A stretch of DNA of 35,432 nt from Mariniphaga sp. (GTDB taxonomy: Bacteria > Bacteroidota > Bacteroidia > Bacteroidales > Prolixibacteraceae). The notes under the pieces are model-generated. The model saw only the letters and a program-made list of their open reading frames with translations. It did not search any database and was not told where the DNA came from. Shown piece after piece: positions 1 through 35,432 of the stretch. Position numbers and translations under genes: made by a program. Position 1 is the first letter of the stretch; the number at the start of each line of letters is the position of its first letter. The DNA lies in assembly GCA_025355585.1 (NCBI GenBank), contig JANXZJ010000072.1, positions 1-35,432 of the forward strand, read 5' to 3'.

Positions 1-18
1 TTTATGAAAATCAGGCAT
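1..18 (-). CDS. Possible 5' end of a minus-strand gene (MutY candidate)
   Basis: Reading the minus strand from position 18 gives ATG and five more codons (MPDFHK) before the window ends. In many Bacteroidota the gene divergent from this HU gene is the adenine DNA glycosylase mutY, whose N-terminus begins with a similar short polar stretch. Six codons cannot prove the identity. The call rests on position and divergent orientation alone. Confidence 0.25.
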
Positions 19-97
19 AAAATTGCTGTTTTTGAAAATAATTTGCGAAAAGAACAAAAAATATTGATTAGTATGTGGTTAGTTAAATCAAAAGATT

Positions 98-105
98 TAT
101 ATTTG
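98..105 (+). promoter_or_regulatory. Promoter -7 element of the HU gene
   Basis: TATATTTG matches the Bacteroidota -7 consensus TAnnTTTG exactly. A -33 TTTG is not clear: TATG at 72-75 and GTGG at 75-78 are the nearest candidates. The start site would fall near 110, giving a leader of about 40 A-rich bases before the HU start codon. Confidence 0.6.
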
Positions 106-151
106 TAAACCAAAATTGAAGTAAAAAGTTGAATCATTTAAACTTATAGCA

Positions 152-436
152 ATGACAAAAGCAGACATCGTAAACGAGATTTCGAAAAACACTGGTATTG
201 AGAAAGTAACTGTTCAGAAAGCAGTAGAAGCATTTATGGATTCAGTATCCGGATCACTTGCAGAAGGAAACAATGTTTACCTTCGTGGTTTTGGGAGTTT
301 TATCGTTAAAAAACGTGCTGAAAAAACAGCTCGTAACATTTCCCGCAACACAACGATCATTATTCCTGAACATTTCATTCCTTCTTTTAAACCGGCTAAG
401 ACTTTTGTTGGTCGTGTTAAGAGTAATGTAAAATAA
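152..436 (+). CDS. hup: HU-family DNA-binding protein
   Basis: A 94-residue nucleoid protein that binds and bends DNA as a dimer in the cytoplasm. The N-terminal helical dimerisation part (MTKADIVNEISKNTG) is followed by the glycine-rich turn GFGSFIVKKR and the DNA-binding arm, whose core reads ARNISRNTTIIIPEHFIPSF; these are hallmarks of HU. The C-terminal FKPAKTFVGRVK closes the fold. The length matches the family (about 90 residues). It is followed after 17 bases by the tiny basic gene at 454 and then by RNase G, an arrangement common in Bacteroidota. A consensus promoter lies at 98-105. Sure of the family; HU and IHF subtypes are not separated further here. Confidence 0.96.
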   Translation: MTKADIVNEISKNTGIEKVTVQKAVEAFMDSVSGSLAEGNNVYLRGFGSFIVKKRAEKTARNISRNTTIIIPEHFIPSFKPAKTFVGRVKSNVK

Positions 437-453
437 TTAAACGTATTTAAATT

Positions 454-546
454 ATGCCGAGCGGTAAAAAAAGAAAAGGACATAAGATGGCTACCCATAA
501 ACGGAAAAAACGTTTACGGAAAAATCGCCACAAGAAGAAAAAATAG
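454..546 (+). CDS. 30-residue bS22/mS38-like ribosomal protein (AURKAIP1/COX24 family)
   Basis: The ORF encodes 30 residues, 19 of them Lys or Arg: MPSGKKRKGHKM, then ATHKRKKRLRKN and RHKKKK. It resembles the short basic proteins of the AURKAIP1/COX24 (mS38) family, which in actinobacteria are called bS22 and sit in the small ribosomal subunit. The ATHKRKK(R/L)RKN core is what I recall from Bacteroidota members. It starts 17 bases after the HU stop, is probably cotranscribed with HU, and is followed by the hairpin at 574. Genes this short are easily missed by ORF callers. Ribosomal location is inferred from the family, not visible here. Confidence 0.8.
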   Translation: MPSGKKRKGHKMATHKRKKRLRKNRHKKKK

Positions 547-573
547 TCTTTTCGTGGTAGAACAAAAATTTTG

Positions 574-606
574 AACCTAAAGTGCTTATGCACTTTAGGT
601 TTGTTG
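574..606 (+). terminator. Hairpin terminator after the HU / small basic gene pair
   Basis: Perfect 12-bp stem AACCTAAAGTGC (574-585) with loop TTAT and the reverse complement at 590-601, followed by a T-rich stretch. It probably ends or attenuates the HU transcript before the RNase G gene. It is placed so that some read-through into the RNase gene is possible. Confidence 0.65.
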
Positions 607-643
607 CATTTATTAATATTTATTTACAGTAAGAGTAGAGATC

Positions 644-2191
644 GTGAGTAATGAACTGATTATTGATGTATCGCCCTCACATGTTGAAATCGCTTTACTC
701 GAAAACAAAAAACTGGTAGAACTTAACAGGGAAAGCAGTGATCTGAAATTTGCGGTTGGAGATATTTACCTTGCGAAGGTGAAGAAAATCATGCCCGGAT
801 TAAACGCTGTTTTTGTTGATGTAGGCTACGAAAAAGATGCGTTCCTTCATTATTTGGATTTAGGACCACAATTCCAGACTTTAAACAAGTTTCTGAAACA
901 GTCAAGTTCCAAAAGATTAAAGCTGACATCAGAAATAAAAGTTCAGCCGGAGCCTGATATACAGAAAGATGGAAAGATTACCGACGTTCTTAAAACCGGT
1001 CAGACAATTTTGGTGCAAATAGCCAAAGAACCGATTTCTACCAAAGGACCAAGGCTCACATCCGAAATTTCAGTAGCTGGCAGAAACATGGTTCTGATCC
1101 CCTTCAGTAACAAAATTTCAGTTTCTCAAAAAATCGAATCGACTGAGGAAAAAAGTCGTTTAAAAAAATTAGTTCAAAGCATATGCCCTAAAAATTATGG
1201 GGTTATTGTACGGACAGCTGCTGAAGGGAAACGTGTAGCGGAATTAGATCCTGAATTGCGAAGATTGGTGACTAAGTTCGAGAATGCAGTAGTCAAACTC
1301 GAAAAAGCTGTTGCACCATCGCTTATTTTAGGAGAACTCGATCGCACAATCGGAATGATCAGAGATTTATACAATCCTGAGTTTTCGAATATTTTTGTGA
1401 ATAACGAGGAGATTGCCGCCGAAATCAAGGAGTATGTAGGAACTATTGATTCAGAGAAGAAGAAAGTAGTAAAACACTACAATGGTAAATTGCCAATTCT
1501 GGAATATTTTGGAATCGATAAACAAATAAAAGCATCTTTTGGTAAAACCGTCTCGTTCAGGAGCGGTGCCTACCTGATTATTGAACACACTGAAGCGTTT
1601 CATGTAATTGACGTGAACAGTGGAAACAGGTCGAAGACCGGAGATCAGGAATCAAATGCCCTTGAGGTTAATGTTGCTGCCGCCGAAGAAGTAGCCCGTC
1701 AATTACGCCTTCGCGATATGGGAGGCATTATTGTAATCGATTTTATCGATATGCACGGGAATGAAAACCGCCAGAAAGTTTTCGAGAAAATGAAGGAAGC
1801 TATGGCTTCCGACAGAACAAAGCACAACATCTTGCCATTGAGCAAGTTTTGTTTGATGCAGATTACACGCCAACGGGTTCGTCAGGAGATGGCGATAGAA
1901 ACTGCCGAAATTTGCCCGGTATGCAAAGGTTCAGGAAAAGTAACTCCAACCTTATTATTCATCGAAGAGATTGAACAGAAAATCAGGTATATCTTCGAAG
2001 AACTGCACAAACAAAAGCTGACAATTAAGTTGCACCCCTTTGTGGGCGCATTTCTAACAAGAGGTTTTCCCTCAAAAGCACTCAAATGGAGATGGAAATA
2101 TCGCAAGAGAGTAAGAATTGAAGAGACTAACTCAATGAGTTTTCTCGATTCAAAGTTTTATGACGAGAACACCGAAGAAATTATCTTTTAG
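644..2191 (+). CDS. rng: Ribonuclease E/G family endoribonuclease
   Basis: A 515-residue single-strand-specific endoribonuclease acting in rRNA processing and mRNA turnover. It starts with GTG at 644 and reads MSNELIIDV, the typical RNase G opening. An S1-like RNA-binding domain follows (about residues 39-130, with DIYLAKVKKIMPGLNAVFVDVG and a charged insert). Catalytic acidic residues are seen in VIDVNSGN (D323) and VIDFIDM (D366, D369). The zinc-link CPVCKGSGKV (C424, C427) is present, which in this family joins the dimer. There is no long C-terminal degradosome scaffold, so it is RNase G-sized rather than RNase E-like. It sits downstream of HU and the small basic gene and ends at a strong terminator. 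Confidence 0.95.
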   Translation: MSNELIIDVSPSHVEIALLENKKLVELNRESSDLKFAVGDIYLAKVKKIMPGLNAVFVDVGYEKDAFLHYLDLGPQFQTLNKFLKQSSSKRLKLTSEIKVQPEPDIQKDGKITDVLKTGQTILVQIAKEPISTKGPRLTSEISVAGRNMVLIPFSNKISVSQKIESTEEKSRLKKLVQSICPKNYGVIVRTAAEGKRVAELDPELRRLVTKFENAVVKLEKAVAPSLILGELDRTIGMIRDLYNPEFSNIFVNNEEIAAEIKEYVGTIDSEKKKVVKHYNGKLPILEYFGIDKQIKASFGKTVSFRSGAYLIIEHTEAFHVIDVNSGNRSKTGDQESNALEVNVAAAEEVARQLRLRDMGGIIVIDFIDMHGNENRQKVFEKMKEAMASDRTKHNILPLSKFCLMQITRQRVRQEMAIETAEICPVCKGSGKVTPTLLFIEEIEQKIRYIFEELHKQKLTIKLHPFVGAFLTRGFPSKALKWRWKYRKRVRIEETNSMSFLDSKFYDENTEEIIF

Positions 2192-2197
2192 ACATTT

Positions 2198-2230
2198 AAA
2201 GCTCATGCACCTAAAGCATGAGCTTTTTTT
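2198..2230 (+). terminator. Intrinsic terminator of rng
   Basis: An 11-bp stem (AAAGCTCATGC, 2198-2208; GCATGAGCTTT, 2216-2226) with a 7-base loop runs straight into seven Ts (2224-2230). It begins 7 bases after the rng stop codon, a textbook Rho-independent terminator. Confidence 0.9.
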
Positions 2231-2231
2231 G

Positions 2232-2239
2232 TAGTTTTG
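2232..2239 (+). promoter_or_regulatory. Likely -7 element for dsbD
   Basis: TAGTTTTG matches TAnnTTTG and lies right behind the rng terminator, 25 bases before the dsbD start. The expected -33 region overlaps the terminator hairpin and shows no TTTG, so the call is moderate. Confidence 0.45.
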
Positions 2240-2264
2240 AAATTGTATTACTGATTTCTGAAAA

Positions 2265-4331
2265 ATGATAAAAAAACATTTACTCCTTATATCACTGATA
2301 TTTGCGTCAAGTGTTATTGCCTTTGGACAGTTGTTGAGTCCTGTGAAGTGGAGTTTCGAGCAAAAAACCGTTGGAAATGGAGAGGCCGAACTTATTTTTA
2401 AAGCGGCAATTGATCCTGGCTGGCATTTGTATTCCACTAATTTACCCGAAGGCGGGCCAATAAAAACCACCTTTACTTTTACTGCCGATAAAGCAAACTA
2501 CCAGGTTATTGGTGGTGTGATCTCGAAAACTTCACCAACAAAGGAACATGATAAGATTTTCAACATGGATCTTGAGTTTTTTAGCAACAAGGCAATCTTT
2601 GTTCAGAAGATAAAAATTCTTTCAAATCAATCATTTGACTTGAAAGGAACAATTGAATACCAGAGTTGCAATGACGAAACATGCACACTCGATGATCATG
2701 ACTTCTCATTCAAAATAGCCGGAGCGGATAATGCTGTTGCATCTGTTGACAAGCAGGTAATTACAAGTAAAATTGCCATGCAGGATAGTTCCGCAGCTTC
2801 TTTGAAAAGCCAGATCATTACAACTGACGTGGGGAATAGTCAACATGGATTATGGTGGTTTTTGATCTTCAGTTTTGTTGCAGGATTAGCCGCGATACTT
2901 ACACCCTGCGTTTTTCCGATGATTCCAATGACGGTCTCTTTTTTTATGAATAGCAATAAGTCGAAGACGCAGGCTAAAATACAGGCATTTATCTATGGAG
3001 GATCGATTATTCTGATTTACACGCTTATCGGAACAGTTGTTGCCCTGACTTTGGGGGCAGATTTTGCGAACTGGATTAGTACACACTGGATTCCTAATGT
3101 GTTATTTTTTATCATATTCGTTGTTTTTGCCTTTTCCTTTTTTGGAGCCTTCGAGATTGTTCTCCCAAGCAGTTGGGGAAATTCAACTGATCGGTTTGTT
3201 GATAAAGGTGGAATCGGAGGTGCATTTTTTATGGCTTTAACATTGGTGCTGGTTTCATTTAGTTGTACAGGACCTATTGTTGGTGCTATACTCGTGGAAT
3301 CAGCCGGAGGAATGGTGATTAAGCCAATTGTTGGTATGCTTGGTTTTTCACTTGCTTTTGCGCTTCCGTTTACGCTTTTTGCAATATTTCCGCAGTGGTT
3401 ATCCAACTTACCCAAATCGGGTGGATGGCTTAACTCCGTGAAAGTAGTACTTGGGTTTGTAGAGCTGGCGCTTGGACTTAAGTTTTTGAGCATTGCCGAT
3501 CAAACCTACCATTGGCGAATACTCGATCGCGAAGTTTACATCGCCTTCTGGATCGTCATTTTTACGATGATGGGTTTCTATCTGCTTGGAAAGATGAAGT
3601 TTGCGCATGATAGTGAAACAAAATTTATTTCAGTTCCACGGCTGATGCTGGCTTTGATCACCTTCACTTTTGTAGTTTATCTCATTCCTGGAATGTTTGG
3701 TGCGCCGCTTAAAGCGATTTCAGGTTATCTTCCCCCGATGACATCTCACGATTTTGATCTTCATAGAATTATCAGGGATGAAGTAAAACTGGTTGACCGT
3801 GGCCCGTCGGGATTGGCTAATTTTTCAGATTCGGCTAAGGGTCTTTGTGAGAAGCCCAAATTTTCTGAATTTCTTGAACTACCGCATGGTTTGGAAGGCT
3901 TCTTCGATTTTGAACAGGGATTGGCCTGCGCCAAAGCGCAAAATAAACCCGTTTTCATTGATTTTACTGGTCACGGTTGTGTGAATTGCCGCGAGATGGA
4001 AGCCAATGTGTGGTCGGATCCACGAGTATTGGAAAGGCTTAAAAACGATTTTGTGATTATTGCTTTGTATGTGGATGATAAAACAGATCTTCCTCAAAAT
4101 GAGTGGATCACATCAACCTATGATCAAAAGACTAAAAAGACCATTGGTAAGAAATTTGCTGATTTTCAGATCTCAAGATTTGGTGTAAATGCTCAGCCTT
4201 ACTATGTTTTACTTGATCAGAATCAACAGCTTCTTACGAAACCTACTGCTCGTGATTTAAACCCCGATCATTTTATTGAATTTCTTGATAAAGGACTATC
4301 TGAGTTTAAAGCCAGACAATCTAAAAAATAG
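2265..4331 (+). CDS. dsbD: Thiol:disulfide interchange protein DsbD
   Basis: A 688-residue inner-membrane reductant conduit that passes electrons from cytoplasmic thioredoxin to periplasmic thiol proteins and cytochrome c maturation. All three modules are present. After a signal peptide (residues 1-21) comes a DsbD-alpha domain with the Cys pair in YQSCNDETC (C135, C140). The eight-helix transmembrane module follows, with cysteines in LTPCVFPMIP (C215) and SFSCTGPIVG (C334). The C-terminal thioredoxin-like domain has the CVNC motif (C572, C575) in FTGHGCVNCREME. An extended linker of about 80 residues precedes that last domain. All redox cysteines are intact, so it should be functional. The cysteine hydrolase at 4361 follows after 29 bases and may be cotranscribed. 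Confidence 0.94.
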   Translation: MIKKHLLLISLIFASSVIAFGQLLSPVKWSFEQKTVGNGEAELIFKAAIDPGWHLYSTNLPEGGPIKTTFTFTADKANYQVIGGVISKTSPTKEHDKIFNMDLEFFSNKAIFVQKIKILSNQSFDLKGTIEYQSCNDETCTLDDHDFSFKIAGADNAVASVDKQVITSKIAMQDSSAASLKSQIITTDVGNSQHGLWWFLIFSFVAGLAAILTPCVFPMIPMTVSFFMNSNKSKTQAKIQAFIYGGSIILIYTLIGTVVALTLGADFANWISTHWIPNVLFFIIFVVFAFSFFGAFEIVLPSSWGNSTDRFVDKGGIGGAFFMALTLVLVSFSCTGPIVGAILVESAGGMVIKPIVGMLGFSLAFALPFTLFAIFPQWLSNLPKSGGWLNSVKVVLGFVELALGLKFLSIADQTYHWRILDREVYIAFWIVIFTMMGFYLLGKMKFAHDSETKFISVPRLMLALITFTFVVYLIPGMFGAPLKAISGYLPPMTSHDFDLHRIIRDEVKLVDRGPSGLANFSDSAKGLCEKPKFSEFLELPHGLEGFFDFEQGLACAKAQNKPVFIDFTGHGCVNCREMEANVWSDPRVLERLKNDFVIIALYVDDKTDLPQNEWITSTYDQKTKKTIGKKFADFQISRFGVNAQPYYVLLDQNQQLLTKPTARDLNPDHFIEFLDKGLSEFKARQSKK

Positions 4332-4360
4332 TTGTTTAAATATTACTAAAATATTGATTT

Positions 4361-4993
4361 ATGGGTTACCCCAAAACACTGTTCTGGAATGTCGATACCC
4401 AGGAAGATTTTATCGATCAATCAGGTAAGCTTTATGTACAAGGAGCTGAGGAGATCAGGCCAGTATTGAAACTGATTACCGATTTTGCAAAATCAGAAGG
4501 AATACGGGTAGTTAATACCTGCGATTATCATCATATCAACTCAGAGGAGCTTTCATCTACTCCTGATTTTGAGACAAGTTTTCCGCAGCATTGCCTGGCA
4601 GGTTCATCTGGGGCAGAGTTTATAAGTGAAACGCTTCCTGAATCACCAATATTGATTGATTGGGACTTAGAGCTTGCGATTTTTGCTGAATTTGATGATC
4701 CTGAGCGGTTTCGTAATATTGTGATCAGGAAAGATGCATTTGATGTATTTACTGGTAATCCATATACTGATAAAATAGTGCAAATCCTTCAACCGGATCA
4801 GGTATTTGTTTATGGCGTATCAACCAATGTCTGTGTTGATAAAGCAGTTATCGGTTTATCAGAGAGAGGGATTAAAGTTTTTGTATTTGAGGATGCAATT
4901 AAAGAACTTCCTAATTTGCCACTTCCTTTCGAGGCATGGAAGACTAAAGGGATTCATATTATCTCATTTTCTGACATCCGAAAGTACTTATAG
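4361..4993 (+). CDS. Isochorismatase-like cysteine hydrolase, nicotinamidase type
   Basis: A 210-residue cytoplasmic protein of the isochorismatase/nicotinamidase fold. The catalytic triad is visible: Asp12 in NVDTQEDF, Lys124 in VIRKDAFDVF and Cys158 in VYGVSTNVCVD. Asp55/His57 (TCDYHH) and His77 (FPQHC) match the metal-binding residues of PncA-type nicotinamidases. The family hydrolyses amide bonds in nicotinamide or related small molecules, and the metal site favours a nicotinamidase-like reaction in NAD salvage. The overall sequence is not close enough to PncA for me to name it so. It follows dsbD closely and ends at the bidirectional hairpin at 5025. Confidence 0.85.
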   Translation: MGYPKTLFWNVDTQEDFIDQSGKLYVQGAEEIRPVLKLITDFAKSEGIRVVNTCDYHHINSEELSSTPDFETSFPQHCLAGSSGAEFISETLPESPILIDWDLELAIFAEFDDPERFRNIVIRKDAFDVFTGNPYTDKIVQILQPDQVFVYGVSTNVCVDKAVIGLSERGIKVFVFEDAIKELPNLPLPFEAWKTKGIHIISFSDIRKYL

Positions 4994-5024
4994 ATTAGGA
5001 GATTTGTCCGATTATCGGATTAAT

Positions 5025-5071
5025 CAAAATGCCTGAAAAAAAGGAACTCTTCCTTATTTTCAGGCATTTTG
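5025..5071. terminator. Bidirectional terminator between the cysteine hydrolase and map
   Basis: A nearly perfect 47-base hairpin. Arms at 5025-5039 and 5057-5071 pair over 15 bp around AAATGCCTGAAAA, with an inner AAGGAA/TTCCTT stem and a 3-base loop. A- and T-runs at the ends make it usable by both converging genes. Confidence 0.88.
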
Positions 5072-5110
5072 CTGAATATTCAATGCGTCTTATTTTAAAT
5101 TTATTCTTTT

Positions 5111-5887
5111 TTAAGATATTTCATACTCGCTTACAACATCGGTCAGAACTTCATATCCTGTTTCGGTTACCAATATCGTATGTTCGAATTGGGCTGAAAG
5201 CTTATTATCGACGGTTCTTGCCGTCCAACCATCTGACTCATCAACTCTTACACGTGGTTTCCCTTCGTTGATCATGGGTTCGATTGTGAAAATCATTCCT
5301 GGTTTCATTTTGAGGCCACTGTTTTTTCGGGCAGCGTGATCTACCTGGGGCTCTTCATGAAATTCAATTCCAACGCCGTGTCCACAATATTCATAAACAA
5401 CTGTAAAACCTTGAGCAATTGCATATCGCGAAATGGCATACCCGATGTTTCCAAGATAGTTTCCTGGCCTGACTTGCTGAATGCCAAGATTAAGGCAGTG
5501 TTTGGTTGCGTTTACAAGTTTCAGCGCAGTTTCGGTGGTTTGACCAACAATAAACATTTTACTGGTATCTCCGAAATAGCCATTCAAAATGGTCGTGATA
5601 TCAATATTGAGAATATCACCGTTTTTCAGGATAACATCCTCAGCTGGAATTCCGTGACAAATAACATCATTGAGCGATATACAACACGATTTTGGAAACC
5701 CGTTGTAATTCATTGTTGCCGGTATTGCTTTGTGCCCGATGATATAATTATGAATTAATTGATCTAAATAGTAAGTACTTACACCTTCTTTTACAAAATC
5801 CTCAATGTATACCAGAACTTCACCTGCCAGTTTTGAACTTTTACGGATACCTTCAATTTGCTCCTTGTTCTTTATAACTATGTTCAT
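5111..5887 (-). CDS. map: Type I methionine aminopeptidase
   Basis: A 258-residue dinuclear metalloprotease that removes the initiator Met from nascent proteins. The five metal ligands fall almost where E. coli Map has them: D96 (NIDITTI), D107 (GDTSKMF), H170 (YCGHGVGIEFHEEP), E203 (FTIEPMI) and E235 (EHTILVTE). The substrate-binding H78 (VICHGI) and H177 are also present. The length matches the catalytic core without an N-terminal extension. It lies 98 bases downstream of miaA on the same strand and converges on the cysteine hydrolase. It is a standalone map gene, outside the ribosomal protein operon where a second copy is often found in this phylum. Confidence 0.95.
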   Translation of the reverse strand: MNIVIKNKEQIEGIRKSSKLAGEVLVYIEDFVKEGVSTYYLDQLIHNYIIGHKAIPATMNYNGFPKSCCISLNDVICHGIPAEDVILKNGDILNIDITTILNGYFGDTSKMFIVGQTTETALKLVNATKHCLNLGIQQVRPGNYLGNIGYAISRYAIAQGFTVVYEYCGHGVGIEFHEEPQVDHAARKNSGLKMKPGMIFTIEPMINEGKPRVRVDESDGWTARTVDNKLSAQFEHTILVTETGYEVLTDVVSEYEIS

Positions 5888-5985
5888 TTATTTTTCTTAA
5901 TTCGCGTAAAATTGTAAAAAATTACCATCAAAACAAAATAACGCCTATTGGGAGGGTTTTGTTCAGAGGTTTGATGTAATGATAA

Positions 5986-6909
5986 TCACTGGTTAAGCCA
6001 TGAAATAATTTTGTCAGTTTTTTCATTAACAGGCATGTACCCATCCAACCATTTAATTTCAAATCCATCGCGTTCCATCTTCCGGAACCATGTCATTTGT
6101 CTTTTGGCAAACTGATGTATTGCGGTGTTTAAACCTTCAAACATCTCGTTATAGGTTAATTCACCTGTGATAAAAAGGGTGAGGTACTTATATTCCAGTC
6201 CGTAATAGGTAAGATCGTCTGGTTTTAAACCATTGTCAATTAATTTTTTAACCTCGTCAATCATCCCAATATCAAGACGTTGTTTTAACCTTGATGTAAT
6301 TCTTCTGCGGCGCGAATCTCGGTCATATTTCACACCAACGATCAAACTATTAATTGCAGGGAAGGAGAGATCAGTTTCAGGATGCACCAAACAAAATTCT
6401 TCGATTTCAATTGCCCGGATTGCACGTTTTTTATTTTCAGTATCGCTTGTATTATTTATTGATTTATAACGCTTTAATATTTCAGTTAGCTCATCAAGCG
6501 ATAAAAGTTGCAATTCTGATCTTCGCTCTTCATTTACAGGAACCTGAATCAGACGGTAACCTTTTAAAATGGCTTCGAGGTACATTCCGCTTCCGCCACA
6601 CATTACCGGAAAAGATCCTTTTCCCCTGATTGACTGATAGACTTTTAGAAAATCGCGTTGATATTCAAAAACATTGTATTGGTAACCTGCTTCTGCGATA
6701 TCGATTAGATGGTAAGGTACACCGACTCCCTTTACCTGGTATTCTTCGAGATCTTTACCTGTTCCCAGATCCATTTCGCGGTAAATTTGCCTCGAATCTG
6801 CCGATATAATTTCGCCTCTGATCTTAAGCGCCAAATTAACAGCTACTTCAGTCTTTCCTGATGCAGTTGGCCCCAGTATAGTAACCATGTCGAATTTTGA
6901 TCCGTCCAT
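5986..6909 (-). CDS. miaA: tRNA dimethylallyltransferase MiaA
   Basis: A 307-residue enzyme that adds a dimethylallyl group to A37 of tRNAs reading UNN codons, using DMAPP. The P-loop GPTASGKT is at residues 13-20. SADSRQIYREMDLGTGK (family motif DSxQxY, contacting the target base) and the HQFAKRQMTWFRK segment, which holds the RQxTWFR signature, are also present. The length is normal. The ATG at 6909 gives a typical short N-terminal strand; Met8 (6888) is possible but less likely. A TAAATTTG at 6919-6912 on this strand matches a -7 box but sits too close to the ATG and has no -33, so I do not use it. Probably cotranscribed with map downstream. Confidence 0.95.
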   Translation of the reverse strand: MDGSKFDMVTILGPTASGKTEVAVNLALKIRGEIISADSRQIYREMDLGTGKDLEEYQVKGVGVPYHLIDIAEAGYQYNVFEYQRDFLKVYQSIRGKGSFPVMCGGSGMYLEAILKGYRLIQVPVNEERRSELQLLSLDELTEILKRYKSINNTSDTENKKRAIRAIEIEEFCLVHPETDLSFPAINSLIVGVKYDRDSRRRRITSRLKQRLDIGMIDEVKKLIDNGLKPDDLTYYGLEYKYLTLFITGELTYNEMFEGLNTAIHQFAKRQMTWFRKMERDGFEIKWLDGYMPVNEKTDKIISWLNQ

Positions 6910-6939
6910 TGCAAATTTAAATTGTTAGGCAAATTAGCT

Positions 6940-6947
6940 TATTTTTG
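6940..6947 (+). promoter_or_regulatory. Candidate -7 element for the Yip1-type gene
   Basis: TATTTTTG fits TAnnTTTG and lies 21 bases before the ATG at 6968. The -33 match is poor (TTTA at 6916-6919, 20-base spacing). Confidence 0.4.
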
Positions 6948-6967
6948 TAAATCTAAAAGGGTAAAAA

Positions 6968-7549
6968 ATGAATTTAAGCCTATTTATTAAAAATTTATTC
7001 TCAAGGTGCATCGGAATAATTGGGTCACCCAAAACAGAGTGGATTAAAATCAAGGAAGAGGAAGGTTCATTCTTTCAGTTGGTTGTCAATTTCTTATTTC
7101 CGTTGTTGATACTAACTGCGGTTGCTTCAATGATTGGAAGTTATTTTCATATGGCGGGAATTGGATTTGCCCGGGATATTGTAATTGTTTCAGGATTAAG
7201 TTCTATTTTAAGTATTTCGGTATCGATTTTGATTAGTATTCTAGCTATCAACTCGATGATCAGGACTTTTGGGGGAACTCCGAATTTAAATCAGGCTGCT
7301 AAGCTTGTTGTTTATTCCTTTGTTCCTGGAATTCTGGTTGCGATAATCTTTGGAATGATTCCCTGGTTTTACATTCTGGGACTATTCTTCCTCTACTCGT
7401 ACTACATTTTCTTTCATGGAACACCTGTAATGTTGAATATACCAACGGAACGACAATCAAATTTCAGTACGCTCTCTTCGACTACAATTCTGATCATTTA
7501 TTTAATGATTAGTTTTATTTTCTCTTCTTTCTTTGGAGCAATTCAATAG
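6968..7549 (+). CDS. Yip1-domain integral membrane protein
   Basis: A 193-residue membrane protein. A short amphipathic N-terminus (FIKNLFSRCIGIIGSPKTEWIKIKEEEG) leads into about five hydrophobic segments, starting at FQLVVNFLFPLLILTAVAS and ending at a helix before the C-terminus. The SPKTEWxKIxEE opening followed by helices is typical of bacterial Yip1 (PF04893) proteins of Bacteroidota. No enzymatic function is known for these. It lies divergent from miaA and just upstream of smpB, which has its own promoter. Confidence 0.75.
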   Translation: MNLSLFIKNLFSRCIGIIGSPKTEWIKIKEEEGSFFQLVVNFLFPLLILTAVASMIGSYFHMAGIGFARDIVIVSGLSSILSISVSILISILAINSMIRTFGGTPNLNQAAKLVVYSFVPGILVAIIFGMIPWFYILGLFFLYSYYIFFHGTPVMLNIPTERQSNFSTLSSTTILIIYLMISFIFSSFFGAIQ

Positions 7550-7553
7550 TAGA

Positions 7554-7586
7554 ATTGCAGATTCGTAAATGGTTTTGTTAAATTTG
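7554..7586 (+). promoter_or_regulatory. smpB promoter
   Basis: ATTG at 7554-7557 and TAAATTTG at 7579-7586, spaced by 21 bases, make a good Bacteroidota promoter. The transcript should start near 7592. That excludes the in-frame TTG at 7591 and supports the ATG at 7612 as start of smpB. Confidence 0.68.
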
Positions 7587-7611
7587 TAAATTGCGTTTCC
7601 AGAATTTAAAC

Positions 7612-8067
7612 ATGATACTTCAGCAGAAAATTAACATAAAAAATAAACGTGCAAGTTTCGATTACGAGTTTATCGAGAAGTACGTTGCAGGTCTGGTGCT
7701 ACTTGGAACCGAGATTAAATCAATCAGGTTGAGCAAAGTAAGTATGAATGATGCTTACTGCCATTTTATTGCTGGTGAGCTATATATCCGGAATCTCAGC
7801 ATTTCGGAATACGACTTCGGCACCTGCAATAATCACGAAGTGCGTCGCGAGCGCAAACTGCTTTTAAGCAGACGGGAGTTGAATAAACTCGAAAGGAAAC
7901 TAAAAGAGTCTGGACTAACCATTGTTCCTGTAAGGTTGTTCCTGAATGATAATGGATTGGCAAAGATGGAGATTGCATTATCGCGTGGGAAAATCAATTA
8001 CGACAAGCGCCAAAGTCTGAAGTCAAAAGATGCCGATAGAGAAATGGCACGTGCCCGGAAAGAATAA
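7612..8067 (+). CDS. smpB: SsrA-binding protein SmpB
   Basis: A 151-residue protein that binds tmRNA and delivers it to stalled ribosomes for trans-translation. Conserved parts are [30 protein letters not shown] near the N-terminus (the N(K/R)(K/R)A..Y.I...Y.AGI.L.GTE(V/I)KS(I/L)R signature of SmpB, given here in a piece longer than a single motif only by description), the central [20 protein letters not shown], and the basic tail [20 protein letters not shown] that becomes helical in the decoding site. I use ATG at 7612; an upstream TTG at 7591 would add seven residues but lies at the predicted transcription start. The tmRNA gene itself is not in the window. Confidence 0.95.
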
Positions 8068-8136
8068 GGTTAAAGTAAAAAGGATAAAGTTCGAGGAATT
8101 TTCATCTTCAAACTTTATCCTTTGACCGTTAACCTT
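8066..8136. terminator. Bidirectional terminator between smpB and the DUF4252-like gene
   Basis: Nested inverted repeats: AAGGTTAA (8066-8073) with TTAACCTT (8129-8136), and a 13-bp inner stem AAAGGATAAAGTT (8079-8091) with 8111-8123. The outer arm starts in the smpB stop codon region, and a T-run follows at 8137. It lies between two convergent genes. Confidence 0.8.
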
Positions 8137-8141
8137 CTTTT

Positions 8142-8645
8142 TTATTCCTTTGCTTGCTTGCGGCTAAATTTTTCAAGCTTATCCAAATCTTCCACTTTGA
8201 AATTTCCATAGAAGGAGACCAGGCAACTGAATTGGTTATCTTTACTGTCCGTTACGATAACATGGCACTCTCTTACCTTTTTTGAATCACCTTCAATCCA
8301 AAACTCAACGTCATCACCATCGCCCTTGTCTTTTGGCTCCACTTTTCTGTAATTCAGCTTATTAAATTTATCAGCAATTGTTTTGCGTAATGATACGCCA
8401 AGGTTACTTTTCTCACGGTTTAAAACCAATATCCGTATCTCATTCAGATCGCCGGTGATCTTTTTATTCTCCTCGTCTAATTTCAAATCAACAGCATCTA
8501 TCATCGACTTCGAAAAAGCCATATAGGTAAAGCCATCGTGATTTGCAAACTCATCAAAGATCCGATACGATTTGCTTTGAGCTGATCCTGTTAAGGTTGT
8601 TACTATTATAGCAACCAAAATCCCAAGTTTGTAAAAGAGGTTCAT
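8142..8645 (-). CDS. DUF4252-like exported protein
   Basis: A 167-residue protein with a signal peptide (MNLFYKLGILVAIIVTTLTGSAQ) and a small mixed alpha/beta body: FANHDGFTYMAFSKSMIDA, then ITGDLNEIRILVLNRE, then a charged loop KDKGDGDD and a beta-rich end DNQFSCLVSFYGNFKVEDLDKL. This pattern matches DUF4252 proteins, which are common in Bacteroidota and often sit next to anti-sigma or PspC genes; their function is unknown. Its ATG overlaps the stop codon of the PspC gene by 4 bases, so the two are translationally coupled. Last gene of the minus-strand operon starting near 11010. Confidence 0.7.
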   Translation of the reverse strand: MNLFYKLGILVAIIVTTLTGSAQSKSYRIFDEFANHDGFTYMAFSKSMIDAVDLKLDEENKKITGDLNEIRILVLNREKSNLGVSLRKTIADKFNKLNYRKVEPKDKGDGDDVEFWIEGDSKKVRECHVIVTDSKDNQFSCLVSFYGNFKVEDLDKLEKFSRKQAKE

Positions 8646-10237
8646 TTTTTAAGTTTTTTAGGAGTTTCAACGATAGCTGGTTTCCTTTGCGTAAGTTCCA
8701 ATCCTTCTGGTGTCATTTTCCAATATTTCCCAACCATATCGCCATCCCACATGTTAGATGTATTCTTAACGTCATGTATAATCTTTACCATTTCATTGCT
8801 TAGGTAAATCGTCTTATTATCAGGAACTTTCAATACAATGTCAATCTCCTGTTTATGCCATACTGATTTATCAGGCAGCATAAACCATGGCTGGAACGTA
8901 ATCAGTGAATCCTGTTGAGTGAATTTGTAGTTGATATTACGGGCATTGGTTTGAGCGATATCCAGATCACGACCCCTTGCTTTTGACTTTACTACGACAC
9001 TGAATTCATTTGTTTCACTCTTTTCTATTTCAAGTCTGGGTTCATTGAGCAGGAATTGTTTTCCATTTACGGAGGCAATCCGCAGTCCGTCGAAATCGAA
9101 GTTTGAGTCGAGGTAATCGCTGAATTCGTCGGTTCCAAGTTTAAGGTACAGCGTATCGGATTTTGTGATTACCGGTTCCTGTTTTGTACTTGTGGAGACG
9201 CTTTTAAAATCACTAACCCCATTTACCGATGCAAAAATCAGTAAGATGATTCCAAAAACCCAAAGGCCGAGGGATGAAAAGCCGATTGCCGGATTATTGG
9301 ATTCGAATCGGAAGATAAGTTTTGTCCCCAGGTATGCAAGCATAATCAACGGAATTCCAAGAGTTAGCGCAAGTCCGATCCAGAACCATGTGAGTGTTCC
9401 GTCGCTTACAAACAAGCCGAGATAATGTGGCAATTCGTTGCTAAACGGAGTTATTCCGATGAATTCACTGGAGACGAAAAGTGAGGTGAAAAGCGCTATT
9501 ATTGCGATTATTCCAATTGAAACCAATATAATTCCGAAGAAGACTACGATAATTTTCAAAATAGCCCGGAAAATAGACATTACTACACCGCCGGCATCAT
9601 CAAGTCTTTCGCGGCTGCGGATATATGATTTATTCGCCCTGAAATTCTGGTAGTTCTCTTTTACATCTTGAATCTCTTCCTTGATTGTTTTGGAGATATT
9701 GTTGATATTTACCTCTTCACCTTTCATCTCGAGCCGTTGTGCGGTATTGGCTGCTTTTGGAGCTATGATCCATAAAATCAAATAGATAATTAGGCTCGAT
9801 CCTCCTCCAAAGAAAAGGGCAACGAAGATAAGCCGAACAATAATTGGATCTATGTTGAAATAGGCCGCCAGTCCACTACAAACACCTCCCAGAACACGGT
9901 CGTCGGGATCACGATAGAGTTTTTTGGTGCGTGACCGATGTATTTTTGTAACAACCTCTTCGTTTTCATCTTTAGAATCAGCAAACGCTTCCGGCATTCC
10001 CATTATCTTGATGATCTCTTCAACCTGTTCAATAGTAATTACTTCGCTACCATCTTTAACGCGTTCCTGGAAAAGCTCTGAGATTCTTGATTCAATATCC
10101 TGAACAATTTCCTTGGCATCATCATCATTGCCAAAATGCCTGTTAATCTGTAAGATGTAATAATTAAGCCTTTCATATGCATCGTCATCGATGTGAAAAA
10201 CTGTTCCGCTAATGTTGATTGTAAATGTTTTTTTCAT
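8642..10237 (-). CDS. PspC-domain membrane protein
   Basis: A 531-residue protein. The first 90 residues form a soluble HAAS-like helical domain (NISGTVFHIDDDAYERLNYY). A PspC domain follows (about residues 108-165), with the signature DPDDRVLGGVCSGLAAYFNI and two membrane segments. Three or four more membrane helices lie at about residues 218-345. A beta-rich, probably periplasmic C-terminal half of about 180 residues follows, ending in a Lys-rich tail. PspC-type proteins sense or stabilise a stressed inner membrane; here no PspA gene is present. The PadR gene lies 15 bases upstream and a DUF4252-like gene overlaps downstream. The C-terminal half is not assigned to a named domain by eye. Confidence 0.85.
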   Translation of the reverse strand: MKKTFTINISGTVFHIDDDAYERLNYYILQINRHFGNDDDAKEIVQDIESRISELFQERVKDGSEVITIEQVEEIIKIMGMPEAFADSKDENEEVVTKIHRSRTKKLYRDPDDRVLGGVCSGLAAYFNIDPIIVRLIFVALFFGGGSSLIIYLILWIIAPKAANTAQRLEMKGEEVNINNISKTIKEEIQDVKENYQNFRANKSYIRSRERLDDAGGVVMSIFRAILKIIVVFFGIILVSIGIIAIIALFTSLFVSSEFIGITPFSNELPHYLGLFVSDGTLTWFWIGLALTLGIPLIMLAYLGTKLIFRFESNNPAIGFSSLGLWVFGIILLIFASVNGVSDFKSVSTSTKQEPVITKSDTLYLKLGTDEFSDYLDSNFDFDGLRIASVNGKQFLLNEPRLEIEKSETNEFSVVVKSKARGRDLDIAQTNARNINYKFTQQDSLITFQPWFMLPDKSVWHKQEIDIVLKVPDNKTIYLSNEMVKIIHDVKNTSNMWDGDMVGKYWKMTPEGLELTQRKPAIVETPKKLKK

Positions 10238-10252
10238 GGTGATTGAATTTTA

Positions 10253-10585
10253 CTACAGGTTATTATTCTTAAGTTGGTTTATTGCATCGACAAGGTCACT
10301 CCAGGCCATATTCAGCTCGTTGAGGAATAATTTTCCATCCTCGGTCAATTCATAGTACTTACGTGGTGGCCCTTGCAACGACTCTTCCCAGCGATAGCCA
10401 AGATATCCGTCGTTTTTTAGTCTGGTCAGAAGAGGATATAATGTTCCTTCGACCACAATCATCTGCGCTGTTTTCATTTCGGCAATGATATCCGAAGCGT
10501 ACGATGGTTTCCTGGAAAGGTTCAGAAGTATGCAATACTCCAGAATACCTTTCCTCATTTGAGCTTTTGTGTTTTCGAGATTCAT
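10253..10585 (-). CDS. PadR-family transcriptional regulator
   Basis: A 110-residue winged-helix repressor, the size of the PadR-s2 subgroup. MRKGILEYCILLNLSRKPSYASDI carries the start of the HTH, IVVEGTLYPLLTRLKNDGYL is the recognition helix region that defines PadR, and GPPRKYYELTEDGKLFLNEL is the wing and the start of the dimerisation helix. PadR proteins often repress their own operon and respond to small molecules or envelope signals. It is the second gene of the minus-strand operon and is followed by the PspC gene, so it probably controls that pair through the dyads at 11010-11059. Confidence 0.92.
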   Translation of the reverse strand: MNLENTKAQMRKGILEYCILLNLSRKPSYASDIIAEMKTAQMIVVEGTLYPLLTRLKNDGYLGYRWEESLQGPPRKYYELTEDGKLFLNELNMAWSDLVDAINQLKNNNL

Positions 10586-10639
10586 GATTTAGTCATTTTG
10601 AAAATCTTAAGTCTTTTGTAAATAGTTTTTCTATTCGTA

Positions 10640-10975
10640 TCATTTGCTTAACGGCTTCGATGAAACCAGGCGTGCTACTCCGGCATTTCCAATCGAGATT
10701 GGCATAAACTTTTGGTTATGACCTGCTTTCTCGTTTTTTTTGCCTGATGATCCTTTTACATTTTTTGCCGCAGAAGAATTTGTAAAGTATTTTGAAATTT
10801 TATTTCCGGTGTATTTTGTGGCTGTAATTGCCAAAGAAGGAATGGTGCGATAAATGGCATTCACACTTGCTACAGATGAAATGTTGATGTCGCTACCGCA
10901 CGAAGTGAGGATCGCTAATCCTGTCAGCAGGACTCCCAATTTTAACTTCTTTATCAGCGTTTTCATTTTGACCAT
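10640..10975 (-). CDS. Small predicted lipoprotein, unknown function
   Basis: A 111-residue protein with a lipoprotein signal peptide: MKTLIKKLKLGVLLTGLAIL and lipobox LTSC, so the mature form would begin with a lipidated Cys followed by GSDINIS. Met4 (10966) is an equally good start. The rest is short, Ser/Asn/Lys-rich and without a domain I recognise. It is the first gene behind the promoter at 11018-11049 and 54 bases upstream of padR, so it belongs to the same probable operon. Cell-envelope location fits the PspC neighbour. Confidence 0.65.
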   Translation of the reverse strand: MVKMKTLIKKLKLGVLLTGLAILTSCGSDINISSVASVNAIYRTIPSLAITATKYTGNKISKYFTNSSAAKNVKGSSGKKNEKAGHNQKFMPISIGNAGVARLVSSKPLSK

Positions 10976-11009
10976 TTTTAATTTATAATACCATCTTATG
11001 CCCTGAAGT

Positions 11010-11059
11010 ATGTATTACAAATATACATCCTAAAGAAGGTACTATGCAACACATAGTAC
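11010..11059. promoter_or_regulatory. Two dyads over the promoter, candidate PadR operators
   Basis: GTACTATG (11039-11046), 5 bases, CATAGTAC (11052-11059) is a perfect 8-bp inverted repeat covering the -33 element. ATGTAT (11010-11015) and ATACAT (11023-11028) form a second dyad across the -7 element. ATGT/ACAT-type half sites are typical of PadR operators. The position blocks RNA polymerase access, so autorepression is the simplest reading. Confidence 0.55.
11018..11049 (-). promoter_or_regulatory. Promoter of the lipoprotein-padR-pspC operon
   Basis: On the minus strand the sequence reads TTG (11049-11047), 21 bases, then TATATTTG (11025-11018). The -7 is an exact match to TAnnTTTG and the spacing fits. 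Transcription would start near 11012, about 37 bases before the start codon. Confidence 0.7.
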
Positions 11060-11458
11060 TAAAATAATTCAATATTTTTAAAAATATTTTTAAATAACAG
11101 ATATACAGAGAAATAAAAATTGATATTTTTCTTTTGGAGTTTGCTTTTTATCCAAAACAGTGAAAAAATGGGACGTTTTACTGTAAATTTTCATTGCAAG
11201 ACGGATTTTAACGGCGACTAAAACGCGCGTTTTGGCCATTTTTGGCGAAAGCCTATTTAGTATTTATAATCCAATCTTGGGTTTTTGGATGTATTCATCA
11301 AATATGAATGTTTAAATAGGAGCGGAGTGCCGGTTTAAGGAGATCATATCACCTGGAAAATTTCCTGAAATTAATATTGGGGTTTTTCAGGCAATGTGCG
11401 ATCATTTACTTATTTTGTGTTGACTAAATTTAAGTTGGTTTAATTTAAAAATTCTCAA

Positions 11459-12757
11459 ATGAAAAAACATGAAATGAAACGAATTTTTCTTTCCTCTTTA
11501 GTAGTATTCTTATTGTCTGTTAGTTTGCAGGCGCAACCAACCGAGAAACTTGTGAAGGTTGCCATTGCGCCCGATCATGCGAATTGGGTTTATAATAAAG
11601 GTGAGAACGTCAAATTTAAGGTGACGGTAACAAAGAATAGTGAGTTGTTGCCGAATGTGAAAATCAGGTATGAAGTGGGGCCCGAAATGATGACTCCAAC
11701 ATTGAAGGATTCAGCTGTTCTTAAAGAAGGTGGGTTGATTGTGCCCGGTGGAACTCTAAAGGATGCTGGATTTTTACGTTGTAAGGTTGTTGCCGAATAC
11801 GATGGAATCAAATACGAAGGGCTGGCAACTGTGGCTTTTAACCCTGAATTAATAAAACCCACTGTGCTATACCCTGACGATTTTATTCAGTTTTGGGATA
11901 AAGCGAAGCAGGATCTAGCTGCAGTCCCAATGGATGTAAAACTCACCTTGCTTCCGGAAAGGTGCACTGAATTGACGAATGTTTATCAGGCAAATATTCA
12001 AAACTACAAGCTCGGAATGAGGCTTTACGGAATTGTGAGTATTCCCAAAAAACCTGGAAAATATCCTGCCTTGTTAAGGGTTCCGGGTGCCGGCGTACGT
12101 CCTTATTACGGTGATCCTTCTACAGCCGATCTCGGAGTTATTACTTTTGAAATTGGTATTCACGGAATTCCGGTTACAATGGATGCCGGTATTTATACCG
12201 ATTTAGGCAGAACAACGTTGGACGGATATCCAATCTTTAACCTCGACGACCGCGATAAGTATTATTACAAAAGGGTTTACCTCGGATGCGTTCGGGCGAT
12301 CGACTTTATTTACTCTTTACCGGAATTCGACGGATCGACGCTGGCCGTTACAGGCGGAAGCCAGGGTGGTGCTTTATCCATTGTAACTGCTGGTCTTGAC
12401 AGCCGCGTCAAATACCTGGCTGCTTTTTATCCGGCACTTTGCGATTTAACGGGATATTTTTCGAACCGTGCTGGTGGATGGCCGCACATGTTTCGCGACC
12501 TGAAAGCCGGAAAAGAGAAAATCGAAACCGCAAAATATTACGACGTAGTAAATTTTGCCAGGAATGTCAAAGTCCCCGGGTTCTATTCCTGGGGATTTAA
12601 CGATGTGGTCTGCCCGCCAACTTCAACGTTTTCAGCTTATAACTCAATAACAGCGCCGAAAGAGCTTTTGATTATGCAGGAAACTGGTCATTGGACTTAT
12701 CCGGAGCAGAACGAAAAATCGAAACAATGGTTGTTGGGGAAACTGTTAGGTAGATAA
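11459..12757 (+). CDS. Secreted acetylxylan-esterase-like alpha/beta hydrolase (AXE1/CE7 type)
   Basis: A 432-residue exported esterase. A signal peptide (from Met6, MKRIFLSSLVVFLLSVSLQA) is followed by an N-terminal beta-sandwich of about 110 residues that is not part of the usual CE7 enzyme. The AXE1-like hydrolase domain starts near YPDDFIQFWDKAKQDLA. The catalytic triad is clear: Ser301 in GGSQGG, Asp382 in GFNDVVCPP and His411 in TGHWTYPEQ. The family removes acetyl groups from xylan, cephalosporin C or small acetylated sugars. It stands alone with its own terminator; no SusC/SusD pair is near. The substrate is not deducible. The first Met (11459) and Met6 (11474) are both possible starts. 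Confidence 0.88.
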   Translation: MKKHEMKRIFLSSLVVFLLSVSLQAQPTEKLVKVAIAPDHANWVYNKGENVKFKVTVTKNSELLPNVKIRYEVGPEMMTPTLKDSAVLKEGGLIVPGGTLKDAGFLRCKVVAEYDGIKYEGLATVAFNPELIKPTVLYPDDFIQFWDKAKQDLAAVPMDVKLTLLPERCTELTNVYQANIQNYKLGMRLYGIVSIPKKPGKYPALLRVPGAGVRPYYGDPSTADLGVITFEIGIHGIPVTMDAGIYTDLGRTTLDGYPIFNLDDRDKYYYKRVYLGCVRAIDFIYSLPEFDGSTLAVTGGSQGGALSIVTAGLDSRVKYLAAFYPALCDLTGYFSNRAGGWPHMFRDLKAGKEKIETAKYYDVVNFARNVKVPGFYSWGFNDVVCPPTSTFSAYNSITAPKELLIMQETGHWTYPEQNEKSKQWLLGKLLGR

Positions 12758-12807
12758 CCGAGGGTAAAGACAAGGCATGCTTGTCTCTACAAAACATACA
12801 AAACACA

Positions 12808-12849
12808 GAAAACCCTTAATTTGCAATTGTTTGCAAATTAAGGGTTTTC
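12808..12849. terminator. Bidirectional terminator between the esterase and typA
   Basis: A perfect 19-bp stem (12808-12826 with 12831-12849) and a 4-base loop TTGT. The arms begin GAAAACCC and end GGGTTTTC, so either strand carries A/T runs at the base. It separates two convergent genes. Confidence 0.92.
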
Positions 12850-12871
12850 TAATTATAGATAATAGTACGAA

Positions 12872-14677
12872 CTAAACTATTTTTTTGGAAGATCGTTTAC
12901 GATCGTTTTCGTTGAGCTGTATTTTCCGAAGCCTGATTGACTTTGGTGTTACTTCAACGTATTCGTCTTTCTGAATATATTCGAGTGCTTCTTCGAGACT
13001 GAACTTGATCGGAGGTGCAAGTCTAACTTTATCGTCAGAACCTGATGCCCGCATATTTGTGAGTTTTTTTGGTTTTGTAAGGTTCATCGCAAGGTCACCT
13101 TCACGACTACTTTCTCCAACAACCTGGCCTTCATATATTTCTTCCTGTGGATCGATAAAGTACCGTCCTCTGTCCTGAAGTTTGTTCAGGGAATAGGCAA
13201 ATGCTGTTCCGGTTTCAAGCGCAACTAATGAACCATTTAAACGTGTTTCGATGGCTCCTTTGAAAGGCTCGTATCTGATAAACCTGTGTGACATAACCGC
13301 TTCACCCTGTGTAGAGGTCATCATAATGGTACGCAAACCGATAATTCCGCGGGAAGGAATATTAAATTCGAGGTTCACGCGGTCTCCCTTGTGTTCCATG
13401 TTAATCATTTCCCCTTTACGACGTGTGACAAGATCAATGGCAGTGCCACTCATCTCCTCAGGTAAGTCGATGTTCAGTAATTCGACTGGTTCTTGTTTTA
13501 CCCCGGCAACTTCTTTAAACAGCACCTGTGGTTGTCCAACCTGAAGTTCGTAACCTTCGCGACGCATCGTTTCAATTAAAACTGAAAGATGCAGAACTCC
13601 GCGACCATGTACATTCCATGCATCGGCCGAATCGGTTGTCTCAACACGTAAAGCAAGATTTTTCTCAAGTTCACGTTTTAATCTGTCGTGAATATGTCGG
13701 CTGGTAACAAACTTTCCTTCTTTTCCATAAAATGGAGAGTTGTTGATTGTGAACAACATACTCATAGTAGGTTCGTCAATTGAAATCGGTTCGAGTGGTT
13801 CGGGATTTTCCCAATCGCAAACCGTGTCACCAATTTCGAATCCATCGATTCCAACAAGGGCACATATATCACCGTTGCTTGCTGAGGTTACTTTCTCTCT
13901 TCCTAATCCGGTAAATACATGAAGTTCTTTGATTTTAGTACGGGAGATCGTTCCATCGCGTTTAACAAGTGAAACGTTCATTCCTTCCTTTAGCTCACCA
14001 CGATGAATGCGGCCAATCGCAATACGTCCGACATATTGTGAATAATCGAGCGATGTAACCAGCATCTGTGGGGTACCTGGATTTTCTATTGGTGCGGGGA
14101 TGTGCTCAATGATAGCATCAAACAACTCCGTAATATTTTCGGTGCGAACTTTCCAGTCGTTACTCATCCAGTTTTGCTTTGCAGAACCATAGACAGTTGG
14201 GAAGTCAAGCTGGTCTTCAGTAGCATCCAGACTGTACATTAATTCGAAAACCTGTTCGTGTACGACATCTGGCCGACAATTGGGTTTGTCAACTTTATTG
14301 ATGACCACGATTGGTTTCAACCCGAGTTGTAATGCTTTTTGAAGTACAAACCGTGTTTGAGGCATTGTACCTTCAAAAGCGTCAACGAGCAGAAGAACAC
14401 CATCTGCCATGTTTAGAACACGTTCCACTTCACCGCCGAAATCGGCATGCCCAGGGGTGTCGATGATGTTGATTTTTGTACCATTGTAAACAACCGATAC
14501 GTTTTTGGCAAGAATAGTGATTCCTCTTTCCCGTTCCTGGTCGTTACTGTCGAGGATCAATTCTCCCGGATTCTGATTGCCCCTGAAGATATTGGAATCC
14601 ATGATCATCTTGTCAACCAACGTCGTTTTTCCATGATCGACGTGCGCTATGATCGCTATGTTTCTGATATTTTGCAT
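12872..14677 (-). CDS. typA: GTP-binding translational GTPase TypA/BipA
   Basis: A 601-residue ribosome-associated GTPase of the EF-G superfamily that helps ribosome assembly and stress responses. G1 [13 protein letters not shown] (residues 10-22), G2 [11 protein letters not shown]3 [14 protein letters not shown] and G4 NKVDKP are all intact. Domain II ([18 protein letters not shown]), domain III ([20 protein letters not shown]) and the BipA-specific C-terminal domain ([16 protein letters not shown], the conserved N-(M/I)-R-A-x-(G/T)-x-D motif) follow. The length is standard. It is transcribed alone on the minus strand behind a TACCTTTG box. Confidence 0.97.
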
Positions 14678-14694
14678 CTATGAATTTTGAGCCG

Positions 14695-14702
14695 CAAAGG
14701 TA
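14695..14702 (-). promoter_or_regulatory. -7 element of typA
   Basis: On the minus strand TACCTTTG matches TAnnTTTG and lies 18 bases before the ATG at 14677. No clear -33 TTG is seen 19-21 bases further out. Confidence 0.5.
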
Positions 14703-15055
14703 ATCAATTATTCGACGGTTAAAACTTATGCCTGTTCATCAGTCCGCTCATTTTAAATTTCTTTCGCATAAATTGTTAAAACAATACTATTTTATTGTGT
14801 GCTAAATCATCAATCTTATTTTAACCAATTAAAAATCAGGGCTCTAATTCTTGCGGACGTTTCTTTTGAAAGAAATTTGGATGATACTGGACACCATATT
14901 GTTATATCCTTTGATCATTCAAATGCCAGCGATTAAAGTTTGTTATCCTGCTTGAATATAAAACCAGGATACAATCCAATATGTTGATTCCATTACCAAC
15001 ATTATTTTAACATTAATTAAATTGATTTCTTTTTAAATTTAATGACCTCAATAAC

Positions 15056-15063
15056 TAACTTTG
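15056..15063 (+). promoter_or_regulatory. -7 element upstream of trkH
   Basis: TAACTTTG matches TAnnTTTG. A -33 is not convincing (T-rich 15031-15035). The resulting leader would be about 75 bases. Confidence 0.45.
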
Positions 15064-15144
15064 CATGTTTTTGCCTTTTACCAGCAATATTTTACTTTAA
15101 AATCGGTTTTCGATATTTGAGTGATAACTATCTATAATGAATGA

Positions 15145-16590
15145 ATGAAAAAGATTAATTTCAAGATCATCCTCAAATTATTAAGTTTTATTTTCTTCAT
15201 CGAAGCATGTGCGTTTTCGTTTTGTATTCCGGTCGCCTTCATTTACAACGAACCGGTTCGTCCGTTCATATTGTCTATTCTGGTCGCAATATTCCCATCC
15301 ATTATCTTTCGATTTCTGGCAAGGTCGAAAACCAAGGATGAGATTCAAAATCATGAAGCATTATTTTCTGTCGTATTCGGTTGGTTTATAATGATATTGC
15401 TTGGAATTCTCCCCTATATTTTCAGCGGTAGTATCCCACACTTTATAAATGCAATTTTTGAGTCTACGTCTGGATTTACTACCACAGGTTCTTCCATCCT
15501 TGCAGATATTGAGGCACTTCCAAAATCAATTCTCTTTTGGCGCAGTTTGACACACTGGGTTGGTGGTATTGGAATTATATCCTTGGTAATTATCATATTG
15601 CCTTCATTAGATGTAGGCGGTTACCGTATATTTTCTTTGGAATCCTCTCTTCAGGAGAAAATTCATCCCCGCATTAAAACAATTGGGCGAAGCTTGCTTT
15701 CCATCTATTTATTACTGACTTTTTCGCAAGTGATACTGATGATGTTGGGTGGAATGAATCTGTATGAGAGTCTTTGCCATTCTTTTGGTACAGTGGCTAC
15801 TGGTGGTTTTTCTCCTAAAAACACAAGTATTGCGGGTTATTCACCCTATATTCAGTATGTTGTTACAATCTTTATGTTTTTGGCGGGTGTAAATTTCCTC
15901 GTTCACTTCAATTTGCTGATGGGAAATTTCAAAAAGGCCTTGTCAAATGAGGAACTTCGGTTTTATACCAAGGTCATTATTTTTGCCGGATTTTTTATCA
16001 TGGCTATCCTGCTTTTAAAAACGGATAAGCCAGTTGAAGAGGCTTTTCGGAGTTCTTTTTTCTATGTAGTTTCAATTGTAACCTGTACAGGCTTTGCTAC
16101 CGAGGATTATTTATTATGGCCTACTGCAGCCTGGATGGCAATCTTTCTGCTTCTTTTTGCAGGTGGAAGCACCGGATCGACAGCAGGTGGTATAAAAATG
16201 GCGCGTCACCTGCTTGTGCTTAAAAACATTAAGTCTATACTTTATAAAACGGTCCACCGAAATGGTGTTTACCCGGTAAAACTGAATGGTATTGTTGTTT
16301 CGGAGGAGAGTAACCGGTCAATAATCTCATTTGTTTTACTTTACCTTGTTGTTTTTGTGGTGATGACATTTCTCTTAATACTTGATGGTTTGGATGTTCC
16401 TGGTGCCGCAAGTTCAATTGCGACAGCAGTGGCTGGCATTGGGCCAGGCATAGGCTCGGTGGGTCCGGTTGCTAATTTTGCACACCTCCACGATTTTTCG
16501 AAAGCCGTAATGTCGTTGGCAATGTTTATTGGTCGATTGGAATTGCTCACCTTCTTTGCATTGTTTACACCTGCTTTCTGGAAGTATTAG
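15145..16590 (+). CDS. trkH: Trk-type potassium uptake protein TrkH
   Basis: A 481-residue polytopic membrane protein that moves K+ into the cell. The four pore loops with selectivity-filter glycines are visible: TSGFTTTGSS (near residue 110), GTVATGGFS (about 215), VTCTGFATED (about 315) and the last, less conserved one AGIGPGIGSVGP (about 430). GGSTGSTAGGIKM (about 345) is the characteristic TrkH/KtrB loop. The length matches TrkH. The regulatory partner TrkA is not next to it, so it must be encoded elsewhere or replaced. The DMT-transporter gene follows after 28 bases. Confidence 0.93.
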   Translation: MKKINFKIILKLLSFIFFIEACAFSFCIPVAFIYNEPVRPFILSILVAIFPSIIFRFLARSKTKDEIQNHEALFSVVFGWFIMILLGILPYIFSGSIPHFINAIFESTSGFTTTGSSILADIEALPKSILFWRSLTHWVGGIGIISLVIIILPSLDVGGYRIFSLESSLQEKIHPRIKTIGRSLLSIYLLLTFSQVILMMLGGMNLYESLCHSFGTVATGGFSPKNTSIAGYSPYIQYVVTIFMFLAGVNFLVHFNLLMGNFKKALSNEELRFYTKVIIFAGFFIMAILLLKTDKPVEEAFRSSFFYVVSIVTCTGFATEDYLLWPTAAWMAIFLLLFAGGSTGSTAGGIKMARHLLVLKNIKSILYKTVHRNGVYPVKLNGIVVSEESNRSIISFVLLYLVVFVVMTFLLILDGLDVPGAASSIATAVAGIGPGIGSVGPVANFAHLHDFSKAVMSLAMFIGRLELLTFFALFTPAFWKY

Positions 16591-16618
16591 ACAGAAATAA
16601 ATTATTAACTAGAATTCA

Positions 16619-17512
16619 ATGACCCGAAACAGCTGGTTTCATTACCTTATTTTATTCCTTGGTATTCTTTGCATATCGTGGTCTGCAATATTTGTAAAAT
16701 TGTCGGATGTTTCAGGTTTAAGTTCAGCGTTTTACAGGATGTTCATTGGTTTTCTTGGTGTTCTTCCCATCTGGCTTCTTCGCAAAAAGCCGGTCACTGA
16801 CAAAAAATCCATCCGGATCGCAGTCCTCTGCGGAGTAATATTTGCCTGTGATATTGCGGTTTGGAATGTTTCTATTTTGCTTACCAAAGCGGCGATATCC
16901 ACACTTATCGCTAATCTGGCTCCTGTTTGGGTAGGAATTGGTGCAATCTTGTTTCTGAAGGAAAAACCTGGCAAGATCTTCTGGATAGGAACCGCAATTG
17001 CATTATTTGGAGTATCTGTAATCGTTGGAATTGACAAAATTTACAATTCACGTCTCAATTTGGGCCATTTTCTGGCTATCCTCGCCAGTTTGTTCTACGC
17101 ATTTTATCTGCTGATCATGCGAAAGGGACGGCTACATCTCGACACTGTTACATTTACTACAATCTCAATGCTGGCGAGTTCGGTAGTTTTATTTTTTATC
17201 TCGATTTTTACGGGTACCCAACTTTCAGGTTTTTCCATTCAATCGTGGGAAGCACTGATGGGACTTGGACTGATCTCGCAATTAGGGGGTTGGCTGGCAA
17301 TTAATTATGCAATGGCATACATGCCGCCGACGATTGCTTCAGTAAGCTTACTTAGTCAGTCCGTATTCACAGCTTTAATCGCGATTCCGGTACTTGGGGA
17401 GAAGCTTACAAAGATCGAAATTTTCGGAGCCCTGATTGTATTGACGGGAATTTTCCTGGTTAATAAAAAGATGTTTAAAAGGAAGGTGGCTGTTCAACAA
17501 GAGTATGACTGA
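16619..17512 (+). CDS. DMT-superfamily (EamA) transporter
   Basis: A 297-residue inner-membrane protein with ten predicted helices in two EamA repeats (about residues 8-140 and 150-288). FVKLSDVSGLSSAFYRMFIG in the first repeat and AIPVLGEKLTKIEIFGALIVL in the second are typical of the family. Members export amino acids or other metabolites; the substrate cannot be told from sequence. It starts 28 bases after trkH on the same strand and may be cotranscribed with it. Confidence 0.9.
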   Translation: MTRNSWFHYLILFLGILCISWSAIFVKLSDVSGLSSAFYRMFIGFLGVLPIWLLRKKPVTDKKSIRIAVLCGVIFACDIAVWNVSILLTKAAISTLIANLAPVWVGIGAILFLKEKPGKIFWIGTAIALFGVSVIVGIDKIYNSRLNLGHFLAILASLFYAFYLLIMRKGRLHLDTVTFTTISMLASSVVLFFISIFTGTQLSGFSIQSWEALMGLGLISQLGGWLAINYAMAYMPPTIASVSLLSQSVFTALIAIPVLGEKLTKIEIFGALIVLTGIFLVNKKMFKRKVAVQQEYD

Positions 17513-17531
17513 TAGAAGATGGCTTAGAGAT

Positions 17532-17588
17532 GGGAGAAGATATTTTCAGCAATATTGAACTCATAACTTATATCTTATAACTTCTCCC
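17532..17588. terminator. Weak hairpin between convergent genes
   Basis: GGGAGAAG (17532-17539) pairs with CTTCTCCC (17581-17588) across a 41-base loop that can pair internally (GATA/TATC). The right arm lies inside the end of the minus-strand gene. It could end the DMT transcript, but there is no T-run. Confidence 0.3.
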
Positions 17589-18222
17589 TGAACATTTCTC
17601 CTGATTTCACTATTGAAACGGTACCCGTTGACTTTATTGCCATCTTCAACATGCTGTCAGCGACTTTTTCTGCCTTGATTGCCTTGTAATTATCAGGAAT
17701 GATGAAGCTGAAGGCTTTCATCAAAAAGCCCGACAATATTTCGGCAAATCTCGTTTCTTTCCTTTCCCCGAGTAATAACGAAGGCCGGAATATAACCAGT
17801 TGTTTAAACCCGATTTTTATTAATGCTTCTTCGGTCATTCCTTTTACCTTATTATAGAAAATGGCTGATTTTGAAGAGGCTCCCATTGCGCTAATGACCA
17901 AAAACTTCGAAGTACCTGCCTGTTTACCCAGATTGGCAAGTGCTACAACATATTCAAAGTCAACTTTTTGAAAGTTGTCACGGCTGCCAGCTTGCTTCAT
18001 CGTTGTTCCAAGTGTACAAAATACATCATCAACCGGTTCGTCAAATTTCAATTGATTGATCTTTTCGAAGTCGATTACAAGTTCCTTTATTTTCTTGTGG
18101 GTAGATTCACCCTTTCGTCTGGAGAGAAGATATATCATCCGGTAATGGTCTGAACTGATTAACTTCTGTACCAATTCTTTGCCAATTAGTCCCGATGCTC
18201 CTGCAACGATTGCTGTTCTCAT
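17575..18222 (-). CDS. NAD(P)-binding Rossmann protein, HTATIP2/TIP30-like
   Basis: A 215-residue atypical short-chain dehydrogenase-like protein. GASGLIG (residues 8-14) is the dinucleotide-binding loop, DDVFCTLGTTMKQAGS and the YNKVKG motif (Tyr and Lys of an SDR-type active site) follow, and IFRPSLLLGERKETR is typical of the TIP30-like group. The family binds NADPH; the reaction in bacteria is generally unknown. It starts 24 bases after the Omp85 gene stops, on the same strand, and probably forms a two-gene operon with it. Confidence 0.85.
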   Translation of the reverse strand: MRTAIVAGASGLIGKELVQKLISSDHYRMIYLLSRRKGESTHKKIKELVIDFEKINQLKFDEPVDDVFCTLGTTMKQAGSRDNFQKVDFEYVVALANLGKQAGTSKFLVISAMGASSKSAIFYNKVKGMTEEALIKIGFKQLVIFRPSLLLGERKETRFAEILSGFLMKAFSFIIPDNYKAIKAEKVADSMLKMAIKSTGTVSIVKSGEMFREKL

Positions 18223-18246
18223 GCGAAAGATGTAGAATTAATTTGT

Positions 18247-19623
18247 CTAAAACAGATAGTTTAATCCAATATAGATTCCCGAATCTCCATCCTGTGAATT
18301 GGTTGCAATGCCATAATCAACTGCTACCACAAAATTGTAGTTCATAGCCAGTCGCAAACCTGCACCATAGCTTGTGTGAAGTTTTTCAGCTCCTTTATTG
18401 AAATAGTCGGAAGCTTTATCGGGCAAATTGATATTAATAGCATCAAACAACTGCGATGTATTTCCTGTATTAATTTTTTTAGTCACCTTACCCATATCGA
18501 CAAAGGTGTTTAATCCCATGTAGAAATTCTGATTCATAAATTTCAGTCGATAGAACTTCCATCTTAGTTCAAGGTTTCCAAGGATATAGCCATCGCCAAC
18601 AATTCTGTTTCGACGAATGCCACGCAGGTTTTTAGCGCCACCCAAACCTGTTGAAGATGAACCTGTCAATACAGATGAGATGATTTGTGGCTCGTAATAA
18701 AACGGCACTTTGCCGCTAAGCGTCTGTTGCCAGTTCACCCGATAGGCAAACGAAAGATCATCTTTTATCAATGTAAAATACTGACGATGTGTGAAGGACA
18801 ATTTTGAGAAGCCACTTTCTGCCCCAAGGAATTTAGGTACCATCGCTATAACAGCTTCGGTCCAGACTCCTTTCATTGGATTTTGTTTGAAGTCGCGTGT
18901 GTCGAAAACTATTCCACCCTTTAATTCCGGAATAAACCCGCCATTCGCCTCTTGTTGACTAATCAGACCCCATTGAATGTATTTTTCGTAAAGTCCGGGT
19001 TGTTGAGTCACCGAAGGCAGTTTATCGCTTTCACTCTTCCCTTTATTCAGTTTGTCAACATCAACTGATGATGAGCTGTAGTTGAGCAGGTTAAATCCTG
19101 CTATCCAGCCAAATTTCGAACCTTCAAATTTTCCCTGTAAATCGGTTTTAAACCGAAAAAGTTTCTGCTGATATTTATAGAACATCCGGGTTTTATAATC
19201 AGGTGCATTTTGGTCTTCCCAGCTCTTGTTTAAGACGGATTCATAACCATTAAACCCGTAGAAATCATAGGCCTGATCGGGCAGATAACTCAGATCGGTG
19301 GTGACCTGAATTCCGGGAATGAGCGACTCTGAATCGTAATAAAACCGGTAAATCCCACTGCCTTTTGTGAAGCGTGAAATTTCGAAATACAACGAATGTT
19401 TGTATTTTGGAAAGGTGCTGCCATCGCCAAAATTATAGAAATTGACCGCCGCGCCATACTGAAATCCCTGATCCGTATCGAATGTGATGGCAGGAATGGC
19501 TCCGAAGTTCCATCCCGTTTTTATTTTAATTGAATCTGTTTTTTCTTTATTCTGCTGGGCAAATGAAGAATAGGCAATCAAAAATGAAAAAATGCAAACA
19601 AAGATGAGTCGGAACTGTTTCAT
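18247..19623 (-). CDS. Omp85-type outer-membrane beta-barrel protein
   Basis: A 458-residue outer-membrane protein with a signal peptide (MKQFRLIFVCIFSFLIAYSSFAQ). The rest is a succession of amphipathic strands with frequent aromatic residues and ends in GLNYLF, the C-terminal aromatic signature read by the BAM machinery. SSTGLGGAKNLRGIRRNRIV contains the R-G-x-R motif of the loop-6 lock of Omp85 barrels (surface antigen, PF01103). No POTRA repeats precede the barrel, so it is a barrel-only member, as is common in Bacteroidota. The role is unknown; assembly or transport are both possible. Confidence 0.85.
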   Translation of the reverse strand: MKQFRLIFVCIFSFLIAYSSFAQQNKEKTDSIKIKTGWNFGAIPAITFDTDQGFQYGAAVNFYNFGDGSTFPKYKHSLYFEISRFTKGSGIYRFYYDSESLIPGIQVTTDLSYLPDQAYDFYGFNGYESVLNKSWEDQNAPDYKTRMFYKYQQKLFRFKTDLQGKFEGSKFGWIAGFNLLNYSSSSVDVDKLNKGKSESDKLPSVTQQPGLYEKYIQWGLISQQEANGGFIPELKGGIVFDTRDFKQNPMKGVWTEAVIAMVPKFLGAESGFSKLSFTHRQYFTLIKDDLSFAYRVNWQQTLSGKVPFYYEPQIISSVLTGSSSTGLGGAKNLRGIRRNRIVGDGYILGNLELRWKFYRLKFMNQNFYMGLNTFVDMGKVTKKINTGNTSQLFDAININLPDKASDYFNKGAEKLHTSYGAGLRLAMNYNFVVAVDYGIATNSQDGDSGIYIGLNYLF

Positions 19624-19811
19624 AATTGACAGGATTTTGAAGGTTAACTTTCGATGTGCTAAATTGATTCTTTTTATTTCAATTTCAAAATAAAACTTTG
19701 AACAGCAGTATTTTGAAATCGTATTTATTTAGCATATTTGTGTGGCTTTCCATTCCGGTCAGACTTATTTTTTAGAATAGTTTTTTTAATTTTAAAATTA
19801 ACTAATTACAA

Positions 19812-20654
19812 ATGAAATATATAGGTGCTCATGTAAGTGCAGGCGGTGGCGTTGAGAATGCTCCGTTGAATGCAAAAGAGATTGGCGCGAAAGCTTTCGC
19901 ACTCTTCACAAAAAACCAAAAACAGTGGAACGCGGCTCCTTTAACGAAGAAAAGCATCGATGCTTTTAAGAAAAACTGTGCAGATCTGGGTTATCTGCCT
20001 GAAATGATACTCCCGCATGATGGCTATCTCATCAATCTTGGTCATCCCGAGGAGGAAGGACTTGCGAAATCGCGTGAAGCTTTCAATGATGAAATGATGC
20101 GTTGTGAGCAGCTTGGATTGAAAATGCTCAACTTCCACCCAGGAAGTCATCTCAATAAAATCTCTCCGACTGAGTGTTTGTCCCGAATTGCAGGGTCGAT
20201 CAACATTGCATTGGATAAGGCACAGGGCGTTACGGCTGTGATTGAAAATACGGCCGGGCAGGGAACCAACATGGGATATGTTTTTGAACAATTGGCCGAG
20301 ATCATCAGTCAGGTGGAAGATAAATCGCGGGTTGGTGTTTGTATTGATACGTGCCATACCTTTACCTCCGGTTATGACCTTCGGACGAAAGATGCTTTTG
20401 ATCAGACTTTTGCCAAATTTGATGAAGTTATTGGCTGGCATTACCTGAAAGGAATCCATCTAAACGACTCAAAAAAGGAATTGGCCACACGTGTCGACCG
20501 GCATAACAGCATCGGACAAGGATTCCTTGGAATGGAAATTTTTGAAATCTTAATGAATGATTCCCATTTCGATCAGATGCCGATCATCCTCGAAACGCCG
20601 GATGAAACTTTGTGGGCTGAAGAGATCCGTTTGTTGTATTCTCTGATCAGATAG
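19812..20654 (+). CDS. nfo: Endonuclease IV (AP endonuclease)
   Basis: A 280-residue TIM-barrel repair enzyme that cuts 5' of abasic sites using three Zn ions. Zn ligands are visible in order: [65 protein letters not shown] and IILETPDE. All three Nfo signature blocks and the normal length are present. It stands alone. A one-mismatch -7 (CATATTTG, 19733-19740) lies upstream. Confidence 0.97.
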
Positions 20655-21092
20655 TTTATTTTTTATTGGTCTATTATTGCTTATCCCATTTCTAAGGATT
20701 CGTTTTATACAAACAAAATAAACGGACCAGAATCACCATGATCAATATTCCGATTGGGAAATTTGCTGGCCGCAATATCACGTTGTTGTTCTATATTCCT
20801 ATGGAGATGGAAACAAGATCGATTGAAAACTACAGTGGCTTTCAAATATTGAGCCGGCTCAGTAACAAAATACTGACGTTTTTATGATAAAAACCCTGTT
20901 TGCAACTCCTCATTCCAATCCCTTTATTCCCTGGATATACCAAATTGAATAAAATCTTTATGAAAAATAATATGTTTAGACTTAATTTGTGTGTAAAAAA
21001 ATATTACTTGATATTACTGAATTTGACCTAAACCAAAGTTAAAGAGCTAATTGTTATTATGATGAAATTTTTAAAAATTTCTTTTCAAATGC

Positions 21093-21122
21093 ATTGTGTA
21101 ATTAAAGAAATGAATATATTTG
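21093..21122 (+). promoter_or_regulatory. Promoter of the recombinase-like gene
   Basis: ATTG at 21093-21096, 18 bases, TATATTTG at 21115-21122: a good Bacteroidota promoter. Transcription should start near 21128, giving an unusually long leader of about 143 bases. Confidence 0.65.
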
Positions 21123-21139
21123 CACCGAAATGCGGAGAG

Positions 21140-21162
21140 AAAAGTTCATACTCAGAACTTTT
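21140..21162 (+). promoter_or_regulatory. Hairpin in the long leader of the recombinase-like gene
   Basis: AAAAGTTC (21140-21147) pairs with GAACTTTT (21155-21162) with a 7-base loop, about 12 bases after the expected transcription start. A 5'-end stabiliser or part of a regulatory leader are both possible. Confidence 0.45.
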
Positions 21163-21270
21163 ATATCATTTAATAAGTTTTTGAATCTGTTGTAACTACT
21201 CCCTTAGGTCGTACTTATAGCTTTTTTCCGTTTTTCATATCCAAAGATTTATTTTAGGAAAATTATTTTT

Positions 21271-21798
21271 ATGGAAGATTTTTTTTCGCCGGAGGAAATC
21301 CGAGCATTGATGGTCAGATGTGAGTCTGATCGCCAGCGAATTATTTTATTTTTGTTATACAACTATGGTTTAACGATTGAAGAAGCACTCGATTTAAAAG
21401 CGGGACAATTTATGCTAAAACCCGATTACGTCCGCTTTAACTTTACGCGAAAACAAACCGGGAAAGCGCATACCTATAAAATTCAATTCGAAAATTACCG
21501 TCTTTTCTATCGGGTTCTGAATAAACTTCAGGATCACGAACCTCTGTTGCACAAGGATAAAAATCTTCCGATTTCTGATGCAATGGTTAAGAAAGATTTG
21601 TTTGACATGGCCGTGACCATGAACAAGAAGATTACTCCTGGTCAGTTATTTGATAGTCACTTGTTTTGGTTGTTCCGAAAAGGTGTCAGTTATGCACAGG
21701 CAGTCGAAGAGTATGGCGTTCCGCTATCGGGAAAACCATTCAAAGTTTGGGAAAGTGCGATGCTAACCGGCAGATTATGGCCGTTTCTTTTGGAATAA
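21271..21798 (+). CDS. Tyrosine-recombinase-fold protein lacking catalytic residues
   Basis: A 175-residue protein. LLYNYGLTIEEALDLKAGQF aligns with the helix of tyrosine recombinases that normally reads Y-x-x-G-(L/M)-R-(I/V)-x-E-x-x-x-L; the catalytic Arg is Thr here. NFTRKQTGKAHTYKIQF matches the beta-hairpin that carries the catalytic Lys. FDSHLFWLFRKGVSYAQAVE aligns with L-R-H-T-F-A-T-x-L-L-x-x-G-V, but Arg and His are missing. VPLSGKPFKVWESA replaces the L-G-H...Y end and has no nucleophilic Tyr. There is no N-terminal core-binding domain. It has its own promoter, long leader and strong terminator, so it is kept as a gene. A DNA-binding, non-cutting role is inferred. No att sites or cargo are visible. 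Confidence 0.6.
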   Translation: MEDFFSPEEIRALMVRCESDRQRIILFLLYNYGLTIEEALDLKAGQFMLKPDYVRFNFTRKQTGKAHTYKIQFENYRLFYRVLNKLQDHEPLLHKDKNLPISDAMVKKDLFDMAVTMNKKITPGQLFDSHLFWLFRKGVSYAQAVEEYGVPLSGKPFKVWESAMLTGRLWPFLLE

Positions 21799-21853
21799 AA
21801 CTTAATCAACAATATTAAATATCTACTTTATATTTTATGAATTAGAAATTCTA

Positions 21854-21905
21854 TTATCCCAATAAAAAAGGTGACCTGAAATGATCGCCTTTTTTATTGG
21901 GATAA
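21854..21905. terminator. Bidirectional terminator
   Basis: A 21-bp stem (21854-21874 with 21885-21905, one G-U pair) and a 10-base loop, containing A6 and T6 runs in the arms. It ends the recombinase-like gene and, from the other side, the sialate esterase gene. Confidence 0.9.
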
Positions 21906-21913
21906 CCTTTCTG

Positions 21914-23356
21914 CTATTTTGTTATCCCCGGTCTCGAATCGGTTCTGAACGGATTCGCAGGTAAGCCTTCTACGTTATAAAGGTTCAGGTCATCGGGATT
22001 GTCGGCCCAGCCATATCTTACAGCAGCCGGATTTTCAACGGCATCGCTCGTCACCATCACTGTATTCTCATTTACAACGGTTGCTTTGGCCCATTTGAAA
22101 TCGCCGTCTTTCGTTGCAATTGTAAAACCATTGATATAGCCATATTTATCATTCACCTTAAGTCCTTTGCCAACCTGGTCGAACGTGATAAAGATCTTAT
22201 TTTTGTCAATTTTCATCTCCTTATAAGTGGGGCCGGCATAAACAAGTGTTTCGCCGTACGCAACCTTACGTGCAGCCAGCGACAACCGGTAGCCAACCGT
22301 TTGCTTATCCGTCGGGTGGATATTATCGGCGTCTCCCACATCAATAATATTCGCCATGCCGGTGTTTTCGAGTTGAAGCGTTTGCGTCTGTGCTTCGCGT
22401 AATTCGGCCCACTCACTTTCAGAGGGTTCTTTAACCGGCTTTTTGAAATTCGCTAACTGAACAAACAAGAACGGGAAATTTCCCTGGTTCCACTTCGTCC
22501 GCCAGTCCTTGATCATATTCGGGAAAACCCGCTTGTACTGCTGAGCGCGCGAGGCGTTTGATTCACCCTGGTACCAGATGGCTCCCCTAATTCCGTAAGG
22601 GATAATCGGATTCAGCATCCCATTGTAAAGCAATGTAGGGTAGGCGTTCGGTCCGACTTTGGCTGCATTCATATCTACGCTTTTAAGTTTTGTGAGCATC
22701 TCCGAAAAGTCGGGATCCTGCGCAATAGCTTCCGGACTCATCCATGTTTCGGCAACGGTGCCGCCCCACGAAGTGTGAATCAGGCCGATCGAAACTTTTA
22801 AATGTTCGTAAAGATTCCTTGCGAAGAAATAACCCACTGCGGAGAAATCGGAAACTGTGCCTGGCGAGCATATCCACCATTCGCCTTCCTCCAGCTTATC
22901 CTGAGGTTCCTTGGATACCCTTTTCGTAACGGTGAAAGAACGTATATCAGGATAGTTGGCGGCAGCAATTTCTGCTTCGGCGTTCTTTGCCGACTTTACT
23001 TTAAACTCCATATTCGACTGACCCGAACAGACCCAGACTTCACCTATCATGATATTCTCGATGGTTCGGAAGTTTTTTCCTTTAACTGTCATTTTATAAG
23101 GACCGCCATACTCCATTTTCGGCAGATTAACGCGCCATTTCCCGTTTTTGCCAGTGCGTACGCTAACCGTATTCTTTTCAAAAGTTACGGTTACTTTTTC
23201 GCCCGGGGAGGCCCATCCCCAAACGGGAATCTCAATTCCTTGTTGAAGAACCATGTTACAATTAAAAAATGGAGGCAGGACAACCTGCGACATTCCTGCA
23301 AATGACAACAAAAGCAGAAAAAATAAGGCGAACGTTTTAAAAGCGTTAATTTTCAT
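21914..23356 (-). CDS. Sialate O-acetylesterase (SGNH hydrolase)
   Basis: A 480-residue secreted carbohydrate esterase that removes acetyl groups from sialic acids or related sugars. Signal peptide (residues 1-23), then an N-terminal beta domain (LPPFFNCNMVLQQGIEIPVWG), typical of the family. The SGNH residues are visible: VWVCSGQSNMEF with the nucleophile Ser114, HTSWGGTVAETW, IWYQGESNA, and NIHPTDKQTVGYRL with the catalytic Asp/His near residue 355. A C-terminal beta domain follows (VTSDAVENPAAVRYGWADNP). It lies 39 bases downstream of the phzF-type gene on the same strand. No sialidase or Nan genes are near, so the physiological substrate is open. Confidence 0.92.
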   Translation of the reverse strand: MKINAFKTFALFFLLLLSFAGMSQVVLPPFFNCNMVLQQGIEIPVWGWASPGEKVTVTFEKNTVSVRTGKNGKWRVNLPKMEYGGPYKMTVKGKNFRTIENIMIGEVWVCSGQSNMEFKVKSAKNAEAEIAAANYPDIRSFTVTKRVSKEPQDKLEEGEWWICSPGTVSDFSAVGYFFARNLYEHLKVSIGLIHTSWGGTVAETWMSPEAIAQDPDFSEMLTKLKSVDMNAAKVGPNAYPTLLYNGMLNPIIPYGIRGAIWYQGESNASRAQQYKRVFPNMIKDWRTKWNQGNFPFLFVQLANFKKPVKEPSESEWAELREAQTQTLQLENTGMANIIDVGDADNIHPTDKQTVGYRLSLAARKVAYGETLVYAGPTYKEMKIDKNKIFITFDQVGKGLKVNDKYGYINGFTIATKDGDFKWAKATVVNENTVMVTSDAVENPAAVRYGWADNPDDLNLYNVEGLPANPFRTDSRPGITK

Positions 23357-23395
23357 GGTAAATTGTATAATGTGCTGAATAATAGTAGTAGTAAT

Positions 23396-24184
23396 CTATG
23401 TTAATGTGATTGAGCCAGTCATGTAAGTGCATGCATTCCCCGAAATTAAGACCCTTTCTCCCGTTAGTTTACATTTCAGAAAACCTCCCCGGGCTGAAAG
23501 TTGCCTCGCTTCAAATTCAAGCTGATTAAGCCTGTGAGCCCAGAAAGGGACGAGCGAAGTATGTGCCGAGCCTGTGACGGGGTCTTCATTAATTCCTAAA
23601 TAAGGTGCAAAAAACCGTGAAACAAAATCGCAATCGTAACCTGGTGCGGTGACGATGATTCCCCTTGCCTCTATACCTTTAAGAAAACTGAAATCAGGTT
23701 TAATCTCTTCAATATCCTCTTGCGAAGGATAGAAAAGCAGATAGTCAGTTCTCCCTTTCCAGATTTCGAGTGGTTTGCTTCCCATGGAATGAACCAAATG
23801 ATCGGGCGGCAGCGCGGGTTCAAGATGGTCAACCGGGAAATCAAGAATCAGATATTCACCTTTTTTAAATACTTCAAGCTTTCCGCTGTAGACAGATTCG
23901 AATATCAGGTGGTTACCCTTGAATTTAAGGTGATTAAACAGCACATGTGCTGCAGCAAGCGTGGCATGACCACATAATTCGACTTCGGCGAGAGGGGTAA
24001 ACCACCTGATTTCAAATACCCCATCTTTCTTTTTGATGAAGGCAGTTTCGGAAAGATTATTTTCTGCAGCAATGTTTTGCAAAATATCATCCGAAAGCCA
24101 GAAATCCAGCGGACATACCGCTGCCGGATTACCTGAAAATAAACGGTCAGAAAATGCATCAACCTGGTAAATCTGAATTATCAT
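23396..24184 (-). CDS. PhzF-family isomerase/epimerase-like protein
   Basis: A 262-residue protein with the two-lobed diaminopimelate-epimerase-like fold. QVDAFSDRLFSGNPAAVCPL and ENNLSETAFI (with the active-site Glu) form the first lobe start, CGHATLAAAHVLF follows, and EDPVTGSAHTSLVPFWAHRL marks the second lobe. These are the family's standard motifs, and the length is normal. PhzF itself isomerises a phenazine precursor, but most homologues outside phenazine producers have unknown substrates; no other phz genes are present. It has a candidate promoter at 24224 and probably leads a two-gene unit with the sialate esterase. Confidence 0.92.
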   Translation of the reverse strand: MIIQIYQVDAFSDRLFSGNPAAVCPLDFWLSDDILQNIAAENNLSETAFIKKKDGVFEIRWFTPLAEVELCGHATLAAAHVLFNHLKFKGNHLIFESVYSGKLEVFKKGEYLILDFPVDHLEPALPPDHLVHSMGSKPLEIWKGRTDYLLFYPSQEDIEEIKPDFSFLKGIEARGIIVTAPGYDCDFVSRFFAPYLGINEDPVTGSAHTSLVPFWAHRLNQLEFEARQLSARGGFLKCKLTGERVLISGNACTYMTGSITLT

Positions 24185-24223
24185 AGGAGGGAGTGGCTAA
24201 GATTTCAAATAGAGTTTAGTCTT

Positions 24224-24231
24224 CAAAGATA
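24224..24231 (-). promoter_or_regulatory. -7 element upstream of the PhzF-family gene
   Basis: On the minus strand TATCTTTG is an exact TAnnTTTG match, 40 bases before the ATG at 24184 and just after the stop codon of the AmmeMemo gene (24254). No clear -33 element, part of which would lie in the upstream gene. Confidence 0.45.
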
Positions 24232-24253
24232 TAATTATAATCTTTTACAGGAT

Positions 24254-25729
24254 TTATTTTTCACTAAAAACAATTGCTTCGTAAGTGTAAAGTTCGGCCA
24301 TTTTCCATCCATCCCATCCGATTCCTGTTTTGTCGCGGGAACAATGTCCAAGAAATTCCTCTTTTGTCCAGTTGGTATCTGTCGCAACCTGTGGCAGAAA
24401 AGTTCCGCTATTCAGTCCTTTTTTAATATAGATCCCATGTTTTCCAAGCTGAATCTGATCAATGGAATAGATCTTCCTGAGCGGTGTCAGGATTGATATT
24501 TCTATTTCAACCTGATCAAGTTCTTTCGTGGAAACTGGTTCGAATCGCGAATCGCGGGTTGCTGCCGCGACAGCCATTTCTGCAATTGTCTGATATAGTG
24601 TTAGAGATGGATTGAAACGGCCAATGCATCCGCGAAGTTTACCATGCTTCTTTAAGGTTACAAAAGCCCCGTAATGCTCTTTCATAATTCCGGAAGGTTC
24701 CGGTACGGGCGTTTCATTTTTACTATTGATAAGATAGCGTGTAATACTTTCCCTGGCCAGTTTCAATAATGCCTGCTTGTCAGATGCTGTTATTTTTATA
24801 TCCTTATTGATCCTGTTTGCTGAGATAGCCCAGTAACCAACAACGCGATTTTTATCTCCATCCGGAACGTCCCCCGAATTCTTATAAACGATTTTTTCGA
24901 AAGTGAGATCAGGGTTGTTTTGGGTAAGATGAAGCAACGTCTGAACGGCTGATGCTCCGCAAAGCCCTGTTGCCATGTTGTTTTCAGTCGACTGTTTATT
25001 TCTGAGGCAACATTCCAGTAATTTTTCGGAATCATTGGCAACGATGGCTTCCGCTGTTTCTGCATCTGTTTTAACTGCCTTATCATATGAAGGGTAGTGT
25101 GAGAAATCTGTGCTGATTACAAACAGATTATCGGAATTGAACCATGGCTTTAAGGCTTCTGCAAGCTTTACGGATATGGAGAGATCATCACTCCCAATGA
25201 TTAATGGAACTATTTTAAAATCATTGTATAACCAATACTGCAGAAAGGGGAGTTGCACCTCAAGAGAATGCTCTGGTCGATCTGCCTCTTCGTCGTAATA
25301 AATGAACTTGTACTTTTCAATGAGTTTGGAGGTTGTCTCATCGTTGATTTTGACCTCTCCAGAGGGCGTATTGTAATGACCTTTCGGGTAGATGCTCACT
25401 CCGGCGAAATATTTACGGTGCGATCGTCCGATGATAAAAATATTTTTATACCGTGCATTTCTGTTGAGTTTGGAATAGGCAGAAGCAGCTACTCCGCCAG
25501 AAAAAACATATCCCGCATGAGGCACGATCAATGCCGCCACGTCCGATTCCGGAACTTTTGTTACTTTTTCGAACAGGTTTGAAACCTGATTTTTTAAAGA
25601 TGTAGATGTAGCAGGGTAGAATGTCCCTGCAACTGCCGGCATTCTGTTTTTCATAACTTCGTGAATTTGTGGTGATGTATCTGAAATCCAAATAATAACA
25701 GTAACTATTGTAAAAAAAACCTGTTTCAT
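24254..25729 (-). CDS. AmmeMemoRadiSam system protein B-A fusion (MEMO1 + AMMECR1), probably exported
   Basis: A 491-residue two-domain protein. Residues 28-300 form the MEMO1 domain (AmmeMemoRadiSam B): MPAVAGTFYPATSTSLKNQV, VPHAGYVFSGGVAASAY, GRSHRKYF and STDFSHYPSYD with the metal-site histidines. Residues about 320-491 form the AMMECR1 domain (protein A), with KLRGCIGRFNPSLTLYQTI and AAATRDSRFEPVS. The N-terminus (MKQVFFTIVTVIIWISD) looks like a signal peptide or membrane anchor, unusual for a system whose third member is a cytoplasmic radical SAM protein. That partner (AmrS) is not in the window. The molecular role of the family is not settled. Confidence 0.88.
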   Translation of the reverse strand: MKQVFFTIVTVIIWISDTSPQIHEVMKNRMPAVAGTFYPATSTSLKNQVSNLFEKVTKVPESDVAALIVPHAGYVFSGGVAASAYSKLNRNARYKNIFIIGRSHRKYFAGVSIYPKGHYNTPSGEVKINDETTSKLIEKYKFIYYDEEADRPEHSLEVQLPFLQYWLYNDFKIVPLIIGSDDLSISVKLAEALKPWFNSDNLFVISTDFSHYPSYDKAVKTDAETAEAIVANDSEKLLECCLRNKQSTENNMATGLCGASAVQTLLHLTQNNPDLTFEKIVYKNSGDVPDGDKNRVVGYWAISANRINKDIKITASDKQALLKLARESITRYLINSKNETPVPEPSGIMKEHYGAFVTLKKHGKLRGCIGRFNPSLTLYQTIAEMAVAAATRDSRFEPVSTKELDQVEIEISILTPLRKIYSIDQIQLGKHGIYIKKGLNSGTFLPQVATDTNWTKEEFLGHCSRDKTGIGWDGWKMAELYTYEAIVFSEK

Positions 25730-25815
25730 TTCCCAAATAGTTTTGACACATTAAATTTAATAAATATTGCAATTGGTTGAATCTGATCGAAAAATGAATT
25801 GAAATGCTTCAAAGA

Positions 25816-25845
25816 TTTGAGGTTAGCTGAGTTTTATTAATTTTA
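25816..25845 (+). promoter_or_regulatory. Candidate promoter of the creatininase-family gene
   Basis: TTTG (25816-25819), 18 bases, TAATTTTA (25838-25845); the last base of the -7 differs from consensus. The start site would be about 15 bases before the ATG at 25867. Confidence 0.4.
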
Positions 25846-25866
25846 GGGCTTAAACCAAAATATATT

Positions 25867-26637
25867 ATGCATCCATATCTTCTTGCAGAATCCAACTGGA
25901 AGACAGTAAAACCAGCCGAGTTTGAACTGGCCATACTGCCATGGGGAGCTACCGAAGCCCACAATTATCATCTTCCTTACGGCACCGATAATGTTCTTGC
26001 CGATCGTATTGCGGCCGAATCGGCCCGGATTGCCTTTGATCGCGGCGGTAAGGTGATCGTCCTTCCGACAATTCCTTTCGGTGTTAATACTGGTCAGCCC
26101 GATGTTAAATTTGATATGAACCTGAATCCGGGAACACAGTTTCTGATCCTGAAGGATTTAATCACTGTGGTTGATCGTCAGGGCATTCATAAGTTTGTAA
26201 TCATGAATACGCATGGCGGGAACGATTTCAAACAGATGATACGCGAGTTGAATCTGCTTTTCCCAGATATGTTTATTTGTCAGTGCAATTGGTTCAAAAT
26301 TCCGGGGGCTGAGCATTACTTTGAGGACATGGGCGAACATGCCGGAGAAGTTGAAACCAGTTTTATGCAGTATTTAACACCAGAACTTGTCCTTCCGTTG
26401 TCAGAAGCCGGAGATGGGAAAGCACGTGTATTTAGTGTTCCTGCATTGAATGAAGGTTGGGCCTGGGCCGAACGCCAATGGACCAGGGTTACCAAAGACA
26501 CTGGAATTGGAAATCCGGCACTCGCGACAGCCGAAAAAGGAGAAACTTATTTCAAACTGATTACCGAAAAAATAGGTGAATTCCTTTACGAACTGGCGAT
26601 TGTTGATCTCAAAGATCTGTATAAGGATAAATTGTAA
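25867..26637 (+). CDS. Creatininase-family amidohydrolase
   Basis: A 256-residue cytoplasmic metal-dependent hydrolase. GATEAHNYHLPYGTDN (residues 27-42) supplies metal ligands Glu30, His32/His35 and Asp41; MNTHGGND and GEHAGEVETS supply the rest. This is the PF02633 pattern shared by creatininase, the MftE peptidase and related amide or lactone hydrolases. No creatine genes are near. It lies upstream of an MFS transporter and a sugar cluster, separated by a terminator-like hairpin, so it may act on a lactone or amide of the same sugar, but that is inference. Confidence 0.88.
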   Translation: MHPYLLAESNWKTVKPAEFELAILPWGATEAHNYHLPYGTDNVLADRIAAESARIAFDRGGKVIVLPTIPFGVNTGQPDVKFDMNLNPGTQFLILKDLITVVDRQGIHKFVIMNTHGGNDFKQMIRELNLLFPDMFICQCNWFKIPGAEHYFEDMGEHAGEVETSFMQYLTPELVLPLSEAGDGKARVFSVPALNEGWAWAERQWTRVTKDTGIGNPALATAEKGETYFKLITEKIGEFLYELAIVDLKDLYKDKL

Positions 26638-26640
26638 AAA

Positions 26641-26682
26641 ATATATTCATGTGTCTCATTATTAGGAGATACATGAATATAT
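26641..26682 (+). terminator. Hairpin after the creatininase-family gene
   Basis: A 17-bp stem (26641-26657 with 26666-26682, one G-U pair) and an 8-base loop, starting 4 bases after the stop codon. No T-run follows, so it may be a Rho-independent terminator of moderate strength or an RNA-stability hairpin. Confidence 0.6.
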
Positions 26683-26734
26683 GAATTTATGCAGGTTTAC
26701 TCTGGCTGAAATTAAACTAACTATAAACCAAGGC

Positions 26735-26764
26735 GCAACGGTTTAAATTACAACCTTCCGTTGC
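26735..26764 (+). promoter_or_regulatory. Hairpin in the leader of the sugar cluster
   Basis: GCAACGG (26735-26741) pairs with CCGTTGC (26758-26764) across a 16-base loop, 23 bases before the MFS start codon. It could hide the start region or be a repressor operator. I found no consensus promoter directly upstream. Confidence 0.35.
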
Positions 26765-26786
26765 CGCTTGAAATTCTCGGAAAGTA

Positions 26787-28004
26787 ATGGAGAATGAAAA
26801 GCAACTAATTATTCCAAACGACCATTTGCGTAGTTCGCAATCGTATATCCTGGCGACTGCGTTTCTGGCACTTTTTGCTATTGTAGGCTTTGCCTATTAC
26901 GGAATTCCTTTCTTTTACGACTTTATGACAAAGGAGTTTGGGTGGTCACGAACAGTTGTCACTTCCGGGAATGCAGTTGGTAAATTAATCGTGGGGCCAT
27001 TATTCGGATTTGCAGCCGGATGGATGATTGATCGCTATGGTCCCAGAAGGTTGCTGATGACCGGTGCTTTAATGGCAGGAACTGCACTCATTGGACTGAG
27101 CTTCTCGAGCTCACTGGGGATGTTTTATTTGTTTTATATTTTTAATGCCCTGGGATATGTTTTTGGTGGTCCGCTTCCCTGCCAGGTATTGATATCAAGA
27201 TGGTTTGAGAAAAACCGGGGGAAGGCGATGGGAATTGCTTACCTCGGAATAGGAACGGGTGGTGCCCTGGTTCCGTTGATCTCGGCAGGTCTCGAAAAAA
27301 ACTTTGGATGGCACCTTGCGCTGACAGCACTGGGCGTTTTAGTGATTCTGATTGCCTTCCCAATGGCCTTTTTTATCAAAGATTCAGCGAAAGAGCGGAT
27401 TGAAAAGGCGAAAACAGAGTCGATGGTTCCTATCAGTACAATTCTCCGAAATCCGAATTTTTATCTCCTGGCTTTTGGCAGTATGTGTTCGATCGGGGCT
27501 GTCGGAGGAATTGGTCAGCACCTGAAACTTTACCTTCGTGATCTTGATTTTACCCAATCGCAGGCTGCGCAGGTAATGTCGTTTGTGCTGCTTTCAAGTT
27601 TGGCCGGTAGAGTTTTGATGGGATTTCTGGCTGATCTGATCAATCGAAAATATGTGATGATCCTGATTTACATGATTGTCGCATGTGCAATTCCATTGTT
27701 ATTGATTCCGGATTTTCCGGGAAGAATCTATATTTTCGCGATTATCTTTGGAATCGGACTTGGCGGTGATTACATGATCATCCCGTTAATGGCGGCCGAT
27801 TTGTTCGGTATAAAAGCGTTGGGTCGGACCATGGGAATTATCTTAGTAGCCGACGGAATTGCCGAATCTGTCTTCCCAATGTTGGTAGGAGCTTTGTATA
27901 ACGACGTTTCTAAAAGTTATGCCGTCGGATTTATCGTTTTAATTGGTATTGCAACACTCGGCGCAGTGATTGTCTCTTTTCTGCCAAAGACCAAACTGGA
28001 ATAG
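26787..28004 (+). CDS. MFS transporter, oxalate/formate antiporter-like
   Basis: A 405-residue inner-membrane transporter with twelve helices. WMIDRYGPRRLLMTGALMAG after helix 2 is the MFS signature loop, and GFLADLINRKYVMILIYMI is its repeat in the second half. The sequence resembles the monocarboxylate/oxalate-formate branch, which also imports sugar acids. It leads the block MFS, GH88-like hydrolase, isomerase, dehydrogenase, SDR, ThuA, so it probably imports the substrate of these enzymes. The GH88-like gene starts 72 bases downstream. Confidence 0.9.
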   Translation: MENEKQLIIPNDHLRSSQSYILATAFLALFAIVGFAYYGIPFFYDFMTKEFGWSRTVVTSGNAVGKLIVGPLFGFAAGWMIDRYGPRRLLMTGALMAGTALIGLSFSSSLGMFYLFYIFNALGYVFGGPLPCQVLISRWFEKNRGKAMGIAYLGIGTGGALVPLISAGLEKNFGWHLALTALGVLVILIAFPMAFFIKDSAKERIEKAKTESMVPISTILRNPNFYLLAFGSMCSIGAVGGIGQHLKLYLRDLDFTQSQAAQVMSFVLLSSLAGRVLMGFLADLINRKYVMILIYMIVACAIPLLLIPDFPGRIYIFAIIFGIGLGGDYMIIPLMAADLFGIKALGRTMGIILVADGIAESVFPMLVGALYNDVSKSYAVGFIVLIGIATLGAVIVSFLPKTKLE

Positions 28005-28076
28005 ACGCATGTAGGTGTATCTGAAGTAAATATTAATCCGTTTTGAATTGAAAAAATTAACCATTAACCGTCCCAT

Positions 28077-29456
28077 ATGATCATTGATTACAACATTAAG
28101 CCCGAAGATTTAACTGGAAAACTTGACCGGTTCTGGGGTTTGTCAGGTGAAAAAATTCTCAGAATTGAATCGGAATATAACCGTGATTCAGGTGCACCGG
28201 TTTATACCTTGAACGGGAAATACACGTCACAAGGATGGACTGAATGGACACAGGGTTTTCAGGTTGGTTCAGCCATCCTTCAGTTCGATGCTACAGGTGA
28301 TGAAACCTTCCTGAAAATTGGCAGGGAAAATACAGTTGAAAAGATGGCACCTCATATCAGCCATGTTGGAGTTCATGATCATGGGTTTAACAACATCAGC
28401 ACCTATGGAAATCTTCACCGTCTCATGAAGGAGGGAAAGATACCACAAAATGATTGGGAGAAAAGCTTTTATGAAATAGCGTTGAAAGTTTCGGGCGCGA
28501 CCCAGGCCAACCGTTGGAGCCAAACATGCGGAGGTGGTTTTATTTATTCTTTCAATGGCCCGCACTCCCTGTTTGTCGATACCATCCGCTCATGCAGGGT
28601 TTTAATGATCGCACATCAGTTGGGACATTTTCTGCCAGGAGAGAACGATGTCCGTATTTCACTCTTCAAAAGGGGTGTCGATCACCTGCTGGCAACCGCA
28701 AAATATTCGGTTTATTACGATGAAGGTCGTGATATTTATGATGAATGGGGCCGGACTGCGCACGAGTCTGTCTTTAATCCAAACGATGGTATTTACCGCT
28801 GCCCGAATTCCCAGCAGGGATATTCCGGTTTTTCGACCTGGATGCGTGGTCTAAGTTGGGCGATGCTGGGATTTGCAGAAGAACTCGAGTTTATAGATAC
28901 AATTCCGGACGATGAATTTAAAAAAATAAAAAATAAGGAGCATGTAATCAGCAAGTTGATTCAAGCTGCCGAAGCGACCTGCGATTTCTATATAGATCAT
29001 ACTCCATTGGATGGTATTCCATATTGGGACAGTGGTGCACCGGGTTTGGTTCAGTTGAAGGATTGGCCCGCTCGGCTTGCAGATCCTTACAACGATTTCG
29101 AACCTGTGGACAGTTCGGCTGCGGCTATTGGTGCACAAGGACTACTCCGTTTTGGGCATTACCTCAATTCCAAAGGGCGAACTGAGGAAGGATCCCGTTT
29201 CTGGCAGGCAGGATTGACCGTGGTTTCACGATTGCTCGAAGCGCCTTACTTGTCCATGAATCCGGAACATCAGGGAATTTTACTTCATTCAGTTTATCAC
29301 CGTCCAAATGGTTGGGACAATATCCCGGAAGGATATAAAATTCCTTGCAATGAATCAAGTATGTGGGGCGATTACCACATGCGCGAATCTGCTTTATACC
29401 TGTCGAAGATTGTTTCCAATGAGCCCTATTATACTTTTTTCAACGGAATAATTTAA
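28077..29456 (+). CDS. GH88-like unsaturated glucuronyl hydrolase
   Basis: A 459-residue (alpha/alpha)6-barrel hydrolase. GH88 enzymes hydrate the double bond of unsaturated uronic acids left by polysaccharide lyases, releasing a keto-sugar. Asp101 in VHDHGF and Asp168 in SLFVDTIRS lie where the two active-site aspartates of Bacillus UGL are (D88, D149), and GFSTWMRGLSWAMLGFAEEL is a conserved GH88 block. There is no signal peptide, so it works in the cytoplasm on imported disaccharides. HDHGF in place of the usual HD(L/I)GF suggests a divergent subfamily. The next gene starts 3 bases after its stop. Confidence 0.8.
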   Translation: MIIDYNIKPEDLTGKLDRFWGLSGEKILRIESEYNRDSGAPVYTLNGKYTSQGWTEWTQGFQVGSAILQFDATGDETFLKIGRENTVEKMAPHISHVGVHDHGFNNISTYGNLHRLMKEGKIPQNDWEKSFYEIALKVSGATQANRWSQTCGGGFIYSFNGPHSLFVDTIRSCRVLMIAHQLGHFLPGENDVRISLFKRGVDHLLATAKYSVYYDEGRDIYDEWGRTAHESVFNPNDGIYRCPNSQQGYSGFSTWMRGLSWAMLGFAEELEFIDTIPDDEFKKIKNKEHVISKLIQAAEATCDFYIDHTPLDGIPYWDSGAPGLVQLKDWPARLADPYNDFEPVDSSAAAIGAQGLLRFGHYLNSKGRTEEGSRFWQAGLTVVSRLLEAPYLSMNPEHQGILLHSVYHRPNGWDNIPEGYKIPCNESSMWGDYHMRESALYLSKIVSNEPYYTFFNGII

Positions 29457-29459
29457 GCG

Positions 29460-30290
29460 ATGGCATCTGAAATAAATGATTTCTCGAAACTTTGCGTTCA
29501 CACGCTGACAACCAAGCCATGGGGAATAGAGGATTGTGTGAAGAATTATTCCAAAGCTGGTATTCATGGGATTACAATATGGCGCAATGTCCTGGAGAAT
29601 AAGAATCTGGCGGAGGTAAAGTCACTTCTGGATGATTACGGAATGACAATCGTTTCACTTTGCCGCGGTGGGTTTTTCCCTTCTGTTGATGTTGCAAAAC
29701 GAGTGTTGGCAATCGAGGATAACCTGCAGGCGTTTGAACAAGCCGCTGCTGTGGGTGCGCCTTTAATTGTGCTCGTTTGTGGCGCAGATGGTGGTCAGTC
29801 GCTCGAAAAGTCAAGAGAACAGATAGCTGAAGGGATCGTGCGGTTATTGCCTGCTGCTCGGAGTGCGGGTATAAAACTTGCCATCGAACCGCTTCATCCG
29901 ATGTATGCAGGCGACCGTTCTGCGATCAATACGATGAAACAGGCCAACGACATGGCGGAGATGATCAATTCTCCATGGGTTGGTGTGGCGGTTGATGTTT
30001 ATCACCTTTGGTGGGATGATACCCTTTCTGCAGAAATTAAGCGATGTGCTTCGAAGGATCATTTATTTGCATTTCACGTTTGCGACTGGAATGTACCTAC
30101 AACCGATTTTTTGAACGACCGTGGACTGATGGGAGATGGTTGCATCAATATCCCGGAAATAAGAGGTTGGATTGAAGATGCAGGATTTAAAGGTTTTAAT
30201 GAGGTGGAAATCTTTTCGGGTAAATATTGGGCAACTGACCAGACGGCTTATCTTGAAAAAATAAAAAAAGCTTATATTACAAAGACTTAG
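29460..30290 (+). CDS. Sugar phosphate isomerase/epimerase (xylose-isomerase-like TIM barrel)
   Basis: A 276-residue TIM barrel of PF01261. Metal ligands typical of the family are visible: Glu in AIEPLHPMYAGDRSA, Asp and His in VAVDVYHLWWD, His in FHVCDW and Glu in NEVEIFSG. The family isomerises sugars or acts on 3-keto sugars. It starts 3 bases after the GH88-like stop and ends 3 bases before the next gene's start, so the three are clearly one operon. Confidence 0.88.
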   Translation: MASEINDFSKLCVHTLTTKPWGIEDCVKNYSKAGIHGITIWRNVLENKNLAEVKSLLDDYGMTIVSLCRGGFFPSVDVAKRVLAIEDNLQAFEQAAAVGAPLIVLVCGADGGQSLEKSREQIAEGIVRLLPAARSAGIKLAIEPLHPMYAGDRSAINTMKQANDMAEMINSPWVGVAVDVYHLWWDDTLSAEIKRCASKDHLFAFHVCDWNVPTTDFLNDRGLMGDGCINIPEIRGWIEDAGFKGFNEVEIFSGKYWATDQTAYLEKIKKAYITKT

Positions 30291-30293
30291 CAT

Positions 30294-31457
30294 ATGAGTA
30301 AGGAAATAACTATCCACAAAATTGGAATAATAATGAATGGTGTGACAGGTCGAATGGGAGCTAATCAGCACCTGATGCGATCAATTGTCGAAATCATGAA
30401 GCAGGGTGGGGTACAGGTGAGCCCTTCAGAATTTATAATGCCAGATCCTGTGCTGGTTGGTCGCGATGAACTGAAGCTCCGGAAACTCTCGCAACTTTCC
30501 GGCGTATCAAAATGGACAACCAATCTGGCGGAAGTAATGCAGGATCCATCCTATCAGATTTATTTCGATGCACAAACCACAGGACGAAGGGCTGATGCAG
30601 TAAAAATGGCGGCAAAAGCCGGTAAGCACGTTTATCTTGAAAAGCCTGTTGCCGTTGATACTAAAACAGCCCTCGAACTTTTTGAGGTTTGCGAAAAGGC
30701 GGGCGTAAAACATGGGGTGGTGCAGGACAAACTTTGGCTGCCAGGATTGATGAAGCTCAAACGATTAATGGAAAACGATTTCTTTGGAAAGATATTATCT
30801 GTAAGGGGTGAATTCGGTTATTGGGTTTTTGAAGGATTTAACGTGCCGGCACAACGTCCAAGCTGGAACTACCGAAAGGAAGACGATGGCGGAATTATTG
30901 TGGATATGTTATGTCACTGGCGTTATGTACTTGATAATCTTTTTGGTGAAGTAAAAGGGGTATTTTGTCTGGGCGCGACCCATATTCCTGAACGGGTTGA
31001 TGAGCAGGGCAATGTTTACAAATGTACGGCTGATGATGCTGCCTATGCAACTTTCGAGCTTGAGGGAGGAATTGTGGCGCATTTTAATTCCTCGTGGGTT
31101 ACTCGTGTAAGACGGGATGACTTGCTTACACTTCATGTCGACGGAACTAAAGGTTCCGCTGTAGCCGGATTGCGCGAATGCTGGACACAACATTACGGAA
31201 ATACACCAAAACCAGTCTGGAATCCTGACCTGGCGAGCCCGATCAATTTCTACGATGGTTGGTCGAAAGTGCCTGAACAAGAGGTTTTTGACAATGCCTT
31301 CAAGGCAGAATGGGAATTATTCCTTAAGCATGTTGTGAAAGATGAGCCGTTTCGCTGGAACTTGATGGAAGGTGCCAAAGGGGTGCAATTTGCCGAAAAG
31401 GGGCTCGAAAGTTGGGCGAAAAAGTGCTGGGTAGAAATCCCCAAATTGAAATTATGA
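30294..31457 (+). CDS. Gfo/Idh/MocA-family oxidoreductase
   Basis: A 387-residue NAD(P)-dependent sugar dehydrogenase. The N-terminal Rossmann loop is GIIMNGVTGRMGANQH, whose G-x-x-G-R-M-G is more like the DapB motif than the usual G-x-G-x-x-G. HVYLEKPVAV (about residue 116) holds the EKP motif with the catalytic Lys. GGIIVDMLCHWRYVLD supplies the active-site His and matches the (D/E)-x-x-x-H-x-x-D region. The protein oxidises a hydroxyl of a sugar, often at C3. It sits between the isomerase and SDR genes. Confidence 0.88.
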   Translation: MSKEITIHKIGIIMNGVTGRMGANQHLMRSIVEIMKQGGVQVSPSEFIMPDPVLVGRDELKLRKLSQLSGVSKWTTNLAEVMQDPSYQIYFDAQTTGRRADAVKMAAKAGKHVYLEKPVAVDTKTALELFEVCEKAGVKHGVVQDKLWLPGLMKLKRLMENDFFGKILSVRGEFGYWVFEGFNVPAQRPSWNYRKEDDGGIIVDMLCHWRYVLDNLFGEVKGVFCLGATHIPERVDEQGNVYKCTADDAAYATFELEGGIVAHFNSSWVTRVRRDDLLTLHVDGTKGSAVAGLRECWTQHYGNTPKPVWNPDLASPINFYDGWSKVPEQEVFDNAFKAEWELFLKHVVKDEPFRWNLMEGAKGVQFAEKGLESWAKKCWVEIPKLKL

Positions 31458-31465
31458 GCATTCAA

Positions 31466-31492
31466 TTGCCGTTGACTTCAGTCAACGGGCAA
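31466..31492 (+). repeat. Intergenic palindrome between dehydrogenase and SDR genes
   Basis: CCGTTGAC (31469-31476), loop TTCA, GTCAACGG (31481-31488) with flanking TTG/CAA forms a near-perfect hairpin followed by AAAATAA. It looks like the short palindromic repeats scattered between genes in many Bacteroidota, but only one copy is visible. It may reduce expression of the downstream genes. Confidence 0.5.
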
Positions 31493-31544
31493 AAATAAGA
31501 CAGATAATTCTTTAGCCAAATATTCGAAATTAAAAATATTCTAA

Positions 31545-32315
31545 ATGTCGAAAATTGCACTTGTTACTGGAGGTACAAGAGGTATCGGCCTCGGTATTGC
31601 CATCGAATTGGCAAAAGCTGGTTTTGATTTGGCAATTAACGGAATACGGGATGAATCCCTGGTGAAATCCATTCTTGATGAGTTAACCAATTATGGAGTG
31701 GAGGTGGCTTATTTCCCTGGAGATGTTTCTGAGAAAGAGGATCGTCAACAGATGGTAGACGAGATCGTCAACAGATTCGGCAAAATCAATGTTCTGATTA
31801 ACAATGCAGGAATCGCTCCACCTGAACGTAAAGATATTCTCGAAGCAACAGAAGCGAGTTTTGATCATGTGTTGAATGTCAATCTCCGTGGACCTTATTT
31901 TTTGACCCAACTGGTTGCCAAACGGATGATTGAAACCATGCAACAACTAATCAATGAGTTCTTCTGTATCATTAACATCTCATCCATTTCGGCAACTGTC
32001 GCTTCTGTAAATCGTGGTGAATATTGCATTTCGAAGGCTGGCATTGCGATGGCAACCAAATTGTGGGCGGCCAGGCTCGGTGAGTTCGGTATCCCTGTTT
32101 ACGAAATCCAGCCAGGGGTGATTCACACCGACATGACAGCCGGAGTTCAGGAGAAGTACGACCTATTATTCAAAAATGGATTAGCTATACAGCAACGGTG
32201 GGGTGTGCCATCAGACATCGGCAAAGTTGCGGCTGCAATGGCTACAGGAAGTATGCCATATTCCACAGGACAAGTGGTCCTTGTGGATGGGGGAATGACC
32301 ATACCTAGGCTGTGA
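31545..32315 (+). CDS. Short-chain dehydrogenase/reductase (3-ketoacyl-ACP reductase-like)
   Basis: A 256-residue classical SDR. GGTRGIGLGIA (residues 8-18) is the cofactor-binding TGxxxGIG variant, NVLINNAGIAPP is the NNAG motif, NISSISATVAS provides the catalytic Ser (about 146) and EYCISKAG the Tyr160-x3-Lys164 pair. LVDGGMTIPRL is the typical C-terminus. Annotated relatives are often called FabG-like, but in this cluster it more likely oxidises or reduces a sugar. It lies 87 bases after the dehydrogenase, with a palindrome between them. Confidence 0.9.
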   Translation: MSKIALVTGGTRGIGLGIAIELAKAGFDLAINGIRDESLVKSILDELTNYGVEVAYFPGDVSEKEDRQQMVDEIVNRFGKINVLINNAGIAPPERKDILEATEASFDHVLNVNLRGPYFLTQLVAKRMIETMQQLINEFFCIINISSISATVASVNRGEYCISKAGIAMATKLWAARLGEFGIPVYEIQPGVIHTDMTAGVQEKYDLLFKNGLAIQQRWGVPSDIGKVAAAMATGSMPYSTGQVVLVDGGMTIPRL

Positions 32316-32394
32316 TTCAAGATTTTTTCATATTATCCGGTAATTTCAATACTCTGTAGTAGTTTAGTATTCAACTTATAATATTCAATAAACG

Positions 32395-33246
32395 ATGGTC
32401 AGACTTAATGGTTTAATAGCTTTGAAGTTTTTGCTACTGCTTTCCTTGTTTTTGGTTTGTTCTGGTATTTATGCCCGGCACGGCAGAACCAAATTCAAAG
32501 TAATTGCTTTTTATACAGCTCAGAACGACCGTGCTCATGTTAGCTATGTTCATGAAGCAAATCGATGGTTCAATGAAACGGCTAAGCAATATAAGTTCTC
32601 GTATGATTCAACCAATACTTGGGACAACCTGAACCTGGAATTTCTGTCTAAATATGATATTGTCCTGTTTCTGGATACAAGGCCGGATAGGCCAGAACAA
32701 AGGGCTGCTTTTGAGCAATATATGAAGAGGGGTGGTGCGTGGATCGGATTTCATTTTGCCGCCTTTGCACTTACACCATCGGATTTTCCACAAAACTGGG
32801 ACTGGTATCACAATGAATTGTTGGGGGCGGGTGAGTATAAAGGAAATACATGGCGACCGACTTCTGCCATTTTGCGGGTTGAAAATCGCAACCATCCTGC
32901 CACCAGGCATTTGCCCGCAACTTTTAAGGCTTCTCCGAATGAATGGTACAGCTGGAAAAATGATTTGCGAAAGAATCCCGATATTAAAGTGCTTGTTTCA
33001 ATTGATCCGTCAAGTTTTCCATTGGGAACGGGACCCAAAGCGTGGGAGATATGGCACAATGGCGACTATCCTGTGGTGTGGACAAATATTAAATACCGGA
33101 TGATTTACATTAATATGGGGCACAACGACATAGACTACGACGGAGGCACCAATAAGGAGCTTTCTTTCACCTTTTCAAATCCGATTCAAAATAAATTAGT
33201 GATCGATGCCCTACTTTGGCTAGGTGAAAATAATATAAAGCCTTGA
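32395..33246 (+). CDS. Secreted ThuA-domain protein
   Basis: A 283-residue protein with a signal peptide (residues 1-26, FLLLLSLFLVCSGIYARHG). The ThuA domain (PF06283, glutamine-amidotransferase-like fold) starts at TKFKVIAFYTAQNDRAHVSY and includes YDIVLFLDTRPDRPEQR, GGAWIGFHFAAFAL and the C-terminal VWTNIKYRMIYINMGHNDIDY. ThuA proteins take part in use of trehalose-type disaccharides in rhizobia and occur in Bacteroidota beside Gfo/Idh/MocA genes; their reaction is debated. It is the last gene of the cluster and points toward the repeat array. Confidence 0.88.
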   Translation: MVRLNGLIALKFLLLLSLFLVCSGIYARHGRTKFKVIAFYTAQNDRAHVSYVHEANRWFNETAKQYKFSYDSTNTWDNLNLEFLSKYDIVLFLDTRPDRPEQRAAFEQYMKRGGAWIGFHFAAFALTPSDFPQNWDWYHNELLGAGEYKGNTWRPTSAILRVENRNHPATRHLPATFKASPNEWYSWKNDLRKNPDIKVLVSIDPSSFPLGTGPKAWEIWHNGDYPVVWTNIKYRMIYINMGHNDIDYDGGTNKELSFTFSNPIQNKLVIDALLWLGENNIKP

Positions 33247-33275
33247 TTCACTGGTAGAAATAATGGCATTGACTT

Positions 33276-33826
33276 AAAACACAAATGGGAACGACTCTTT
33301 CAAGTTGTTCCCATTTCGTCGCTTCTGAATTGCTTCAACAGCGGCGTCAAGTTACGGTTATTGTGGTTGGCTGAATTTTAATCTTCGTCTTGCTTGCGCA
33401 TTCTGTCGATTAGTTCTTCAACCCGTCGCTTTCAGGTTCGGCTTTTTATAGCTTCACCTTCGGGCTGTCCCTTCGGTTTTCCTTGCGGTCGACCTTCCCG
33501 GACGGAGCGTTTTTACAGAAAACAGGTTGGAACATCACTTTCGATCAGTACTACTGCTGCCTGGAACATTGAGACTTTTCAGCTGTTCTGTTCCCCGGAA
33601 TATTTCACGAAACTTGCGTCTCCTTTTTTATCCGCTCGTTAACTCAACCTTCTAATGAACGACTGGCGTTTTTCCGGTTGACTGAACTAATAAGATTGCT
33701 CTTTTCGTCCAACCTCTGACTCTTCAGTTGCGCAAACCCGAGGGCTTGAATGATCCGGTTCTTTACTCAGCTAAGAGTCTTTTCCCGTTTCCACTACTTC
33801 AAAGTAACCTTTTATCGCTGACCTGA
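33276..33826 (-). ncRNA. Large structured RNA, copy 1 (unrecognised class)
   Basis: A predicted minus-strand transcript of about 550 nt from the promoter at 33832-33863 to the hairpin at 33283-33316. I do not recognise the RNA class. No ORF is conserved between copies: the only longer frame of the others (ATG GTT-less, starting MRKQDED) ends here after seven codons. The terminal hairpins, a CAAGCC/GGUUUG stem with a CUCG loop (UUCG in copy 2), a UCAACC/GGUUGA stem and a GAGAC/GUCUC stem are shared with copy 2. It is the copy nearest to thuA and ends about 30 bases from that gene, tail to tail. Confidence 0.65.
33283..33316 (-). terminator. Terminator of RNA copy 1
   Basis: AAATGGGAAC (33283-33292) pairs with GTTCCCATTT (33307-33316). 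On the minus strand the inner part extends as ACTT-GAAA-GAGT with a GAAA tetraloop, and TTTGTGTTTTAAG follows. The T-rich side exists only on the minus strand, which sets the direction of transcription. Confidence 0.75.
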
Positions 33827-33831
33827 TATTT

Positions 33832-33863
33832 CAAAGATAGGCCACTTCATATCCTCTTGCAAA
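33832..33863 (-). promoter_or_regulatory. Promoter of RNA copy 1
   Basis: On the minus strand: TTTG (33863-33860), exactly 20 bases, TATCTTTG (33839-33832). Both boxes are perfect matches to the Bacteroidota housekeeping promoter. The same arrangement with the same spacing occurs in copy 2 although the 20 bases between differ. Confidence 0.85.
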
Positions 33864-33886
33864 TATTTTCGACCTTTTGTATCAAC

Positions 33887-34288
33887 TATGTATCAGCTAA
33901 GTATTAACCTGAGTTATTAACAATTGTCAATTACTTTAAATCAGTGATAAAGTTGATATTTAGGATCTTAATGAAAAATTATTGTTCCGTGGTTTTTCTC
34001 CGGACTTTTTCACGATATATGTCAGTTGATTATCTGTATATTAAACCTTTCTTTTGAAGTTAAACTGATCCGGGAAAAGAAAGTTGCAAAGCGTAAATTA
34101 ATACTAAATTTAAGGGGAGGATTCTTTAGTTTAAATTTGAATTTTGCATGGTCGAATTGCCGATAAGGAAATCCGAAAAGATAAGGGAGATGATCAGAAT
34201 TTAGTTGAAGTTCAGTTGAACCCGATTCAATTTATATCAAATACTTATATTCTCTTCCCCGGGCAATGAAGGATAAAATTTGGGTGAG
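33887..34288. other. AT-rich linker between repeat copies 1 and 2
   Basis: A stretch of about 400 bases without a gene. Short blocks near its left end (TATCAACTATGTAT, GATATTTAG) recur in the linker after copy 2, showing that the whole unit was duplicated and the linker diverged faster. The longest ORF I see is under 30 codons. Confidence 0.6.
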
Positions 34289-34290
34289 AC

Positions 34291-34843
34291 CTAAAACACA
34301 AATGGGAACGACCCTTTCGAGTAGTTCCCATTTCGTCGTTTTTGAATTGCTTCAACAGCGGCGTCAAGTTACGGTTATTGTGGTTGGCTGCATTTTCATC
34401 TTCGTCCTGCTTGCGCATTCTGTCGATTATTTTTCAACCCATCGCTTTTGGGTTTTGCCTTTTACAGCATCACCTTCCGGCTGTCCCTTCGGTTTTCCTT
34501 GCGGTCGACCTTCCTGAACGGAGCGTTTTTACAGAAAACAGGTTGGAACATCACTTGCGATCAGTACTTCTGCTGCCTGGAACATTTGAGACTTTTCAGC
34601 TTTCCTGTTCCCCGGAATATTTCACGAAACTTGCGTCTCCTTTTTTATCCGCTCTTTAACTCAACCTTCTAATGAACGACTGGCGTTTTTCCGGTTGACT
34701 GAACTAATCAGATTGCTCTTTTCGTCCAACCTCTGACTCTTCTGTTGTGCAAACCCGAAGGCTTGAATGATCTGGTTCTTTACTCAGCTAAGAGCATCTC
34801 CCCGTTTCCACTACTTCAAAGTAACCTTTTATCGCTGACCTGA
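34291..34843 (-). ncRNA. Large structured RNA, copy 2 (unrecognised class)
   Basis: A predicted minus-strand transcript of about 553 nt with its own promoter (34849-34880) and terminator (34300-34333). Seen hairpins on the minus strand include CAAGCC-UUCG-GGUUUG near 34756, GCUC/GAGU near 34785, UCAACC/GGUUGA, GAGAC/GUCUC, AACCC/GGGUU near 34440 and the UAAC/GUUG stem at 34353-34371. Compared with copy 1, most changes in these stems keep pairing. A 42-codon frame starting MRKQDEDENAANHHN runs through the terminator and is not kept in copy 1, so I treat it as chance. Confidence 0.68.
34300..34333 (-). terminator. Terminator of RNA copy 2
   Basis: AAATGGGAAC (34300-34309) with GTTCCCATTT (34324-34333). 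On the minus strand the inner stem is ACTC-GAAA-GGGT where copy 1 has ACTT-GAAA-GAGT: both changed pairs stay pairable (U-A to U-G, U-G to C-G). TTTGTGTTTTAGG follows. Confidence 0.75.
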
Positions 34844-34848
34844 TATTT

Positions 34849-34880
34849 CAAAGATATGTGATCACCCACATCCCTGCAAA
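34849..34880 (-). promoter_or_regulatory. Promoter of RNA copy 2
   Basis: On the minus strand: TTTG (34880-34877), exactly 20 bases, TATCTTTG (34856-34849). Identical boxes and spacing to copy 1. Confidence 0.85.
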
Positions 34881-34903
34881 TATTTTCAGCCATTTGTATC
34901 AAC

Positions 34904-35223
34904 CTTAAATCAACTATGTATTAACATGTGTTACAAACATTTGTTAATAATATTATTGTGGTTAGTTGGTTAATATTTAGATATTTGCGATTTGTGCTGA
35001 TTTTTCCGGTGAAGAATTATTTTATAACCTGTTGATTTCCGGCTAACAAAACCGGTGAAATGGGGTCAAACTGATTCCGAATTTATGTGCGGAAAAGCGT
35101 GAAATTGCCTGGATCATTATATGGGTAAGAAAAGGGTTAAAACAGATATTTTTAATGTGTTAGGGTAACACCGGAATATGTTTGGATTTTCAAATTGCCG
35201 AATGTCCAAAATGCAGTGGGGGC
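34904..35223. other. AT-rich linker between repeat copies 2 and 3
   Basis: About 320 gene-free bases. It shares scattered blocks with the previous linker near its left end (ACTATGTATTAAC, AATATTTAG) and is otherwise unrelated. CCGGT at 35008 and ACCGG at 35050 could pair. No ORF that I would defend. Confidence 0.55.
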
Positions 35224-35226
35224 CTT

Positions 35227-35432
35227 AAAACACAAATGGGAACGACCCTTTCGAGTAGTTCCCATTTCGTCGTTTTCGAATTGCTTCAGCCGCGGCGTCA
35301 GGCTACGGTTATGGTGGTTGGCTGCATTTTCATCTTCGTCCTGCTTGCGCATTCTGTCGATTATTTTTCAACCCATCGCTTTTGGGTTTTGCCTTTTACA
35401 GCATCACCTTCCGGCTGTCCCTTCGGTTTTCC
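35227..35432 (-). ncRNA. Large structured RNA, copy 3 (3' part only)
   Basis: The 3' 200 nt of a third copy; its promoter would lie about 350 bases beyond the window. The hairpin at 35287-35305 reads on the minus strand UAGCC-loop-GGCUG where copies 1 and 2 have UAACU-loop-UGUUG, with the 9-base loop unchanged. The terminator hairpin is at 35234-35267. Confidence 0.6.
35234..35267 (-). terminator. Terminator of RNA copy 3
   Basis: AAATGGGAAC (35234-35243) with GTTCCCATTT (35258-35267), inner stem and GAAA loop as in copy 2, followed on the minus strand by TTTGTGTTTTAAGG. Confidence 0.75.

Follow-up and report, generated by a model that had tools for sequence, protein, structure and literature searches.

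Tandem genes for a predicted large structured RNA in Mariniphaga sp. and their relatives among the Bacteroidota

The window, i.e. the whole 35,432-nucleotide stretch of DNA that was analysed, ends in an array of three direct copies of one sequence, all on the minus strand and with starts 1,017 and 934 bases apart, close to the approximately 1,010 and 935 given in a preliminary description of this DNA. Copy 1 (33275–33839) and copy 2 (34292–34856) extend from the promoter −7 box to the terminator tail, and their RNAs would cover about 33276–33827 and 34293–34844, respectively, the starts being placed from the promoter; of copy 3, recognized by sequence comparison, the window holds the 3′ part only (35226–35432). 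As described earlier, both complete copies are preceded by TTTG-N20-TATCTTTG, with the −7 box TATCTTTG at 33832–33839 and the TTTG −33 box at 33860–33863 in copy 1, and at 34849–34856 and 34877–34880, respectively, in copy 2, an arrangement predicted to be a Bacteroidota-type promoter. TAnnTTTG was present in 124 of 127 family members, although the collection pattern had required only its TTTG. The reported GGGAAC/GTTCCC hairpin with a T-rich tail was found at all three 3′ ends, in terminators at 33275–33316 (hairpin 33283–33316, tail 33275–33282), 34292–34333 (hairpin 34300–34333, tail 34292–34299) and 35226–35267 (hairpin 35234–35267, tail 35226–35233), and the hairpin is conserved among relatives. 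Every element points to the minus strand, the direction proposed before, and as judged by sequence alone the unit possesses a promoter and a terminator of its own, as would be expected if it encodes a large, structured noncoding RNA acting in trans.

Units 1 and 2 align end to end with 94% identity across 564 bases (blastn also giving 94%), and copy 3, over its 207 visible bases, shares 97% identity with copy 2. The spacers, by the same measure, barely exceed shuffled sequence, with 78.7% of aligned columns identical, whereas 20 shuffles averaged 74.3% and reached 79.5% at most; unlike the remaining spacer, the approximately 80 bases immediately upstream of the promoter are 78% alike between the copies. 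A search of the window's own genome revealed a single further place, C66:1–329 (L015), at the start of another contig. As this place corresponds to query bases 1–329 and window copy 3 to bases 363–569, the two are probably the ends of a single copy of which about 33 bases were lost between the contigs, although C66:1–329 may alternatively be a fourth copy. A weak match at C4:36673–36777 lacks the 5′ motif and was excluded from the counts.

Relatives were searched for in GTDB-defined ranks (in the NCBI taxonomy, Prolixibacteraceae belong to Marinilabiliales, and the class of Cyclobacteriaceae is Cytophagia). Among 393 genomes of the order, a model of the last 104 nt, R1, matched 130, including the window's own, at E ≤ 0.01 and 82 below 1e-5, and a second model matched 24 of 395 genomes of the class at E ≤ 1e-4, again including that of the window. 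At least 123 distinct full-length members were collected, of which 121 span 263–649 nt, the window unit measuring about 550 nt; two members longer than 700 nt were excluded from the alignments. The members include named Prolixibacteraceae and Cyclobacteriaceae, and full members occur in isolates of Maribellus maritimus, Draconibacterium aestuarii, Mariniradius saccharolyticus and Cecembia lonarensis. The family is thereby placed in numerous genomes of the order to which the window belongs, in Cyclobacteriaceae and in some further families of the GTDB class. The distribution is patchy, and G335, a 99% complete genome from the same family as the window, gave no match, in a search whose filters can lose weak ones.

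The two ends of the unit were recovered together from either side, in a set that is biased by the choice of motif. All 29 loci fetched by the 3′ model R1 (L016–L044) carry the 5′ motif with at most two mismatches; in the class search, where the model covered only the 3′ domain, 20 of the 25 loci besides that of the window have the 5′ motif at a distance of 210–585 nt upstream, with up to three mismatches tolerated; and the 3′ motif lies within range in 95 of the 117 pattern loci. Of 153 places with the 5′ motif, 23 lack a 3′ motif at one mismatch or fewer, 22 of them in pattern loci. Among these 22, eight lie less than 450 bases from the end of the retrieved stretch, L051 and L151 have a credible 3′ motif with two mismatches, and L055, L090, L098, L126, L132, L140, L155, L159 and L161, which are devoid of TAnnTTTG, look like chance matches. 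One locus (L011, G022:C85) was dropped because its alignment suggested a fortuitous match within coding sequence; the same genome has a separate model match at C124.

The alignments point to a common layout, in which helix P1 joins the ends of the RNA, P2 lies inside P1, and a 3′ hairpin (P3) and the terminator stand outside P1. In copy 2 (minus strand throughout), the P1 strands UCAGGU (34838–34843) and ACUUGA (34364–34369) form covarying pairs of which 98–100% are standard, corresponding in copy 1 to 33821–33826 paired with 33347–33352. P2 is formed by GGUU (34823–34826) with AACC (34382–34385) and covaries as well, with 99% standard pairs in one alignment analysis and 100% in another. Between P1 and P2 lies a strongly conserved internal loop, GAG-N-GAUAAAA opposite AAUAAC-N-GUA, whose 5′ strand GAUAAAA (34827–34833) is part of the search motif and whose 3′ strand AAUAACCGUA (34370–34379) is marked by conservation in the 3′ domains; AAUAAC is invariant across 58 aligned 3′ domains, which had been preselected by a motif containing it (at most one mismatch). 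The P3 hairpin region (34335–34365) is closed by the GNRA tetraloop GCAA. P3 carries GNRA in the window's clade and mostly UNCG elsewhere (77 of 121 members vs 3 of 1,210 shuffles), so that stable tetraloop classes alternate among relatives; of ten GNRA loops, six (GCAA, GUAA) occupy the expected position, and the other four, all GAAA (L016, L023, L103 and L109), are probably alternative folds. The domain inside P2 is variable between lineages and many-armed in the predicted fold. For one clade helices were predicted along the whole RNA, 23 of 26 having more than one type of standard pair at some position, and these inner arms have less support than P1, P2 and P3.

Of the ten top-scoring covarying column pairs in the first analysis, six are located within P1, P2 and P3, three touch terminator columns (pairing in 42–79%), and one (33–257) pairs in 6% of sequences, so that shared ancestry also generates high scores there. 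In a second analysis, with the structure predicted from the alignment under test, all ten of the highest-scoring pairs that reached 80% pairing or more fell within that structure, as compared with only three of the next 21. The named 3′ structure, likewise drawn from the alignment on which it was tested, had a covariation score of 0.392, vs 0.215 when shuffled and at most 0.145 when slid, and one of five measures, change on both sides of a pair, was equalled by 88 of 500 shuffles. Covariation backs a conserved secondary structure comprising P1, P2 and P3. Free energy by itself is uninformative here: the minimum free energy of one copy was no better than that of dinucleotide shuffles (z −0.32), and the mean z of 25 members against mononucleotide shuffles was −4.6, with the antisense strand almost as low (−4.0). 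The G+C content of the RNA is 47%, vs 34% in the upstream flank, and the RNA is purine-rich (58%) and, on visual inspection, contains many GGA stretches.

The Rfam comparison proposed for the window unit was carried out, and neither in the window nor in 34 related loci (30 full members, L106 and L108, which are cut by a contig end, and the chance motif matches L055 and L098) did any of the 4,227 families of Rfam 15 attain its gathering score across the RNA. Permissive scans of the window array, L050 and L160 gave matches far below the gathering score, with a best E of 0.084. The earlier statement that no named class shows this layout is uncontradicted by our literature searches of open-licence papers; the main texts of PMC8632094 and PMC11109978 contain no words beginning with Bacteroid- or Cytophag-. 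The Bacteroidota noncoding RNA candidates Bacteroidales-1, Bacteroides-1, 6S-Flavo and Flavo-1 of Weinberg 2010 (PMC2864571) come from the same phylum, and none reaches the gathering score in the window; the only trace was a chance-level match to Bacteroides-1 of 18.7 bits (E 5.3, gathering score 43), located on the promoter side of copy 2. RNase P RNA and tmRNA were discarded as identities since the genome's own copies are found at G000:C98 and G000:C112, respectively, and the unit matches neither of the 6S RNA models RF00013 and RF01685; a weak 6S-Flavo match, below the cut-off, occurs elsewhere in this genome (C53).

Among the closest known large RNAs is OLE, described as an intricate RNA of about 600 nt with highly conserved stretches, found in part of the bacteria only and with an unclear biochemical function (PMC9723947, PMC10898510). 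The window RNA, at about 550 nt, shares with OLE the large size and conserved structure, but OLE belongs to Gram-positive bacteria and the present family to Bacteroidota, and, unlike OLE, this family has no protein gene recurring beside it across lineages. GOLLD and ROOL, introduced in PMC12286853 as large ornate bacterial RNAs, resemble it in size and ornateness, but the window RNA lacks an Rfam match and its 5′ pattern is absent from viral contigs. Identity with any of the three was rejected on the Rfam scans, which included OLE (RF01071), GOLLD and ROOL among the families. The raiA motif RNA or ModT is shorter than the window RNA, which is unmatched in Rfam. It is likewise conserved, structured and widely distributed, and is reported from the Bacillota as well as one or more further phyla (PMC11706538).

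The genes adjoining the RNA differ by lineage (eno with a UbiD decarboxylase gene, dnaG, accC, PhoH and others), in family as well as in orientation, and the RNA is not tied to one downstream gene. No constant partner gene emerged from the 216 ORFs closest to the 121 RNA places or from 561 ORFs near the pattern loci, and the recurrent neighbour clusters look like lineage synteny. One member was scanned for each of the 17 clusters with at least three entries, ten against NCBIfam, and the other seven together with three of those ten against Pfam; 13 clusters could be named and four could not. PhoH adjoins the RNA in three loci.

A unit that encodes a protein or is a mobile element (transposon, prophage or integron unit) rather than an RNA gene would account for the tandem direct repeats, and plus-strand open frames of 82–105 aa indeed exist within or overlapping the window units, a small correction to the earlier description. 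The longest frames in 121 members exceed those of mononucleotide shuffles by little (sense 54 vs 46 codons, antisense 66 vs 57), and frames of at least 90 aa change position from member to member. Moreover, the paired columns covary, the single exact 5′-motif pattern had no match in viral contigs, copy 2 of the window species used as blastn query found nothing in phages or plasmids, which also tells against a prophage or plasmid gene, and no transposase or integrase occurs among the 13 named recurrent neighbour families; this reading is largely contradicted already and very improbable. A guide RNA of the CRISPR, OMEGA or retron kind was rejected as well, as the window copies differ along their entire length with no hypervariable segment discernible by eye. 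The 13 named recurrent families contain no gene for an RNA-guided nuclease or reverse transcriptase (one is PIN-PhoH), four recurrent and 85 rarer families being without a name.

Other kinds of RNA deserve more weight. The free-standing gene with promoter-like box and terminator, the conserved unpaired core AAUAAC/GAUAAAA and the presence of more than one copy in several lineages would suit a very long regulatory sRNA, whose conserved unpaired stretches pair with mRNAs and whose remainder is support; these stretches, however, lie in an internal loop flanked by two covarying helices, and the helices predicted along the whole RNA exceed what target pairing needs, which makes such an sRNA unlikely, if the strongest of the alternatives. 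Self-assembly into an RNA-only complex, as in GOLLD, ROOL and OLE, is slightly less probable still: size, the many predicted arms, stable tetraloops and several gene copies are in its favour, and GCCGAAG/CUUCGGC (pair 118–224) could form a kissing interaction or pseudoknot, but this pair competes with a local hairpin and many off-structure pairs score as high, and the 5′ pattern occurs in no viral contig, whereas GOLLD and ROOL are often phage-linked. Sequestration of a protein, with the RNA taking over the function of 6S RNA or serving as a CsrB-type sponge, seems improbable. The purine-rich composition and the GGA stretches would fit it, as would the failure to detect RF00013 in all 12 genomes examined, 11 of them carriers; however, this absence says little, because the sole non-carrier (G335) lacks RF00013 too and the model misses most controls, finding 6S in five of 14 control genomes, the single Bacteroides control not among them. 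In addition, weak sub-cut-off 6S-Flavo matches were seen in three of the 12 genomes, and the predicted folds lack a long single bulged hairpin like that of 6S RNA.

Independent minus-strand transcription units for a large noncoding RNA, as initially proposed from three copies, remain the best-supported reading, now backed by many relatives through TAnnTTTG, covariation, the P3 tetraloops, the terminator and the lack of an Rfam match. That the units specify a stand-alone class of large structured RNA outside Rfam is, on these sequence grounds, almost certain. We judge this to be a new class that would act in trans, probably serving a protein or RNA complex as scaffold or regulator. As a whole, the explanation that a structured noncoding RNA gene yields a stable RNA acting in trans within a ribonucleoprotein, with the core loop as binding site and dosage raised by duplication, is given a probability of roughly 0.6. 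Action in trans is suggested by neighbours that change with lineage, and the P1/P2 core loop is a candidate site at which a protein or a second RNA would bind. The putative role as scaffold is the weakest step, as no partner protein was found. A wider proposal, i.e. a new RNA machine widely distributed in the GTDB class Bacteroidia, built around the strongly conserved P1/P2 core loop, working as a ribonucleoprotein or RNA-only particle and amplified in tandem where larger amounts are required, is put forward tentatively, at somewhat less than even odds.

To our knowledge, few bacterial RNAs of such size have a conserved, elaborate structure, and known large structured RNAs have led to unexpected biology such as membrane particles and RNA nanocages. 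The family occurs commonly within part of the Bacteroidota and could have been overlooked because RNA discovery in this phylum, as we infer, leaned on gut Bacteroides; with relatives in so many bacteria of the phylum and no match in Rfam, it probably has a function worth seeking. The promoter, the two ends, the conserved core loop and named carrier isolates provide compact testable parts. Tandem arrangement does not define the family: of the 393 genomes searched in the order, 12 have two or more matches below E = 1e-6. Duplication would raise the dosage of the RNA, a role suggested by these multi-copy genomes and by units that stay alike while their flanks diverge: in G072 and G156 the units are 93% and 96% identical, respectively, and the upstream 120 bases 69% and 76%, which is about the level of unrelated sequence by the measure used on the spacers of the window (G000).

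In the last 2.2 kb of the window, three copies of the RNA unit lie in the same direction on the minus strand, at 33275-33839, at 34292-34856 and, as a partial copy, from 35226 to the contig end, with spacings of 1,017 and 934 nt. These direct repeats were announced in the preliminary description, as were two of their features: TTTG-N20-TATCTTTG opens each of the two complete copies, and a hairpin AAATGGGAAC...GTTCCCATTT followed by a T-rich tail is present at all three 3' ends. A search of the same genome located the unit at four places, namely the three window copies and the start of another contig, C66 (bases 1-329). The latter is probably the missing 5' part of copy 3, with about 33 bases lost between the contigs, and may otherwise be a further, separate copy; the array has at least three copies in total. 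Beyond its unit part, C66 runs into an ORF for a putative response regulator of the sigma-54 type. Identity between units 1 and 2 is 94%, whereas the inter-unit spacers, outside the promoter region, were barely separable from shuffled sequence, indicating that the likeness of the units is maintained by selection or conversion. A weak model match on contig C4 of this genome (36673-36777, locus L191) consisted only of a terminator-like hairpin with a similar GGGAACTATTC sequence and was without the 5' motif, the core-loop side carrying GAUAAAA.

The nucleotide search proposed earlier, with a single DNA sequence as query, gave weak matches in 8 other genomes out of 198, and seven of these places hold a collinear relative, with 59-70% identity over longer aligned stretches; locus L011 was rejected as a chance match of this search. 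R1, a covariance model built from 10 sequences and covering the 3'-terminal 104 nt of the RNA, had matches at E ≤ 0.01 in 130 of the 393 genomes searched in the order; in 82 of these, the window's own among them, E was below 1e-5. R2, a second model built from 58 sequences, matched 24 of 395 genomes (the window's own among them) of the GTDB class at E ≤ 1e-4, and 4 of 247 genomes drawn from the phylum at E ≤ 0.001, these being the window's genome and three known from the class search. When the class was searched with the 3' domain alone, the 5' motif (≤3 mismatches) was present 210-585 nt upstream in 20 of 25 loci, the window's own excluded. A pattern search for the 5' motif in the GTDB genome collection yielded at least 117 loci, 95 of which had the 3' motif (AAUAAC-N-GUA) within range, as did 130 of the 153 collected 5'-motif places among the matches listed. 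The collected set holds at least 123 distinct full sequences, and 121 of 123 span 263-649 nt.

Full members occur, among others, in Draconibacterium aestuarii, Maribellus maritimus, one record each of Mariniphaga and Sunxiuqinia, a Lentimicrobium MAG, Cecembia, Mariniradius, Aquiflexum, Pleomorphovibrio and Cognataquiflexum; the RNA is also found in two Chlorobiota-labelled MAGs (L063, L075). In Perlabentimonas (L108) the 5' motif lies at a contig end. A good 5' motif, likewise cut by a contig end, was seen in a MAG labelled Candidatus Delongbacteria (L106), and may be a real member, a binning error or a transfer. The 5'-pattern matches in Flammeovirga (L055), Lachnospira (L090) and Chloroflexaceae (L098) seem coincidental, and viral contigs gave zero matches to this pattern. 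R1 found no match in G335, which belongs to the window genome's family and is assembled as one contig with 99% completeness, so the RNA is lost, absent or too diverged there.

Judged by its sequence, the RNA unit looks like a transcription unit. TAnnTTTG is present in 124 of the 127 members having enough flank, the collecting pattern having demanded only TTTG, and many members also have a T-rich block around where the -33 box is expected. The terminator hairpin is conserved across the 3' alignments, and G+C is 47% in the RNA versus 34% in the upstream flank. As to the earlier statement that no reading frame is preserved, ORFs of at least 90 aa differ in position and strand between members, and the longest open frames only slightly exceed those of mononucleotide shuffles (mean 54 versus 46 codons in sense, 66 versus 57 in antisense).

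Together with this promoter box and terminator hairpin, covariation in P1 (the helix joining the RNA ends), P2 (inside P1) and P3 (the 3' hairpin outside P1) and a tetraloop exchange in P3 favour the proposed large noncoding RNA. In an alignment of 121 members, these helices hold six of the ten best-scoring covarying column pairs. P1 pairs are 99-100% standard, with exchanges C-G/U-A/U-G and G-C/A-U, P2 pairs 99% and P3 pairs 72-100%. Three of the remaining four involve terminator columns, and the last, which pairs in only 6%, must reflect ancestry. UNCG forms the apical loop of P3 in 77 of 121 members, compared with 3 of 1,210 shuffled hairpins; for GNRA the counts are 10 of 121 and 29 of 1,210, and six of the ten GNRA loops in members sit where expected. 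In the window's clade the loop is GCAA. Such an exchange argues for selection on the RNA, other explanations being hard to find.

The named structure of the 3' domain, drawn from the alignment on which it was scored, had a covariation score of 0.392 versus 0.215 when shuffled and at most 0.145 when slid; four of five measures were reached by none of 500 shuffles and the fifth by 88. In 56 long members, every one of the ten best pairs in which standard pairing reaches 80% or more falls inside the RNAalifold structure predicted from that same alignment, versus only 3 of the next 21. For one clade, folding 21 members together predicted a closed, many-armed structure with 26 helices, of which 23 show two or more standard pair types in at least one pair. 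Minimum free energy alone was uninformative. In the long-class alignment, GCCGAAG (columns 116-122) is complementary to CUUCGGC (220-226), and pair 118-224 is 96% standard with a C-G/U-A exchange and competes with a local UUCG hairpin; a pseudoknot or kissing contact is possible, but other pairs outside the structure score equally high.

The Rfam comparison suggested earlier, run with Rfam 15 on the window and 34 loci (30 with a full member), returned no family over the RNA at gathering score. RNase P RNA and tmRNA were rejected as identities, as the window's genome has both elsewhere. The 6S RNA model RF00013 had no match in any of the 12 class genomes examined, one a non-carrier, and no link to 6S can be drawn from this, since it missed a Bacteroides control too; 6S-Flavo gave only weak matches, in three of the same 12 genomes. 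In its size and elaborate build the RNA is like OLE, GOLLD and ROOL, but none of their models matched and it is not assigned to any of these families. In the openly licensed literature searched, we found no description of it, and an earlier mention is possible. We regard it as a new RNA family, a claim that concerns the family and not its mechanism.

In the largest group, the upstream neighbour is enolase at 18 places and the downstream one a UbiD-family decarboxylase at 26. The order enolase, RNA, UbiD-family (menaquinone-type) decarboxylase, with all three pointing the same way, was seen in L064, L071, L072, L116, L122, L123 and other loci, and is kept solely inside that group. Other lineages have dnaG, accC, PhoH, L17 or a poly(A) polymerase/tRNA nucleotidyltransferase-like gene as neighbours. 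As promoter, ends and fold stay constant while the surroundings vary, the RNA most likely acts in trans. Its best-conserved unpaired bases, GAUAAAA and AAUAAC-N-GUA, are opposed between P1 and P2 beside the joined ends, a conservation to be read with caution since both belonged to the collecting motifs; this loop would be the likeliest partner site. Two or more copies lie near one another on a single contig in five genomes (the window's own G000, and G072, G268, G156 and G038), at L120 a gene separates copies some 2 kb apart, and seven genomes have copies on separate contigs (G176, G125, G376, G223, G007, G304, G367), a recurrence that fits a dosage-dependent RNA. Trans action, core loop and recurrent copies taken together suggest a scaffold or regulator within a ribonucleoprotein; the RNA may instead be a base-pairing sRNA, an RNA-only assembly or a protein sponge.

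A ThuA gene adjoins the RNA in the window and in L095. A PIN-PhoH protein gene adjoins it in L046, L066 and L158, on the downstream side in one of these loci and on the upstream side in the other two, an adjacency that may be due to chance.
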